Below, piece after piece: positions 1 to 64,000 of a stretch of 64,000 nucleotides of DNA. The notes under the pieces were generated by a model. It was given only the letters and a program-made list of their open reading frames with translations. It had not been told where the DNA came from and did not search any database. The stretch comes from Alcaligenes sp. SORT26 (GTDB taxonomy: Bacteria; Pseudomonadota; Gammaproteobacteria; Burkholderiales; Burkholderiaceae_B). A program made the position numbers and the translations under genes. The DNA lies in NCBI RefSeq assembly GCF_017377875.1, contig NZ_CP070975.1, forward strand, positions 3,782,001-3,846,000, in the 5' to 3' direction. Numbering within the stretch: the stretch's first letter is position 1; every line of letters begins with the position of its first letter.

Positions 1-1
1 G

Positions 2-100
2 GTTTGGGACAAGACGCCACCTGCACCTCGCTTGCCTGCTGAAGTGGCCGAGCGCACCGCTGACAAATATCGCGAAGCGCTGGAGCGCCTGACAGCGTGA
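2..100 (+). CDS. purC: SAICAR synthase PurC, C-terminal fragment
   Basis: The last 32 codons of a gene that begins outside the window. The tail has a WDK segment, then [20 protein letters not shown] and a stop, which matches the C-terminal helix of phosphoribosylaminoimidazole-succinocarboxamide synthase. That enzyme joins aspartate to CAIR in cytoplasmic purine synthesis. The next two genes, purE and purK, make CAIR, so the order purC-purE-purK gives consecutive steps and supports the call. Only the extreme C-terminus is visible, so nothing can be said about the active site. Confidence 0.85.
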
Positions 101-130
101 ACGGGCAGTAGCTCGGATTTTCTATTTACC

Positions 131-163
131 AAGGCGCCTGGCAGCATGGCGCCTTCTTCCTTT
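131..163 (+). terminator. Hairpin between purC and purE (terminator or attenuator)
   Basis: AAGGCGCC (131-138) and GGCGCCTT (148-155) form a perfect 8-bp GC-rich stem with a 9-base loop, followed by the pyrimidine-rich CTTCCTTTT. It ends about 16 bases before the purE start codon. It could end purC transcripts or reduce read-through into purE. The T tract is interrupted, so strength is uncertain. Confidence 0.5.
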
Positions 164-178
164 TAGGGCGTATCTCTG

Positions 179-691
179 ATGAGCGTACAAACTCCTGCGA
201 CCCCCACCGTCGGCATTGTGATGGGTTCCTCCAGCGACTGGGATGTCATGAGCCAGGCCGTGGCCATTCTGGATGAATTTGGCGTGTCTTACGAGTGCCG
301 TGTGGTCTCTGCCCACCGCATGCCGATTGACATGGTGGATTACGGTGCCCAGGCGCCAGCCCGTGGCCTGAAAGCCATTATTGCGGGAGCAGGCGGGGCG
401 GCTCATTTGCCCGGCATGCTGGCTGCCCTGACACACTTGCCTGTGTTTGGCGTACCCGTGCCTTCGCGTTACCTGCGCGGTGAGGACTCCCTGCTGTCGA
501 TTGTGCAAATGCCCAAGGGCGTGCCGGTTGCTACCTTCGCCATTGGTGAAGCGGGTGCCGCTAATGCCGCGCTGCATGTTATTGCCAATCTGGCCGTCAA
601 CGATACGGTCCTGACTGAAAAACTGATTGCGTACCGTGCCCGCCAGACTGAGGCCGCCCGAGCTATGCGCGTTCCTCCTGCCACTGCCTGA
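179..691 (+). CDS. purE: N5-carboxyaminoimidazole ribonucleotide mutase PurE
   Basis: Class I PurE moves the carboxyl group of N5-CAIR to carbon, giving CAIR, in the cytoplasmic purine pathway. The 170-residue protein has the MGSSSDW phosphate-binding motif near residue 16, SAHRMP near 44 and the glycine-rich [11 protein letters not shown] near 70, all family hallmarks. Length is normal for the bacterial class I enzyme, which forms an octamer. It starts at ATG 179, downstream of a GC hairpin and a weak AGGG ribosome site. purK follows after 9 bases and makes its substrate, so the two are almost certainly co-transcribed. Confidence 0.97.
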
Positions 692-700
692 TTTGATTTT

Positions 701-1888
701 GTGATGATGACCCCCATGACTGATGCTGTCCTACTGGTCCCTGGCTCCTGGCTGGGCATGATTGGAGGCGGCCAACTGGGCCGCATGTTCTGCCATAGTG
801 CTCAAAGCCTGGGCTACAAAGTGGCGGTGCTGGACCCCGACACTCACAGCCCGGCTGGTGCCGTGGCGGATCTGCATATCTGTGCTGCCTACGATGATGC
901 ACAAGCATTGGTTCAACTGGGGGAGCTGTGCCAAGCCGTCAGTACCGAGTTCGAGAACGTACCAGCACAGTCCCTGCTGACCCTGGCCCAGCACACTCGT
1001 GTCACGCCTTCGGGTGATGCCGTGGGTATCGTGCAGGATCGTATCCGTGAAAAAGCCTTTATCGCACAAGCCGGTGTGCCAGTGGCACCCTATGCGGCCA
1101 TTGAAAGCCTGGAAGACGTGCAAGCCGCCGATAGCGCCTTGTTCCCCGGCATTCTGAAGACGGCGCGCTTTGGTTATGACGGCAAAGGGCAGGCCCGTGT
1201 GGCGGACCGTGAACAGGCGCTGGCTGCCTTCAAGGAATTCGGTTCCCAAGCCTGTGTGCTGGAAGCCTTGCAGCCTTTGAAGTCCGAAATTTCGGTTGTC
1301 CTGGCCCGTGGTCTGGACGATCAGGTCAAAACCTTTCCATGTGCTCGTAACGAGCACCGTGATGGCATTTTGGCTGTGTCCACGATTAGCGCCCAGTTCC
1401 AGGACGATGTCTTGTCCGAGCAGGCCCGTCAGGCGGCGGCTGCCATTGCCCGCACCCTGGATTACGTAGGTGTGCTTTGCGTGGAATTCTTCATTCTGGA
1501 AGATGGCCGTTTGCTGGCGAATGAGGTGGCTCCTCGTCCACACAATAGTGGTCACTACACCATGAACGCCTGCGTCACCAGCCAGTTTGAACAACAGGCC
1601 CGAGTGATGGCCGCTTTGCCTTTGGGTGACACCCAGGCGCTGTGCCCATCCATGATGCTGAATATCCTGGGCGATATCTGGTTTGATGCTCAAGGCCAGA
1701 TGCGTGAACCGGATTGGGCGGCTTTGCTGGCCGTACCGGGTGTGTCCTTGCATCTGTACGGTAAAACCGAGGCCCGCATAGGTCGCAAGATGGGTCACGT
1801 CAATATTGTGGGCGAGTCCGACCAGCAGGTGCGTGATCGTACGGCTCGTGCCGCGGCTGCCTTGCTCATTGCTTTTGACCATGACTGA
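701..1888 (+). CDS. purK: N5-carboxyaminoimidazole ribonucleotide synthase PurK
   Basis: An ATP-grasp enzyme that carboxylates AIR with bicarbonate and ATP, giving N5-CAIR for PurE. The 395-residue protein opens with the GMIGGGQLGRM nucleotide loop near residue 18. The ATP-grasp core follows (KTARFGYDGKGQ near 150; FILEDGRLLANEVAPRPHNS near 265, with the acidic and asparagine metal ligands). Several in-frame ATGs lie close together (701, 704, 716) and no strong ribosome site separates them, so the first residues are uncertain. The stop overlaps the start of the next gene by 8 bases. Confidence 0.96.
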   Translation: MMMTPMTDAVLLVPGSWLGMIGGGQLGRMFCHSAQSLGYKVAVLDPDTHSPAGAVADLHICAAYDDAQALVQLGELCQAVSTEFENVPAQSLLTLAQHTRVTPSGDAVGIVQDRIREKAFIAQAGVPVAPYAAIESLEDVQAADSALFPGILKTARFGYDGKGQARVADREQALAAFKEFGSQACVLEALQPLKSEISVVLARGLDDQVKTFPCARNEHRDGILAVSTISAQFQDDVLSEQARQAAAAIARTLDYVGVLCVEFFILEDGRLLANEVAPRPHNSGHYTMNACVTSQFEQQARVMAALPLGDTQALCPSMMLNILGDIWFDAQGQMREPDWAALLAVPGVSLHLYGKTEARIGRKMGHVNIVGESDQQVRDRTARAAAALLIAFDHD

Positions 1889-2906
1889 TACTCCCCACAC
1901 CCCCTCTGAACAGCAAATAGAGCAGGCTGCCCGTGTGCTGGCACAAGGGGGGCTGGTGGCCTTTCCGACCGAGACGGTTTACGGCTTGGGTGCGGATGCA
2001 GAAAACCCGGCTGCTGTGCAGTTGATTTACAAGGCCAAGGGACGCCCAGCCAATCATCCTTTGATTGTGCATGTGGCTCCTGGAGCGGATCTGCGCTATT
2101 GGGTGACGGAGATCCCAGCGGTTGCACAGCAATTGATTGACGCTTTCTGGCCCGGTCCGTTGACCCTGATTCTGCCGCGTAACCCCGCTATCCCTGATAC
2201 GGTTAGCGGTGGGCAAAACAGTATTGGTATTCGGTGCCCGTCTCATCCGGTCGCGCAGGCTTTGCTCAAACGCATGGCGGAACTCAAGCCCAGCGGACAG
2301 GCCGGAGTGGCTGCTCCATCGGCGAATAAGTTTGGTCAGGTATCGCCCACGGCGGCCAGCCATGTGCGTGACGAATTTGCCGATATGAGCGCGGACGAGC
2401 TGCTGATTGTGGAAGCGGGTTCTTCAGAAGTGGGTATCGAGTCCACCATCGTGGACGTGTCGCGTACCCATCAAGGCCTCGGTGCTGTGCTGTTGCGGCC
2501 CGGTCATATCACGGCAGCCATGATCGCCGAGGTTATTGGCTATGAGCCCGCCAGCCCGGATCAGCAAGCCCCACAAGTATCGGGTAGCTTGAAAGCGCAT
2601 TACGCGCCCCGTACCCCTTTGTCTTTATTTGATGAAGGCAGTGCGCCTGCGGTGCAGGCCGCCTTGGCTGAAGGGGGCAAGCAGGCTGTGGTGGCCTTTG
2701 CAACCTTGCCACCGTTCTCGGCGGATGTGCACGATTGGTATGTATGCAGTCCTGATACGCAAGTCTATGCCCAGGATTTGTACGCCATGCTGCGTCGCCT
2801 GGATCAAGGCCAGTACGAGCATATCTGGGTGCAGCGTTGCCCGACTACGCCAGACTGGCAGGCGGTCAATGACCGCCTGGGCCGAGCAGCAGCAGCCTTT
2901 GAGTAA
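1881..2906 (+). CDS. tsaC: Threonylcarbamoyl-AMP synthase, Sua5 type
   Basis: Makes threonylcarbamoyl-AMP from threonine, bicarbonate and ATP, the first step of t6A tRNA modification. The 341-residue form has the YrdC domain first (PTETVYGLGADA near 31, the KAKGRP motif near 53, APSANKFGQVSPTAA near 148) and then the C-terminal Sua5 domain (about 215-341) that the short E. coli protein lacks. The start ATG 1881 lies inside the end of purK; the reading frame is open further upstream, but that stretch overlaps purK and lacks family similarity. A second t6A-pathway gene, tcdA, lies at 13.1 kb. Confidence 0.93.
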   Translation: MTDTPHTPSEQQIEQAARVLAQGGLVAFPTETVYGLGADAENPAAVQLIYKAKGRPANHPLIVHVAPGADLRYWVTEIPAVAQQLIDAFWPGPLTLILPRNPAIPDTVSGGQNSIGIRCPSHPVAQALLKRMAELKPSGQAGVAAPSANKFGQVSPTAASHVRDEFADMSADELLIVEAGSSEVGIESTIVDVSRTHQGLGAVLLRPGHITAAMIAEVIGYEPASPDQQAPQVSGSLKAHYAPRTPLSLFDEGSAPAVQAALAEGGKQAVVAFATLPPFSADVHDWYVCSPDTQVYAQDLYAMLRRLDQGQYEHIWVQRCPTTPDWQAVNDRLGRAAAAFE

Positions 2907-2969
2907 GGCTGCTGTTTAGTGGTGTGTGTGCTTTAAGGACTGACCTTGGGGACGGAGTAAGTTTGCTGC

Positions 2970-3785
2970 TTAGCGAGCTGTTCGCTTCAGAAAGTCCACA
3001 ATCGCCTGGTTCACCTGTGCTTCCTTATCCCGGTAGGGCAGGTGTCCGCACTGCTCCAGTTCCAGCAGCTCGGTGTGTGGCACCAACTCCTTGATGCGGC
3101 GGATTTGTTCCAGTGTGCCGTATTCATCATCCACGCCTTGGATAGCCAGAATTGGGCAGGTGATGCGGGTAACGTCTTCTTCAATATTCCAGTCGCGGAA
3201 CCGGGGATCTGTCCAGGTAGCGTTCCAGCCCCAGAACGCCGATTCCACATTGTCGTGATAACGACCCAGACGTTCGCGCAGAAAGCCTTGTTCGTAGGCT
3301 TCGCGGGCCACCAGAATACCGCGCAGGGAAATATCTTCCACAAACAGGTGCGGGGCCATCACCACAATGCCTTGCAGCTTGTCGCTAAAGCCGCTGGCAG
3401 CCAGCAGAGCAATCGATCCGCCATCGCTGTGACCGACCAGCACAATCGGGCGTTTCTTCCCATCTTCCCCCAACTGTTCCAGTAATTGCGGCAGTACTTC
3501 CAGCGACTGCTCGTGCAGATAGTCCGGCTCTTTCGGGCTATTGTCCGGGCGCGGGGTGCTACGGCCATAGCCATAACGCGAGTACATCAAGCCACTACAG
3601 CCGGTTTGTTCACACAACTGCGCAGGCCAGTCTTTCCACATCGTGATCGAGCCCAAACCTTCGTGCAGAAACACCAGCAAAGGGGCGGTTTCACGCTCGG
3701 GGGCGATACGTTGATATTCCAGATTAATAGCTTGGGTGCCTTGAGTCAGGCTCGCAAATTGCACAGAGGAATCGAGTGTTGTCAT
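2970..3785 (-). CDS. Alpha/beta hydrolase
   Basis: A 271-residue alpha/beta hydrolase of unknown substrate. The fold is clear: a HEGLGS oxyanion segment near residue 35, the nucleophile elbow VGHSDGG near 100 (serine), an acid in IQGVDDEYG near 210 and the histidine in QCGHLPY near 240. No signal peptide or membrane segment is visible, so it is probably cytoplasmic. The start ATG at 3785 is chosen because upstream codons are not hydrolase-like; the frame stays open to about 4007. It converges on the Sua5 gene and diverges from the MaoC gene. An ester or thioester substrate is possible given the acyl-CoA genes nearby, but that is a guess. Confidence 0.85.
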   Translation of the reverse strand: MTTLDSSVQFASLTQGTQAINLEYQRIAPERETAPLLVFLHEGLGSITMWKDWPAQLCEQTGCSGLMYSRYGYGRSTPRPDNSPKEPDYLHEQSLEVLPQLLEQLGEDGKKRPIVLVGHSDGGSIALLAASGFSDKLQGIVVMAPHLFVEDISLRGILVAREAYEQGFLRERLGRYHDNVESAFWGWNATWTDPRFRDWNIEEDVTRITCPILAIQGVDDEYGTLEQIRRIKELVPHTELLELEQCGHLPYRDKEAQVNQAIVDFLKRTAR

Positions 3786-4024
3786 AGCCGTCTTGTGTAC
3801 AGAAGCCCTGGACAGAGGGGGCGCTGAAGTAATTAGGAAACTCTCTTTATGCCATAGATTGATCAGAGACGCATACGCTGGCCCATCCTGATCCCTGATG
3901 TGGACATTTTGCTGCTGTTTTGTCTGCATTCTGGCGGGGTGCTGCAAATTTTTGCAGAGATGGTAGAGTGGCGATCTTGATCTTTTTTTGCCGCCGGGCT
4001 GTCCCAAGGCTCGGCGCCCCCAGC

Positions 4025-4079
4025 AAAAAGCTCCCCCCTTGGGAGCAACAAGCCGAAGGCGTAGCGTGGGGGCTTTTTT
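4025..4079 (+). promoter_or_regulatory. Structured leader with two exclusive hairpins before the MaoC gene
   Basis: In the 308-base divergent gap (3786-4093) the only clear structure is here. Hairpin A pairs GCTCCC (4030-4035) with GGGAGC (4041-4046). Hairpin B pairs AAAAAGC plus CCCC (4025-4036, one bulged T) with GGGG, G and C and the T run (4068-4079), giving a terminator shape ending in TTTTTT. A and B share bases 4030-4035, so only one can form. The T run ends 14 bases before the start codon and no Shine-Dalgarno is seen. This resembles an attenuator or a family-wide leader repeat; no ligand can be proposed. Confidence 0.5.
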
Positions 4080-4093
4080 GGTTGCACAACAAC

Positions 4094-4540
4094 ATGAAAT
4101 TTGCTGAATTTGAAGTGGGTATGGTCATCAATCACCCACTTGTACCTGTGACTCGCGAAGAGATGCTGGATTTTGCTCAGAAATACGATCCGCAGTCCTT
4201 TCATATTGATGACAAGCAAGCCGAAGAAGGCCATTGGGGCGGTTTGATTGCCAGTGGCTGGCTCACTTGTGGCAAGACCATGCGCATGGCCGTGGACTCT
4301 GCCTTGCATGACTCCGAGTCTTTTGGTTCGCCCGGTCTGGAACGTCTGCGCTGGGTCTTGCCTGTGCGGGCTGGCGATTCCATCCGTCTGGAAGCTACGG
4401 TCGCTTCCAAACGTGTGTCCAGCAGCCGTTCGGACCTGGGCATCATTCGCTGGAACTGGAATGTGTTTAACCAGCGCGATGAACTGGTGCTGGAGCTGGA
4501 AGCCACCAGCATGTTTGAGTTGAAGCCCGAACAAGAATAA
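4094..4540 (+). CDS. MaoC-like hot-dog dehydratase
   Basis: A 148-residue single hot-dog protein of the MaoC/R-hydratase family, which adds water to or removes it from enoyl-CoA-type thioesters. The motif YDPQSFHIDD near residue 30 carries the family Asp-His pair, followed by GLIASGWLTCGKTMRM, typical of acyl-CoA hydratases. The C-terminal half (RLRWVLPVRAGDSI) is the usual second hot-dog layer. The start ATG 4094 matches family length; a longer frame to 3920 runs through the leader hairpin and is not family-like. Glutaryl-CoA dehydrogenase lies convergently downstream, so a role in acyl-CoA turnover is plausible but not shown. Confidence 0.88.
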   Translation: MKFAEFEVGMVINHPLVPVTREEMLDFAQKYDPQSFHIDDKQAEEGHWGGLIASGWLTCGKTMRMAVDSALHDSESFGSPGLERLRWVLPVRAGDSIRLEATVASKRVSSSRSDLGIIRWNWNVFNQRDELVLELEATSMFELKPEQE

Positions 4541-4660
4541 AAAGACCACCAAACATTATCTCTAGCTTGCCGATTTTTTCCGGGGTCCTTTTGATCTTGA
4601 AAATGTCCTTGCGGCTGGAAAGAAACCCCACGCTACGTTTTTTGTCTGCTGCTTCTGAAG

Positions 4661-4695
4661 GGGCCAGGGCAAAGTCTCTTGCTTTGCCCCGGCCC
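4661..4695. terminator. Strong hairpin between convergent MaoC and gcdH genes
   Basis: GGGCC plus GGGCAAAG (4661-4674) pair with CTTTGCCC plus GGCCC (4682-4695), 13 base pairs with one mismatch and a 7-base loop. It lies 9 bases past the gcdH stop. Neither strand shows a clean T tract, so termination may be partial or Rho-assisted. Confidence 0.5.
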
Positions 4696-4703
4696 GACCT
4701 GAA

Positions 4704-5897
4704 TTAGAAGAAAGCCTGAATCCCGGTTTGTGCACGACCCAGAATCAGGGCGTGTACATCGTGGGTGCCTTCGTAGGTGTTCACCACTTCCAGATTGACC
4801 AGGTGGCGGGCAATGCCGAACTCGTCAGAGATCCCATTGCCGCCCAGCATGTCGCGTGCCAGTCGAGCAATATCCAGTGCCTTGCCGCAGGAGTTGCGCT
4901 TCATGATGGAGGTGATTTCGACGGCAGCCGTGCCTTCGTCTTTCATGCGTCCCAGACGCAGGCAGCCTTGCAGCGCCAGCGTAATCTCGGTTTGCATATC
5001 GGCCAGTTTTTTCTGGATCAACTGATTGGCGGCCAAGGGGCGGCCAAACTGCTTGCGGTCCAGGGTGTACTGACGAGCGGTATGCCAGCAGGATTCGGCT
5101 GCGCCCAAAGCACCCCAGGCAATACCAAAGCGGGCAGAGTTCAGGCAGGTGAAGGGACCACGCAGGCCCGAGACATGGGGCAGCATCTGGCTGTCTGCAA
5201 TGTCCACATCGGCCATGACAATTTCGCCGGTTAGCGAAGCGCGCAGGCCTACCTTGCCGTGAATGGCGGGTGTGGACAGGCCCTTCATGCCTTTTTCCAG
5301 AATGAAACCGCGAATCTTGCCGTCATCCTCGCCACCGACCACCTTGGCCCAGACCACAAAGACATCGGCAATGGGGGAGTTGGTAATCCAGGTCTTGTTC
5401 CCGCTCAGGCGATAGCCACCGCCTACTTTGACAGCGCGGCTTTCCATGGCACCGGGGTCCGAACCGTGATTGGGTTCGGTCAGGCCAAAGCAGCCAATCC
5501 ACTGTCCGCTGGCCAGCTTGGGCAGGTATTTCTGTTTCTGCTCTTCGCTGCCAAATTCAAAAATCGGCACCATGACCAGGGAAGACTGCACGCTCATCAT
5601 GGAGCGGTAGCCCGAATCCACACGCTCTACTTCACGAGCGATCAAACCATAGCTGACGTAGTTCAGGCCGGCGCCACCGTAGGCTTCAGGAATAGTGGCT
5701 CCCAACAAACCCAGCGAGCCCATCTCGGCAAAGATGGCCGGGTCGGTCTGTTCGTGGCGGAAGGCTTCCAGCACGCGCGGCAGTAGCTTTTCCTGCGCAT
5801 AAACATGGGCCGCATCGCGCACCATACGTTCTTCATCGCTCAATTGCTGATTCAGCAGCAGAGGGTCGTCCCAATGGAAAGAGGGATTGTCAGACAT
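4704..5897 (-). CDS. gcdH: Glutaryl-CoA dehydrogenase
   Basis: An FAD enzyme that oxidises and decarboxylates glutaryl-CoA to crotonyl-CoA in lysine, tryptophan and glutarate breakdown. The 397-residue protein has the acyl-CoA dehydrogenase layout: an N-terminal helical domain, the [13 protein letters not shown] flavin/substrate loop near 137, KTWITNSP near 168, and the C-terminal helices. The catalytic glutamate sits in [17 protein letters not shown] near 375, and this context is characteristic of the glutaryl-CoA branch. Electrons would pass to ETF. The divergent LysR gene and dyads between them suggest substrate-responsive control. Confidence 0.93.
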
Positions 5898-6072
5898 AGA
5901 GGTACTCCGGGAAGATCAAAGACGGTCAATCAGGTGGAGCCAGCAAGGGCACCATCGGTCTGGAAACAGGGAAAGAGCAGCTCAAGTATCGCTGAGCGCG
6001 GTGGCCGTCGGCAGTTGTGTGAGGCCTTGTGCATCATCGGGCAGGCGATATCAGGCTAAAGTCCCAGCATAG

Positions 6073-6122
6073 TGTGCATAAAGCGCACAAGGCAATTGAT
6101 AAAATTGCACAATGTCGTGTGC
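6073..6122. promoter_or_regulatory. Probable LysR-regulator operators between gcdH and the lysR gene
   Basis: Two dyads sit in the 291-base divergent gap. TGTGC-N7-GCACA spans 6073-6089 and GCACA-N6-TGTGC spans 6107-6122. Between and overlapping them is a third, CAATT-N5-AATTG at 6093-6107. LysR proteins bind interrupted dyads upstream of the gene they control, so this is the natural site for the adjacent regulator. The rest of the gap (5898-6072, 6123-6188) shows no feature I recognise. Confidence 0.5.
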
Positions 6123-6188
6123 TGACGTAACGATCTGGCCCTGTGCTGAATGGACTGGGCTGGGGCGGCAGGATTAAGAGGGAGACCT

Positions 6189-7070
6189 ATGAGACAAGGC
6201 GTGCCCAGTTTGGGCGCATTACAGGCTTTTGAGGCCACGGCCCGCTTGGGGACTTTTTCCCGTGCGGCTGAGGAGCTTTCTTTGACGCATAGCGCGGTGT
6301 ATCGGCAGGTTAGTGGCCTGGAACAGCGGCTGGGCGTGACCTTGTTGACGCGGGTGCGGCGGCGTCTGGTCCTGACCCCGGCGGGTCGTGATTATGCGGC
6401 TCGTATCCGCCATCATCTGGAGCAGATCGGCAAAGACACCTTCAGCCTGATTGCGCGTGCCGGAGTGGGCCGCAGCATCCATCTGGCCGTGCTGCCTACT
6501 TTGTCGACCGTGTGGCTGATGCCGCGTCTGGCCAGTTTCTCCCAGCGCTATCCCGATATCACCGTCAGCCTGTCCGTACGTACTACTCCGTTTCAGTTTG
6601 GTGACCATCCCTTTGATGCAGCCATTTATCATGGGCGGCAGTTATGGCCGCAAACCGAAGGCATCAAGCTGTTTGATGAGGGCGAGCTGGTGCCCGTGTG
6701 CTCCCCCAGGCTGGCGGCCAGTGGTGACTGGCAAAAACTGGTTCACCTGCATATGTCCACACGCCCTGATAGCTGGTCGGACTGGTATCGATCCGCCGGT
6801 CTGGAGCCTGATCTGCGTGTCAGTTCCGGCCCTCGCTATGAGTTGTTCAGCCTGGTAATGGCGGCCTTGCATGCGGATATGGGCCTGGCCCTGATGCCGC
6901 GCTTTCTGGTTAGCAAAGCGCTGGAGCGGGGCGAATTGATCATGCCGCAAGACCATGCCATGCCTGTTAGCGAAGCGTATTTTTTTAGTTATCCCACGGC
7001 CAATGAGCCCAGTGAGGCGGTACTTCTACTGGAGCAATGGCTGCTTGAGCATGAAAAGGAGAACACATGA
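6189..7070 (+). CDS. LysR-family transcriptional regulator, GcvA/GcdR-like
   Basis: A 293-residue LysR regulator. The N-terminal winged helix-turn-helix is clear: SLGALQAFEATARLGTFSRA near residues 8-27, then HSAVYRQVSGLEQRLGVTLL. It is followed by the periplasmic-binding-protein-like effector domain (about 90-290). The start ATG 6189 follows a good GGGAGA ribosome site; an earlier in-frame start at 6150 lacks one. Divergence from gcdH suggests it controls glutaryl-CoA dehydrogenase. The last four bases overlap the gamma-glutamyltransferase gene, so it is also co-transcribed with that enzyme. The effector is unknown. Confidence 0.9.
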   Translation: MRQGVPSLGALQAFEATARLGTFSRAAEELSLTHSAVYRQVSGLEQRLGVTLLTRVRRRLVLTPAGRDYAARIRHHLEQIGKDTFSLIARAGVGRSIHLAVLPTLSTVWLMPRLASFSQRYPDITVSLSVRTTPFQFGDHPFDAAIYHGRQLWPQTEGIKLFDEGELVPVCSPRLAASGDWQKLVHLHMSTRPDSWSDWYRSAGLEPDLRVSSGPRYELFSLVMAALHADMGLALMPRFLVSKALERGELIMPQDHAMPVSEAYFFSYPTANEPSEAVLLLEQWLLEHEKENT

Positions 7071-8812
7071 GATTGCCCTGGAAACCGGCGCTGCTATCGA
7101 CTGCATTGGCCCTGGCTTTGGCGCTGCCTGCGCAAGCCCGGGAAGTGGCGACACAGCATTTGAATCCGGAAGCCGCCAGCAGTGTCATGCAGCGCGACAA
7201 ACACGTCACCCAGAAAAGCATGGTGGTGACGGCACATCCTTTAGCCACACAGGCAGGTTTACGCATTCTGGATCAGGGTGGCAGTGCGGTTGATGCGGCT
7301 ATTGCGGCTCAGTTGGTGCTGGGTCTGGTGGAACCCCAATCCTCCGGGATTGGCGGGGGCGGTTTCTTGCTGATGTTCCAGCCCAGGACTAGCCTGATGA
7401 GCTACGACGGACGTGAAACGGTACCTGCAGCTAGCAGCCTGGATCGTTTTGAACTGGACGGTAAAACCATGTCCTTCAAACAAGCGGTCAATAGTGGTCG
7501 CTCTGTGGGGGTGCCGGGCTTGCTGCGTGCACTGGAGCTCATGCACAAGGATGGCGGCGTACTGCCGTGGGCCAATCTGTTTGAGCCGGCAATTGAGTTG
7601 GCGGAGGCAGGGTTTGAGGTCAGCCCCCGTTTGCACGCCTTGATTTCGGATAATCCCGAACTGGCTGACAAGACCGCCACACGTACTTATTTTCTTGACG
7701 AGCAGGGCAAGCCCTGGCCGGTAGGTCATCGCTTGCAGAACAAGGCCTATGCGCAGGTGCTGCGTCTGTTAGCCAGACAGGGCGCACAGGCTTTTTATCA
7801 AGGTGAGCTTGCTCGGGACATGGTGGCTGCCGTCACAGGTGATCCTGTTGCGGGTGATCTGACGGAATCAGACTTGCAGCAGTACCGTGCGCTGCGTCGT
7901 GAGCCTCTCTGTATGGACTGGCAGCAAGTGGCGCTGTGCGGCATGGCGCCGCCCAGTTCGGGGGCCATCAGCGTGATGCAGATGCTGGGTATCTTGCAGC
8001 ACACGCCAATTGCTTCTGCAAAACCTCAATCAGCCGAAGCGATTCATTATTTCTCCGAGGCAGGGCGGCTGGCCTTTGCCGATCGGGACGCCTGGGTTGC
8101 TGACCCCGCGTTTGTGTCGGTGCCACAACAGGCTTTGCTGGCACCGGAATATCTTAAATCGCGTGCCGCCTTGATTCAGCCAGATCGATCCATGGGGCAC
8201 GCTCAACCGGGCAAACCTTTGGTCGACTCACAAGCTGCCAGCGATAACACGCCAGAGCTGCCATCGACTACTCATCTGTCCGTGGCCGATGCCAAAGGGC
8301 AGGTGGTGTCCATGACTACATCGGTGGAATCGGCCTTTGGCAGCAAGATCATGGTTCAGGGTTTCTTGTTGAACAATCAGTTGACGGACTTTGCCTTGAG
8401 CCCCAAAGACGAGATGGGACGTCTGTCCGTGAATCGAGTGGAGCCAGGTAAACGTCCGCGTAGTTCCATGGCGCCGATGATAGTGATGCAGGAGGGGCGC
8501 CCTGTGATTGCCGTAGGCTCACCTGGAGGCAGTGCCATCATTCCTTACGTGGCTCAGGCCCTGACCGGCATGTTGATGTGGGATATGGATGCACAAGAAG
8601 CCGTCAGCCTGCCGCATTACGGTAGCCGTAATTGGGCCACTGAGCTGGAAGCAGGAACCGCTGTGACAGAGCAGGCCCAAGCCTTGAGGGCGATGGGACA
8701 CGAGGTTCGAGAGCAGCCTTTTCCCAGCGGTACGCATGTGATTCGCTGGACCCAGGAAGGACTGGAGGCCGGGGTAGATCCTCGGCGGGAAGGGTTGGCC
8801 TTGGGACAGTAG
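7067..8812 (+). CDS. ggt: Gamma-glutamyltransferase
   Basis: A secreted Ntn hydrolase that cleaves gamma-glutamyl bonds in glutathione and related compounds and self-cleaves into large and small subunits. The 581-residue precursor starts with a signal peptide (two arginine/lysine-flanked residues, then an alanine/leucine core, cut near AQA-RE at 24-25), so it acts in the periplasm. GGSAVDAAIAAQLVLGLVEP near 70 and SSGIGGGGFL near 93 are family motifs. The autocatalytic threonine is in LPSTTHLSV near 405, and the glycine-rich GSPGGS near 483 belongs to the small subunit. It overlaps the lysR gene by 4 bases (ATGA). Confidence 0.93.
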   Translation: MRLPWKPALLSTALALALALPAQAREVATQHLNPEAASSVMQRDKHVTQKSMVVTAHPLATQAGLRILDQGGSAVDAAIAAQLVLGLVEPQSSGIGGGGFLLMFQPRTSLMSYDGRETVPAASSLDRFELDGKTMSFKQAVNSGRSVGVPGLLRALELMHKDGGVLPWANLFEPAIELAEAGFEVSPRLHALISDNPELADKTATRTYFLDEQGKPWPVGHRLQNKAYAQVLRLLARQGAQAFYQGELARDMVAAVTGDPVAGDLTESDLQQYRALRREPLCMDWQQVALCGMAPPSSGAISVMQMLGILQHTPIASAKPQSAEAIHYFSEAGRLAFADRDAWVADPAFVSVPQQALLAPEYLKSRAALIQPDRSMGHAQPGKPLVDSQAASDNTPELPSTTHLSVADAKGQVVSMTTSVESAFGSKIMVQGFLLNNQLTDFALSPKDEMGRLSVNRVEPGKRPRSSMAPMIVMQEGRPVIAVGSPGGSAIIPYVAQALTGMLMWDMDAQEAVSLPHYGSRNWATELEAGTAVTEQAQALRAMGHEVREQPFPSGTHVIRWTQEGLEAGVDPRREGLALGQ

Positions 8813-8835
8813 ATAGGCGTATTGGGTAGCCAATA

Positions 8836-8886
8836 AAAAGCCCTCAATGCGTGGATTTATATCCACCGCATTGAGGGCTTTGTTTT
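8836..8886. terminator. Bidirectional terminator between ggt and purU
   Basis: AAAGCCCTCAATGCG (8837-8851) pairs with CGCATTGAGGGCTTT (8867-8881), extended inward by TGGAT/ATCCA with one bulge. Runs of A on the left and T on the right let it work for both converging genes. Confidence 0.85.
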
Positions 8887-8915
8887 CAGGCTTAAGGTAG
8901 CCCTGATCTTGCTAC

Positions 8916-9764
8916 TTAGCGGAACACCACGGTGCGCTGATCGTTCAGCAAAATACGGTGCTCAACGTGGGCGCGTACCGCACGGGCCAGAACCAGCGAC
9001 TCCACATCACTACCGATCTGTGTCAGCTCTGTTGGGCTGACAGCATGGGTAACGTGCTCAACGTCTTGCTCGATGATTGGGCCTTCGTCCAGATCAGCCG
9101 TCACGTAGTGAGCGGTTGCGCCAATAATCTTCACGCCGCGAGCATGTGCCTGGTGGTAGGGGCGGGCGCCCTTGAAGCTGGGCAGGAAGCTGTGGTGAAT
9201 ATTGATGGCACGGCCGGACAGGGACTGGCACAGATTGGTCGACAGAATCTGCATGTAGCGGGCCAGCACAACCAGATCAATCTTCAGCTCGCTAGCCAGG
9301 TCGATGATTTGTTGTTCTTGCTCGGGGCGGGTTTCCGGTGTCACGGGCAGGTGATGGAAAGGAATGCCATAAGAGGAAGCCAGACCGGCGTGGTCGGTGT
9401 GGTTGGAGGCCACAGCGGCAATTTCAACAGGCAGTTGGCCGCTATGGGCACGGAACAGCAGATCGTTCAGGCAGTGGCCTTGGCGGCTGACCAGAATCAG
9501 CAAGCGGGCTTTGCGCTGGGCGTCATAAATATTGGCCGCCATGCCAAATTTTTCTGCAATTGGGGCGAAGCTGGCTTGCAGTGCGTTGACGTCCTGCTTT
9601 TCAGGCAGGGAAAACTGGATGCGCAGGAAAAAGCGGTTGGTGGCGGCGTCGCCAAACTGCTGTGCTTCAAGAATGTTGCCGTTCTGCTCAAGCAGCCAGC
9701 CCGATACGCTGTGGACAATGCCGGTGCGATCCGGGCAGGATAGGGTCAAGATGTAATCGTTCAT
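8916..9764 (-). CDS. purU: Formyltetrahydrofolate deformylase PurU
   Basis: Hydrolyses 10-formyl-tetrahydrofolate to formate and tetrahydrofolate, balancing one-carbon units and feeding formate to PurT-type purine synthesis. The 282-residue protein has an N-terminal ACT-like domain (about 1-80, LSCPDRTGIVHSVSGWL) and a C-terminal formyltransferase domain with AVASNH, FHHLPVTPE and the catalytic HHSFLPSFKGARPYHQA segment near 225. The start ATG 9764 fits family length; the frame is open further upstream without similarity. It lies 31 bases after the hydroxyglutarate oxidase gene and is probably co-transcribed with it. Confidence 0.95.
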   Translation of the reverse strand: MNDYILTLSCPDRTGIVHSVSGWLLEQNGNILEAQQFGDAATNRFFLRIQFSLPEKQDVNALQASFAPIAEKFGMAANIYDAQRKARLLILVSRQGHCLNDLLFRAHSGQLPVEIAAVASNHTDHAGLASSYGIPFHHLPVTPETRPEQEQQIIDLASELKIDLVVLARYMQILSTNLCQSLSGRAINIHHSFLPSFKGARPYHQAHARGVKIIGATAHYVTADLDEGPIIEQDVEHVTHAVSPTELTQIGSDVESLVLARAVRAHVEHRILLNDQRTVVFR

Positions 9765-9795
9765 CGACAGTATTGTAAAGATTTCAGAAAAGTTT

Positions 9796-10911
9796 TTAAG
9801 CTGCCTGGGCCAGAGTTTCCTGGCTGTGTTGTGCAATCGCTAAACACGCGGTCAGGCCGGGGGATTCGATGCCGAACAGATTCAGTAGTCCGGGGATGCC
9901 GTGGTCGGCAGGCCCGGAAAAAACGAAGTCGGCGGCCGCATGGCCTGCGGGCACAATTTTAGGCCGGATACCGCTGTAGGCCGGGTTCAGACTGTGATCG
10001 GGCAGGGCAGGCCAGTACTCGCGTACGGCGGCGTAAAAGGATTGGCCCCGTTGAGGGTCCATATCGTAGTTTTCGTCCTGCACCCACTCTGTGTCCGGGC
10101 CAAAGCGGGCCTGGCCAGCCAGGTCCAGCGTCAGATGTACACCCAGACCGGCTTTATTGGGCATGGGGTAGATCAGATGCTTGAAAGGCGAGCGGCCTGC
10201 CAAAGAGAAATAGCTGCCCTTGCACAGATAGGCGTTCGGGATATGGCTGGCATCCAGCCCCTGGATGTGACGTGCGGCGTCCACCGCACCTAGGCCAGCG
10301 GCATTGATCAGGTGTGTGGTGGTCAGGCTGAAGGGTTCTGCGCCACCCACGTGCACCTCAAAACCTTGCTCGGGCAGGACACGCGCACTGACAAAGGGTG
10401 TATTGAAGACCAGTTGCGCGCCATGGTTTTCAGCATCGCCTTGCAGAGCCAGCATCAGGGCATGCGTGTCCACGATGCCGGTAGAGGGCGACAGTAAAGC
10501 TGCGCTGCAATTCAATGCCGGTTCCAGTGCTTTGGCCTGAGCGGCGTCCAGCCACTGCAAATCGTCGACTCCACAGGCAAGCGCTTGGGCTTGCAGTTGT
10601 TGCAGTCCCGCTTCCTGCTCGGGCCCTGTCGCCACAATCAGCTTGCCGCAACGCTTGTGGTCGATATGGTGCTCTTGGCAGTAGTCATACAGCATGGCTT
10701 TGCCTGCTACACACAGACGGGCCTTCAGGCTGCCGGGTGTGTAGTAAATACCGGCGTGTATGACTTCCGAGTTACGCGAGCTGACGCCATTGCCGATGCT
10801 GGCGGTTTGCTCAATCAGCAGAACCTCCATGCCTTGCTGGGCCATTTGTCGGGCGCAGGCCAAACCTACGACCCCGGCTCCCAGCACTATGCAATCGACA
10901 TCGTTTGCCAT
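9796..10911 (-). CDS. lhgO: L-2-hydroxyglutarate oxidase-like FAD enzyme
   Basis: An FAD-dependent oxidoreductase of the DAO family, closest by motif to L-2-hydroxyglutarate oxidase/dehydrogenase, which converts L-2-hydroxyglutarate to 2-oxoglutarate. The Rossmann motif [12 protein letters not shown] is at residues 8-19, and [14 protein letters not shown] near 42 with PGSLKARLC is the hallmark of this branch. [16 protein letters not shown] near 250 and SGIRPKIVP near 310 are also conserved. The start ATG 10911 gives 371 residues, close to family length. L-2-hydroxyglutarate is an intermediate of glutarate and lysine catabolism, which fits gcdH 5 kb away. Confidence 0.85.
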
Positions 10912-10998
10912 GATCAGAACCTTATGGGCGCGTTGGAGCAAAAGGCGTAGTGTACTCCCGCCATGCAGCCCTCGTCAGGGGCGTATTGAAACACCCTT

Positions 10999-11511
10999 TC
11001 ACACCAGGGAAGGCGTCAGATCAAAGTCGCCCGCATGGTAGATCAGGGGCTGATGGGCGCTGCGTTCGCAGTGGGTGACTTCACCGATAAAAATCAGGTG
11101 GTCGCCTGCCTCATGCACGGCATAAGGCTTGCACTCGAACCAGGCACTGCAACGCTCGTCATCCAGCATGGGCAAGCCGTGCGGGGAGCGTTTCAGAGGG
11201 TGATCGCGAAAACGCTCGGCCTGCTCACCCCAGGCAAAGCGCTTGGCCAGCGATAGCTGACTGGCGCCCAATACGTGAATCACATAACCTTCACCGTCCA
11301 CAAAATGCGGCAGGGACTGGGAACGCTTGGCCAGCGACCACAGCACCAGAGGTGGGTCCAGAGACACAGAGTTAAAGGAGCTGACGGTCAAGCCAATAGC
11401 CTGATCGGGGTGGTCTTTGTTGGCACCGGTCACGACCGTCACGCCGGTGGCGAAACGGCCCAGTGCCGAACGAAAGAAGTCGCTATCGAAGGTAGAAGAA
11501 AAAACAGTCAT
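10999..11511 (-). CDS. Flavin reductase family protein
   Basis: A 170-residue split-barrel flavin reductase. These use NAD(P)H to reduce free FMN or FAD, often for a two-component monooxygenase. Motifs are FATGVTVVTG near 20, GLTVSSFNSVSLDPPLVL near 40 and the C-terminal HCERSAHQPLIYHAGDF, all typical. No oxygenase partner is encoded nearby, so its partner must lie elsewhere or it serves a general role. It sits on the same strand between pdxH (39 bases upstream) and lhgO (87 bases downstream). Adjacency to PdxH may reflect a shared FMN link or simple operon chance. Confidence 0.87.
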   Translation of the reverse strand: MTVFSSTFDSDFFRSALGRFATGVTVVTGANKDHPDQAIGLTVSSFNSVSLDPPLVLWSLAKRSQSLPHFVDGEGYVIHVLGASQLSLAKRFAWGEQAERFRDHPLKRSPHGLPMLDDERCSAWFECKPYAVHEAGDHLIFIGEVTHCERSAHQPLIYHAGDFDLTPSLV

Positions 11512-11550
11512 TGCATCGAGTCTGAGGGCAGGCGTCCCCCAAGGAACGTC

Positions 11551-12183
11551 TTAAGGAGCCAGTCGGCTCACCTGCCAATCAGATTGGTCCTTGCGGTCGA
11601 ACACCAGCCTGTCGTGTAGGCGCGAGGCACGGCCTTGCCAGAATTCGACGTGGTCTGGAGTCAGTCGGAAGCCACCCCAGTGTTCAGGGCGGGCGGGATG
11701 TTCACCTAAGCTGTCAGTGTACTGCTTGGCACGGGCATCCAGCTCTGCGCGGCTGATGGGTTGGCTTTGCGGCGAGGCCCAGGCACCAATACGCGAGCCC
11801 AGAGGGCGGCTGTGAAAGTATTCGTCGGATTCGGCTGCGCTAATGCGGCTGATGCGGCCCTCAAAGCGCACCTGGCGCTGCATGGAAGACCAGAAAAAGG
11901 ACAGGCTGGCCCACGGGTTGTGATCCAGGTCCGTGCCTTTGCGTGACTGGTAGTTCGTAAAGAACACCAGGCCTTGTTCGTCGTAACCCTTGAGCAGGAC
12001 AACGCGCGCCGATGGGCGGCCGTCCGGGTTCACGGTGGCCAGCGTCATCGCCGTGGGCTCGACTTCCTTCAGTTCAATGGCCTGATCCATCCAGCGTTGA
12101 AATTGCTCGCGAGGGTCGGCGCAAAGTTCGTTTTCGCTCAGGGAAAAACGTTCGTATTCATTACGAAAATCAGCAAGGGACAT
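11551..12183 (-). CDS. pdxH: Pyridoxamine 5'-phosphate oxidase
   Basis: An FMN enzyme that oxidises pyridoxine or pyridoxamine phosphate to pyridoxal phosphate, the last step of vitamin B6 synthesis and salvage. The 210-residue protein shows the full family pattern: TLATVNPDGRPSARVVLLKGYDE near 48, FFTNYQSRKG near 74, QVRFEGR near 104, the SRPLGSRIGAWAS loop near 125 and the C-terminal WQVSRLAP end. It starts at ATG 12183, only 9 bases after chaC, so the two are likely one transcript. Confidence 0.97.
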   Translation of the reverse strand: MSLADFRNEYERFSLSENELCADPREQFQRWMDQAIELKEVEPTAMTLATVNPDGRPSARVVLLKGYDEQGLVFFTNYQSRKGTDLDHNPWASLSFFWSSMQRQVRFEGRISRISAAESDEYFHSRPLGSRIGAWASPQSQPISRAELDARAKQYTDSLGEHPARPEHWGGFRLTPDHVEFWQGRASRLHDRLVFDRKDQSDWQVSRLAP

Positions 12184-12192
12184 GGGGCGCTC

Positions 12193-12864
12193 TTAGGCTT
12201 GTTGAGGATTAAGCAGTGCAGTCTGGCTCTGTAGTAATTGAACCACTGATTGCAGGCGTTTATCCAGAATTTTAGAGCGTTGCAGCGCCGAGGCGGTTTC
12301 CATGACGTATTCAATGCAAGGACCGTTGGTTCCCTGGGCCGAGTACACCACTTGCCGCAACTGCTCATCGGGCATACGCGGTACGTAGGCGTCGGTTTTG
12401 CGGTTCATGGTAAAGACCAGTGCGCGAATATCGCCCTGGCTGGTGCGGCAGCGCAACCAGCGGGGAATATAGGCACCGCTGGGCATCTCGCGCAGCCACA
12501 GGGCATCGAAGACCTTGGGCACACTGTCAGCAGGGATACGGAAAGCCATGCCGCGGCAGGAGCCACCCACATCCAGCCCAAAGACCAAGCCGGGCTGCTC
12601 GGGCGTGCCGCGGTTGATACGTGACCATAAGCACAGCGCCCGGTGATAACCGCGCAGCAAGGCTTGGCGCTGCTCGGCAAATTCAAAATCGGGACGCCAG
12701 ATCAGGGAGCCGTAGCCATAGACCCACAGGTCCTGTTTTTCACACCATTGCGCCTCTTCCAGGGATTGACGCAAAGAGGCATTGCGCTCTTCGTCAGTCA
12801 GGACACGAAAGCTGCACGGTGTGGGTACGGCGGAAGGCGAGGCGGAAATAGAATCGATGTTCAC
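12193..12864 (-). CDS. chaC: Gamma-glutamylcyclotransferase ChaC
   Basis: Cleaves glutathione to 5-oxoproline and Cys-Gly in the cytoplasm. The 223-residue protein has the VYGYGSLIWRPDF substrate loop near residue 48 and the ChaC core, with a conserved glutamate probably in the catalytic position near 125 (LWLREM). Translation appears to begin with GTG at 12864; no strong ribosome site is visible, so the N-terminal 30 residues are the least certain part. It is first in the minus-strand run chaC-pdxH-flavin reductase-lhgO-purU. With the periplasmic gamma-glutamyltransferase 4 kb away, the window holds two independent routes of glutathione breakdown. Confidence 0.92.
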   Translation of the reverse strand: MNIDSISASPSAVPTPCSFRVLTDEERNASLRQSLEEAQWCEKQDLWVYGYGSLIWRPDFEFAEQRQALLRGYHRALCLWSRINRGTPEQPGLVFGLDVGGSCRGMAFRIPADSVPKVFDALWLREMPSGAYIPRWLRCRTSQGDIRALVFTMNRKTDAYVPRMPDEQLRQVVYSAQGTNGPCIEYVMETASALQRSKILDKRLQSVVQLLQSQTALLNPQQA

Positions 12865-12948
12865 GGCAAAAAGGGGTGGTAAGCCAAAATCACAGATGCT
12901 TGAAACCTATGACAATTGTAGAGCAATGACAGTCCACTGTAGCGGGCT

Positions 12949-12978
12949 TTGATGCTGATAACTAAGGAAAAATACTAA
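12949..12978 (+). promoter_or_regulatory. Candidate sigma-70 promoter upstream of tcdA
   Basis: TTGATG (12949-12954) and TACTAA (12973-12978) are spaced by 18 bases in the 236-base divergent gap between chaC and tcdA. A short dyad ACAGT-CC-ACTGT lies just upstream at 12929-12940. The leader would be over 100 bases, so this is only a candidate. Confidence 0.3.
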
Positions 12979-13100
12979 TTTGCTTATATGAGTGTTGCTA
13001 TTTGGCCGAGCAGAGTCAAGCCGCCAGGGCATAAGCACCGTTTCGCGGGCTGGAGAGGCGAAATTAGACGTAGAATTGACGGGTTTGGCCGCATGGGCCG

Positions 13101-13916
13101 GTGATGGACAGATTGATGACAGAGCAGCACAACATGGATGCCGAACGCCGTTTCGGTGGTTTGGACCGTTTGTATGGAGCCGGAGCGCGCGAGCGTCTGG
13201 CTGCCGCCCATGTGATGGTGGCCGGTATTGGTGGTGTTGGCACCTGGGCTGTGGAGGCCCTGGCCCGTTCCGCTGTGGGCCGGATCACCCTGATTGATCT
13301 GGACAATATTGCGGAATCAAATATCAACCGCCAATTGCCCGCGCTGGACAGTACCTTGGGTATGGCCAAGATTGAAGCGATGGCCCAGCGCATTGCGCAA
13401 ATCAATCCTCAATGTCAATTGCAATTGATTGAGGATTTCGTCACCGAGGACAATGCAGCCAGTCTGCTGGAGCAGCGTCCCGACGTATTTCTGGATTGCA
13501 CCGATCAGGCCAGTGCCAAGATCGCCCTGATCTTGCAGGCCAGGCGTCTGAACGTCCCCTTATTGAGTTGTGGCGGTGCAGGCGGAAAAACCGACCCGTT
13601 GAGCTTGCGTCGGGGGGATCTGTCGGTGGCACGGCATGATGCCTTGTTAGGCAAGCTGCGTCAGATTCTGCGCAAACAACATGGTTTTGCGCGTGGCAGT
13701 GATGCTCAGGGCCGTGCCTTGAAGCGCGTGCCTCGCATGGGTGTGGATTGCTTGTGGTTTGAGCAGGAAACCCGCCTGCCGCAAAACTGGACCCAGTCCG
13801 AAGATGGTGCTTTGCAAGGCTTGGCCTGTGCAGGCTATGGCTCTGGGGTCACGATAACGGCCAGCATGGGAATGCAGGCCGCTGATTACGCCTTAAACCG
13901 GATCCTGAACCAGTAA
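13101..13916 (+). CDS. tcdA: tRNA threonylcarbamoyladenosine dehydratase TcdA
   Basis: An E1-like enzyme that uses ATP to cyclise t6A to ct6A at position 37 of ANN-decoding tRNAs. The E1 core is clear: RRFGGLDRLYGAGA near 16, the nucleotide motif GIGGVGTWAVEALARS near 41, DLDNIAESNINRQLPA near 66 and DCTDQASAK near 127. The frame opens with GTG 13101, with ATG at 13104, 13116 and 13134. ATG 13116 would give the length nearest to characterised members, but no ribosome site decides. Its last 24 bases overlap the convergent pabC gene. It acts after the Sua5 enzyme at 1.9 kb in the same modification pathway. Confidence 0.92.
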   Translation: MMDRLMTEQHNMDAERRFGGLDRLYGAGARERLAAAHVMVAGIGGVGTWAVEALARSAVGRITLIDLDNIAESNINRQLPALDSTLGMAKIEAMAQRIAQINPQCQLQLIEDFVTEDNAASLLEQRPDVFLDCTDQASAKIALILQARRLNVPLLSCGGAGGKTDPLSLRRGDLSVARHDALLGKLRQILRKQHGFARGSDAQGRALKRVPRMGVDCLWFEQETRLPQNWTQSEDGALQGLACAGYGSGVTITASMGMQAADYALNRILNQ

Positions 13917-14543
13917 GGCGTTTTGCCAGCCACGCAGGGCATTCGACACACGAATCGCCCGTGCATGCTGCAAGTCTTCCAGAAAAAGCTCTGTTTCACG
14001 GGCCAGACCGCTATTCAGGAGTGCCTGTCGTTGTACGCCAGGCAGGAGCCAGCCTTGTGCGGGTGGCGTCCACCAATGGCCCTGCTCATCCTGGATATAG
14101 ATATTGCTGCGGCTGCCTTCGCAAACCCGGTTTTGCGTATCCAGAAAAATCACATCAAAGAGTTGGGGATGCTTTTCCAGCAGGGCAGCGGCTTCCTGAT
14201 ACCAGGGGCGATGCGTGGTCTTGTGCGAGAGCAGGCGGTCCTGGGCAGACAGAGGTATCTTGGACAGGCACAGTTGTAAAGGCCCTTCCAGAGCGGGCAG
14301 GGCCTGCGCCTCGGCTTTTGCACTGGCTTTTGCATTCCACAGAATACGCAGCCGCAAAGGCGTGTTGACGGGGGCTTGGCCCAGCGCGGTATGCATGGCC
14401 TGTAACCAGGTCTGGGCATCCCAGTCGTAGCCCAGTTCCGCGCAGCTACGCGCTACGCGTTCCAGATGCAGCTCCAGCAAGGGAATCTGGCCATCGGCGT
14501 CTACCCGCAAGGTTTCTATCAATTCAGGTTTGCTTTGGCTCAT
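13893..14543 (-). CDS. pabC: Aminotransferase class IV, 4-amino-4-deoxychorismate lyase-like
   Basis: A PLP fold-type IV protein that probably removes pyruvate from aminodeoxychorismate to give p-aminobenzoate for folate. At 216 residues it is shorter than the stand-alone E. coli enzyme and resembles the lyase domain of PabB-PabC fusions. The probable PLP lysine is in LLSHKTTHRPWYQEA near residue 106, and DVIFLDTQNRVCEGSRSNIYI near 130 carries the family glutamate. It starts 10 bases after pabB, giving the two halves as separate adjacent genes. It overlaps tcdA tail to tail by 24 bases. Confidence 0.85.
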   Translation of the reverse strand: MSQSKPELIETLRVDADGQIPLLELHLERVARSCAELGYDWDAQTWLQAMHTALGQAPVNTPLRLRILWNAKASAKAEAQALPALEGPLQLCLSKIPLSAQDRLLSHKTTHRPWYQEAAALLEKHPQLFDVIFLDTQNRVCEGSRSNIYIQDEQGHWWTPPAQGWLLPGVQRQALLNSGLARETELFLEDLQHARAIRVSNALRGWQNALLVQDPV

Positions 14544-14553
14544 GATGCGGCCT

Positions 14554-15666
14554 TTAAGTCAGTGTTACAGGGGCTTGCAGCACGCGGGCTTTCCACAGGC
14601 ACTCCAGCCATTCCTGGTCCGGGTCGGAATCCAGCACAATGCCTCCGCCCACACCAAAGGTGCCTTGGCCGTGATTATCCAGCTCCAGACTGCGGATGCT
14701 GACGTTCAGGGACAAGTCGCCTTGGGGGCTAAGGTAGCCGACCGAGCCACAGTAAATGCCACGTCGCTGTTTTTCCAGCTTGCGTATGCACTGCATGGCG
14801 GCCAGCTTGGGGGCGCCGGTAATGGAGCCACAGGGAAACAGCGCGCGCAGCAGGGTCTCCAGACCGCAATTCGGGTCTACTTCGGCCTGAATGCTGGAAG
14901 TCATGGTCCAGACAGAGGCATATTGCTCGACATCGAACAGGCTGGTGGTGTGCACGCTGCCGGTGCGGGCGACCTGACCCAGATCGTTGCGCAGCAAGTC
15001 CACAATCATCAGGTTCTCGGCCCGGTCTTTCAGGCTGCTTTGCAGTTCCTGAGCGTTTTTCTGATCTTGAACAGGGTCGGTGTCACGTGGGCGCGTGCCT
15101 TTCATGGGGCGGGTCCGCACACAATTGCCACGCTTTTCCAGGAAGAGCTCGGGTGAAAGCGACAGAATATGGCGATCACCCAAATCCAGATAGGCACCGT
15201 AGGCCACGGGATGGCGGCTGGCCAAGGCGGTATAGAGATCATGCGGTGCCATGCCCGATTGAATACGCAGGGGCATGGTGTAGTTGATCTGGTAGAAATC
15301 TCCGGCTTGCAGTCCAGCTTGAACCTGTGCCAGGGCCTCTTTGTATTCTTGCTGACTGATCTGTTGGCTGACCTTCAGCTCCGGAGCCGCCTGGCTGTCC
15401 CATAAGGCGACTTCTTGCGCATCTTCAAACACCAAGGCGTTCAGGGGCGCGTGCAGGGCCGCTTCGCGGGCGGGCAGACGGGGTTCAAACAGCTCGGCCA
15501 GTTCATAGTCCAGCGCCAGAGCCACCCAGTGGCCTGCCTGACTGGCCTGTTCGATCTTTTCAAAAGCAGTACTTAAGTCTTCAGGGCTACGGGCCTGGAT
15601 ATGGCCCAGGTAGCCCTGCATTTCCAGCGCATAGCCTTTTAGTCTGTCTTCAAATCGGCCATACAT
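14554..15666 (-). CDS. pabB: Aminodeoxychorismate synthase component I
   Basis: Converts chorismate and ammonia to 4-amino-4-deoxychorismate for folate synthesis. The 370-residue protein carries the chorismate-binding domain: INYTMPLRIQ near 125, RTRPMKGTRPRD near 185 (lysine in the PabB-type PxKGT position), DLLRNDLGQVAR near 225 and the FPCGSITGAPKLAAM loop near 290. It is shorter at the N-terminus than E. coli PabB. The glutaminase partner PabA is not encoded nearby. The start lies inside the last 28 bases of the uvrA-like gene, so it depends on upstream transcription. Confidence 0.92.
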   Translation of the reverse strand: MYGRFEDRLKGYALEMQGYLGHIQARSPEDLSTAFEKIEQASQAGHWVALALDYELAELFEPRLPAREAALHAPLNALVFEDAQEVALWDSQAAPELKVSQQISQQEYKEALAQVQAGLQAGDFYQINYTMPLRIQSGMAPHDLYTALASRHPVAYGAYLDLGDRHILSLSPELFLEKRGNCVRTRPMKGTRPRDTDPVQDQKNAQELQSSLKDRAENLMIVDLLRNDLGQVARTGSVHTTSLFDVEQYASVWTMTSSIQAEVDPNCGLETLLRALFPCGSITGAPKLAAMQCIRKLEKQRRGIYCGSVGYLSPQGDLSLNVSIRSLELDNHGQGTFGVGGGIVLDSDPDQEWLECLWKARVLQAPVTLT

Positions 15667-18600
15667 GCGCCGTGTTCCTTTAAAAATTCCGCCAAAGCCA
15701 TGCCGGTATGCGAGGCTCGGTTGGCTTGTACCTGATCCGGGGTGCCCTGCACCACCAGTCTGCCGCCGCCCGAGCCGCCTTCAGGGCCCAGATCCACGAT
15801 CCAATCTGCTTCGGCAATCAAATCCAGATTATGTTCAATCACCAGCACGGTATGGCCCGCGTCGACCAAACGGTGCAAGACCACAATCAGCTTTTCCACA
15901 TCCGCCATGGACAGGCCCACGCTAGGTTCGTCCAGCACGTACAGGGTATGCGGAGCCTTGTAGGCACGGCCCGTACGGGTCAGACCTTCATCCAGACGGG
16001 CCTTGACCAGCTCGCTGACCAACTTGACGCGCTGCGCCTCGCCACCGGACAGGGTGGGGGAGGGTTGGCCCAAGGTCAGATAACCCAGGCCCACGCTTTG
16101 CATGAGCTGCAGGGGGCGCAATATTTTAGGATGTGCGGCAAAGTATTCAACCGCCTCGTCCACATCCATTTGCAAAAGCTGACCGGCGGATACGTCTCGC
16201 CAGGTGACGGCCAGGGTTTCCGGGTTGAAACGCTTGCCGTGGCAGGCATCGCAAGGCACCTTCACATCCGGCAGGAAGCTCATTTCCAGCGTGCGCATGC
16301 CTTGGCCTTCGCACAAGGGGCAGCGACCATCGCCGGTATTGAAGGAAAAGCGTGACGCGCTCCAGCCGCGCAGGCGGGCATCGTTGGTGTTGGCAAACAG
16401 TTTGCGCACCTCGTCCCAGAAGCCGATGTAGGTGGCAGGGCAGGAGCGCGGTGTTTTACCAATGGGGGTCTGGTCTACTTCCAGCACGCGGTCCAGACTT
16501 TCCCAGCCGCTGATGCTGGAGCAACCTTGCCACACAGGGGTTTCTTTGCTGCCGACCACTCGCTGCAAGTTATCCAGCAATACGTCTCGGGCAAAGGTGG
16601 ATTTGCCGGAACCCGACACGCCCGTCACCAGACTGAGTTTGCCCAGTGGGATACCCGCCTGGACCTTGTTCAGGTTGTGCAGGCTGGCATCGTGTACCGT
16701 CAGCATGGGCGCGTCGGCCTGTACGGGACGGCGTGCCTGCATGGGGTGTTTGAGTGGTTCGCGCAGATAGCGACCAGTCAGCGAATTGGGGTTGGCCTCG
16801 ATTTCTGCCAGCGTGCCCTGGGCGATGACTTCGCCACCGCGCTTCCCGGCACCGGGGCCCATATCAATAATGTGCTGAGCACGGCGTATGGTGTCTTCGT
16901 CGTGCTCAACGACCACGAGCGTGTTGCCATTGCCTTCCAGACGCGCCATGGCTTTGAGCAGAATCTGGTTGTCGCGGGGGTGCAAGCCAATGGTGGGTTC
17001 GTCCAGCACATAGCAGACGCCCTGCAGGTTCGAGCCCAACTGAGCTGCCAGACGGATACGCTGTGCCTCGCCACCCGATAGGGTGGGGGCGGCACGATCC
17101 AGTGCCAGATAGCCCAGACCCACTTCGTGCATGAAGTCCAGACGGCTGCGAATTTCATTCAGAATGTCGCGCGCAATGTCGGCCTCGCGGCCACTCATGT
17201 TCAGGCTGCCAAAAAAGGTTTGTGCTTCATCCACGGGCAGACCAGCCAGCTTGGCAATGGATTGGTCGCGCCATTCAAAGGCCAGAGACACGGGATTCAA
17301 GCGTTGTCCGTGGCAGCTTGGGCATTCCACTGCTTCGCCTTCATAGCCGTTGTTCCAGCTATTTTCCTCGCCAGTCTGCTCCTGGTCGAAGCCGGTCAGC
17401 TTCAAGCCCGTACCAAAGCAGTCCTTGCACCAGCCGTGCTTGGAGTTGTAGGAGAACATGCGTGGGTCCGGCTCGGGGAAGCTGGTGCCGCAGCAAGGGC
17501 AGGCGCGTTTGACCGAGAAGTGCTGCTGGCTGGCGTTGGACAGCGGTTTACCTTGTCGACGCTCGTCCAGAGACATGGCACCCGACGGCGTCAAGGGAGC
17601 CAGCACGCTAAAGGAGCCGTGGCCCAGTTCCAGCGCCTCGCGGATGGCCTGACGCAATTGCAGTTCATTGCGTGGGTCAATAATCAGATCGGCCACCGGC
17701 AGTTCCAGCGTGTGTTCGCTATAGCGATCCAGACGCGGCCAAGGGTTGACGGGAATGAACTCGCCATCCACACGCAAATGGGTATAGCCCTTGCCTTGAG
17801 CCCATTTGGCCAGATCGGTGTAATAGCCTTTGCGGGCCGTAACCAGGGGAGCCAGCAAACCTATATGCTCGCCTTTATGATCGCGCAGTAGTTGAGCGGC
17901 AATCTGCTCGGCGGTCTGCGGTGCGACAGGCACATGGCAATCCGGGCAGTATTGCGTAGCCAGCTTCACGTACAGCAGACGCAGGAAGTGATGGATCTCC
18001 GTCATGGTCGCCACGGTGGATTTACGTCCGCCGCGGCTGGTGCGCTGCTCAATGGCAACGGTAGGCGGAATGCCGTAAATCGCGTCCACATCGGGCTGAC
18101 CGGCAGGCTGCACAATGGCGCGTGCATAGGCGTTCAGGGATTCCAGATAGCGGCGCTGACCTTCGTTAAACAGAATATCGAAGGCCAGAGTGGATTTGCC
18201 TGAGCCTGATACCCCTGTCACCACTGTGAAGGTGTTGTGCGGGATATGGACCGAGATGTTTTTCAGGTTGTGCTCGCGCGCATTCAGAATGGCGATCTGG
18301 CCATCGTTGCTGCCGCCGGAGCTGGCCTTGTAGTCCACCGCAGGTTCCTGGAACAGGGCCGAGCCTTTGCCGATCGTGGCTTGTTCGTACTCTTTCAGGG
18401 CATGGCCGGTGTGGGACTGTTCCAGGGCCATGATATCTGCCGGTGTTCCAGCACCCAACAATTGACCACCATGTTCGCCGCCCTCGGGGCCCAGATCAAT
18501 AATCCAGTCTGCCGCGCGGATCAGGTCCAGATTGTGCTCAATAATCAGCAGGCTGTGACCGGCGGCCAGCAGTTTGCGGAAGGCGCGCATCAGGCGGGCA

Positions 18601-21353
18601 ATATCGTCAAAGTGCAGGCCGGTGGTGGGCTCGTCGAACAGGAACAGATTGCCTTTCTTGGCAACCTTCACCTGGCTCAGACGGGTGCGTGAAGCCTGGG
18701 CCAGATAAGCCGCCAGCTTCAGACGTTGCGCCTCACCGCCCGAGAGCGTGGGCACAGGCTGACCCAGTTTCAGGTAGTCCAGACCCACATCGGCCAGCGG
18801 AGCCAGACCGGTTTGCACATCGCGCAGGCCCTCGAAAAACTCCATGGCCTGATGCACGGTCATGTCCAGCACCTCGTCAATCGAGGCGCTGCGACCAAAG
18901 TGTTCGATACGCACTTCCAGCACTTCGGGGCGGAATCGCTTGCCATCGCAATCGGGGCAGCGCAGGTACACATCGGACAGGAACTGCATTTCGATATGTT
19001 CAAAACCCGTGCCGCCGCAAGTTGGGCAGCGTCCATCGCCACTATTGAAGCTGAAGGTGCCGGGCGTGTAGCTGCGTTCTTTGGACAGTGGGGCCTGGGC
19101 AAACAGCTTGCGGATAGGGTCAAAGGCGCCGACATAGCTGGCCGGGTTGGAGCGGGCCGTCTTGCCGATAGGGGTCTGGTCCACCATGACCACTTCGGCA
19201 ATTTGCTCGGCACCCAGCAGGGCACCGTAAGGGCCTGGGGCTTCGGTCGGTTTGCCTTGCTGTTTCAGGATGGCCGGGTAGAGCACGTCCTGAATCAGGG
19301 TGGACTTACCCGAACCGGAGACGCCCGTTACGCAAACCAGACGGCCTAGCGGAATGGACACGGAGATATGGCGCAGATTGTGCGCGCTGACGTCTTCAAG
19401 CAGCAGGCGGGGCGTGTTTTCGGCCACCGGCATAGGGCGGGGCGATTCAATGCTCAGCTCGCCACTCAGGTAGCGGCCTGTCAGTGTTTCCGCACCGCGC
19501 AAGGCTTGGGGGGAGCCATCAAACAGAATCTGGCCACCGCGCTCGCCCGGGCCGGGGCCCATGTCCAGAATACGGTCGGCTGCCACCATCACTTGTGGGT
19601 CATGCTCGACTACGACCAGCGTGTTGCCATTGCCGCGTAGACGGTGCATCACTTCAATAATGCGGTGCATGTCGCGCGGGTGCAGACCAATCGAGGGCTC
19701 GTCCAGCACGAACAAGGTGTTTACCAGCGAGGTGCCCAGCGCCGTAGTCAGGTTGATACGCTGCACTTCACCGCCAGACAGGGTGCGGCTTTGGCGGTCC
19801 AGGGACAAATAGGACAGGCCCACATCACACAGATAATCCAGGCGGGAGAGCGTTTCTTTCAGGAGCAGATCGATAGCCGCATCGCGTGCGTCACCAAAGT
19901 GCAGGCCACGGAAGAAGGTACGTACATGCTCAATAGGCAGACGCATCAGGTCCGGGACGCTCAGGCCGGGCATGGCATCCAGTTGTTCGCGCAGCCATTG
20001 CGAATGCACAGGCATGAAGCGTGGATAGCGGGAATCGGCAGGTGCAGCCTGATCGCCGACGCGCCACAAACTGGCTTCGGGTTTCAGACGCGAACCAGCA
20101 CAAGAGGGGCAGGTGTTGTAGCTGCGGTACTTGGACAGCAGCACACGCACGTGCATCTTGTAGGCGCGCGATTCCAGCCAATCGAAAAAGCGCTGGGCGC
20201 CGTACCACTGGGTTTTCCAGGCCTGATTGCCGCCTTTCCAGTCCGGGGTGCCATTAATCACCCAGTCGCGCTCTTCCTGGCTCAAGTCTTTCCAGGGCAC
20301 TGCCAAGCGCACACCGGCCGCCGGGGCGTAGCGCTCCATCTCGACCTGACATTCTTTGTAGCTGGCCGTCTGCCAAGGGCGAATTGCGCCTTCCAGCAGG
20401 CTTTTGCTGGGGTCGGGAACGACCAGACCGTAATCAATCCCCATCACCCGGCCAAAGCCGCGGCAGGACTCACATGCGCCCAAAGGCGAGTTGAAGGAGA
20501 AGGTGCTGGCAACGGGCGTGCTGTATTCAATGTCGCACTGGGCACAGTGCAGGCCCTGGCTGAAACGCCAGGCGGTTTCCGGGCCGTCGGCACTGGCCGA
20601 GGCATAGACCGTCAGTTTGCCCTGGCCGTGGCGCAAAGCCGCTTCGATGGCTTCCATGAAACGTTCCGGCTCTACCGTGCTGGCGCGGAAGCGGTCCTGA
20701 ATCACATAAAGCAGTTTTTGTTCTGTTGGAGCTGCTTTGGCGGTCTTGCTGCTTTTGCTTTTTTTACTGCTGATGCTGCTGGCCGTAATCGTATGGGTTT
20801 CTTCGTGGTGCAGGCGGGTGTAGCCCTGCTGATGCAGCAAGGTTTCAATTTCTTGCTGCGTGAAGTTGGCCGGAACTTTGACGGCAAAGGTCAGGACCAG
20901 ACGGGGATCGTCGTGGTCCTGCGCCAGTTTGCGAATCTGTTTGGCAATGCTGTCGGCATTGTCGCGGCGCACCGGCTGGGCGCACTGGCGGCAATACAGC
21001 TCACCCAGACGGGCGTACAGCAGCTTGATGTAATCGTTCAGCTCCGTCATGGTGCCCACGGTACTGCGAGAGTTGCGCACCGGGTTCACCTGGTCAATGG
21101 CAATGGCAGGCAGGATGCCTTCGATGCGATCAACCTGGGGCTTGTCCATGCGGTCCAGGAACTGGCGCGCATAGGGGGAGAATGTTTCTACATAGCGCCG
21201 CTGGCCTTCTGCATACAGGGTGTCAAAGGCCAGCGAACTTTTGCCTGAGCCGGAAACGCCGGTAATAACCAGTAACTCGCCCGTTTTGATACGTACATTC
21301 AGGTTTTTCAGAGTGTTCTGGCGGGCGCCAAAAATGCGAATTTCTGAGCTCAT
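15639..21353 (-). CDS. uvrA: Tandem-duplicated UvrA (four ABC domains)
   Basis: A protein of about 1,904 residues made of two complete UvrA units. Ordinary UvrA has about 940 residues and two ABC domains and finds bulky DNA lesions before loading UvrB. Here GVSGSGKS Walker A loops lie near residues 37, 683, 1053 and 1583, and LSGGE signatures near 526, 870, 1424 and 1768. Each unit has CxxC zinc-finger pairs (for example CPTCGGTG, CPDCDGKR, CPSCHGQR, CDACHGKRF) and an insertion between halves of its first ABC domain. A serine/lysine-rich stretch near 210-225 is unusual. ATG 21353 (MSSEIRIF) is preferred over a TTG at 21413. Similar long forms are annotated in other Burkholderiales; a standard UvrA may exist elsewhere in the genome. 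Confidence 0.93.
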   Translation of the reverse strand: MSSEIRIFGARQNTLKNLNVRIKTGELLVITGVSGSGKSSLAFDTLYAEGQRRYVETFSPYARQFLDRMDKPQVDRIEGILPAIAIDQVNPVRNSRSTVGTMTELNDYIKLLYARLGELYCRQCAQPVRRDNADSIAKQIRKLAQDHDDPRLVLTFAVKVPANFTQQEIETLLHQQGYTRLHHEETHTITASSISSKKSKSSKTAKAAPTEQKLLYVIQDRFRASTVEPERFMEAIEAALRHGQGKLTVYASASADGPETAWRFSQGLHCAQCDIEYSTPVASTFSFNSPLGACESCRGFGRVMGIDYGLVVPDPSKSLLEGAIRPWQTASYKECQVEMERYAPAAGVRLAVPWKDLSQEERDWVINGTPDWKGGNQAWKTQWYGAQRFFDWLESRAYKMHVRVLLSKYRSYNTCPSCAGSRLKPEASLWRVGDQAAPADSRYPRFMPVHSQWLREQLDAMPGLSVPDLMRLPIEHVRTFFRGLHFGDARDAAIDLLLKETLSRLDYLCDVGLSYLSLDRQSRTLSGGEVQRINLTTALGTSLVNTLFVLDEPSIGLHPRDMHRIIEVMHRLRGNGNTLVVVEHDPQVMVAADRILDMGPGPGERGGQILFDGSPQALRGAETLTGRYLSGELSIESPRPMPVAENTPRLLLEDVSAHNLRHISVSIPLGRLVCVTGVSGSGKSTLIQDVLYPAILKQQGKPTEAPGPYGALLGAEQIAEVVMVDQTPIGKTARSNPASYVGAFDPIRKLFAQAPLSKERSYTPGTFSFNSGDGRCPTCGGTGFEHIEMQFLSDVYLRCPDCDGKRFRPEVLEVRIEHFGRSASIDEVLDMTVHQAMEFFEGLRDVQTGLAPLADVGLDYLKLGQPVPTLSGGEAQRLKLAAYLAQASRTRLSQVKVAKKGNLFLFDEPTTGLHFDDIARLMRAFRKLLAAGHSLLIIEHNLDLIRAADWIIDLGPEGGEHGGQLLGAGTPADIMALEQSHTGHALKEYEQATIGKGSALFQEPAVDYKASSGGSNDGQIAILNAREHNLKNISVHIPHNTFTVVTGVSGSGKSTLAFDILFNEGQRRYLESLNAYARAIVQPAGQPDVDAIYGIPPTVAIEQRTSRGGRKSTVATMTEIHHFLRLLYVKLATQYCPDCHVPVAPQTAEQIAAQLLRDHKGEHIGLLAPLVTARKGYYTDLAKWAQGKGYTHLRVDGEFIPVNPWPRLDRYSEHTLELPVADLIIDPRNELQLRQAIREALELGHGSFSVLAPLTPSGAMSLDERRQGKPLSNASQQHFSVKRACPCCGTSFPEPDPRMFSYNSKHGWCKDCFGTGLKLTGFDQEQTGEENSWNNGYEGEAVECPSCHGQRLNPVSLAFEWRDQSIAKLAGLPVDEAQTFFGSLNMSGREADIARDILNEIRSRLDFMHEVGLGYLALDRAAPTLSGGEAQRIRLAAQLGSNLQGVCYVLDEPTIGLHPRDNQILLKAMARLEGNGNTLVVVEHDEDTIRRAQHIIDMGPGAGKRGGEVIAQGTLAEIEANPNSLTGRYLREPLKHPMQARRPVQADAPMLTVHDASLHNLNKVQAGIPLGKLSLVTGVSGSGKSTFARDVLLDNLQRVVGSKETPVWQGCSSISGWESLDRVLEVDQTPIGKTPRSCPATYIGFWDEVRKLFANTNDARLRGWSASRFSFNTGDGRCPLCEGQGMRTLEMSFLPDVKVPCDACHGKRFNPETLAVTWRDVSAGQLLQMDVDEAVEYFAAHPKILRPLQLMQSVGLGYLTLGQPSPTLSGGEAQRVKLVSELVKARLDEGLTRTGRAYKAPHTLYVLDEPSVGLSMADVEKLIVVLHRLVDAGHTVLVIEHNLDLIAEADWIVDLGPEGGSGGGRLVVQGTPDQVQANRASHTGMALAEFLKEHGACMADLKTD

Positions 21354-21399
21354 GGCAAGGTCGGCTTTCTGGAGAGGGCAGGATGGGGAGGCGGCAGCG

Positions 21400-21420
21400 A
21401 AAAGGCCTGTCAAACAGGCC
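21400..21420 (-). terminator. Terminator-like hairpin in the uvrA leader
   Basis: Read on the minus strand, GGCCTG-TTTGA-CAGGCC is followed by TTTT, 46 bases before the uvrA start codon. It has the form of a small intrinsic terminator or attenuator. The stem is only 6 bp, so activity is uncertain. Confidence 0.35.
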
Positions 21421-21578
21421 CCATGCGCCAGTGAGAGCGGTACATGCCAGCAAGGTGTTGCCAGGGATGCACACTCTAGCCTTTGTATCTTAACGCGGAT
21501 TACGGTAGAATTTCTGGTTAGCTATTGCGCTTTTGTCGGGATCATCCGGCAGGGCTTACATTAAGATCGGAGATCACC

Positions 21579-21707
21579 ATGGCGGAAATCAAACGCACTC
21601 GCCGCAACACGCTGGAGCGTCGTTGCCTGGGTAAAGCATTCAAACGTCTGTTTGTGCGCGCACCCAAGGGCGTTTTCAAAATGCTGGAAAAAGTTAAGCG
21701 CGTCTAA
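21579..21707 (+). CDS. Very basic 42-residue protein of unknown function
   Basis: I do not recognise this protein. It has 42 residues, of which about 15 are lysine or arginine and only 3 are acidic, giving a net charge near +12. It begins MAEIKRTRRNTLERR and ends KMLEKVKRV, with one cysteine at 16 and a hydrophobic pattern that could form an amphipathic helix. No signal peptide. ATG 21579 follows a good GGAGA ribosome site, and a strong terminator follows 66 bases after the stop, so it looks like a real single-gene unit divergent from uvrA. Binding to nucleic acid or the ribosome is possible from charge alone; no function is shown. Confidence 0.6.
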   Translation: MAEIKRTRRNTLERRCLGKAFKRLFVRAPKGVFKMLEKVKRV

Positions 21708-21772
21708 GTGCTTGGCTTGAGCGGTGCACAAGCAGGAATCTGATTTTCCAGCTTGAGACCACCCCTAGCAGC

Positions 21773-21804
21773 AAAAAAACCACAGGCTTGCCTGTGGTTT
21801 TTTT
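21773..21804. terminator. Intrinsic terminator after the 42-residue gene
   Basis: ACCACAGG-CTTG-CCTGTGGT forms a compact stem flanked by seven A on the left and seven T on the right, the classic form, and active-looking on both strands. Confidence 0.9.
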
Positions 21805-21957
21805 GTGCGCGTTTGATTTTGCTTCGGGTTTGCCAGGAGCCCTGCAGATAGTGCGCTGCACAGTGCTGTGCTTGCCTTATGATGGTGTCATCCTGATGCA
21901 GATGTAAGTTGCTGCCCGTAACAATAATCAAAACAGTGGTTTATGGGGACACCGTGT

Positions 21958-22881
21958 ATGGAATGGCGCCATTTGTTCACCGTCCTGACACCGAGCTATA
22001 ACCGCGCTCATACCTTGGAGCGCGTTTACCGTTCCTTGTGTGAGCAGACCTGCCAGGATTTTGAGTGGGTGGTGGTTGACGATGGCTCCACCGACGGCAC
22101 ACGAGAACTGGTGCGGGGCTGGCAACAGCAAGCCTCTTTTCCGATTCATTACGCCTGGCAGGAAAACCGGCACAAGAAAGCCGCTTTTAATCACGGCGTG
22201 GCCCTGGCGCAAGGTGAACTGGTGGTGGCGTTGGACAGCGACGATACCTTGCTGGTCAACGCCCTCTACGACATGGCGCAGATCTGGGCTGATATTCCCT
22301 TATCCGAGCGAGCAGGCTACGCGGGGATTACGGGCCTGTGTGTACGCCCCGATGGCAAGGTGGTGGGCGATATGTTCCCCAAGGATGTTTTTGACGCCAG
22401 CTCGCTGGATATGAGCTTTCGCTACCATGTGCGCGGGGAGAAGTTTGGCTGTCTGAGTACAGCGGTACTGCGCAAATTTCCCTTTCCCGATCAGGTCGAG
22501 GGCTTTGTACCTGAAAGCCTGGTGTGGCGTGCCATTGCCCGTGCGGGTTACAAAAACCGTTTTGTGAATACCGTGTTTCGGGTCTATCACGACAGTCCCG
22601 ATTCCTTGTCCGTACAGGGTAAAACCAGTCAGCAGCATGCTTTAGGTTTGTGGCTGCTGGCTGAAGATACGGTAGTGAAGTGTCTGCCCTGGTTTCGCTA
22701 TGAGCCCAAGGCTTTTTTGATGGCGGCGGCGCGTTATACGCGTTTTGGTCTGCATTTACGTGCTAGCGGGCGTAAGCCACCGGCGGGTTATGGGCTCAAG
22801 GGCCTGGCTTCGTACGGTTTGGTGGGGCTGATGTGGCCCGTGGGTATGGCTCTGTATCTGCGAGACCGGATGCGGGCCTAG
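21958..22881 (+). CDS. Family 2 (GT-A) glycosyltransferase
   Basis: A 307-residue glycosyltransferase with the family 2 fold. TVLTPSYNRAHTLERVYRSL begins near residue 8, the nucleotide-sugar motif VVVDDGSTDGT near 41, and the metal-binding ALDSDDT near 93. The C-terminal region (about 265-305) has a hydrophobic stretch that may lie on the membrane. ATG 21958 is preferred because GGGGA lies 7 bases upstream; an in-frame ATG at 21943 lacks such a site. It stands alone, not in a polysaccharide cluster, so acceptor and product are unknown. It converges on the acidic-tailed unknown gene. Confidence 0.87.
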   Translation: MEWRHLFTVLTPSYNRAHTLERVYRSLCEQTCQDFEWVVVDDGSTDGTRELVRGWQQQASFPIHYAWQENRHKKAAFNHGVALAQGELVVALDSDDTLLVNALYDMAQIWADIPLSERAGYAGITGLCVRPDGKVVGDMFPKDVFDASSLDMSFRYHVRGEKFGCLSTAVLRKFPFPDQVEGFVPESLVWRAIARAGYKNRFVNTVFRVYHDSPDSLSVQGKTSQQHALGLWLLAEDTVVKCLPWFRYEPKAFLMAAARYTRFGLHLRASGRKPPAGYGLKGLASYGLVGLMWPVGMALYLRDRMRA

Positions 22882-22910
22882 CCTGCCCGCATCCTCATAC
22901 GGCAGGGTGA

Positions 22911-23411
22911 TCAGTGCAGAGTATGACCCTGCAGGCCCGGTTCCGGGCTGTCATCATCCTCGTCGTCGTCCTCGTCATCTGTATCATCTTCAGGCGCAAA
23001 GGCATCTTCGCTCAAGGCAAAGGGCAGCAGCTCTTCCAGCGTCTCGGTCCAGGCCACTTCCTCGCCTTCCTCGTCCACCTTGATGAAGCGTACTGGCTCT
23101 GCATCGCTGAGCTGGATCGCCCACAAATAGCGGCAGGCGTAGACAGCGTTATCTTTGGGGTCCAGACCGCCGCGGTTACCCACGATACGCGCCTGGTCGC
23201 CACCAACCTGAACAACGGTAAATTCGCTTTCGTCCTCGTTTTTGTCCAGGGGCATGGCAAAGATGACCCATTCAAACCCGGTTTCTTCTGCGCCCACGAT
23301 CTCAGCCAGTACGGCACGGCCCAAATAGGCGCTCAACGCATCAGCGGTGCGACCCAGGGTTTCAAGCTCTTCGGTGGTAAATACAAGTTCAGGGGCATCA
23401 GGTGTGGACAT
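22911..23411 (-). CDS. Unknown protein with poly-acidic tail
   Basis: I do not recognise the family. The 166-residue protein has a folded-looking N-terminal part (about 1-135) with mixed sheets and helices (FEWVIFAMPLDKNEDES near 47, VYACRYLWAIQLSD near 90). It then has a tail of almost pure aspartate and glutamate at about 138-153, ending GLQGHTLH. No signal peptide or membrane segment. Such acidic tails occur in DNA mimics and chaperone-like proteins, but that is only analogy. It diverges from ettA across a 163-base gap. Codon use looks like its neighbours, so recent transfer is not indicated. Confidence 0.7.
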   Translation of the reverse strand: MSTPDAPELVFTTEELETLGRTADALSAYLGRAVLAEIVGAEETGFEWVIFAMPLDKNEDESEFTVVQVGGDQARIVGNRGGLDPKDNAVYACRYLWAIQLSDAEPVRFIKVDEEGEEVAWTETLEELLPFALSEDAFAPEDDTDDEDDDEDDDSPEPGLQGHTLH

Positions 23412-23574
23412 GGTGTTTTTGGTTTGTCAGCATAAAGTGAGTATATTACCTGAGACAGGCCTGCACTCAGGCCGGGCGTCGCTCGCTTTACGGGACGGAA
23501 GCGCGCCTTTTGGGCGTCAAACGCCTACAATCCCAGTTTTCCGAACACGACCTGTTTTTCCTTTTTAGGTTTAT

Positions 23575-25248
23575 ATGGCTCAATACGTTTATTCGATGAA
23601 CCGCGTGGGCAAAATTGTGCCGCCCAAGCGGCAGATTCTGCGCAATATCTCTTTGTCTTTCTTTCCGGGTGCCAAGATTGGTGTGCTGGGCCTGAACGGC
23701 TCCGGTAAATCCACCTTGCTCAAGATCATGGCCGGGGTAGATACCGAGATCGAGGGCGAAGCCATCCCCATGGCGGGGCTCAAAATTGGTTATCTGCCTC
23801 AAGAGCCCCAACTGAACCCTGAACATACGGTGCGCGAAGCCGTTCAGGCAGGCCTGGGGGCTGTGTTTGAGGCCCGCCAGCGTCTGGAACAGGTCTATGC
23901 CGAGTACGCCGAGCCTGATGCGGACTTTGACGCTCTGGCTGCCGAGCAGGCTGAGCTGGAATCCATTATTGCGGCCGCTGCGACCAGCGGTGCCGACGAT
24001 ATCGAAACCCAGATGGAAATCGCGGCCGATGCGCTGCGTCTGCCACCTTGGGATGCGTCTATTGCCAATCTGTCCGGTGGTGAAAAACGCCGTGTGGCCT
24101 TGTGTCAGTTGCTGTTGTCCAAGCCCGATATGTTGCTGCTGGACGAGCCGACTAACCACCTGGATGCTGAAAGTGTGGACTGGCTGGAAGTGTTCCTGCG
24201 CCAATTCCCCGGCACTGTGGTGGCGGTTACTCACGATCGTTACTTCCTGGATAACGCCGCCGAGTGGATTCTGGAACTGGATCGTGGCCACGGTATCCCT
24301 TGGAAGGGCAATTACAGCTCCTGGCTGGAACAGAAAGACGACCGTCTGAAGCAGGAAGAGGCTTCGGAAAGCGCACGTCAACGTACCATCAAGAAAGAGC
24401 TGGAGTGGGTGCGTCAGAACCCCAAGGGTCGTCAGGCCAAGGCTAAAGCCCGTCTGGCTCGCTTTGAGGAACTGTCCTCGCACGAGTACCAGAAGCGCAA
24501 CGAAACTCAGGAAATCTTTATTCCTGTGGCCGAGCGTCTGGGTAATGAAGTCATCGAATTCGAGAACGTCAGCAAAGGCTATGGCGATCGCCTCCTGATC
24601 GATAACCTGAGCTTCAAGGTGCCCCCAGGGGCCATCGTCGGGATTATTGGCCCTAACGGTGCCGGTAAGTCCACCTTGTTCCGCATGCTGGCCGGTAAAG
24701 AGCAGCCGGATTCGGGCACAGTCAAACTGGGTCAGACCGTCAAGCTGGCGTATGTCGACCAGTCGCGTGATGCCCTGGCCAACGAAAAAACCGTGTTTGA
24801 CGCCATTGCTGATGGCGCGGACCTGCTGACCGTAGGCCGTTTTGAAATGCCTTCGCGTGCGTACCTGGGCCGCTTCAACTTCAAGGGTGCGGATCAGAAC
24901 AAGATCGTGGGCAACTTGTCCGGTGGTGAACGTGGTCGTTTGCACCTGGCCAAGACCCTGATTGCGGGTGGCAACGTCTTGCTGCTGGACGAGCCGTCCA
25001 ACGATCTGGACGTGGAAACCCTGCGTGCGCTGGAAGATGCCTTGCTGGAGTTTGCGGGCTCGGTGCTGGTGATCAGTCACGATCGGTGGTTCCTGGACCG
25101 TATCGCTACCCACATCCTGGCTTTCGAGGGTGATTCGCAAGCCGTATTCTTTGATGGCAACTATCAGGAATACGAAGCAGACAAGAAGCAACGTCTGGGT
25201 GAAGATGCTGCCAAACCTCGTCGTATCCGCTACAAATCCCTGAAATAA
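23575..25248 (+). CDS. ettA: Energy-dependent translational throttle protein EttA (ABC-F)
   Basis: A soluble ABC-F ATPase that binds the ribosomal E site and gates entry into elongation according to energy state. The 557-residue protein opens with the EttA-specific MAQYVYSMNRVGKIVPPKR. Walker A loops are GLNGSGKST near 40 and GPNGAGKST near 358; signatures are NLSGGEKRR and NLSGGERGR, each followed by LLDEPTNHLD or LLDEPSNDLD. The charged linker between the domains (about 240-310) contains the P-site tRNA-interaction region. The isochorismatase-fold gene follows 10 bases later and is likely co-transcribed. Confidence 0.97.
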   Translation: MAQYVYSMNRVGKIVPPKRQILRNISLSFFPGAKIGVLGLNGSGKSTLLKIMAGVDTEIEGEAIPMAGLKIGYLPQEPQLNPEHTVREAVQAGLGAVFEARQRLEQVYAEYAEPDADFDALAAEQAELESIIAAAATSGADDIETQMEIAADALRLPPWDASIANLSGGEKRRVALCQLLLSKPDMLLLDEPTNHLDAESVDWLEVFLRQFPGTVVAVTHDRYFLDNAAEWILELDRGHGIPWKGNYSSWLEQKDDRLKQEEASESARQRTIKKELEWVRQNPKGRQAKAKARLARFEELSSHEYQKRNETQEIFIPVAERLGNEVIEFENVSKGYGDRLLIDNLSFKVPPGAIVGIIGPNGAGKSTLFRMLAGKEQPDSGTVKLGQTVKLAYVDQSRDALANEKTVFDAIADGADLLTVGRFEMPSRAYLGRFNFKGADQNKIVGNLSGGERGRLHLAKTLIAGGNVLLLDEPSNDLDVETLRALEDALLEFAGSVLVISHDRWFLDRIATHILAFEGDSQAVFFDGNYQEYEADKKQRLGEDAAKPRRIRYKSLK

Positions 25249-25258
25249 GGAACGTGTC

Positions 25259-25795
25259 ATGCCTGTGCTCAATGCCCATCAGTCTTTCGTCTTGATTGTT
25301 GATATGCAAACGGGGCTATTGCCCGCTATTGCAGACCACCAAGCTTTGGTCGAACGAGCCGGGAAGTTGGCACAGGCGGCGCGCCTGTTAGGGGTGCCGG
25401 TTCTGGCGACCGAGCACTGGGCCGAAAAAATCGGCCCAACGGATTCCGCCTTGCTGCCGCACGTCGATAAAGTGCTGCATAAAACGCATTTTGATGCCAC
25501 GCGCGAGTCCGACTTTTTCCCTGCTTTGCCTGTTGGCCGCACACGGGTGTTGTTACTGGGTACAGAGTCTCACGTGTGCGTGTTACAAACTGGCCTGGGT
25601 TTGAAAGAGCATGGCTATGATCCGGTGCTGGTAGGAGACTGTGTTGGCTCACGCCAGCCCGAGTCCCGTCAGGCGGCCTGGGATCGCTGGGCAATGCATG
25701 GCCTGGAGCGCGTTAGCGCCGAAATGGCCATGTTCGAGTGGTTGGAAACCCCGGCCAACCCTGCATTCAAGCAGGTTCTGGCCTTGATTAAATAA
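25259..25795 (+). CDS. Isochorismatase-family cysteine hydrolase
   Basis: A 178-residue protein of the isochorismatase-like fold. The expected triad is visible: aspartate in VLIVDMQTGLL near residue 13, lysine in VLHKTHFDA near 75 and cysteine in GTESHVCVLQT near 105. Members of this family hydrolyse amides or C-N bonds in small molecules (nicotinamidase, YcaC-like and others); the substrate here cannot be assigned. Cytoplasmic, no signal peptide. It follows ettA by 10 bases, which suggests shared transcription but no functional link. Confidence 0.88.
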   Translation: MPVLNAHQSFVLIVDMQTGLLPAIADHQALVERAGKLAQAARLLGVPVLATEHWAEKIGPTDSALLPHVDKVLHKTHFDATRESDFFPALPVGRTRVLLLGTESHVCVLQTGLGLKEHGYDPVLVGDCVGSRQPESRQAAWDRWAMHGLERVSAEMAMFEWLETPANPAFKQVLALIK

Positions 25796-25884
25796 ACTGA
25801 ACAAAAGCTGAATTACATCTGTTGCGTTGCCTAACAATAGGGTCTGGACTAATTGGCTCCAGAGGGTGAAGATAGACTTTAATG

Positions 25885-25913
25885 CCGTGTTAAGCACGGA
25901 TACTTCACGGAGG
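25885..25913 (+). promoter_or_regulatory. Possible RNA switch over the lipoprotein ribosome site
   Basis: CCGTG (25885-25889) can pair with CACGG at 25895-25899 in a hairpin with a 5-base loop, or with an identical CACGG at 25906-25910. The second copy overlaps the CGGAGG Shine-Dalgarno (25908-25913), so the alternative pairing would hide it. Purely predicted from complementarity. Confidence 0.3.
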
Positions 25914-25920
25914 TTTACGG

Positions 25921-26148
25921 ATGAAAATGACGACTATCACTAAAGTGGGTATGGCCACGGTTCTGGCCGTCGTGATGGCGGGCTGCTCTTCCTGGGATGG
26001 CATGAGCAAACGTCAAAAGGGTGCCGTAACTGGCGCGGGTCTGGGTGGTGTTGCCGGTGCAGTGATTACTGATGGCGGCATTCTGGGTACGGTCGGTGGC
26101 GCTGCGATTGGTGGCGTAATCGGCGATCAGGTCGGCAAGAACCGCTAA
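25921..26148 (+). CDS. Glycine-zipper lipoprotein, OsmB-like
   Basis: A 75-residue lipoprotein. The signal peptide (1-20) ends in VVMAGC, with cysteine 21 as the lipidation site. The mature part has a glycine-zipper hairpin (GAVTGAGLGGVAGAV, then GTVGGAAIGGVIGDQVG), the pattern of OsmB/SlyB-like outer-membrane lipoproteins induced by stress. SSW follows the cysteine, so there is no aspartate inner-membrane retention signal at +2, favouring the outer membrane. It has a strong ribosome site, a possible regulatory hairpin in the leader and its own terminator, and so is a monocistronic unit. Confidence 0.88.
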   Translation: MKMTTITKVGMATVLAVVMAGCSSWDGMSKRQKGAVTGAGLGGVAGAVITDGGILGTVGGAAIGGVIGDQVGKNR

Positions 26149-26187
26149 ATTCAAATTTTCTGCGTGAGCTGAAACGCTCATCGGAAT

Positions 26188-26232
26188 AAAGCCTCAAAGC
26201 TTGGGACAGGAGTCCCGGCTTTGAGGCTTTTT
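26188..26232. terminator. Terminator after the lipoprotein gene
   Basis: AAAGCCTCAAAGC (26188-26200) pairs with GCTTTGAGGCTTT (26218-26230), with an inner GGGAC/GTCCC stem, and TTTTT follows. Strong intrinsic terminator. Confidence 0.9.
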
Positions 26233-26352
26233 CATGCCCGCTCCTCTCCATCGGATGGCAGGTCCTGGCCTTGCTATCTGCTTGCACCACACAAGCTGTG
26301 GCCAAGGCCCAGGGCACTACTGTTGATGTTTGGCATCATCCGATGCCGCAAA

Positions 26353-26383
26353 GAAAATGGCCATCCGTAAAGGATGGCCATTT
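26353..26383 (-). terminator. Terminator after minE
   Basis: AAATGGCCATCC (minus strand 26382-26371) pairs with GGATGGCCATTT across a 5-base loop, and a T-rich TTTCTTT follows. It lies about 30 bases past the minE stop. The 266-base gap 26149-26414 otherwise holds only the lipoprotein terminator. Confidence 0.8.
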
Positions 26384-26414
26384 CAACAAAACCCGGCGTG
26401 CCGGTCAGTGCGCT

Positions 26415-26693
26415 TTACTTGTTTTCCAGAGCACTGGCATCGATTTGCGGCATTTCGATTTTGACTTCCAGCACTTCCAGCGAGTCCTGGCGATCAAGGT
26501 TCACCTTGATGTCATCGGGATTAATCTTCACGTAGCGCGAGATCACTTCGACCAGCTCTTTTTGCAAGCGGGGCAAGTAGTCCGGGGCGACGCCGCCCTG
26601 GCCACGTTCGTTAATGAGGATCAGTTGCAGACGGTCTTTGGCGACCGTTGCCGACGTTTTCTTGTGACCGAGCAGGAAGGACAGGAAAGACAT
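26415..26693 (-). CDS. minE: Division topological specificity factor MinE
   Basis: Binds membrane-bound MinD, stimulates its ATPase and drives pole-to-pole oscillation so that MinC inhibits FtsZ only away from midcell. The 92-residue protein begins MSFLSFLLG, the amphipathic membrane-binding helix. The anti-MinCD segment follows at about 13-33 ([17 protein letters not shown]), then the dimerisation domain ([19 protein letters not shown]). The start ATG 26693 lies 1 base after the minD stop, so the two are tightly coupled. Confidence 0.97.
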
Positions 26694-26694
26694 A

Positions 26695-27510
26695 TTACTT
26701 TCCTCCGAACAGGCGCTTGAACAGGCCTGGCTTTTCGTAATCCACAAAACGCAACGGTTTTTCGCCACCCAGGTAACGATCTACGATGTCCTGATAGGCC
26801 TGGGACACATCACTTTCCTTGATATGGATAACGGGTACTCCTTGGTTGGATGCCTGCAGCACGGTTTCCGACTCGGGGGTGACCCCAATCAGTTTGATGC
26901 GCAAGATATCTTCAACGTCCTGCAAGGACAGCATCTCACCGTCCGACACACGTTTGGGGCTGTAACGAGTCAGCAGCAAATATTCTTTGATGGGCTCTTT
27001 GCCCTGTTCACCGCGTCGCGATTTGGCGGCCAGAATGCCCAGGATGCGGTCCGAGTCACGAACCGAAGACACCTCGGGGTTGGTCACAACCAGCGCATCG
27101 TCCGCAAAATAAGACGCCATCAAGGCGCCGGTTTCAATACCGGCGGGCGAATCGCACACAATGTATTCAAAGCCCATGCCTTTGAGTTCTTCCAGAACTT
27201 TTTCCACCCCTTCACGGGTCAGCGCGTCTTTATCACGTGTTTGGGAAGCGGGCAGGATGAACAGGTTTTCGATCTGCTTGTCACGGATCAGGGCCTGGTT
27301 CAGGGTGGCTTCGCCTTGGATTACATTGACGAAGTCATACACCACACGGCGTTCGCAACCCATGATCAGATCCAGGTTGCGCAAACCGACGTCAAAGTCG
27401 ATGACCACGGTCTTGTGACCGCGCATCGCAAGGCCAGATGCAAAACTGGCACTGGTGGTGGTTTTGCCCACGCCACCCTTGCCGGAGGTCACTACAACTA
27501 TACGCGCCAT
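26695..27510 (-). CDS. minD: Septum-site ATPase MinD
   Basis: A ParA-type ATPase that coats the inner membrane and carries MinC. The 271-residue protein starts with the deviant Walker [12 protein letters not shown] near residue 10 (signature lysine plus P-loop lysine), has [16 protein letters not shown] near 36 and CDSPAGIE near 120. The C-terminus [10 protein letters not shown] is the amphipathic membrane-targeting helix. minE follows at once. Unusually, minC is not contiguous: a 224-base gap with a terminator and a long hairpin lies between, so minDE probably has its own promoter. A ribosome site AAGGA precedes the ATG. Confidence 0.97.
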
Positions 27511-27652
27511 GACAATCGGATTCCTTTGTTTTTCAAGTCACATAATCGTAAAGCATAACGGGCCTAATTTTGACATCCGTTCTGCCACTTAGCCTACTGC
27601 TTAGAAACAAAACATATCAATTGCTTTGTTCGGTGTCAGCTTACACGGTTGC

Positions 27653-27694
27653 GCTTGCACTTGCTTGCCTGCATGGCAGGTGTTTGGTGCAAGC
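27653..27694. repeat. Long two-tier inverted repeat in the minC-minD gap
   Basis: GCTTGCAC (27653-27660) pairs with GTGCAAGC (27687-27694). Inside, CCTGC (27668-27672) pairs with GCAGG (27676-27680), separated by internal loops of 7 and 6 bases. It can form a cruciform in DNA or a hairpin in RNA. It lies between the minC terminator and the minD leader and may be an operator for minDE. Confidence 0.6.
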
Positions 27695-27700
27695 CACTAT

Positions 27701-27726
27701 AAAAAGCGCCGGCAAAAGCCGGCGCC
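27701..27726 (-). terminator. Terminator after minC
   Basis: On the minus strand GGCGCCGGC-TTTT-GCCGGCGC is followed by TTTTTATAG, a strong intrinsic terminator that begins 9 bases after the minC stop codon. It would separate minC transcription from minD. Confidence 0.85.
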
Positions 27727-27734
27727 TTGTATTG

Positions 27735-28505
27735 CTAGGAGCTCAGGGGATCAAATCTGAGCGTATCGTCTTCCAGCGTGACGACGGCCGGTTTATTGCG
27801 CAGTTGCGCATCCAGTCGCGTTTCAATAATGCGGTACACGCCCGCAATGGCGATCAGTTCCGGGTCCAGCTCGGTGGTGAAGATGCGTGCCTTGGTATCA
27901 CCGCGGGCACCGGCCATCGCTTTGCCGCGTAGTGGACCATAAACGTGGATATTGCCATCGGCGACCACTTCGGCTCCCTGGCTGACCGCACCCACCACAA
28001 TCAGGTCGGTGTGACGGGCGTAGATACGCTGGCCCGAACGCAGTTGACGGTTGATGATGAGCGCTGCCGGAGCAATAGCAGGCGGTGGCGGAGCGGCCGC
28101 CGCAGGGGCTTCTGGCTGGGCCGACTGCGACAGGACCGGCACTTCCTTGTCCGGTGCTGCCTGAGCTTGGGGGCGGGCAGGCGGGTTGGACAGCTCAACG
28201 TGCGGCAAGCCGCTGTCGATAGCGTTATCGGCATGATCCGGGTGGGCGATGATGCCCACAGGATGCAGCTTGTGCTGGCGCAGGGCGGCGACCAGCGCCG
28301 TCCAGTCCACGGAAGCATCGATGGCGCTGGCGTCGATGACAACAGGCTCGTCCTCAAAGAAGGAGCCTGCGTCTTTCATGCGTTGCGCCAGTGCGGCTAA
28401 CTGCTCGGCCGTGTCGGCCGAGCGCAGCACCACGCGTACGGCGTACAGCGTGGCGCTTTTGAAATCCAGGGCCTGGGGCCCTTTGGCATGAGTCTGATCG
28501 TTCAC
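27735..28505 (-). CDS. minC: Septum-site inhibitor MinC
   Basis: Inhibits FtsZ polymerisation when carried by MinD. The 256-residue protein has the N-terminal FtsZ-inhibiting domain (about 1-105) and a proline/alanine-rich linker near 110-145. It ends with the C-terminal beta-helix that dimerises and binds MinD ([41 protein letters not shown] pattern, beginning near 155). Translation starts with GTG 28505. It lies 10 bases after glnS on the same strand, so it appears to be transcribed with the tRNA synthetase gene and not with minDE. Confidence 0.96.
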
Positions 28506-28515
28506 GTTAATAGCC

Positions 28516-30273
28516 TTAGACCCAAGTGTCTTTCAGAGTCGTTGTGCGGTTAAGAACGGGTTTCTCGGGAGTGGAGTCCACACGGTCCGCCACAAAGTAG
28601 CCCAGGCGCTCAAACTGCCAGCGGGCATCGGGCGTGGCCTTGGTGCCGGGTTCCAGCCAACCTTGAATCACGCGCAGCGAGTTCGGGTTGATGTGCTCCA
28701 GGAAATCCTGGTCGGCCGCATCGGGCTGAGGATGGGCAAAGAGACGGTCGTACAGACGAATCTCGGCTGCAATCGCGTGCTCGGCGCTGATCCAGGTGAT
28801 ATTGCCTTTGACCTTGACCGAGTCCGCACCGGGTGTGCCGCTCTTGGTGTCGGGCAGGTATTCAGCCAGAACCTGAGTGACATTGCCTTGCTCGTCTTTC
28901 ACGCAGCCGGTGCAGCGCACGACATAGCCATATTTCAGACGTACGGTATTGCCGGGGAACAGACGGAAGTACTTTTTAGGTGGCTCTTCCTTGAAGTCCT
29001 CGCGCTCAATGTACAGGCGACCGGAGAAGGGGAACTCGCGTTGACCGGCTTCCGGATTGTGCGGATTGCGCGGTGCGTGGCACAGCTCGCTTTTGCCTTC
29101 GGGATAGTTGGTGATGATCAGTTCGATCGGGTCCAGAATGGCGACGCTGCGGTCAGCCACTGGGTCCAGATCATCGCGCAGGGCTTGTTCCAGCAGGCTG
29201 TAGTCCACGTGCTGGGCCGCTTTGGAGACACCCAGACGGTCCGTGAACAGACGGATGGCACCGGCGCTGTAACCACGGCGGCGCAAACCGGCCAGGGTAG
29301 GCATGCGCGGATCGTCCCAACCGGAGACATGGTTTTCTTGAACCAACTGACGCAGCTTGCGCTTGCTGGTGACCACGTAGGACAGGTTCAGACGGGAGAA
29401 CTCGTACTGTTTAGGCAGCGGGTCGGCCAATTGGCCCAGCTCAACCAGGCGCTCCAGAATCCAGTTATAGAAAGGACGCTGGTCTTCAAATTCCAGGGTG
29501 CACAGGCTGTGGGTAATGCGCTCCAGCGCGTCTTCCACAGGGTGAGCCCAGCTATACATGGGGTAGATGCACCATTTGTTGCCGGTGCGATGGTGTTCAG
29601 CATGGCGGATGCGGTACATGACCGGGTCGCGCATATTGATATTGGGCGAACCCATATCAATTTTGGCGCGCAGGGCCATGCTGCCATCAGGATGATGGCC
29701 GTCGCGCATTTCGCGCAGCAGCTTGATCGATTCTTCGGCAGGGCGGTCGCGCCAGGGCGAGTTCACGCCTTTTTCAGTCAGCGTGCCACGGTTGGTGCGC
29801 ATCTCTTCGGCGCTTTGTTCATCGACATAGGCATGGCCTGCATTTACCAGCGCTTCTGCGAACTGGTACATATGGTCGAAATAGTCGCTGGCAAAGTACA
29901 GGTTGTCTTCGTTCTTGAAGGTCCAGTCAAAGCCCAGCCATTTGACCATGTCGATAATGGCGTCCACGTACTCCTGTTCTTCTTTCTCAGGATTGGTGTC
30001 GTCAAAACGCAGGTGGCAGGCGCCTTGGTAGTCGCTGGCCAGTCCGAAGTTCAAACAGATACTTTTAGCGTGCCCAATATGCAGGTAACCATTGGGTTCG
30101 GGGGGGAAGCGCGTACGGATACGCGCGGCATCAACAGCCGCCCCTTGCTGGGTACTGGCCGGGCCTGGCTGACCGGCCCAGGATTTTTGTGCGTAACGGC
30201 CAGCGCTCAGATCCTGGTCGATGATCGTGCGCAGAAAATTAGATACGGGAGCAGGAGTGGTGTCAGAGGTCAT
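28516..30273 (-). CDS. glnS: Glutaminyl-tRNA synthetase
   Basis: A class I synthetase that charges tRNA-Gln in the cytoplasm. The 585-residue protein has the [20 protein letters not shown] signature (HIGH motif near residue 62), [12 protein letters not shown] near 92, the KMSKS-equivalent VVTSKRKL near 300 and C-terminal anticodon-binding beta-barrels (about 360-585, with [20 protein letters not shown]). Length is slightly above E. coli GlnS because of an N-terminal extension of about 25 residues. minC follows 10 bases downstream. A direct enzyme means glutamine charging need not rely on GatCAB. Confidence 0.98.
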
Positions 30274-30334
30274 ACAGTTTGAAATAAAGAAGCCGACAGA
30301 CTAATCGGCCATTTTGCCACGTTCTTGTTTTAGA

Positions 30335-30387
30335 GGGGTATTTACCCCATGAACGGGTTCTAAAAAATCGGGGAAGAACTTGGGGTA
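30335..30387 (+). promoter_or_regulatory. GGGGTA dyad and repeat upstream of the CydA-like gene
   Basis: GGGGTA-TT-TACCCC (30335-30348) is a near-perfect dyad, and a third GGGGTA follows in direct orientation at 30382-30387. Between them is the short palindrome GAACGGGTTC. These lie in the 160-base divergent gap between glnS and the CydA-like gene, about 50-100 bases before its start. Likely regulator-binding sites, regulator unknown. Confidence 0.35.
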
Positions 30388-30433
30388 GTATGGTGGCGTT
30401 TGCAGGCCAATTCACCCTACACTAGCGCTCATT

Positions 30434-31774
30434 ATGACGCACTCCGCCCTTTCTCTGTCCCATGCCCAGTTTTTCCTTAGCCTGGGCTTCATGCTGCTGT
30501 TTCTGGCTCTGGAGCTGGGACTGGCCTGGGTGCTGCTGTATTTCAAGACCAGAACCTTTGGCAACAATGCCGCCGCCTGGATGGGGGCGTACCGCTTCTG
30601 GGTGCGTTTGTTTGCGCTGGCCTTTATTTTAAGCTTTGCCGCTTCCATGCCCGTGCTGATCCAGTTCGGCAGTGTCTGGCCGGGCCTGATGGAACAGGTA
30701 GGCGATGTCATCGGCCCCATGCTGGCCGCCTCCATGCTGTCCCTGTTCATCTTCAAATCCTGCTTTTTGGGCGTGATGCTGTTTGCCCAGCGCATGCTCT
30801 CCAATCTGGTTCATACCCTGGTGGTGCTGATGGTGGCCTTGGGCGTGACCGTCACCGCTTTCTGGTTGGTCGCGATTGTGGCCTGGATGCAAGTGCCGAC
30901 CGGTGTGGATGTTATTGAAGGTCATTACGTCGTCATGGACTGGCTGGATGTGTTGAGTACGCCTGCCTTGCCCTGGTACGCGGGTCTCTTGCTGGTGGGC
31001 AGTTTGCTGACGGTGGCCTTTTTCATGTTGGGTGTGACTTGCGCCCAGACGATGCAAAGACCGGTCACGGATCAGGAACGTCTGGCGTTTCGCAGCGCCT
31101 TGTTTTTAGGTGTGGTGGCCTGGGTTGCCCTGGTGTTTGTGGTGGTGGGCAATGGCTTCATGACTGCCGAGCATCAGCCTGCCAAGGCGGCGGCCGCTGC
31201 TGCCTATTGGGAAAGTGGTTCACAACCGGACTTGATTCTGGTGGCCGCCCCATCGGCCATGCAAGACAGTGTCCTGGGTGTGCTGCGCTGGTCGCATGCA
31301 GGTGGGCGCTGGTTGGGTCGTAATGACAGCGGCATACTGATGGGCCTGGATCAGTTCTCCGAGGCCATGCCACCTGTAACTCTGACGTTCTGGTCCTTCC
31401 GCGTGGCTGTGCTGGCGGGTGCTGTGATGCTGTTTCTGCTGCTCTGGGTGCTGTTGCGTACGCGCCGTTATGGCTTGGATCCGCACTCTCTCTCTTATAG
31501 AGAGCGTCAGTTAATGGTGGCCGCATCGGTGCTGGGCTGGATTATGTTGCTGGCCGGGGCCGCCTACGTATTGCTGGGTTTTCTGCCCTATCTAGTGGGT
31601 AACGATATTCAGGCCGTGCAGGTACAGAGCAAGGAAAGCGTCTTTACTGTCGGGCTGGGTGTGCTTTCTTATGGCCTGGTGTACGTCTTGTGCATGATTG
31701 GCTTTTTCCAGAAGCTGCGGCATGCAGTACGTTTCGGTGTGGTGCCGATCGCGCGTCATCGGGGGCGGGCATGA
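30434..31774 (+). CDS. CydA-like (cytochrome bd subunit I homologue) lacking haem ligands
   Basis: A 446-residue polytopic membrane protein that aligns along its length with subunit I of cytochrome bd/CIO quinol oxidases. Shared landmarks are LSHAQFFLSLGF at the N-terminus, VLIQFGSVWP near 74, VGDVIGP near 89, AWMQVPTG near 150, the Q-loop-like AEHQPAKAAAAAAYWES near 245 and TFWSFRVAV near 318. By motif alignment to E. coli CydA, His19 is Met20, Glu99 is Ser100, Glu107 is Lys108, His186 is Leu185, Met393 is Ala325 and Q-loop Glu257 is Ala256; Lys252 is kept as Lys251. It therefore probably binds no haem and is not an oxidase. The frame is intact. The stop overlaps the CydB-like gene by 4 bases. 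Confidence 0.85.
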   Translation: MTHSALSLSHAQFFLSLGFMLLFLALELGLAWVLLYFKTRTFGNNAAAWMGAYRFWVRLFALAFILSFAASMPVLIQFGSVWPGLMEQVGDVIGPMLAASMLSLFIFKSCFLGVMLFAQRMLSNLVHTLVVLMVALGVTVTAFWLVAIVAWMQVPTGVDVIEGHYVVMDWLDVLSTPALPWYAGLLLVGSLLTVAFFMLGVTCAQTMQRPVTDQERLAFRSALFLGVVAWVALVFVVVGNGFMTAEHQPAKAAAAAAYWESGSQPDLILVAAPSAMQDSVLGVLRWSHAGGRWLGRNDSGILMGLDQFSEAMPPVTLTFWSFRVAVLAGAVMLFLLLWVLLRTRRYGLDPHSLSYRERQLMVAASVLGWIMLLAGAAYVLLGFLPYLVGNDIQAVQVQSKESVFTVGLGVLSYGLVYVLCMIGFFQKLRHAVRFGVVPIARHRGRA

Positions 31775-32820
31775 TTGATTCTTTTGCGAATGCGCTGGGA
31801 CTGGGTGCCCATGATCCGGCGTTCTGGATGCCGCTGGCGTTTCTGGCTCTGTTCTTTTTGATCATTGTGGCTGGCACCGTTCTGGACGGTTTTGATATTG
31901 GCGTGGGCTGCTTGTCCTTGTTGGCGCCGGACTCTCTGCGTCCCCGCATGCTGTCTTTGTTGAGTCCCTGGCGGGATGCCAACGAGTTCTGGCTGTTTCT
32001 CGGTCTGGGCCTGTTTGTCTGCGCCTTCCCCAAAGCCTGGGGGGCGGTGATGGGCGGCTTGTATGGGCCTTTATGTGCTCTGGGTGTGGGCGTTTTCGCC
32101 CGCTCCGTGTCTTTTGAGTTCCGCCTGCGTGCGCCTGTAGAGCGTCAGTCCCGCTGGCAGATGGGCTTTGCCCTGGGCTCCTGGTTGACGGCTTTTTCCC
32201 ATGGCGTCTTGTTGGCTCAAGTCGTGGTGGGCTTTCAAAGCGATTCGGGCTATATCTGGTTTTCTATCTTCATGGGCTTTTGCGCCATCGCGGCCTACTG
32301 CTTGCTGGGGGCTAGTTGGCTGATCATGCGCGAGGCGGGTGAGCTGCGTGCCCGTGCGGTGAACTGGGGACGCCGTTCGGTGCGCTGGTTTGCGGCAGGG
32401 GCCGTCGGTGTTTCGGTGGTGTTGGCCTTTGTGAATGCGGGTGTGTTGCTCAAGTGGAGTGATGGCCCGTATTGGGGGCTGGTACTGTTCCTGTGGGCGC
32501 TGATACTAAGCTGCTTTGTGTCGATTGAAATGAGCCTGCAGCGCATGATCAACAGCAGCTATCGCACCACCACCTTGCCCTTTTTGCTGACCTTGTTTGT
32601 GATGGTGTCCGTCATGGCAGGGCTGGCGTTCAGTTTCTTCCCCTATCTGATTCTGGACGAGATGACGATCTGGGACGCCGCCGCTGGAGTGCCTGCGTTA
32701 AGTCTGATCCTGTCGGCCATTGTGATTGCCTTGCCCATCGTATTGATTTTCAACGTGTGGGTGTATTGGCGCATGTTTGGTTTGTCCCGCCCACCTTTGC
32801 CGCCCAGCTTTAAAGGCTGA
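31771..32820 (+). CDS. CydB-like membrane protein (bd oxidase subunit II homologue)
   Basis: A 349-residue polytopic protein homologous to CydB, which binds no haem itself but forms the heterodimer and a proton path in bd oxidases. Conserved points are VLDGFDIGVGCL near residue 37, WRDANEFWL near 65 (the Asp matching the CydB channel aspartate), AFSHGVLLAQVVVGF near 138, and MTIWDAAA near 298 with the end VYWRMFGLSRPP. Unlike its partner it looks little degraded. ATG 31771 forms an ATGA overlap with the CydA-like gene; the ClC gene starts 8 bases after its stop. No CydX-type small subunit or CydCD exporter is seen. Confidence 0.87.
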   Translation: MIDSFANALGLGAHDPAFWMPLAFLALFFLIIVAGTVLDGFDIGVGCLSLLAPDSLRPRMLSLLSPWRDANEFWLFLGLGLFVCAFPKAWGAVMGGLYGPLCALGVGVFARSVSFEFRLRAPVERQSRWQMGFALGSWLTAFSHGVLLAQVVVGFQSDSGYIWFSIFMGFCAIAAYCLLGASWLIMREAGELRARAVNWGRRSVRWFAAGAVGVSVVLAFVNAGVLLKWSDGPYWGLVLFLWALILSCFVSIEMSLQRMINSSYRTTTLPFLLTLFVMVSVMAGLAFSFFPYLILDEMTIWDAAAGVPALSLILSAIVIALPIVLIFNVWVYWRMFGLSRPPLPPSFKG

Positions 32821-32828
32821 CCTTTTCT

Positions 32829-34601
32829 ATGATTGCCCATTCCGTACTGTCGATGCGCAAGCGTCTTCAGGGTTTCAAGTGGTTGTCTGATATGCCCGCC
32901 ATGCTGGCCTGGGCGGTCTTGGCCGGTATCCTGGGGGCTTTGGCGACCCTGGCCTTTCATCAGGGCATGCGCCTGGTGCAGCAAGTGGTCACGGGACAGC
33001 ACGGCGGTATTGTCGCGGTAACGGAAGGCCTGTCCTGGTACATGCGCCTCTTGTTTCCCACCTTGGGCGGTTTGTGCGCCGGTATCTTGTTGTGGCTGGC
33101 GGGGCGTCTGCCTTCAGGAAGTAATTCAGACTATATGGAAGCTGTGGCCATTGGTGATGGTCGTCTGTCCATCCGCCAGGGCTTGTTGCGATCCTTGTCC
33201 TCCCTGATGACGGTGGCCTCGGGCGGCTCGATTGGTCGGGAAGGGGCGATGGTGCATCTGGCCTCTTTGTCCGCTTCCGCAATTGGCCGTTTCACTCTGT
33301 TTGGTGAAGCTCGCCTGCGCTTGCTGGTGGCCTGTGGCGCAGCAGCCGGGGTGGCGGCTGCGTATGGCGCCCCGATTGCCGGTGCCGTGTTTGTGGCCGA
33401 GATCGTGCTGGGCACCATGACCATGAGCAGCTTCGGCCCCTTGTTGATGGCGGCTGTCAGTGCTCACCTGACCATGCGCATGCTGGGTGGCTATCATGCT
33501 CCCTATGAAATGACGAATGTTCAGGCCGTTGCTGGCTGGGACATCTTGCCCTTTCTGGTGTTAGGTGTGCTGATCGGCTTGGCCGCTCCCGCTTTCCTGA
33601 AATTGCTGAATCTGTTTCGCACGCTCTTCAAGCGCACGGGGCTAGGCTTGCCCCTGCGTCTGGCGCTGGGGGGATTGTTGCTGGGATGCCTGCTGATTGT
33701 CATGCCGCGCGTGGCGGGTAATGGCTTCAGTGTGGTGTCGTCCATGTTGCACAGCGATTGGGCCTGGTATAGCGTCCTGCTTATCCTGGTATTCAAGGTG
33801 CTGGCGACCGGGCTGACCGTAGGTTCGGGCGCTGTCGGTGGTGTGTTTACTCCCGCCATCTTTGTGGGCGCGGCCTTTGGCACCCTGTTTGGTCAGTTGA
33901 CCTTGCTGATCCTGCCTGGTCTGGACTTGCCCTTGTATTTGTTCACTCTGGTGGGCATGGGGGCGTTTCTGGGGGCGGCGACCAGTGCGCCGTTCATGGC
34001 TATTTTGATGCTGTTTGAAATGACGCTCAGCTATCAGTTAGTGCTGCCTTTGATTGTTGCCTGTGTCATGGCCTATTTCGTGTCGCGCGGTGTGGCTGAA
34101 GTGGCCATGTATGAAGTCACCCTGGTGCGCGAGCGCGACGCCTTGCTGCGCCACAAGTTGCGTCACACGACCCTGGCCGAACTGGTGCGCCCGGCGGATA
34201 CCGTGGTCAGCACGACCACCCAAATGCGCGAAGCCCTGCAAATGTTCCTGGATTATCCCGTGCGCTATTTGTACGTGGTGAACGAGGAGCAGGTTTATCA
34301 AGGGGTGATTGCTCAACCTGATCTGACGCGTATGTTGCTGGACGACAACGCGGCCCAGGAGCGCGTGGTGGGGGATATTCTGCGTATGGATTTCGTCAAG
34401 ACGCTCTACCCGAACATGAGTCTGGACGAGGCCCAGGAGCACTTTGTAAACTTCGCCGGAGAGCGCCTGCCCGTATTGAATGGTGACGGCTCGGGTCGCT
34501 TGATTGGTGTAGTCTATAAGTCTGCTGTGCTGGAAAAATACTCCGCCATCAAACGCTCCCTGGATGCGAGCGGCGAAGTGATGCTGGATGCCCGGCGCTA
34601 A
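32829..34601 (+). CDS. ClC-family chloride channel/antiporter with CBS domains
   Basis: A 590-residue ClC protein with about 10-12 membrane helices, then a cytoplasmic pair of CBS motifs (about 449-580, LAELVRPADTVVSTTTQ to ERLPVLNGDGSGRLIGVV) that usually bind nucleotides. The gating-glutamate loop is GGSIGREGA near 131-139 (canonical GREGP), and GAVGGVFTPAIF near 333 is the second anion-binding loop. The first loop reads LPSGSNSD near 97 in place of GSGIP. Whether it is a channel or a H+/Cl- exchanger is not decided by what I see. It begins 8 bases after the CydB-like gene, so the three form one operon. Confidence 0.92.
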   Translation: MIAHSVLSMRKRLQGFKWLSDMPAMLAWAVLAGILGALATLAFHQGMRLVQQVVTGQHGGIVAVTEGLSWYMRLLFPTLGGLCAGILLWLAGRLPSGSNSDYMEAVAIGDGRLSIRQGLLRSLSSLMTVASGGSIGREGAMVHLASLSASAIGRFTLFGEARLRLLVACGAAAGVAAAYGAPIAGAVFVAEIVLGTMTMSSFGPLLMAAVSAHLTMRMLGGYHAPYEMTNVQAVAGWDILPFLVLGVLIGLAAPAFLKLLNLFRTLFKRTGLGLPLRLALGGLLLGCLLIVMPRVAGNGFSVVSSMLHSDWAWYSVLLILVFKVLATGLTVGSGAVGGVFTPAIFVGAAFGTLFGQLTLLILPGLDLPLYLFTLVGMGAFLGAATSAPFMAILMLFEMTLSYQLVLPLIVACVMAYFVSRGVAEVAMYEVTLVRERDALLRHKLRHTTLAELVRPADTVVSTTTQMREALQMFLDYPVRYLYVVNEEQVYQGVIAQPDLTRMLLDDNAAQERVVGDILRMDFVKTLYPNMSLDEAQEHFVNFAGERLPVLNGDGSGRLIGVVYKSAVLEKYSAIKRSLDASGEVMLDARR

Positions 34602-34622
34602 ACTCTTTTTGTGACATAAATC

Positions 34623-35759
34623 ATGCGTACAAAAGCTTGCCAGCGAGGCTTGGCAGGCGGGCTGATTGTCGGTCTTGCCATGCTGTCCGCTGTTCCATTG
34701 GCTACGGCCCAAAATCGTATTGGCTTGGAAAACCTGTCTGCGACCCGTGTGTACGGCGTCGATGAGGCTCAGGCGATTCCTGCCCAGGAGCTCCCGCCTG
34801 TGGAGCCGTTTTTTGATGCCTCACAATGGCATCGCCAGGGTGATCAGGATTTGCCCAGCCCTGCTGCGTCCATGGATTTCTCTTTTTCTGATTTCAGTCT
34901 GAATGGTTCCAGTACCGCCAGCCTGGCTCGCTCTATTCAATATAGTCAGCAGTCTTCGCCTATCTGGAGTGCACGCTGGTTAAGCAGTGCACCTGATCAG
35001 GTTTGGCAGTTCGGTGAGCGCAATTGGCGCTACGTTAATGGCGATGGCCTTGAGCTAACCCTGGGGAATGACACTGTGACCGCACCGGATTGGGCGCGTC
35101 CTGTGGCGCTCGGCGGTATTAATCTTACCCAGCAGTTCGAGCAGGGTCCGACCGGACCGTGGCGTTATGCCTTGGCGGTGGGGGCGTTGGATATGACGGG
35201 CAAGCAAGATAATGGGGATCTGGTGTATGGGTCTTCTGCCAGCAGTCTGATGCTCAGTACGGATGTCACTAGCCGGACCAGTATTGATACCCAAGTGGAA
35301 AGCGCGCGCGATTTTGGGCTGACGGGTTTGGGGGCCACTTATCGTTCGCCAGACTTTGGAGTCTGGCAAGCCAGCGTGGCCCGAGCCTCCCACGCGGTGG
35401 GGCAGGGCTGGCGCTATCAGGCGGCCTATGGTCTGGACGTGCTGGATGATTTGCACCTGCAATGGCAGGGCGAACGCTACGAGGACAATTTCCTGGACTT
35501 AAGCCGTTATCAGGGCATGAAGGTAGACGCGGCCAGCAGCCGACAGGTAGTGGGCCTGTCCGTTCCTTTGCGCCGCTGGGGGGAAGTGCAGACCCAGTAC
35601 GAGGTGCAGCAGGTAGTTGCCGGTGGGGAGAACCGCTACCTTGGGGTCACGCAGCAGTTCTGGTACAGTCCCCACCTTAGGGTGGGTTTACAGGCTCGCC
35701 GTCATCTGGAAAGTCGTCAGTCGAACATCGCGCTGCGTTTTTCTATTCCGATTTTTTAA
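34623..35759 (+). CDS. Putative outer-membrane beta-barrel protein, unknown
   Basis: I do not recognise the family. The 378-residue precursor has a signal peptide with cleavage near ATA-QN (about 29-30). The rest is rich in alternating polar/hydrophobic strands with many aromatic residues, and it ends in ALRFSIPIF. A C-terminal phenylalanine with that alternation is the BAM recognition pattern of outer-membrane barrels. The strands from about residue 180 on (GLTGLGATYRSPDFGVWQAS, LHLQWQGERYEDNFLDLSRY) recall those of fimbrial ushers, but usher domains are otherwise missing. It starts 21 bases after the ClC gene and 9 bases before recQ, so co-transcription with the CydAB-like/ClC operon is likely. 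Confidence 0.6.
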   Translation: MRTKACQRGLAGGLIVGLAMLSAVPLATAQNRIGLENLSATRVYGVDEAQAIPAQELPPVEPFFDASQWHRQGDQDLPSPAASMDFSFSDFSLNGSSTASLARSIQYSQQSSPIWSARWLSSAPDQVWQFGERNWRYVNGDGLELTLGNDTVTAPDWARPVALGGINLTQQFEQGPTGPWRYALAVGALDMTGKQDNGDLVYGSSASSLMLSTDVTSRTSIDTQVESARDFGLTGLGATYRSPDFGVWQASVARASHAVGQGWRYQAAYGLDVLDDLHLQWQGERYEDNFLDLSRYQGMKVDAASSRQVVGLSVPLRRWGEVQTQYEVQQVVAGGENRYLGVTQQFWYSPHLRVGLQARRHLESRQSNIALRFSIPIF

Positions 35760-35768
35760 GCAGGCGGC

Positions 35769-37595
35769 ATGGCCCAGTCAGCACTTGAGGTTCTTCAGGA
35801 AGTTTTTGGTTATGACAGTTTTCGTGGTTCTCAGCACGAGATTATCGAGACCCTGATCCAAGGCGGTGACGCCCTGGTCTTGATGCCTACGGGCGGCGGC
35901 AAGTCGCTCTGTTACCAGATTCCTGCATTGGTGCGCCCCGGCACCGGCGTCGTTGTCTCTCCCCTGATTGCCCTGATGCAAGATCAGGTGGATGCGCTCA
36001 ATGAACTGGGCGTTAACGCCGCTTATCTGAATTCCACCCAGGATTGGCAAACGGCCCGCGAGGTCGAGCGTGAATTCCTGACAGGGCAGTTGGATCTGTT
36101 GTATGTCGCTCCCGAGCGCTTGCTGACGGACCGCTGCCTGGATTTGTTGGCCCGCGGCCAGATTTCCCTGTTCGCCATTGACGAAGCTCACTGCGTATCG
36201 CAATGGGGGCACGACTTCCGCCCGGAATATCTGGGCCTGGATTTGTTGGCAGAGCGTTGGCCGGGTGTGCCACGGGTTGCCCTGACGGCTACCGCCACTC
36301 AGTTGACGCGGGTAGAAATTGCGCAGCGCCTGAAGCTGGAAGAAGCCCGTCATTTTGTGGCCAGTTTTGACCGCCCCAATATTTGCTACCGCATTATTGA
36401 AAAGAATGAAGTACGCAAACAGTTGCTGAGCTTCATTCAGGAAGAGCATGCCGGGCATGCCGGGATTGTGTATTGCCTGTCCCGCTCTCGGGTAGAAGAC
36501 ACTGCCGAGTTTCTGTGCAAGAACGGAATTCACGCTTTGCCCTACCATGCCGGTCTGGAGGCGCAGCAACGTGCCATCAATCAGGCTCGCTTTCTGCGCG
36601 AAGAAGGTGTGGTGATGGTGGCGACCATTGCCTTTGGCATGGGCGTCAATAAACCGGATGTGCGCTTTGTCGCCCATATTGACCTGCCCAAATCCGTAGA
36701 AGGGTATTACCAGGAAACGGGGCGTGCTGGCCGCGATGGCGAGGTTGCCACGGCCTGGCTGGCTTATGGTTTGCAGGACGTGGTGCAGTTGTACCGCATG
36801 ATTAACCAGTCGCAAGGCGATGCGGCGCACCGGCGTCAGCAAGGTCAGGCGCTGGATGCCATGTTGGGCCTGTGCGAAACCATTTCCTGCCGCCGACAGC
36901 GCTTGCTGGCCTATTTTGATCAGCAGATTGAGCCCTGCGGTAACTGCGATACCTGCCTGGAAGCCCCGGAGGCCTGGGATGGCACGGTGGCCGCCCAGAA
37001 AATGCTGTCCACGATCTATAGATTGTGGCGCGAGCGTGGCCAACGGTTTGGGGCAGGGCATCTGATCGATATCCTGCTGGGCAAAACCACCGAGCGGGTC
37101 AAAGAGCACGAACACGACAAGCTGACGGTCTTTGGTGTGGGCAAGGAATTGTCCGACCAGGCCTGGCGTGGTGTATTGCGCCAATTGCTGGCACATAGTT
37201 TGGTGACTGTTGACCCGGAAGGTTATGGCACCTTGTTACTGACCGACGCCAGTCGCGAAGTTTTAAAAGGGGAGCGCACCTTGATGTTGCGCCGCGAAAC
37301 CGTAACACGTGGACCGGCTGCGCATCGTGTCAAAGGTCAGGCCCCGGTAGGCCCCGCGCTGGAGCCCGATCAGCAAAGACGCTTCGAGGCTTTGCGTGCC
37401 TGGCGGGCGGCTACCGCACGCGAACATGGCGTCCCTGCCTATGTCATTTTCCATGACGCGACTTTGCGCGAAGTGGCCATCCGCTGCCCCAGCTCAGAGG
37501 CTGATCTGGAGCCGATTACAGGCATTGGGGTGCGTAAACGGGAGGCCTACGGCGAGGCTTTGCTGCGCTGCGTTCAAGAGTTCCAAACACAATAA
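35769..37595 (+). CDS. recQ: ATP-dependent DNA helicase RecQ
   Basis: A 3'-5' helicase of recombination and replication repair. The 608-residue protein has motif 0/I at FRGSQHEII and [12 protein letters not shown] (about 18-50), the DEAH box in [20 protein letters not shown] near 138, motif [12 protein letters not shown] near 320, and the zinc-binding cysteines in [13 protein letters not shown] and CGNCDTCL near 375-400. It then has the RQC winged helix and a C-terminal HRDC domain (about 530-605, ending in [16 protein letters not shown]). Start ATG 35769. It follows the barrel gene by 9 bases. Confidence 0.98.
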
Positions 37596-37620
37596 AAATT
37601 GTTAACAGCGCAAAGATTGG

Positions 37621-37650
37621 TTGCATTTTAAAATGCCGAATCCGCTATAT
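37621..37650 (+). promoter_or_regulatory. Candidate nrdA promoter
   Basis: TTGCAT (37621-37626) and CTATAT (37645-37650) are spaced by 18 bases. The -10 lies inside the first NrdR box, so repressor binding would block RNA polymerase directly. The leader would be about 100 bases. Confidence 0.5.
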
Positions 37651-37688
37651 GTAGTAGAATGATGCCTATTCCACACTACATATGGTGT
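37642..37688 (+). promoter_or_regulatory. Paired NrdR boxes upstream of nrdA
   Basis: Box 2 at 37673-37688 reads ACACTACATATGGTGT, a near-perfect palindrome of the NrdR consensus. Box 1 at 37642-37657 (CCGCTATATGTAGTAG) is a weaker copy. Their starts are 31 bases apart, three helical turns, the usual NrdR pair spacing. NrdR represses ribonucleotide reductase genes when dATP is plentiful. Confidence 0.88.
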
Positions 37689-37756
37689 GCACCAAATGAC
37701 GTCGGCGGCTGCGAAAGCCGCTTCTTCCGTCAATCTTTATCGATTCCGAGACTGAA

Positions 37757-40036
37757 ATGCAATCAACCGAACAGTTAATGGTCACTAAACGAGATGGCCG
37801 TACAGAACCTATTAACCTCGACAAGATTCACCGAGTGGTTGATTGGGCCGCTGAAGGTCTGAGTAATGTGTCTGTCTCTCAAGTAGAGCTGCGCTCTCAC
37901 ATTCAGTTCTATAACGGTATTCGCACCAGCGACATACACGAAACCATCATCAAGTCGGCAGCGGATCTGATCTCCGAAGATACGCCCGACTACCAATATC
38001 TGGCGGCTCGCCTGGCGATTTTCCATCTGCGCAAAATCGCTTTTGGTCAGTTTGAGCCACCGACCCTGTTTGATCACGTGACGCTTCAAACCAAAGAAGG
38101 TCGCTACGATCCCCATCTGCTGCAGGATTACACACGCGCCGAGTTCGATGAGCTGGATGCTCACCTGGATCACTGGCGTGACATGAACTTCTCGTACGGT
38201 GCGGTCAAGCAGTTGGAAGGCAAGTACCTGATCCAAAACCGCGTGACCAAGCGCATCTACGAAAGCCCCCAGTTCTTGTACATGCTGGTGGCCATGTGCC
38301 TGTTCGCTCGTTATCCTGCTGAAACCCGTCTGAGCTTTATCAAGCGCTTCTATGACGCGGTATCGCAATTCAAGATTTCCCTGCCCACGCCCATCATGGC
38401 TGGCGTGCGCACACCTACCCGTCAGTTCAGCTCTTGCGTGCTGATCGAATGTGACGACAGTCTGGACAGCATCAATGCCACGACCAGCGCCATCGTTCGC
38501 TACGTGTCCCAGCGAGCCGGTATCGGCATTAACGGTGGTCGTATTCGCGCCGTAGGCAGCGAAATTCGTGGTGGTGAAGCCCAGCACACCGGTTGCCTGC
38601 CTTTCTTCAAGATGTTCCAGGCCGCTGTGAAGTCTTGCTCGCAGGGCGGCGTGCGTGGTGGTGCAGCGACCCTGTTCTACCCCATGTGGCACCTGGAAGT
38701 GGAAACACTGCTGGTTCTGAAGAACAACCGTGGTGTGGAAGAAAACCGTATCCGTCACCTGGACTACGGCGTTCAGATCAACCGCCTGCTGTACCAACGT
38801 CTGATCAAGGGCAGCCATATCACGCTGTTCTCGCCGCATGACGTACCCGGCCTGTACGACGCTTTCTTCGCAGACCAGGACGAGTTCGAGCGTCTGTACG
38901 AAAAGTACGAACAAGATCCCGCCATTCGCAAGCGCAGCCTGCCTGCCGTGGAATTGTTCTCCCTGCTGATGCAAGAGCGCGCCAGCACGGGCCGTATCTA
39001 CATTCAGAACGTGGACCACTGCAATACGCATAGCCCCTTCCAGGCCGACCGCGCCCCTGTGCGTCAGTCCAACCTGTGCATGGAAATTGCGCTGCCCACC
39101 AAGCCCCTGAACGATCTGAACGATGCCGAAGGCGAAATCGCCCTGTGCACGCTATCGGCTTTCAACCTGGGTGCTTTGGAGTCCCTGGACGAGCTGGACA
39201 GCCTGTCCGAACTGATTGTGCGTGCTTTGGATGCGCTGCTGGACTACCAGGATTACCCGGTCAAGGCCGCCTTGAACGCCACCAACAAGCGTCGCTCCCT
39301 GGGCGTTGGCGTTATTAACTACGCCTACTATCTGGCCAAGAACGGCACCCGTTACTCCGACCCTGCTGCCCTGGGCCTGACCCACCGCACGTTTGAAGCC
39401 ATTCAGTACTACCTGTTGAAGGCATCGGTGCAGTTGTCGCGTGAGTACGGTCCTTGCGAGGCTTTCGACGAAACCACGTACGCTAAGGGCCTGCTGCCTA
39501 CCGACACTTACAAGAAAGATGTGGATGGTATCTGCAACGAGCCCCTGCACCTGGATTGGGAAGCCTTGCGTGCTGATATCGTCAAGCACGGCCTGCGCAA
39601 CTCCACCCTGACCGCCTTGATGCCTTCGGAAACGTCCAGCCAGATCGCCAATGCCACCAACGGTATTGAGCCTCCGCGTGGTCTGGTGTCCGTCAAGCAA
39701 TCCAAGGACGGTATCTTGCGTCAGGTGGTGCCTGAATTTGAAAAATATAAGGATCAGTACGAATTGCTGTGGCAAATGCCCGGTAACGACGACTACCTGA
39801 AGTTGGTTGGCGTGATGCAGAAGTTTGTCGACCAGTCGATCTCTGCGAACACCAACTATGACCCACAGCGGTTCGAGGGTGGACGCGTTCCGATGAAGCA
39901 ACTGCTCAAGGACCTGCTGCTGGCCTACAAATATGGCGTGAAGACCTTGTACTACCACAACACCCGCGACGGTGCCGACGACTCGCATGGCGAAGTCGAA
40001 GACGACGGTTGCGCAGGTGGCGCGTGCAAGATCTAA
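37757..40036 (+). CDS. nrdA: Class Ia ribonucleotide reductase alpha subunit
   Basis: Reduces ribonucleoside diphosphates to deoxy forms aerobically, using the tyrosyl radical of NrdB. The 759-residue protein has an N-terminal ATP-cone (about 7-95) for dATP/ATP activity control. The active-site cysteines are in QFSSCVLIEC near 225, SNLCMEIALP near 440 and IALCTLSAFN near 465, and the C-terminal redox pair in GCAGGACKI. TLTALMPSETSSQIANATNGIEP near 620 is also conserved. ATG 37757. Paired NrdR boxes and a promoter lie upstream; nrdB follows by 18 bases. Confidence 0.98.
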   Translation: MQSTEQLMVTKRDGRTEPINLDKIHRVVDWAAEGLSNVSVSQVELRSHIQFYNGIRTSDIHETIIKSAADLISEDTPDYQYLAARLAIFHLRKIAFGQFEPPTLFDHVTLQTKEGRYDPHLLQDYTRAEFDELDAHLDHWRDMNFSYGAVKQLEGKYLIQNRVTKRIYESPQFLYMLVAMCLFARYPAETRLSFIKRFYDAVSQFKISLPTPIMAGVRTPTRQFSSCVLIECDDSLDSINATTSAIVRYVSQRAGIGINGGRIRAVGSEIRGGEAQHTGCLPFFKMFQAAVKSCSQGGVRGGAATLFYPMWHLEVETLLVLKNNRGVEENRIRHLDYGVQINRLLYQRLIKGSHITLFSPHDVPGLYDAFFADQDEFERLYEKYEQDPAIRKRSLPAVELFSLLMQERASTGRIYIQNVDHCNTHSPFQADRAPVRQSNLCMEIALPTKPLNDLNDAEGEIALCTLSAFNLGALESLDELDSLSELIVRALDALLDYQDYPVKAALNATNKRRSLGVGVINYAYYLAKNGTRYSDPAALGLTHRTFEAIQYYLLKASVQLSREYGPCEAFDETTYAKGLLPTDTYKKDVDGICNEPLHLDWEALRADIVKHGLRNSTLTALMPSETSSQIANATNGIEPPRGLVSVKQSKDGILRQVVPEFEKYKDQYELLWQMPGNDDYLKLVGVMQKFVDQSISANTNYDPQRFEGGRVPMKQLLKDLLLAYKYGVKTLYYHNTRDGADDSHGEVEDDGCAGGACKI

Positions 40037-40054
40037 GCAAGGGTAAAGAGCATC

Positions 40055-41191
40055 ATGACTACCTATAGTACTTTTTCTAAAACGGATAACGACCAGCTCA
40101 AAGAACCCATGTTCTTTGGGCAGCCGGTTAACGTGGCTCGCTACGACCAGCAAAAGTATCCGATTTTTGAAAAGCTGATTGAAAAGCAGTTGTCCTTCTT
40201 CTGGCGTCCGGAAGAAGTGGACATCACCCAGGACCGGATCGACTACCAGAACCTGCCTGACCACGAAAAGCATATTTTCATCAGCAACCTGAAGTATCAG
40301 ACCTTGCTGGATTCCATTCAGGGTCGCAGCCCCAACGTGGCCTTCCTGCCTCTGGTTTCCATTCCAGAGCTGGAAACCTGGATTGAAACCTGGGCTTTTT
40401 CCGAGACGATTCACTCGCGCTCGTACACGCACATCATTCGCAATATTGCCAATGACCCGTCCGTTATTTTTGACGACATCGTGCGCAACGAGAACATCCA
40501 GTTGCGTGCTGCTGACATTTCCTCGTACTACGACGAACTGATCACCGACACCATGCTGTACGCCCAGTTGGGCGAGGGCGAGCACGAGATCAACGGTGAA
40601 ACCCGTACGCTCAGCGTCTACGAGCTGAAGAAAAAGCTGTATCTCTGCATGATGAGCGTCAATATTCTTGAGGCCATCCGCTTTTACGTCAGCTTTGCCT
40701 GCTCCTTCGCCTTTGCCGAGCGCAAGCTGATGGAAGGTAACGCCAAGATCATTCGTCTGATTGCGCGTGATGAAGCGCTGCACCTGACTGGCACACAGCA
40801 CATCATCAATATCATGCGTTCGGGCAGTGATGATCCCGAGTTCGCCCAGATTGCCCGCGAGCTGGAACCCGTCTGCTTTGAAATGTTCAAACATGCCGCC
40901 GAGCAAGAGAAGCAGTGGGCGGATTACCTGTTCCGTGACGGTTCCATGATTGGTCTGAATAAAGACATTCTGGGTCAGTACGTGGAATACATCACCAATA
41001 TCCGTATGGGTGCAGTGGGCCTGAAGCCTGCGTTTGAGTCCGTCAAACACAACCCCATTCCATGGATCAACACCTGGCTGTCCTCGGACACCGTGCAGGT
41101 GGCACCCCAAGAGGTGGAACTGAGCTCTTACCTGGTCGGCCAGATCGATTCGGCCGTGTCGGCCGGCGACTTCGACGGTATTGAACTATGA
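40055..41191 (+). CDS. nrdB: Class Ia ribonucleotide reductase beta subunit
   Basis: Holds the di-iron tyrosyl radical cofactor that starts catalysis in NrdA. In the 378-residue protein the expected ligands and radical site are all visible: aspartate in TLLDSIQG near 85, glutamate, histidine and the radical tyrosine in [13 protein letters not shown] near 118-128, glutamate in [12 protein letters not shown] near 205, and glutamate and histidine in [14 protein letters not shown] near 240. ATG 40055. The ferredoxin gene overlaps its stop by 4 bases. Confidence 0.98.
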
Positions 41192-41496
41192 GTCTAGTCC
41201 GGACAACTGATGATCACTTTCAGTTGCGGGACGGCGAAACCTTGTTGGAAGGTTTGGAGAGAACCGGCCATCAGGTTGAGTATCAATGCAGGAGCGGCTA
41301 TTGCGGCTCCTGCCGTATTCCTCTAGTTTATGGAAAGGTTGCTTATAAAGAGCAGCCCTTGGCGTATGTCGGCCCAGGCGAGGTTCTACCGTGTTGTTGC
41401 ACGGTAATCGAGCCGATCATGGTCGATTGTCAGCGCGTTGCCCGGATTCAGGAGGAACCAGAGGATCAGTTCGGCTTTACCGGGCTGAACCCCTGA
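41188..41496 (+). CDS. yfaE: 2Fe-2S ferredoxin for NrdB maintenance (YfaE-like)
   Basis: A 102-residue plant-type ferredoxin with the CRSGYCGSC cluster motif (CX4CX2C) near residues 33-41 and the fourth cysteine in VLPCCC near 70. In E. coli the protein in this position, YfaE, delivers electrons to rebuild the di-iron radical centre of NrdB. The ATGA overlap with nrdB strongly supports the same role. No signal peptide; cytoplasmic. Confidence 0.93.
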
Positions 41497-41511
41497 TTCC
41501 TTTGTCTTTCT

Positions 41512-43335
41512 TTAGCTGGCCAAGCGTTTTTCTTCCAACTTTTCCCAACGCTCAAATAACTGCTCCAGGTCACTGTTGAGCTGATCCAGTTGTTGGTTGA
41601 TCTCGTCAGCTCGAGTGGAACCGTCTTTGTACAGATCCGGTGCGCTCAGTTGTTCTGCCAATTCGGCCTGCTGACTTTCTATGGCTGCAATTTTCTCGGG
41701 CAGCGCGTCCAGTTCCTTTTCTTCCCATGATGCCAGACGGCTTACCTTGGCTGCTTTGCCACCGCGCTCGGCTGCCGGTTTGGTGGCGGCGGCAGGAGTG
41801 GGTGCTGCATTGCTGGCTGATGCCTGTGTCGCTGCGTTGGCCTGGGGGCGTTGCGCCAGCCATTCGTCGTAGCCACCCACATATTCGCCCCAAAGGCCTT
41901 GGCCTTCAGCGGCAATGACCTGAGTGACCACATTGTCCAGGAAGGTTCGGTCGTGGCTGACCAGCAGTACGGTGCCGGTGTAGTCCTGAATCAGGTCTTC
42001 CAGCAGTTCCAGGGTTTCAATGTCCAGGTCGTTGGTCGGCTCGTCCAGTACTAATACATTAGTGGGTTGAGCAAACATGCGTGCCAGCGCCAGTCGGGCT
42101 CGCTCGCCACCGGACAGGCTGCGTACGGGAGAGTGGGCGCGGGCGGCTGGAAACAGGAAGTCTTCCAGGTAGCTCATGATGTGCTTGCGCTGATTGCCGA
42201 TTTCTACCCATTCGCTACCGGGGCTGATGGTGTCGGCCAGCGTGGCGTTTTCATCCAGACGGCTGCGCATCTGGTCAAAGTAGCCAATATTGAGTTTGGT
42301 GCCGTGGCGCACAACGCCGGAATTGGGCTCTTGCAAGCCCAGCATGATGCGCAGCAAGGTGGTTTTGCCTGCGCCGTTGTGCCCAATCAGGCCAATACGG
42401 TCGCCACGCATCAGCACGGTCGAGAAATCCTTGATCAGTACGCGGCCATCGTAGCCGTGGCTGACATCCTGCAATTCGGCGACCAGCTTGCCGGAGCGCT
42501 GGCCTTCGGAAATGGCGAATTTGACGTCGCCCGAACGCTCACGACGCTCGGCACGGTCACGGCGCAATTGCTCCAGGCGGCGCACGCGGCCCTCGTCGCG
42601 AGTGCGACGCGCCTGTACGCCTTTGCGAATCCAGACTTCTTCCTGGGCCAGAAATTTATCAAACTTGGCGTTTTGTTGCTTTTCAGCCTCCAGGAACTCG
42701 GCTTTGCGTTCCTGCCATTGGCTGAAGTTGCCGGGAAAGCTGAAGAGTTTCCCGCGATCCAGTTCGATGATGCGGGTGGTCACTACATCCAGAAATCGGC
42801 GGTCGTGGGTAATGATGACGGCACTGCCGCGAAAATCCAGCAGCAGTTGTTCCAGCCAAAGAATGCCATCAAAGTCCAGGTGGTTGGTGGGCTCGTCCAG
42901 CAAGAGCAGATCGGGTTCTTCCACCAGCGCATTGGCCAGGGCCACGCGTTTGCGCTGGCCGCCAGACAGGCTGCCGGTCAGAGCGTCGGGGTCCAGCCCC
43001 AGCTTGTCCATCAAGGCATTGACGCGGGCAGGGCGCTGCCAATCTTCGGTTTCAGTGAAATCGCCACACAGAAAATCGTAAATGCTGACTTCGGGATCCA
43101 GCTCGGGTTCTTGCTCGACGGTGGCAATTTTCAGCCCGCCCAGTCGTTTGACCTGGCCGTCGTCGGGAGCCTGGCGTTGATCCAAAATTTTCAAAAGTGA
43201 TGATTTACCAGCACCATTGCGCCCGATCAGACCGATGCGTTCGTTTCTTTGTATGACCAGATCGGCATGGTCCAGCAAGGGATGGTGGCCGAATGCCAAT
43301 TGGACATCGGTCAGGGAAATCAGATTATTGGACAT
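41512..43335 (-). CDS. uup: ABC-F ATPase Uup
   Basis: A soluble ABC-F protein linked to ribosome function and, in E. coli, to low transposon precise excision. The 607-residue protein has GRNGAGKSS near 38 and GHNGAGKTT near 348 as Walker A loops, SLSGGQRKR and SLSGGERAR signatures, and LLDEPTNHLD and LDEPTNDLD Walker B. A C-terminal coiled coil rich in glutamate (about 540-607, after an alanine/proline linker) is the DNA-binding-type tail that separates Uup from EttA. Divergent from rnpB, with about 64 bases between them. Confidence 0.93.
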   Translation of the reverse strand: MSNNLISLTDVQLAFGHHPLLDHADLVIQRNERIGLIGRNGAGKSSLLKILDQRQAPDDGQVKRLGGLKIATVEQEPELDPEVSIYDFLCGDFTETEDWQRPARVNALMDKLGLDPDALTGSLSGGQRKRVALANALVEEPDLLLLDEPTNHLDFDGILWLEQLLLDFRGSAVIITHDRRFLDVVTTRIIELDRGKLFSFPGNFSQWQERKAEFLEAEKQQNAKFDKFLAQEEVWIRKGVQARRTRDEGRVRRLEQLRRDRAERRERSGDVKFAISEGQRSGKLVAELQDVSHGYDGRVLIKDFSTVLMRGDRIGLIGHNGAGKTTLLRIMLGLQEPNSGVVRHGTKLNIGYFDQMRSRLDENATLADTISPGSEWVEIGNQRKHIMSYLEDFLFPAARAHSPVRSLSGGERARLALARMFAQPTNVLVLDEPTNDLDIETLELLEDLIQDYTGTVLLVSHDRTFLDNVVTQVIAAEGQGLWGEYVGGYDEWLAQRPQANAATQASASNAAPTPAAATKPAAERGGKAAKVSRLASWEEKELDALPEKIAAIESQQAELAEQLSAPDLYKDGSTRADEINQQLDQLNSDLEQLFERWEKLEEKRLAS

Positions 43336-43399
43336 AAGACTCCAGATAAAACAGCGCGTCCTGCGAATTTCTCTATTGTCGCAGGTTACAATGCATCTG

Positions 43400-43806
43400 T
43401 GAGGCAGGCTGGGCAGTCGCGGTACGCAAGTATCGAGGAAGGTCCGGACTCCATAGAGCAGGGTAGCGGCTAACAGCCGTCCGGCAAGGCTGGCATCACG
43501 TCAGATAAGCCGAGGACTAGGGCCACAGAGACGAGACCACAGCAAGGGCTTGCGCAAGCAGGCACAGATACGGCCACTTCCGTGTTTTCTTGCACTTCGG
43601 TGCAAAGTGCTGTGGGGTGAAACGCGGTAACCTCTACCCGGAGCAATACCAAATAGGCATACGCAGGCTTTTTAGCCGATAGGCGGCTCGTCTTAGTATG
43701 CGGGTAGGTAGCTAGAACCGGCCAGTAATGGTCGGTCCAGAGGAATGATTGCCGGTCAGCGGGTTCCCGCTGGCATACAGAATCCGGCCTATAGGCCTGT
43801 CTCACA
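43400..43806 (+). ncRNA. rnpB: RNase P RNA, bacterial type A
   Basis: The catalytic RNA that matures tRNA 5' ends. Universal segments are present in order: GAGGAAGGTCCGGACTCC (43435-43452), AGAGGAATGATTGCC near 43739, ACAGAATCCGGCCTAT near 43777. The termini GAGGCAGGC and GCCTGTCTC pair as helix P1. A TACAAT -10 element lies at 43387-43392, about 12 bases before the 5' end; the -35 is poor. Ends are estimated from P1 and may be off by a few bases. No clean terminator is seen downstream. Confidence 0.97.
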
Positions 43807-44026
43807 CTTCTCCTGGCATTCGCCACCAATTGCACCGATTTCGTACATTTGAAAGCAATTGTTAAGGATGTTGAATCCTTGGCAAGAGTCGCTTGTGCGC
43901 GTTTTTATAACAATTCACTTTTAATGCGCCCTGCAATTTCTTGATTTCACACGGTATTTTTTTTTAGTCACTTCTAGGATAGTGCGCTAAGTGCTTGTTG
44001 TGATTGAAAAAATTGCAACCACTGCC

Positions 44027-44055
44027 TTGACCGCAAAGGCTTTCCCCCGTAGAGT
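44027..44055 (+). promoter_or_regulatory. mraZ (dcw cluster) promoter
   Basis: TTGACC (44027-44032) and TAGAGT (44050-44055) are spaced by exactly 17 bases, a good sigma-70 match. It is the only clear promoter in the 290-base gap between rnpB and mraZ; the rest of that gap (43807-44026) shows only a small AAGGAT/ATCCTT hairpin at 43864-43880. It would drive the long division and cell-wall operon. Confidence 0.75.
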
Positions 44056-44093
44056 GGGGAAAAGTAGGAAATAGTGTAAAAAAGTGGGGGAAA
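44054..44093 (+). promoter_or_regulatory. MraZ-binding repeats
   Basis: Four direct repeats with a strict 10-base period begin GTGGGGAAAA (44054), GTAGGAAATA (44064), GTGTAAAAAA (44074) and GTGGGGGAAA (44084). MraZ is known to bind repeated TGGG-type boxes at one helical turn spacing upstream of its own gene, so this is its autoregulatory operator, overlapping the -10 and the start of transcription. Confidence 0.85.
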
Positions 44094-44096
44094 AAA

Positions 44097-44525
44097 GTGT
44101 TCCAAGGCAGCAGCGCACTCACACTGGATGCTAAGGGTCGGATGTCCATTCCGACTCGGCACCGTGACGCGCTTTTGCAGCAGGAACAAGGCCGCTTGAC
44201 CCTCACTCGCCATCCCGACGGCTGTTTGCTGGTGTATCCGCGCAGTGTGTGGGAAGAAAAGCGCGAACAAATTGCCCGCTTTCCCATGAGTGCCCGTTTC
44301 TTGCAACGCCTCCTGCTGGGCAGTGCTCAGGACGTTGATCTGGACTCCGCTGGTCGGATATTGATCGCTCCCGAACTGCGCGCCGCAGTTGGCCTGGAGC
44401 GCGACGCCATGCTGCTGGGTATGGCCACCCATTTTGAGTTGTGGAATGCGCAGGAACTGGAACGCCGTCAGGCCCAGGATCTGGCAGAAAGCTCCACAGA
44501 CGTATTCGACACTTTTTCTTTCTGA
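44097..44525 (+). CDS. mraZ: Transcriptional regulator MraZ
   Basis: A 142-residue ring-forming regulator of the dcw operon with two SpoVT-AbrB-like folds. The repeat core DxKGR occurs as LDAKGRMSIPTRHR near residue 10 and DSAGRILIAPELR near 82. Translation starts with GTG 44097; the first residues FQGSSALTLD are standard for the family. MraZ-binding repeats lie immediately upstream, with the last one ending 3 bases before the start codon. rsmH follows after 7 bases. Confidence 0.97.
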   Translation: MFQGSSALTLDAKGRMSIPTRHRDALLQQEQGRLTLTRHPDGCLLVYPRSVWEEKREQIARFPMSARFLQRLLLGSAQDVDLDSAGRILIAPELRAAVGLERDAMLLGMATHFELWNAQELERRQAQDLAESSTDVFDTFSF

Positions 44526-44532
44526 GTAAGTC

Positions 44533-45603
44533 ATGACGCTGGTACATCGATCCGTGCTGCTGGAGCCTACGGTGGCGGCCCTCGTGGATCCGTCCTTTGA
44601 GGCCCGGCGTTGGGCTCAAAATCCTGAAATCAAGGGTTTGGCCGACGGCGTGTACGTCGATTGCACCTTCGGTCGTGGCGGCCACAGCCGCTTGCTCTTG
44701 TCGCACTTGAGCCCCCAGGGGCGCCTGATTGTGATCGACAAGGACCCGCAGGCCATTGCCGTGGCTCAGGAACTGGCTGCACAAGATAGCCGCGTCACGG
44801 TTGTACACAGTGGCTTTGGTGATCTGGCCCAGGCTCTGGACGAGCTGGATGTCGGGCCATTGCAAGGCGTCATGATGGATTTGGGCATTTCCTCGCCACA
44901 AATCGACGACGCAGAACGAGGTTTCTCTTTTATGCGCGAAGGTCCTCTGGACATGCGCATGGATACCAGCGGTGGCTTGACCGCTGAACAGTGGCTGGCC
45001 GAGGTCAGCGTAGATGTTTTAAAGGAGGTCATTGCAGAATATGGCGAAGAACGGTTTGCTTTCCAGATTGCAAAGGCGATTGTTGATCGCCGCCAATCCC
45101 GCCCGCTACATACAACGCGTGATCTCGCCGAGCTCGTCGCCGGTGTCGTCCGCACGCGCGAAAAGGGTCAACATCCGGCAACCAGGACCTTCCAGGCTAT
45201 ACGGATTTACCTCAATCGTGAGCTCGAAGAGCTCGCGCACGCGCTTCCGTCAATTCTGAGTCGTTTGGCGACTCAGGGCAGGCTTGCGGTGATTGCATTT
45301 CATTCGCTGGAGGACCGTATGGTCAAACAGTTCATGAACGCGGCTGCGCGTCCCGCGCAGGAACAGTCACGTCTACCTATTCTTGAAAAAGACTTGCCCC
45401 AGCCTCTGGTGCAGTCTTTGGGCAGAATCTTGCCTACTGACGAGGAGTCCAGCGACAACCCCCGAGCCCGCTCGGCGGTATTACGTGTGGTGCAACGCAC
45501 CGAAACCCCCATCCCTCAGGACTGGATGCGCAGCGCCAGCGAGCGTCTGCTGCAACAGGCCGCCTATAGCCGCCAGCCTGCTGGCAAGCGAGGCCGCCGA
45601 TGA
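44533..45603 (+). CDS. rsmH: 16S rRNA (cytosine-1402-N4)-methyltransferase RsmH
   Basis: Methylates C1402 in the ribosomal P site using S-adenosylmethionine. The 356-residue protein has the HRSVLLEPTV opening, the SAM loop VDCTFGRGGHSRLLL near 42, DKDPQAIAVA near 66, MMDLGISSPQIDDAERGFSF near 115 and the late ATRTFQAIRIYLNRELEEL near 217 typical of the family. Slightly longer than E. coli RsmH because of an insert near residues 23-35. It overlaps ftsL by 4 bases. Confidence 0.98.
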   Translation: MTLVHRSVLLEPTVAALVDPSFEARRWAQNPEIKGLADGVYVDCTFGRGGHSRLLLSHLSPQGRLIVIDKDPQAIAVAQELAAQDSRVTVVHSGFGDLAQALDELDVGPLQGVMMDLGISSPQIDDAERGFSFMREGPLDMRMDTSGGLTAEQWLAEVSVDVLKEVIAEYGEERFAFQIAKAIVDRRQSRPLHTTRDLAELVAGVVRTREKGQHPATRTFQAIRIYLNRELEELAHALPSILSRLATQGRLAVIAFHSLEDRMVKQFMNAAARPAQEQSRLPILEKDLPQPLVQSLGRILPTDEESSDNPRARSAVLRVVQRTETPIPQDWMRSASERLLQQAAYSRQPAGKRGRR

Positions 45604-45902
45604 TGCGCCTGGTCATCACCCTCTCTTTGGTGTTGATGCTTTCGGCCATCTCTTTGGTGACGGCGCGCTATCAGGCGCGCGAGCTGTTTGTGCAAACCGA
45701 TCGTCTGGTCACCAAAGCCGGTGAACTGGATACGGACTGGCGTCGTCTGCAACTGGAACGGGCCGAACTGGCTCGTAATGCCCGGGTGGACGATATTGGC
45801 CGCAACGAATTGGGCCTGGTGCTCAGCTCTCCAGATCGCACTCTTTATGTGCAAGGCGGTGAGTTGAGCTCGAACCAGGCTCAGCCCGGAGGGCGGCCAT
45901 GA
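45600..45902 (+). CDS. ftsL: Cell division protein FtsL
   Basis: A small bitopic inner-membrane protein that forms the FtsQLB complex activating FtsWI. The 100-residue protein has a short N-terminus and a membrane helix at about 3-22 (LVITLSLVLMLSAISLVTARY). A periplasmic coiled coil with heptad-like leucines follows (about 28-60), then a short tail. Two ATG codons at 45600 and 45603 are possible starts. Overlaps both rsmH and ftsI. Confidence 0.93.
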   Translation: MMRLVITLSLVLMLSAISLVTARYQARELFVQTDRLVTKAGELDTDWRRLQLERAELARNARVDDIGRNELGLVLSSPDRTLYVQGGELSSNQAQPGGRP

Positions 45903-47638
45903 GACGATTCGGCTATCACGATAATCCTGTTTTAAGCGTCCAGATTCCATTCTGGCGTTCGCGTTTGGTCCTGGTGCTTTTGTTCCTGGGCTTTGGCGCC
46001 TTGATCGTCAAGGCTTTGTATCTGCAAGGCCTGTCTACCGAATTCTTGCAGCAGCAGGGCGAGCGCCGTTATGAGCGCACCCAGGTGCTGCCGCCCATGC
46101 GTGGCAAGGTTTTTGATCGCAGTGGTTCTGTGGTGCTGGCTTCCAGCGTGCCCGTCAAGGCTATCTGGGCTATTCCTGATGACGCCCGTAATGCCAAGCC
46201 CGAGCAAATTAGCCAACTGGCCAAGCTCCTGGGCATGGGTGCGGCTGATATTGATCGCCGCCTGTCCGTCGAGGACCGCAACTTCGTCTACATCAAGCGC
46301 CAGGTGGATGTGGATGTCGCCGCGCAGATCGCTGAACTGAAAATTCCCGGTATTCACCAGCAAGAAGAAATGCGCCGTTTCTATCCCGAAGGGGATGTGA
46401 TGGCGCACATTGTGGGTTTTACTAATATTGAAGACCAGGGGATCGAGGGGATCGAGCTGGCTTTTAACTCGGCCCTGTCTGGTACACCCGGATCGCGTCG
46501 CGTCATTCGCGACCGCCTGGGCCGTGTAGTGGAAGATGTACGCGCTATTGTTCCGCCCACCCACGGCCAGGACTTGCACTTGTCCATTGACGCAGGCTTG
46601 CAGTTTGACGCCTATACCGCCTTGAAGAAAGGCATGGAAGACGTCAAGGCCAATGCCGCTGCGGCTGTGGTGATGGACGTAAAAACCGGGGAGATTCTGG
46701 CTCTGGTCAACTTGCCTACCTACAACCCCAACGACAGGGACGACCGCAAGGGCCCGGCCCTGCGTAACCGTGCCTTGACCGACACCTTTGAACCCGGCTC
46801 TATCATGAAGCCTTTTACGGTCGGTTTGGCGCTGGATATCAACCGCATTACCACCGCGACTCAGTTCAATACGGGTAATGGCCAGTATCGCTACCAAGGT
46901 AGTGTGATCACCGACGTGAGCCGTAATAACGGTTTTCTGGATGCCGCCGGTATTTTGCGTCGCTCCAGCAATATTGGCATGACCATGATTTCCGAGCGTC
47001 TGACCTCGCAGGAAATGTGGAACAAATTTACCGAGCTGGGTTTTGGGCGTTCCCCCCAGGCGGACTTCCCCGGTATTGCCAGTGGGCGACTGCGTCCCTG
47101 GGAGCGGTGGCGTCCTATCGAGCGCGCCACCATGTCCTATGGCTACGGTCTGTCGGTTTCCCTGCTGCAAATTGCTCACGCCTATACGGCGTTTGCGCGT
47201 AATGGCGATATGGTCTCCATGACCTTGCTCAAGCGCGAAGGCAAGCCTGCCAGCGTTCAGGTTTACACCCCCAAAGTGGCCGCAGAAGTGCGTGCCATGC
47301 TGGAAGCGGCTGCCGGTCCTGCCGGTGCCCGTCTGGCTCAGGTGCAAGGTTATCGCGTCGCGGGCAAGAGCGGTACGGCCCGCAAGATTGTGGATGGCCG
47401 TTACAGCAAATCCCTGTATCGCGGCTCTTTTGTCGGCTTTGCCCCCGTCTCCGATCCTCGCATTGTGGTGGCCGTCACGATTGACGAACCACATAGCTCC
47501 AATTATTACGGTGGGCGTATTGCCGCGCCGATTTTTTCAGAAATTGTGGCCCGGAGCTTGCGACGCCTAGGCGTCCAGCCTGATGCGCCCATAGATTCGC
47601 TGGTGGCCGTTGGCCCCGGTGCGGAGAGAGTACGATGA
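45899..47638 (+). CDS. ftsI: Peptidoglycan transpeptidase FtsI (PBP3)
   Basis: The septal class B penicillin-binding protein, partner of FtsW. The 579-residue protein has one N-terminal membrane anchor (about 18-40) and a pedestal domain with RGKVFDRSG near 64. The catalytic motifs are the serine in FEPGSIMKPF near 300, SSN in LRRSSNIGM near 355 and KSG in VAGKSGTARK near 490. It acts in the periplasm. Overlaps ftsL and murEF by 4 bases each. Confidence 0.98.
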   Translation: MRRFGYHDNPVLSVQIPFWRSRLVLVLLFLGFGALIVKALYLQGLSTEFLQQQGERRYERTQVLPPMRGKVFDRSGSVVLASSVPVKAIWAIPDDARNAKPEQISQLAKLLGMGAADIDRRLSVEDRNFVYIKRQVDVDVAAQIAELKIPGIHQQEEMRRFYPEGDVMAHIVGFTNIEDQGIEGIELAFNSALSGTPGSRRVIRDRLGRVVEDVRAIVPPTHGQDLHLSIDAGLQFDAYTALKKGMEDVKANAAAAVVMDVKTGEILALVNLPTYNPNDRDDRKGPALRNRALTDTFEPGSIMKPFTVGLALDINRITTATQFNTGNGQYRYQGSVITDVSRNNGFLDAAGILRRSSNIGMTMISERLTSQEMWNKFTELGFGRSPQADFPGIASGRLRPWERWRPIERATMSYGYGLSVSLLQIAHAYTAFARNGDMVSMTLLKREGKPASVQVYTPKVAAEVRAMLEAAAGPAGARLAQVQGYRVAGKSGTARKIVDGRYSKSLYRGSFVGFAPVSDPRIVVAVTIDEPHSSNYYGGRIAAPIFSEIVARSLRRLGVQPDAPIDSLVAVGPGAERVR

Positions 47639-50415
47639 ACGCCGCAGCAATATTGGAGTGGCTGGCGCAGCATGTCGCGCCCACGGCTAATCTGTGTTTG
47701 GATTCCCGCCAGATCAAGGCGGGTGACGCGTTTTTTGCCTGCCGCGGCCATCAGGGTGATGGTCGTGAGTACGAAGTTCAGGCGGTGCAGCAAGGTGCAG
47801 TTGCGATTGTGCGCGAGCAGGGCGATCAGGCGGTTGATCCTGGTGTGCCCGTTTTGCAGGTCGCTAACCTGAGTGCCTTGCTGGGTGAAGTTGCCCATCA
47901 GTGGTGGGGTCGTCCTTCCGAGGAAATGACCGTTGTGGCCGTCACCGGCACCAATGGCAAAACGTCGACTGTGCAGTGGGTGGCTTCGGCATTGAATCAC
48001 TCCCAAGTGCCTTGCGGCACCATTGGAACCCTGGGCGTCACCTTGCCCGACGGCTCCAATCTGGGCGGTGTTTTGACGACGCCTGACGTGCTGACCGTAC
48101 ACCGCAGTCTGGCCGCGATTCGTGCCCAAGGCGGTAACGCGGTGGCGCTGGAAGCCTCTTCGATTGGTCTGGAGCAAGGTCGTCTGGACGGCGTCCGCAT
48201 TGATATTGCGGGCTTCACCAACCTGACGCATGACCATCTGGACTACCACCACAGCATGGAACAATACAAACAGGCCAAGCTGCGCCTGTTTAGCTGGCCT
48301 GGTTTGCGTAGCGTCGTGCTCAATGCTGACGATGCCACTGGCCGCGAGTTGATGCAGGCCGGTTTGGCCGCACGCGTGATCTCCTATTCCATGAGTCAGC
48401 CCGAGGTGGACTTGCTGGCTCAGGACGTACATACGGGTGCTGACGGTCAGGTGTTCAACCTGGTCACTGCGCACGGTACGGCTCAAATTCTGACTCACCT
48501 GCTGGGTGAGCATAACGTGGCCAATCTCTTGTTGGTGGCCGGTGTTCTGCAAGAAGTAGGTTGGCCCGTTTCCAAGATTGCCCGCATTATGGACAAGCTG
48601 GAATCCGTGCCTGGCCGCCTGCAAATCGTCACCCCCAACAGCACCGCTGGTCGTCAGCAGCCTCTGCCTTTGGTGGTTGTGGACTACGCACACACCGCTG
48701 ATGCGCTGGAGCGTGCTTTGCAGGCCTTGCGTGAAGTCGCTACGGTGCGTGGCGGCAAACTGATTTGTGTATTCGGTTGCGGTGGCAACCGCGATACCGC
48801 CAAGCGTCCCGTCATGGGCGAAGTGGCAGCCCGTCTGGCCGACAGTGTGTTGGTCACGACGGACAACCCCCGTTTTGAAGATCCTGCCGATATCATTCGT
48901 CAAATTGTGGCTGGCATGCCCGAAGCGCCAGCCGTGCAAATGGATCGCGCTCGCGCCATTCTGTCTTCTGTCTGGGCCGCAAACCCTGAAGATATTGTGT
49001 TGCTGGCCGGTAAAGGTCACGAAACTTATCAGGAAGTGCAGGGCGAGCGCTCTGTGTTTGATGATTCGGACTGGGCGAAAGCCGCCTTGTTGTGGTTGCG
49101 TGGCGTGCGTTTGAGCACTGATTCCCGCAGCCTGACAAAAGGTGATTTGTTCCTGGCCTTGAGCGGCGAGCAGTTTGACGGCCATCGCTACCTGGAAAAA
49201 GCGAAAGAGCAGGGCGCGCATGCCGCGATTGTTGCGCAGCGTGATCCTCAAGTGGACCTGCCGCAAATTGTGCTGGGCGATACCCGTCGCGCATTGATGA
49301 CCTTGGCCACTGAATGGCGCTCGCGCTTTGACATCCCCGTCATTGGTGTGACTGGCAGCAATGGCAAGACCACAACCAAAGAAATGATTGCCGCTATCTT
49401 GCGCGCCTGGTTGGGCGAAGCAGAAAGCCTGGCAACACGCGGTAATCTGAATAACGATCTGGGCGTACCGCTGTCCATCCTGCGCTTGAGCTCCGAGCAC
49501 AAAGCGGCCGTGCTGGAAATGGGCATGAATCACCCCGGTGAAATTGCGGTGCTGGCGGCCATGGCTCGCCCCACCATTGCCCTGATCAATAACGCCCAAC
49601 GCGAACATCAGGAATTCATGCACAGCGTGGAAGCCGTGGCGCGTGAAAACGGCGCGGTGATTGATGCCTTGCCTCAGGACGGCGCACTGGTCATTCCTGA
49701 TGATGATGCGTTCAGCGCCATGTGGGCCGAACAGGCAGGCCAGCGTTCCGTACTGCGTTTTGGTCTGAGTGGTCAGGAAACGGTGTTTGCGGCTGATATG
49801 TTTGTTGAGCCCGCACAGACTCGCTTTGTCTTGCACGTGGCCGGACAGTCTGCCGCGCTGACCTTGAGCAGCCCTGGTATTCATAACCTGCGCAATGCCC
49901 TGGCCGCTGCTGCTTGTGCCCATGCTGCGGGTGCTCCCTTGAGCACCATTGTGCAAGGTCTGGAAAGTTTCCGCCCTGTGACGGGCCGTATGCAGCCCAA
50001 ACAATTGTCTTCCGGTTACCAACTGATTGACGATACCTACAACGCCAACCCGGATTCGGTCCGTGCCGCCATTGATGTGCTGGCACAGCTGAAGGGCCGC
50101 AAGGTTCTGGTGCTGGGCAATATGGCCGAGATCGGTGACAACAGCTCCGAATTGCACGCCGAAGTCGGTGCTTACGCCAAAGAGCGTGGCATGGATGAAT
50201 TGCTGACCTTGGGTGGTGATGCCAGCCATGCTGCTCAGGCTTTTGGTGCGCGTGCGCATCAGTTCGAGACCCTGGAAGACATGGTTTCCTACCTGCTGGC
50301 TCTGGAGCCGTCCCATGTGCTGATCAAAGGTTCGCGCAGCGCCCGTATGGAACGCGTTGTCGCTGCCCTGGAAAACCACTTCTCCCATAACGAAGGGGCC
50401 ACTCATGCTTCTTGA
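47635..50415 (+). CDS. murEF: MurE-MurF fusion ligase
   Basis: A 926-residue fusion of two successive Mur ligases. MurE (about 1-485) adds meso-diaminopimelate to UDP-MurNAc-L-Ala-D-Glu; MurF (about 486-926) then adds D-Ala-D-Ala. MurE has the P-loop VTGTNGKTS near 105, [11 protein letters not shown] near 200 and DNPRFEDP near 409, where DNPR marks the diaminopimelate-type enzyme. MurF has VTGSNGKTT near 573, [13 protein letters not shown] near 600 and [14 protein letters not shown] near 800. The join has no stop or frameshift. The same fusion is known in Bordetella, so it supports an Alcaligenaceae origin. Overlaps ftsI by 4 and mraY by 11 bases. Confidence 0.97.
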
Positions 50416-51577
50416 ACTGGCGCGCTGGTTATCGGACGATCATATTCGCGCCTTTGGGGTGTTTGAGTACATCACCCTGCGTGCTATTTTGGCCAGCGCC
50501 ACCGCGCTGGCGATTGGCTTGTTGGCAGGTCCCTGGGTTATTCGCAAGTTGACCGAACTGAAGATTGGTCAGGCTGTACGCGCTTACGGCCCAGAATCGC
50601 ATTTGCAGAAAAATGGTACGCCCACCATGGGCGGTGTGCTGATCCTGATCTCCATCGGTATCAGCACCTTGTTGTGGGCAGACTGGACTAACCGCTTTGT
50701 GTGGGTCGTTCTGCTGGTGACTTTCGGTTTTGGCTGGATTGGTTGGGCAGACGATTACAAGAAAGTCGTCAATCGTGATCCCGAAGGCATGTCCTCGCGT
50801 CAGAAATTCTTCTGGCAAGCCTTGATCGGTATGGTTGCCGCGGTTTATCTGAGCTTTGCCGTGTCGGTGCCTGCCAATACCGAACTGTGGCCTTTGTTCA
50901 AAGAATGGGTCTTGAGCGGCTTCACCATGCCCCTGCCTACCCAGGCTGACCTGATCGTGCCTTTCTTCAAGTCCGTCAGCTACCCGCTGGGCGTGTTGGG
51001 CTTTGTAGTCCTGACCTGGGCGGTCATTGTGGGTTCCAGTAACGCTGTCAATCTGACAGACGGTCTGGACGGTCTGGCCATCATGCCTACCGTGCTGGTA
51101 GGTGCTGCCCTGGGCATTTTTGCCTATGTGGTTGGCCGCGTCGACTACTCCAAATACCTCTTGTTCCCTTATATCCCCGGCGCGGGCGAGCTGATGGTGA
51201 TCTGTGCTGCCATTGCCGGTGCGGGTCTGGCCTTCTTGTGGTTCAACGCTTACCCCGCCCAAGTGTTCATGGGTGATGTGGGTGCTTTGGCTCTGGGCGG
51301 CGCACTGGGCACAATCGCCGTGATCGTTCGCCAGGAAATTGTGTTGTTCATTATGGGCGGCGTGTTTGTAGTGGAAACCTTGTCGGTGATGTTGCAGGTG
51401 ACCTGGTTCAAATACACCAAGAAACGCTACGGCCAGGGAAGACGAATATTTCGCATGGCGCCGCTGCACCATCACTTTGAAGTCAGCGGCTGGAAAGAAA
51501 CACAGGTGGTGGTTCGCTTCTGGATCATCACCATGATGCTGGTCATGGTTGGCTTGTCTACATTGAAACTGCGATGA
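50405..51577 (+). CDS. mraY: Phospho-MurNAc-pentapeptide transferase MraY
   Basis: Transfers phospho-MurNAc-pentapeptide to undecaprenyl phosphate to make lipid I in the inner membrane. The 390-residue polytopic protein has [11 protein letters not shown] near 75, WADDYKKV near 116 (the aspartate pair), [14 protein letters not shown] near 215, [12 protein letters not shown] near 290 and the histidine-rich APLHHHFE near 353, all family hallmarks. ATG 50405 fits family length; the open frame upstream is inside murEF. Overlaps murD by 4 bases. Confidence 0.98.
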
Positions 51578-53103
51578 ATGCCTTGAGTTTTCCTTCGATC
51601 CGTAAAGACGGTCTTATGCTTATCCTAGGGTTAGGCGAGACAGGCTTTGCTGCGGCTCGCTGGTCTTTGGCCCAGGGGGCCAGCATTCGTTTGGCCGATA
51701 CGCGCGAGAGCGTGCAGGGTCTGGACAAGATTCAGGCCTTGAGCAGCACCCCTTTGGACGTACGACTGGGCCAGAACGCTTTGCAAGCGGACAGTCTGCT
51801 TGATGTGCACACCCTGGTGATCAGCCCCGGCCTGTCACCCCTGGATCCCGAACTTAGTGCCTTTTTGGCCTTGGCTCGCGAACGCAGTATTGAAGTCATC
51901 GGCGAGATCGAACTCTTTGCCCGTGCCTTGAAGGATTTGGCTAATCAAGGCCGGGAAAGCCGTGTGCTCGCTATTACAGGCACCAATGGCAAGACTACGG
52001 TTACAGCCCTGACTCGCCACTTGCTGGAGCAAGCCGGTGTGTCCGCCTTGGCTGTAGGCAATATCAGTCCTGCTGCGCTGACCGCTTTGTGCGATGCGCT
52101 CGAAAGCAATGCCTTGCCCCAGGTCTGGGTGCTGGAGCTGTCCAGCTTCCAATTGGACAGCACCTTTACCTTGCAGGCTGACGCTGGTGTTGTACTGAAT
52201 ATTTCTCAGGATCATCTGGACTGGCACGGCGGCATGGACGCCTATGTCGAGTCCAAGCAACGTATGTACGGCATGTGCGATGTGGCTCTGGTCAATCGCG
52301 ATGATCCTGCGGTGATGGCGATGGTTCCCGATGCCAGCCAGGAGTCGGTGCGCAGCTTTGGTCTGGACAAGCCCGCTTTACTGGGCGATATGGGCTTGCT
52401 GACGGATGGTGGCATGCAGTGGCTGGTAGCGAACGAGCCTACTGATTTTGAAATGCCTGCCACTGGTCTGAAAAAACGTAATGTGCCCGCTGCACCTGCA
52501 GTACGTGCTGCAGGTGGTTTGAAACGCCTGATGCCGGTTGAAGCCTTGCAGATCAAAGGTCGTCACAACGCCTTGAATGCACAGGCAGCCCTGATGCTGG
52601 CTCGTTGCCTGGGTCTGGGTTGGGCCGAGCTGTTGAATGGTCTGCGTACCTACCAGGGCGAACCGCATCGTGTCGAGTTGATTCGTGTGCTGGATGGCGT
52701 TCAGTATCTGGACGATAGCAAAGGCACCAATGTGGGCGCGACAGTAGCGGCCTTGCGTGGCTTTGACCAGCGCGTGTGGCTGATTGCCGGTGGGTTGGGC
52801 AAGGGCCAGGATTTTGAGCCTTTGGCGGCTGCCGCTGCCCAGAACGTGGCCGAAGTTTTTCTGATTGGTCAGGACGCCCAGCAGATTGCTGCCGTCCTGG
52901 AAGCACACGATGTCCGCCACCGTTTTTGCGACGGTCTGGAAGCCGCTGTGCAAGCCGCTGCCGAGCAGGCGCGTTCGGGCGATGTGGTCTTGCTGTCCCC
53001 GGCCTGCGCCAGCATGGATATGTTCAAAAGCTATCACCACCGCGGCATGTGCTTTGTGGCTGCGGTGACTGAAATGGCCCTGGATAGAGGAGAGCTGGCA
53101 TGA
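51574..53103 (+). CDS. murD: UDP-MurNAc-L-Ala-D-Glu ligase MurD
   Basis: Adds D-glutamate to UDP-MurNAc-L-alanine. The 509-residue protein has [14 protein letters not shown] near 17, the P-loop [13 protein letters not shown] near 131, [11 protein letters not shown] near 189, SQDHLDWH near 210 and a C-terminal domain with [15 protein letters not shown] near 380. It is about 70 residues longer than E. coli MurD, part of it an insert near residues 270-325 rich in glycine, alanine and basic residues, before [18 protein letters not shown] overlaps with mraY and ftsW. Confidence 0.97.
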
Positions 53104-54293
53104 GTCTGTTTGCTGAGCTGACCTCGGGTGTCAATGCTGTGCGTCCTGGACGTACGGCATTGCCAGCGTTTGATCGCCCCTTGTTGGCCGCCACGCTGAT
53201 GCTGACCTTGTTTGGTCTGCTGATGGTGTATTCGGCCTCGATCGCTTTGGCAGACGGACCGCGCTATGAAAGCTACGGTCGCTATTACTTTGTGATTCGC
53301 CACGCCCTGTTCATCGTGGTGGGTGTGGTCATGGCCATGTTTACCGCAACCGTGCCCTTGCGCGTGTGGCAGAAACTGGCCGTGCCTTTGTTTGTGCTGG
53401 CTATTTTCTTGCTGCTTGTCGTGCTGGTCCCCGGTATAGGCCGGGAAGTGAACGGCGCCCGTCGCTGGCTGCCTTTGGGCATCATCAACTTCCAGCCTTC
53501 GGAGCTGATGAAGCTGGCCATGGTGCTGTATGCGGCCGACTACACCGTGCGCAAGCAACAGCATCTGCATACGTTTATACGCGGCTTTTTGCCGATGGCC
53601 GTGGCTTTGGGCCTGGTCGGTGTCTTGCTTTTGATGGAGCCTGACCTGGGCGCCTTCATGGTGATCGTGGCGATTGCTGTCGGCATTCTGTTTATTGGCG
53701 GGATCAACGGCAAGTTGTTCTCTGCTTTGCTGGGCATTATGGTCAGCAGCTTTCTTTTGCTGATCTGGCTCTCGCCTTGGCGTCGGGAGCGTTTGTTCGT
53801 TTATCTGGACCCCTGGAACCCTGACAACGCTTATGGCAGTGCGTATCAGCTCTCACACTCACTGATTGCTCTGGGTCGTGGCGAGTGGTTTGGCGTGGGC
53901 CTGGGTTCCAGCGTAGAAAAACTGCACTACCTGCCTGAAGCCCATACCGACTTTATTGTGGCGGTGATTGGCGAGGAGCTGGGTTTTGTAGGCGTATCTG
54001 CCCTGATCCTGACTTTCGGCTTTGTGGTGTGGCGCAGCTTCAATATTGGTCGTCAGGCCAGCGCGATGGATCGCTTGTTCAGCGGCATCGTGGCTCAAGG
54101 CGTGGCGCTGTGGTTTGGTGTGCAGGCCTTTATCAATATCGGTGTGGTGCTGGGTCTCTTGCCTACCAAAGGTCTGACCTTGCCCTTGGTCAGTTACGGT
54201 GGTTCGGGCATTGTGATGAATCTGGTGGCGTTTGCCTTGTTACTGCGGGTTGATTTCGAGAACCGGCAAATGATGCGAGGTAAACGCACATGA
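53100..54293 (+). CDS. ftsW: Septal glycosyltransferase FtsW (SEDS)
   Basis: A SEDS polymerase that makes glycan strands at the septum with FtsI. The 397-residue protein has about ten membrane helices, [11 protein letters not shown] near 42, the [19 protein letters not shown] motif near 118, [11 protein letters not shown] near 180 and [17 protein letters not shown] near 280, and [10 protein letters not shown] near 362. These include the family catalytic aspartate region (EPDLG). Coupled to murD and murG by 4-base overlaps. Confidence 0.98.
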
Positions 54294-55363
54294 GCACTCC
54301 AACCATCCTGATCATGGCTGGCGGTACAGGCGGGCACATCATGCCCGGGCTGGCCGTGGCCGAAGCCATGCAACAGCGCGGCTGGAACGTGTTGTGGTTA
54401 GGTCATCCCGAGCGCATGGAAGGTAGCTTGGTCCCTCAGCATGGGATTAAAATGCTGCCTCTGCGATTTTCCGGATTACGAGGCAAAGGCGTGAAGGCCT
54501 TGCTCTCCTTACCCTTTACCTTGATCAGTGCCTGCTGGCAGGCGCATCGCTGCTTGCAAGAAGCCAAGCCGGATGTGGTTCTGGGGATGGGCGGCTATGT
54601 GGCTTTCCCCGGTGGCCTGATGTCTTTTGTGTCGCGCCGTCCTTTGGTCGTGCACGAACAAAATGCGGTGGCCGGAACAGCCAACCGCTACTTGGCCAAA
54701 ATGGCGACCAGCGTGCTGACTGGTTTCCCCGGTGCCTTGCCCGGTGCTGTGACGGTTGGCAATCCTGTGCGCGATGCTTTCGTAGGCCAAGGTTCTGCTG
54801 CGGAACGCTATGCCAAACGCACTGGGCCACTGCGCATTCTGGTGGTGGGTGGCAGCTTGGGTGCGGCCGCACTGAATAAAGTGGTGCCTGAAGCCATGGC
54901 GCTGATCCCTGCTGAACAGCGTCCGCATGTGACGCACCAGTCTGGTCAGCAGCATCTGGAAAGTTTGCAGCAAAGCTATGCAGACAATCAGGTACAGGCT
55001 GACTGCAAGGCCTTTATTGGCGATATGGCACAGGCCATGAAAGAGGCTGATGTGCTGATTTGCCGCGCCGGTGCCATGACGGTAGCCGAAGTTGCAGCGA
55101 TTGGCGTAGCGGCCCTGTTTGTGCCCCTGCCACATGCCATAGACGATCACCAGACAGCGAATGCCCGCTACCTGAGCGAATGCTCGGGCGCGTGGCTCAA
55201 GAAACAATCGGAGTTGACGGCTCAGTGGCTTGCGCAGTGGTTGCAAGACCTGGACCGTGAAGAATTAAGTCGTGTGGCCAGCCACGCGCAAGAACATGCA
55301 CAGTTGAATGCCACGCAGCAGATTGCCGAAGCATGTCAGCAGGCGGCAAGGAGGGTGGGATGA
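54290..55363 (+). CDS. murG: Lipid II synthase MurG
   Basis: A peripheral inner-membrane glycosyltransferase that adds GlcNAc to lipid I. The 357-residue GT-B protein has the first glycine loop [16 protein letters not shown] near 10, [11 protein letters not shown] near 99, [12 protein letters not shown] near 123, the second loop [14 protein letters not shown] near 185 and [15 protein letters not shown] near 258 for UDP-GlcNAc. Overlaps ftsW and murC by 4 bases. Confidence 0.98.
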
Positions 55364-56766
55364 AACACCGCATTCAACGTATTCATTTTGTAGGGATAGG
55401 CGGCTCGGGCATGAGCGGCATTGCCGAAGTCATGCTGAACCTGGGCTTTGCCATCAGTGGCTCCGATATTCAGGAAACGGCGGTGACCCGTCGTCTGGAA
55501 CAATTGGGTGCCCGCATTGTTATCGGTCATCACGCTGAAAACGTGGCCGGAATGGGCGCGATTGTCACCTCGACCGCTATTGCGGGCGATAACCCTGAAG
55601 TCTTGGCCGCTCGTGCAGCCCGCATTCCAGTGGTGCCTCGTGCTCTGATGCTGGCCGAGCTGATGCGCCTGAAGCGCGGTATCGCTGTGGCCGGTACGCA
55701 TGGCAAGACCACTACCACCAGCTTGGTAGCCAGCCTGTTGGGCGCGGCCGATCTGGACCCGACCTTTGTGATCGGTGGTCGACTGAATTCGGCCGGTGCC
55801 AATGCCCGTCTGGGGCAGGGCGATTACATCGTCGTGGAAGCGGACGAGTCTGATGCGTCCTTCCTGAATCTGTTGCCGGTGATGGCCATCATCACCAACA
55901 TCGACGTAGACCATATGGACACCTATGGTCATGACGTTGCCCGACTGAAAAGCGCCTTTATCGACTTCACTCATCGCCTGCCGTTTTATGGCAGCGCCAT
56001 CGTGTGTAACGACGATGCGAATGTGCGCGAAATCATTCCTTTTGTATCGCGTCCTGTCACGACTTACGGCATTGATACCGATGCGCAAGTCCGTGCCATC
56101 AACATCGAAAGCCGTGGCACCACCATGTGTTTTGATGTGCAGCGCAAAGGGGCAACAGGTGACCTTCCTCTGCTGTCCGTGTGCCTGAATCTGCCCGGAA
56201 AACACAATGTACTCAATGCCTTGGCCGCTATTGCTGTTGCCACGGAGCTGGGTGTCAGTAACGAGGTGATTGCCCGCGGCCTGAGCGAGTTCACCGGTGT
56301 TGGTCGCCGCTTCTCCATGGTGGGTGACTTCCCGGTTTCCCAGGAGCATGGTGGCGGCACGTTTACCGTTGTTGACGATTACGGTCACCATCCTGTCGAA
56401 ATGGCTGCTACCTTGGCGGCCGCACGTGGTGCTTGGCCTGAGCGTCGCATCGTGTTGGCGTTCCAGCCACACCGCTACACACGCACCCGTGATTGCTTTG
56501 AAGATTTCGTGCAGGTACTTAGCCAGGCCGATGCGGTCCTCCTTGGAGAGGTTTACCCCGCTGGCGAGGCTCCTCTTGTGGCCGCCGATGGCCGTGCCTT
56601 GAGTCGCGCAGTGCGTGTGCTCGGCAAGGTCGAACCCATTTTTGTGGCCGAAATCAGCGATATGGCACAAGCCGTCCTGGACTTTGTCCGTGATGGCGAT
56701 GTGGTGTTGGTAATGGGTGCAGGGTCCATCAGCCGGATCCCTGCTCAATTGGGAGAAATGGCATGA
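55360..56766 (+). CDS. murC: UDP-N-acetylmuramate-L-alanine ligase MurC
   Basis: Adds L-alanine to UDP-MurNAc, the first amino acid of the stem peptide. The 468-residue protein has [16 protein letters not shown] near 8, the P-loop [16 protein letters not shown] near 110, [12 protein letters not shown] near 160, [12 protein letters not shown] near 180 and the C-terminal [20 protein letters not shown] near 335 and [12 protein letters not shown] near 365. ATG 55360 overlaps the murG stop and follows GGAGGGTGGG, a strong ribosome site. Overlaps ddl by 4 bases. Confidence 0.98.
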
Positions 56767-57713
56767 CAGCGGATTTTGGTCGAGTCGGCGTGTTGTACGG
56801 TGGCAAGTCCGCCGAACGTGAAGTGTCCTTGATGTCTGGCGCAGGCGTGCATGAAGCCCTGTGCAGCATGGGTGTGGACGCGCATTTGTTCGATATGGGC
56901 GAGAAGGGACTGACCGAACTGGCTCAGGCCGGTTTTGACCGCGTGTTTATTGCTTTGCATGGTCGTTACGGCGAAGACGGCACCTTGCAGGGTGCGCTGG
57001 AATGGATGGGCATCCCCTACACCGGCAGCGGTGTGATGGCCTCCGGCCTGGCCATGGACAAGATCATGACCAAGCACGTCTGGCAGCACCTGGGCCTGCC
57101 AACGCCTGGCTTTGCGCAACTGGATCATGTCAGCCAGGTTGCCGCCGCGGTGGAACGGCTGGGTGTACCCCTGATCATGAAGCCGCCCCACGAAGGTTCG
57201 ACTGTGGGTGTGGTTCGTGTGGATCGCGCCGAAGAAGCCGTTGCCGCCTTTGAAACCGCCATGCACTACGACACGGTCGTGCTGGCCGAGCAATTCATTC
57301 GTGGTCGCGAATTGACCGTGCCCGTTATTGGTGTGGGTGCCCAGGCGCGTGCCTTGCCGGTGATCGACATTGTTGCGCCACAGGGCAATTACGACTTCGA
57401 GCACAAGTACTACTCGAACGAGACCCAATACTTCTGTCCAGCCGATTTGTCGCCCGAGCTGACCGCCCACATCCAGGACTTGTCCGTGCGTGCATTTAAC
57501 GCTCTGGGTTGTGAGGGCTGGGGTCGCGCCGACTTCATGCTGGATGAACAAAATCGCCCCTGGTTGCTGGAGATGAACACCTCTCCGGGCATGACCAGCC
57601 ATTCTTTGGTGCCGATGGCAGCCAAAGCGGAAGGCACAAGCTACGCCCAGTTGTGCGTGAATATTTTGGCAACGGCCCGCTGCAAAGTGCAGGCCATTGC
57701 TCGCAGCCTATAG
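56763..57713 (+). CDS. ddlB: D-alanine-D-alanine ligase
   Basis: An ATP-grasp enzyme that makes the D-Ala-D-Ala dipeptide used by MurF. The 316-residue protein has [17 protein letters not shown] near 10, [14 protein letters not shown] near 63, [15 protein letters not shown] near 138, [21 protein letters not shown] near 256 with the metal ligands, and [13 protein letters not shown]. Sits between murC and ftsQ, the usual ddlB place in the cluster. ftsQ begins 17 bases after it. Confidence 0.98.
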
Positions 57714-57730
57714 AACGTGGAGCCTGGTTC

Positions 57731-58522
57731 ATGTTTTCCGATGCCCGTCTGACCAACCTGATCGCCAATACGCTGGCTTTGCTAGCGGTATCGGCATTGG
57801 TGATCGGTGTTGTGGTTTGGGCAGTGCGTCGTCCCTATTTCAATATTGAGCGCATCCAGATCGAATCTTCGCAGGGTGAGCCTCTTGCTTATGTGACTCC
57901 GGAAGGGGTGAAGGCCACGATTGCAGGCCGTCTGGAAGGCAACTTCTTCACGGTGGATCTGGACAAGTCGCGCGCCTTGATTGAAACGGCTCCCTGGGTA
58001 CGACGCGCACAAATCCGACGCGTTTGGCCCAACAGCCTGTCGGTACGCATTGAAGAGCAGCAACCGCTGGCTTACTGGAACGAAGACGAAATGATCAACA
58101 CCTGGGGTGAGTCATTTTCGGCCAATAAAGCCGTGGTTCCTGATGAAGTGGATTTGCCCCAGTTAAGCGGCCCTCCCAATTCGGAGCGTCTGGTGGTGCA
58201 ACGGTATGCCGAGCTGGCACGCTGGTTTGGTCCCCTGGAGGTGCAGGTCAGTGAAGTGACCTTGAGCCCGCGCTACGCCTGGGATGTGGTTTTGTCGAAC
58301 GGGATGCAGTTGAGCCTGGGCCGTGACCCGGCGGCTGACATTGCAGACCCGCACGGCCGTAAAGGGGCTTTGCCCTTTGCGGTGCGGATTGAACGATTTG
58401 TGCAGGCATGGCCTGCCATGATGCAGCGGCTTGGCGACCGTGCTTTGCAAAGTGCCGATTTACGTTACCCGAATGGCTTTGCGATAACGCTGGCTCCGGT
58501 TTCATCTACCCCTGTGAAGTAA
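57731..58522 (+). CDS. ftsQ: Cell division protein FtsQ
   Basis: A bitopic inner-membrane protein that bridges early and late divisome proteins. The 263-residue form has a short cytoplasmic N-terminus, a membrane helix at about 10-32 (NTLALLAVSALVIGVVVWAV), then the POTRA domain (RRPYFNIERIQIES, about 35-105) and the beta domain (WVRRAQIRRVWPNSLSVRIEEQQPLAYW near 90-120). ATG 57731 follows a GGAG site and gives family length; an open frame to 57653 overlaps ddl. Confidence 0.95.
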   Translation: MFSDARLTNLIANTLALLAVSALVIGVVVWAVRRPYFNIERIQIESSQGEPLAYVTPEGVKATIAGRLEGNFFTVDLDKSRALIETAPWVRRAQIRRVWPNSLSVRIEEQQPLAYWNEDEMINTWGESFSANKAVVPDEVDLPQLSGPPNSERLVVQRYAELARWFGPLEVQVSEVTLSPRYAWDVVLSNGMQLSLGRDPAADIADPHGRKGALPFAVRIERFVQAWPAMMQRLGDRALQSADLRYPNGFAITLAPVSSTPVK

Positions 58523-58529
58523 AGAACAT

Positions 58530-59756
58530 ATGACTCGTGACATCAAAGACCTGATCGTTGCATTGGACATCGGCACCAGCAAAGTGGTTGCGGTGGTGGC
58601 CGAAGTGCTGCCGGAAGGCCGGTTTGAAGTGCTTGGTCTGGGCCAGCATGAATCCCAGGGCATGCGCAAAGGGGTAGTCGTCAATATCGAGACGACGGTC
58701 AATTCCATCCAGCGCGCTCTGGAAGAGGCGGAGCTGATGGCCGATTGCAAGATCCGTGAGGTTTACACCGGAATTGCAGGCAGCCACATCACCAGCTTCA
58801 ACTCCAGCGGCATGGTGGCGGTGAAAGACAAGGAAGTGACGGCAACTGATGTGGCGCGGGTGATTGAAACGGCCAAGGCCGTGAATATCCCGACGGACCA
58901 GCAAGTGCTGCACGTGCTGACGCAGGAATTCATTGTGGATTCGCAAGAAGACATCCGCGAGCCTATCGGCATGAGCGGTTTGCGTCTGGAAGTGCGGGTT
59001 CACATTGTGACCGGTGCCGTCAGTGCAGCGCAGAACATCGTCAAGTGCGTGCGTCGTTGCGGTCTGGAAGTGCAGGACCTGATTTTGCAGCCTCTGGCTT
59101 CCAGCTTGTCCTGCCTGACCGCCGACGAAAAAGAATTGGGTGTGGTGCTGGTAGACATTGGTGGCGGTACAACCGACATCGCCATCTACACCGGTGGCGC
59201 GATCCGTCATACCGACGTGATTCCTATCGCGGGCGACCAGATCACCAGCGATATCGCTGCCATGCTGCGCACGCCGACGCCGGATGCGGAAGAAATCAAG
59301 CTGCGTTTTGGGGTGGCCAAGCAGTCGCTGGCCCATCCGGAAGAAATGATCGAAGTGCCCGGTCTGGGTGATCGTCCCAACCGCCAGGTCAAGCGCCAGG
59401 CTTTGGGTGCAGTGATCGAGCCGCGTGTGGAAGAGCTGTTTACCTTTGTGCAGCAAAGTCTGCGCGAATCGGGCTACGAAGACTTGCTGTCCTCGGGCAT
59501 CGTGCTGACCGGTGGTACGGCCATGTTGCCGGGCATCGTGGAGTTGGCCGAGGACGTCTTTCTGAAACCCGTGCGTATTGCCGTGCCTAGCTACGAAGGC
59601 AGCCTGGCTGATGTCATGCGCAACCCACGTTTTTCGACTGTTATGGGCCTGTTGACCGAAGCACGTCTGCAAAGCGCTCGTGGCCGCAAAGTGGCCCAGC
59701 AAAAAGGCAGCGTCAAAGGTTTGATGGCGCGCATGAAGGAATGGTTCATGAATTAA
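58530..59756 (+). CDS. ftsA: Cell division protein FtsA
   Basis: An actin-like ATPase that anchors FtsZ to the membrane. The 408-residue protein has the phosphate loop ALDIGTSKVVAVVAEV near 11, the second loop VDIGGGTTDIAIYTGG near 208, GGTAMLPGIVELAEDVF near 328 and a C-terminal amphipathic membrane helix GLMARMKEWFMN. It begins 7 bases after ftsQ. A 171-base gap follows before ftsZ, the longest inside the cluster. Confidence 0.98.
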   Translation: MTRDIKDLIVALDIGTSKVVAVVAEVLPEGRFEVLGLGQHESQGMRKGVVVNIETTVNSIQRALEEAELMADCKIREVYTGIAGSHITSFNSSGMVAVKDKEVTATDVARVIETAKAVNIPTDQQVLHVLTQEFIVDSQEDIREPIGMSGLRLEVRVHIVTGAVSAAQNIVKCVRRCGLEVQDLILQPLASSLSCLTADEKELGVVLVDIGGGTTDIAIYTGGAIRHTDVIPIAGDQITSDIAAMLRTPTPDAEEIKLRFGVAKQSLAHPEEMIEVPGLGDRPNRQVKRQALGAVIEPRVEELFTFVQQSLRESGYEDLLSSGIVLTGGTAMLPGIVELAEDVFLKPVRIAVPSYEGSLADVMRNPRFSTVMGLLTEARLQSARGRKVAQQKGSVKGLMARMKEWFMN

Positions 59757-59927
59757 GGGCGTTGCAAGACGCTCAGGTCGGGCAGTCCGCAAGGGCGGTC
59801 CAGGAGGCAGTTCAAACCGGTTGCGAGCCCCCAGGTTGGCAGATGTTTTGAGCTGATTCCAAATTTCAGTTGTATCGGGGAAGTACGTAGAAACTTGACT
59901 AATTAAGTGTTTGAGTGGGAGTCAATC

Positions 59928-61094
59928 ATGATGAACTTTGAAATGTTAGATACCAGCGGTAGCGGCACGGTCATTAAGGTCGTGGGCGTGGGTGGCGCAG
60001 GCGGCAATGCTGTGACGCATATGATTCACTCGGGTGTTCAGGGTGTTGATTTCATTTGCGCCAATACCGATTCGCAGGCCCTGGCCAGCAGCGACGCACC
60101 GATTCAGATCCGTCTGGGTCGCAGCGGCCTGGGTGCCGGTGCCAAGCCTGACCAAGGTCGTGCAGCAGCAGAAACTGCTCGCGAAGAAATCCGCGCTGCC
60201 TTGAACGGTGCCAATATGGTGTTTATCACGGCCGGTATGGGCGGTGGCACCGGTACAGGCGCCAGCCCCGTCGTGGCTGAAGTAGCCAAGGAACTGGGCA
60301 TCTTGACCGTGGGTGTTGTCACCAAACCTTTCTCTTTTGAAGGCAACCGCCGTTTGCGCATGGCCGAAGAAGGGATCGAGGAGCTGAGCAAGCACGTTCA
60401 CTCCCTGATCGTTGTATTGAACGAAAACCTGTACGACTTGATGGACGAGGACGCAACTCAGTCCGACTGCTTCAAGGCGGCTGACGATGTCTTGCACAAT
60501 GCCTGCGCCGGTATTGCCGAGATCATCAATGTTGAAGGTAACGTGAACGTCGACTTTGAAGACGTGAAAACCATCATGGGCGAGCAAGGCCAAGCCATGA
60601 TGGGTACGGCTGTGGCTTCTGGCTCGAACCGTGCTCGTGAAGCGGCCGAGCGTGCCATTGCCTGCCCATTGCTGGAAGGTGTGGACCTGCACGGTGCCCG
60701 CGGTATGCTGGTGAACATCACTTCTTCGGCATCCCTGAAAATGCGCGAAACCCGCGAAATCATGGACACCATCCGTGGTTACGCTGCTGAAGACGCCACG
60801 GTTATTTTCGGTACGGCTTACGACGAATCCATGGGCGACAGCCTGCGTGTTACCGTTGTGGCTACCGGTCTGGGTCGCAAGCAAGCGCGTCCACAGTTGG
60901 TACAAAACAACGAAGAAGTGTTACGTACAGGTACGGACAACATGCCTGTCATCGGTGTGGATTACGCCAACGCCGACGTGCCAGCGGTCATCCGTAACCC
61001 ACGTAGCCAAGCCTCGGCCCAGGTGCGTGCTTTGGAGACAGCCGGTATGGATCACTTCGATATTCCGGCGTTCTTGCGCAAGCAGGCTGATTAA
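59928..61094 (+). CDS. ftsZ: Cell division GTPase FtsZ
   Basis: The tubulin-like GTPase that forms the Z ring. The 388-residue protein has VVGVGGAGGNAVTHMI near 15, the tubulin signature GMGGGTGTGASPVVAEVAKE near 103, the T7 loop NVDFEDVKTIM near 206, and the conserved C-terminal peptide DHFDIPAFLRKQAD that binds FtsA and MinC. Starts at ATG 59928 or 59931 with GTGGGAG upstream. The 171-base gap before it holds no clear promoter hexamers but probably supplies extra ftsZ transcription, as in other bacteria. Confidence 0.98.
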   Translation: MMNFEMLDTSGSGTVIKVVGVGGAGGNAVTHMIHSGVQGVDFICANTDSQALASSDAPIQIRLGRSGLGAGAKPDQGRAAAETAREEIRAALNGANMVFITAGMGGGTGTGASPVVAEVAKELGILTVGVVTKPFSFEGNRRLRMAEEGIEELSKHVHSLIVVLNENLYDLMDEDATQSDCFKAADDVLHNACAGIAEIINVEGNVNVDFEDVKTIMGEQGQAMMGTAVASGSNRAREAAERAIACPLLEGVDLHGARGMLVNITSSASLKMRETREIMDTIRGYAAEDATVIFGTAYDESMGDSLRVTVVATGLGRKQARPQLVQNNEEVLRTGTDNMPVIGVDYANADVPAVIRNPRSQASAQVRALETAGMDHFDIPAFLRKQAD

Positions 61095-61145
61095 AAATCA
61101 AGTTCGGCGATTACCCGAGTCGCCAATTTGATTTCTCCCACGACT

Positions 61146-61171
61146 CCCCCTGAGCGTCCGCGTTCAGGGGG
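61146..61171 (+). terminator. Hairpin after ftsZ
   Basis: CCCCCTGA (61146-61153) pairs with TCAGGGGG (61164-61171), with further pairing in the loop. No T run follows directly, so it may slow or only partly stop transcription between ftsZ and lpxC. Confidence 0.55.
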
Positions 61172-61304
61172 TGTAAGTGCTTTGTTATGTCGGGGTGTTT
61201 GACGTTTGACAATCGCGCAGGTCTATAAAAAGCGTATAGTGGATAACCCGCATTACGGTTACAATAGTCTTTGCGAACAATACTTTACAAATACAAGAAC
61301 AGCC

Positions 61305-62228
61305 ATGCTTCGTCAGCGCACCATCAAAAATGTCATCAGTACCAAAGGGGTCGGCCTGCACTCCGGTCGTCGTGTCGAGCTGACACTGCGTCCCGCTGCG
61401 CCTGACACGGGTATTGTGTTTCACCGTATTGACTTGCCGGAAATCGTGGATTTGCCTGCGCAAGCCGATAAGGTCGGTGGCACGCGTATGGCGTCGGTGC
61501 TGATCAAGGACAATGTCCGGGTTTCAACTGTAGAGCATCTGATGTCCGCCATTGCTGGCCTGGGCATTGATAACCTGCATGTGGACCTGACGGCTGAAGA
61601 AGTGCCCATCATGGATGGCAGCGCAGGCACGTTTGTGTATTTGTTGCGTTCGGCAGGCTTGCAAGAGCAGGAAGCTGCCAAGAAATTTTTGCGTGTCCTC
61701 AAACCCATTGAAGTCTCCGAAGGCGAGGGTCAGGACATTAAGTGGGCTCGTCTGGAGCCCTATGAAGGCTTTGCCCTTCAGTTTTCTATTGATTTTCACC
61801 ACCCGGCTATTGATGCAACCGCCAATTTTGCCGAGGTGGATTTTGCGCATGACTCGTATGTGAAGACTATTTCGCGTGCGCGTACCTTCGGGTTCGCCAG
61901 TGAAGTGGAAGCTTTGCGTGCGGCTGGTCTGGCCCGTGGCGGCAGTTTGGACAATGCCATCGTCATGGACGAGTACCGCGTCCTGAATAGCGACGGTCTG
62001 CGTTACGAGGACGAGTTCGTCAAGCACAAGATTCTGGATGCGATTGGCGACTTGTACCTGATTGGCAAGCCCCTGATTGCGCGCTATGTGGCGTGCAAAT
62101 CCGGGCATGGTTTGAACAACCAGTTGGCGCGCGCCTTGCTCGCCGCCCAGGATAGTTGGGAACTGGTGACTTTCGAGTCCGCCGCCAGTGCGCCCCATGC
62201 TTTTTCCAGCGAGTGGAAATTCGCTTGA
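61305..62228 (+). CDS. lpxC: UDP-3-O-acyl-N-acetylglucosamine deacetylase LpxC
   Basis: The zinc enzyme of the committed step of lipid A synthesis. The 307-residue protein has [21 protein letters not shown] at its start region, [16 protein letters not shown] near 76 (first zinc histidine), then [14 protein letters not shown] near 237 (second histidine and the aspartate) and [12 protein letters not shown] near 262 (the acid-base histidine). ATG 61305 matches family length. The 210-base gap after ftsZ carries a hairpin; a TTGACA at 61206 lacks a well-spaced -10. Confidence 0.98.
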
Positions 62229-62261
62229 TACGCGCTTAGGGTCCCGATCTTGGTGTTTTGT

Positions 62262-62744
62262 TTAGCCGCGATGATGACGCAACAAGCGTTCGATGGCTTC
62301 AGCCAAGGGACCTTGCGGCAATGAGTCATGCAGCTTTTCAAATGATTCCAAGGCCCGCTCGTCCAGGACTTGTACCTGGCGTGCGGGCTTTTCTGTCACG
62401 CTTGCAAACAAATGGGCTTGCACGTGGACCAGCGCCTCGCTAATGTTCCAGCCAGCGGCATTCATATGTCGCGTCACAGTAGGCAAAAGCTGACGCAGCT
62501 TGGCCGCATGCGCCGCGCTGGGAACTGCCAGCGTCAATTGCTGTCTGTCTATACGAGCAACTTTACAAGCCTTGCCCAAAGCAGGTGGCAAGGCTTTATT
62601 GACATGGGTCTGTGCCGCCATTAGCTGCCGGGCCATTTCCAGTACCTGGGAACCTTGCTGGTCGTTGGCCAGCCAACCCAAAGCGTGGCTTTGCCCGCTA
62701 CTGCGTTTTTTCGCGGCTGAGGTAAAAGGGGGCTTCCAGGTCAT
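62262..62744 (-). CDS. dciA: DciA-type helicase-associated protein (DUF721)
   Basis: A 160-residue DUF721 protein. DciA proteins of this family help load or operate the replicative helicase DnaB in bacteria that lack DnaC, which fits a betaproteobacterium. The KH-like core is seen near residues 50-110 (LTLAVPSAAHAAKLRQLLPTV). Weak conservation of the family limits certainty. The start ATG 62744 is preferred; an upstream in-frame start at 62774 would overlap the divergent peptidase gene. Location between lpxC and secA is common in this class. Confidence 0.8.
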   Translation of the reverse strand: MTWKPPFTSAAKKRSSGQSHALGWLANDQQGSQVLEMARQLMAAQTHVNKALPPALGKACKVARIDRQQLTLAVPSAAHAAKLRQLLPTVTRHMNAAGWNISEALVHVQAHLFASVTEKPARQVQVLDERALESFEKLHDSLPQGPLAEAIERLLRHHRG

Positions 62745-62762
62745 GTTCGAGGTTATACGAGA

Positions 62763-63695
62763 GTGGATCAACATAAAGACTATACGTCCTTAGATGCTAA
62801 AGCCAAAGGGGTGCGCCGTACGGTGATCGCCCTGGTGGCTCTGGTATCGCTGGGCGTTTCCGCTGGCGCAGGCGCTTTGGTGCAGTCGCACTGGGGTGAT
62901 CGCGGTGGCGTCTTGCTGGATGCGGGTATGGCTCAAAGCCAGGCCGCCGCCATGCAGGATAACGTGACCCGTCTGGCTGAAAAAGTGGGCGGTTTGCAGG
63001 CCAAACTGATTGAGATGGACGGCGTTACCAAGCGCGTGGCCAAAGCAGCCGGAATCGAATACACCGATCCGGAGCTGGCTGGTGCCATGCCAGTCCAGGA
63101 TCTGGAAGTCATGGACAGCATGGACGGCGCTGATCTGGTCTGGAACGCGGATCGCCTGGGTGAGCAGTTGGATAATCTGGCCAAACAGATGTCCGAGCAG
63201 CAGGACTGGTTCCAGATGCTGGACACCGTGCTGACCGAGCGCTCCGGCAACGAAGCGCGTCTGCCCAATTACCGTCCCGTCGATTATGACGAGGTTGCTT
63301 CCTCCTTCGGCTGGCGTCGCCACCCGATTTCGGGTCGCCATGCCTTGCACGAAGGTCTGGACTTCCCGGCTCCCAAGGGAACGCCGATTTATGCGGCTTC
63401 CGGCGGCGTAGTGTCTGAAGCCCGTTACATGACGGGTTACGGCAAGCTGGTGGAAATCAATCATGGCAATGGCATGAGCACCCGATATGCCCATGCGTCC
63501 TCAATCGTTGTTAAATTAGGCGACGTAGTAGAGAAAGGGCAGTTGATCGCCCGAGTCGGGTCTACGGGACAGTCTACCGGCTCGCACCTGCATTTTGAGG
63601 TGCGCATGGCGGGACAGGCCCTGGACCCCAAGCTTTTTCTGCCTGCGCGTGAGTACGTAGAACAGCAGATCGCGCAATTGGATTCGGACAAGTAG
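62763..63695 (+). CDS. M23 (LytM) metallopeptidase, membrane anchored
   Basis: A 310-residue cell-wall peptidase or LytM activator. One N-terminal membrane helix (about 19-41) is followed by a periplasmic coiled coil (about 55-165) and the M23 domain at about 180-300. The zinc ligands are HEGLDFPAP near 198 (HxxxD) and SHLHFEVR near 280 (HxH), so it is probably catalytically active. It starts at GTG 62763 with AGG upstream, only 18 bases from the divergent dciA start. Gene order next to secA is widespread in Burkholderiales. Confidence 0.9.
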   Translation: MDQHKDYTSLDAKAKGVRRTVIALVALVSLGVSAGAGALVQSHWGDRGGVLLDAGMAQSQAAAMQDNVTRLAEKVGGLQAKLIEMDGVTKRVAKAAGIEYTDPELAGAMPVQDLEVMDSMDGADLVWNADRLGEQLDNLAKQMSEQQDWFQMLDTVLTERSGNEARLPNYRPVDYDEVASSFGWRRHPISGRHALHEGLDFPAPKGTPIYAASGGVVSEARYMTGYGKLVEINHGNGMSTRYAHASSIVVKLGDVVEKGQLIARVGSTGQSTGSHLHFEVRMAGQALDPKLFLPAREYVEQQIAQLDSDK

Positions 63696-63814
63696 TTCCG
63701 TCTCGCAGCATGTGCGTTAAACTGATTGTTTGCTTGCGCATCCCTTTTAACCAGAGATAGGCTCGAGGCACAGATTCAAGCCCTTGCGGCCTCGCCTACA
63801 TTGACGACACAAGA

Positions 63815-64000
63815 ATGGTTTCATTGCTGAAAAAGCTTATTGGCAGTCGTAACGACCGACTGCTCAAACAGTACCGTAAGCAGGTCGCCCAGATTAATGC
63901 TCTTGAGCCTTCTATTCAGGGCCTGAGCGACGAGGCCTTGGCTGCCAAGACGCAGGAGCTGCGCCAACGTGTTCAGGATGGCGCCTCGCTTAACTCGCTC
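63815..64000 (+). CDS. secA: Preprotein translocase ATPase SecA, N-terminal fragment
   Basis: The first 62 codons of secA; the rest lies beyond the window. MVSLLKKLIGSRNDRLLKQYRKQV and then INALEP and LSDEALAAKTQELRQRV are the characteristic N-terminal helices of SecA, the motor that pushes unfolded proteins through SecYEG. ATG 63815 lies 119 bases after the peptidase gene. No secM-like arrest gene is seen before it. Confidence 0.95.
   Translation, partial: MVSLLKKLIGSRNDRLLKQYRKQVAQINALEPSIQGLSDEALAAKTQELRQRVQDGASLNSL

Follow-up and report, generated by a model that had tools for sequence, protein, structure and literature searches.

Murali 2021 reportedly describes the CydA' of archaea and Nitrospira as a paralogue of the bd oxidase subunit CydA that has lost its ligands. 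In the accessible text of another report, this CydA' partners a CydA (PMC12342949). In Escherichia coli, E445 is the ligand of haem b595 and E99 that of haem d (PMC6853902), and H186 and M393 are the ligands of haem b558 (PMC5322542), as stated in the available parts of these sources. H19 and E99 sit at the high-spin haems, and sources disagree on the haem bound by H19. We take K252 and E257 to be Q-loop residues of the quinol site, which E257 and D239 presumably serve. Bordetella bronchiseptica has cydAB1 (with cydX), cioAB and cydAB3 (BB4012–4011), the last predicted in print to be a high-affinity bd oxidase (PMC11257404, available in part), and the accessible passages of a 2026 review still list CydAB3 as a bd-type oxidase, biochemically uncharacterised (PMC13367067).

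A bd-like gene pair without haem ligands in subunit I

We analysed a 64,000-nucleotide stretch of Alcaligenes sp. SORT26 DNA (the window). On its forward strand, cydA' (30434..31774) encodes a CydA-like subunit I of 446 amino acids with a short Q-loop, no haem ligands and Lys108 at the E107 position. It is followed on the same strand by cydB' (31771..32820), which encodes a CydB-like subunit II of 349 amino acids that keeps the counterparts of D26, D29 and D58 (D39, D42 and D69) and carries the fixed change of W57 to Arg68. The cydA' stop and the cydB' start overlap in an ATGA (31771..31774, forward strand), and the same 4-nt overlap occurs in 71 of 80 named loci with starts set by alignment. 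CydA' matched PF01654 at 9.6e-77 (positions 1–415 of 418) and CydB' matched PF02322 at 5.9e-58 (1–302 of 302). Both matches being full-length, the pair belongs to the cytochrome bd superfamily by descent; an earlier note on this DNA had read cydA' as full length, in frame and coupled to cydB' by four bases, and the Pfam matches and the overlap agree with it. The window CydA' has 95% protein identity to loci of A. pakistanensis and A. faecalis AU14. The same genome (4.08 Mb) also encodes an ordinary CydA with complete ligands, which scores 575 bits to PF01654 against 258 bits for CydA'.

In a MAFFT alignment with E. coli CydA, the window protein has M20 at H19, S100 at E99, K108 at E107, L185 at H186, A256 at E257 and A325 at M393, and retains K252 (K251) and R391 (R323). 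Profile-HMM alignments to the solved chains of E. coli bd-I and bd-II and of Geobacillus support the same columns, confirming the residue list of the earlier note, which had these six residues lost and K252 kept. To that list we add the losses of E445 (L380), W441 (A376) and R448 (F383); GRQP is absent as well. Read by site, haem b558 is without H186 and M393, haem b595 is without E445, the high-spin haems are without H19 and E99, and the presumed quinol site has K251 and no counterpart of E257. The long Q-loop extension of bd-I and bd-II is absent too (446 amino acids versus 522 in E. coli).

Like the CydA' that is reportedly found in archaea and Nitrospira, the protein is a ligandless CydA paralogue; unlike the subunit of that CydAA' pair, it is encoded in coupling with a cydB'. 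A pairing of CydA' with CydA in place of CydB is not what the gene coupling, or the two genomes without another CydA, indicates here. Because a ligandless CydA' is coupled to CydB, neither subunit of CydA'B' bears haem ligands.

Distribution of the ligandless form

The ligandless form was present in at least 72 of 101 genomes of the bacterial family, whose named members are Alcaligenaceae. In these 72 genes, which include the contig-end fragments L213 and L217, E99, E107 and H186 were never kept, H19 was kept in two, M393 in seven and E445 in two (the E445 position otherwise includes one D and one gap), and the E107 position was Lys in 69 and Arg in 3. Counting H19, E99, H186, M393 and E445 together, 63 genes kept none, eight kept one and one (L056) kept three. 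E257 was kept in 0/72 (one gap) and D239 in 5/72, and the K252 position was K or R in 68/72. Outside the family, 87 genomes of the order had a match at 1e-60 or better, and the 40 relatives that we read from these had H19, E99, E107, H186, D239 and E257 in 40/40, with M393 and E445 in 39/40 and a gap in a fragment in the remaining one. The best 80 of 217 relatives, named orthologues that span Alcaligenes, Pusillimonas and kin, Achromobacter, Bordetella, Paenalcaligenes and others, had H19, E99, E107, H186, E257 and E445 in 0/80, M393 in 6/80 and Lys108 in 80/80. The residues that replace the ligands differ between members and are mostly unable to coordinate iron. Because E99, E107 and H186 were lost in 72/72 family genes and 80/80 named orthologues, and in 0/40 relatives outside the family, the loss is not due to chance, and these sequences indicate that it is a family trait.

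In a profile search of 300 genomes of the order, with a profile that includes rows from some of the genomes that it found, matches below 1e-180 were confined to six genomes of the family, and the best match outside it reached 3.7e-129. In a draw of 398 genomes from the phylum, 1e-130 was reached by the window's own genome and no other.

Several copies depart from the common pattern. L056 (genome G008) is partly stripped: it keeps H19, M393, W441, E445 and R448 and has E99A, E107K, H186S and E257A. Since L056 keeps three ligands, L063 keeps E445 and 7/72 genes keep M393, some members might bind one haem. The Alcaligenes endophyticus copy (L067, 4503-5798, and L087) is shorter, at 431 amino acids, and has a rewritten Q-loop core with no QPAK motif and an Asp at K252. 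In L071 (1311-2773, genome G089), a CIO-B-like cydA is split in two frames, and its readable part has the ligands.

A single origin under purifying selection

In a tree built without the ligand columns from 46 ligandless and 30 liganded rows, all ligandless rows fell on one branch (SH-aLRT 100). A second tree without these columns, from 38 ligandless and 30 liganded rows, omitted the long branches L063, L059, L072 and L060 and the near-copies L055, L092, L087 and L046; it gave a single origin at 100/100 and one ligand-loss change in 200/200 bootstrap trees. The sister of the ligandless branch was L061, a fully liganded CydA joined at 100/99 (99 in the first tree), and its genome, G053, carries a ligandless copy too. 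The trees support descent from a CIO-like subunit: CydA' groups with the liganded short-Q-loop CydA of the order, and it has not kept the haem ligands that are invariant in those relatives. We call these relatives CIO-B-like, a tentative label of our own that equates them with subtype B of Degli Esposti (PMC5322542). CydA'B' resembles CIO-type bd in family match, length, short Q-loop, cydAB pairing and liganded tree sister, and differs from it in the loss of the haem ligands and E257, in the changes of E107 to K or R and of W57 of CydB to R, and in the shift of constraint to CydB'. E99, E107, H186 and E257 were probably lost first, because they are absent from all 72 genes (E257 with one gap); the other ligands appear to have been lost later, perhaps more than once. 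The placement of L056 in the second tree was weak (61/22).

Among 19 chosen close pairs for each subunit, dN/dS had a median of 0.078 and a maximum of 0.255 for CydA', and a median of 0.046 and a maximum of 0.122 for CydB'; on these values we rejected a pseudogene reading. CydB' was more conserved than CydA' in 403/406 ligandless pairs, and CydB was more conserved than CydA in only 8/231 liganded CIO-B-like and 3/15 CIO-C-like pairs, all counts being of non-independent pairs from a comparison that omits L060, L063, L071 and L072. These data show that purifying selection on CydA'B' is strong and that constraint has moved from CydA to CydB. The low dN/dS, together with Arg and Lys residues fixed through different codons, bears out the view that selection has kept the complex. 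In two genomes, G042 and G006, each 99% complete, CydA' is the sole PF01654 protein, and seven of nine genomes checked with PF01654, chosen and not drawn, hold another CydA besides it.

Retained and switched positions at the subunit interface

We took the positions that are 95% conserved in 29 CIO-B-like CydA as a baseline and compared them with 110 CydA' sequences, omitting L060, L063, L072, L213, L214, L215 and duplicates. Positions were classed as kept (same residue in at least 90%), switched (another residue in at least 85%) or lost (old residue in less than 30%). By this measure, 47 baseline positions of CydA' were kept, 9 were switched, including E107, and 37 were lost, including H19, E99, S140, H186, D239, E257, M393, E445 and R448. 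The Q-loop core P249, A253 and A254 was retained. In CydB' (93 sequences versus 23 CIO-B-like ones, after omission of short CydB and duplicates), 43 of 78 positions were kept, 13 switched and 9 lost, and 18 positions that vary among the CIO-B-like rows were fixed.

The E. coli proton path to haem d runs D119A-K57A-K109B-D105B-Y379B-D58B in the available description (PMC6853902). At K57, CydA' has R58, an Arg in 110/110 and 72/72 sequences; the 40 outside relatives have 37 Lys and 3 Arg. The E107 position is K in 108 and R in 2 of the 110. R120 lies at D119, an Arg in 65/72, and D119 is variable in the outside relatives too. In CydB', W57 became R68 and K109 became R120 in 93/93, D58 is kept as D69 (80/80), and the place of D105 is taken by E116 (80/80). 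The fixed Arg and Lys residues are encoded by several synonymous codons. This pattern of conservation suggests that a single functional region survives, the entry path on the cytoplasmic side where the two subunits meet, and that it has become more basic. The kept path and the fixed basic switches therefore lead us to favour a mechanism at an interface site.

Upstream box and neighbouring genes

A -10-like TACACT lies ten bases 5' of the cydA' ATG (30418..30423, forward strand). A consensus promoter scan flagged nothing at the cydA' start; the box emerged from the comparison of loci, in which TA[AC]ACT stood 8–11 nt 5' of the ATG in 65/77 loci, against 0.24% of base-shuffled upstream sequences. 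Because the box is so near the ATG, the cydA' mRNA is probably leaderless or nearly so.

A divergent glnS lay upstream in 76/80 named loci. The downstream neighbours were mixed: the first gene after cydB' belonged to a convergent risS/risA-like pair in 42/80, to recQ/OMP on the opposite strand in 22/80, was clcB in 8/80, and was something else or none recognised in 8/80. The risS/risA-like pair was not first after cydB' in the window or in the three named Alcaligenes loci. In the available portions of two RisA papers we found no cydAB3 data (PMC5020355, PMC10955343). In the window, a clcB-like ClC-family gene begins 8 bp past cydB' (32829..34601, forward strand; NF002505, 710.8 bits versus a cut-off of 482). 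Here it is possibly an operon member with cydA'B'; clcB was in view downstream in 31/80 named loci and within 17 bp in 8/80. We rejected an operon reading of the family from clcB because the linkage is patchy and not general. It remains a weak hint of an anion role, direct adjacency occurring at loci that lack the risSA pair there. Beyond clcB, 34623-35759 encodes a 378-amino-acid protein with no Pfam or NCBIfam match; it stands beside recQ in many relatives and looks like a secreted or outer-membrane protein.

Relation to Bordetella Cyd3

All 15 Bordetella genomes searched had a match with a score typical of the ligandless family; 13 of these matches were full-length, and the other 2 were fragments from poor assemblies. 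The genus is taken as Bordetella because the coordinates in G392 coincide with those of B. hinzii LMG 13501. Each also had at least one bd-I-like match (two in G036 and G402), and only G399 and G402 had a CIO-like match. The published cyd3 deletion removes 2373 bp; it starts 41 nt ahead of cydA3 and ends at nt 994 of cydB3 (PMC11257404, available part). These limits are consistent with some 447 codons for cydA3. A bd-I gene would be longer, so by exclusion cydAB3 would be the ligandless pair. We infer that Bordetella Cyd3 is the same complex as CydA'B', the B. bronchiseptica protein being likened to it through the Bordetella genomes searched and the size of the deletion. The sequences argue against haem in a complex that was published as a predicted bd oxidase. 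The cydB' frame is broken in G092, next to a ligandless cydA' (L206), matching the premature stop that is reported in cydB3 of B. pertussis 18323 (PMC11257404, available part). In the same accessible text, deleting cyd3 alone left growth and persistence at the wild-type level, with no growth or infection phenotype, and cyd3 transcripts were low, like those of flaA. The phenotype-free deletion of what is taken to be CydA'B' counts against the mechanism that we favour.

Discussion

CydA'B' is very probably a haem-free complex that is not an oxidase and is unable to reduce O2, as judged by the loss, in the 72 family genes and 80 named orthologues alike, of ligands that an oxidase requires; the non-oxidase reading of the earlier note gains from the same sequences. 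The trees indicate that it descends from a CIO-like quinol oxidase and arose once, in the ancestor of the bacterial family, and selection has kept it. Because Alcaligenes, Achromobacter and Bordetella keep CydA'B' despite the lost ligands, it probably has a different, non-oxidase job. We propose that the path by which protons enter from the cytoplasm, between CydA and CydB, outlasted the loss of haem, and that R58, K108 and mostly R120 of CydA', with R68 and R120 of CydB' beside D69 and E116, would form a basic, acid-paired site. This site would most likely bind or pass an anion, or gate charge, without redox chemistry. Such an ion or anion site at the interface is a tentative choice, to which we give rather less than even credence, and the same restrained confidence applies to the whole reading in which it is joined to a haem-free, non-oxidase descent. 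Arg and Lys near the cytoplasmic face may merely stabilise the fold, which counts against the mechanism. Among the literature matches listed, judged by titles and the starts of abstracts, none described a bd protein that lacks haem in this way; Murali 2021, the main paper on the superfamily, lay outside that search.

One alternative, which we consider unlikely, is that a quinone or lipid fills the vacated CydA' cavity and that the haem-free dimer is a sensor, a store or a structural partner in the respiratory chain. The ubiquinone-8 of E. coli CydB occupies the place of the CydA haems (PMC6853902 and PMC8951039, available parts), CydB' is the more conserved subunit, and the Q-loop core persists along with a K or R at K252. 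However, E257 is gone from every family gene, D239 from all but five and GRQP from the window protein, and the CydB quinone is described as structural in the accessible text of PMC6853902. The quinone-linked role offered by the earlier note is thus weakened at the Q-loop, although a quinone inside CydB' is possible; a hypothetical ion-conducting role, its other suggestion, fits best with the retained positions. It is improbable that CydA'B' acts as an accessory or dominant-negative partner of an ordinary bd or CIO oxidase through subunit swapping, in the manner of the CydA' of archaea or Nitrospira with CydA. Another CydA accompanies it in most of the nine chosen genomes, but the two near-complete genomes without one weaken this idea, as do the overlap of cydA' with its own cydB' and the switches fixed in both subunits.

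That CydA'B' still binds haem or works as an oxidase, through ligands elsewhere in the protein, seems very improbable to us. L056 does keep H19, M393, W441, E445 and R448, and His430 (69/80), His127 (78/80), Cys110 (77/80) and Met 86, 115, 133, 152, 198, 311 and 332 (at least 70%) are conserved in the 80 orthologues. Yet His127 and Met115 are also conserved in liganded relatives, the replacements at the ligand positions are mixed and mostly unable to hold iron, and in the alignment of the 80 orthologues no conserved His, Cys or Met occupies the position of a lost ligand. Nor was a B. bronchiseptica strain with cyd3 alone obtainable, according to the available text, which says the same of cco, cio, ctaD2 and cyo2 (PMC11257404). 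Decay of the pair under relaxed selection might be read from the broken cydB' frame of G092 and from the finding that just 50% of 14 B. pertussis (Complex II) strains have cydAB3 intact (PMC11257404, available part), but we give it almost no credence: dN/dS stays at or below 0.26 for CydA' and 0.12 for CydB' in 19 pairs each, the fixed Arg and Lys use different codons, and the upstream box is conserved.

Both the Pfam name and the Bordetella papers class these genes with the oxidases, and respiratory models that follow them would hold one oxidase too many. CydA'B' offers a clean example from nature of an oxidase that lost its cofactor sites and is still under selection, for which the liganded L061 and the partly stripped L056 serve as comparisons, and it would reveal what in the bd scaffold remains of use when haem is gone. 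We regard it as possible, though doubtful, that the bd fold has here become a redox-free membrane device: neither subunit would hold haem, the sites for oxygen and quinol would be dismantled, and five basic residues (R58, K108 and R120 of CydA', R68 and R120 of CydB') would have rebuilt the proton-uptake channel as an anion or charge-gated conduit. If this is true, the Bordetella tally of bd oxidases includes one such device.
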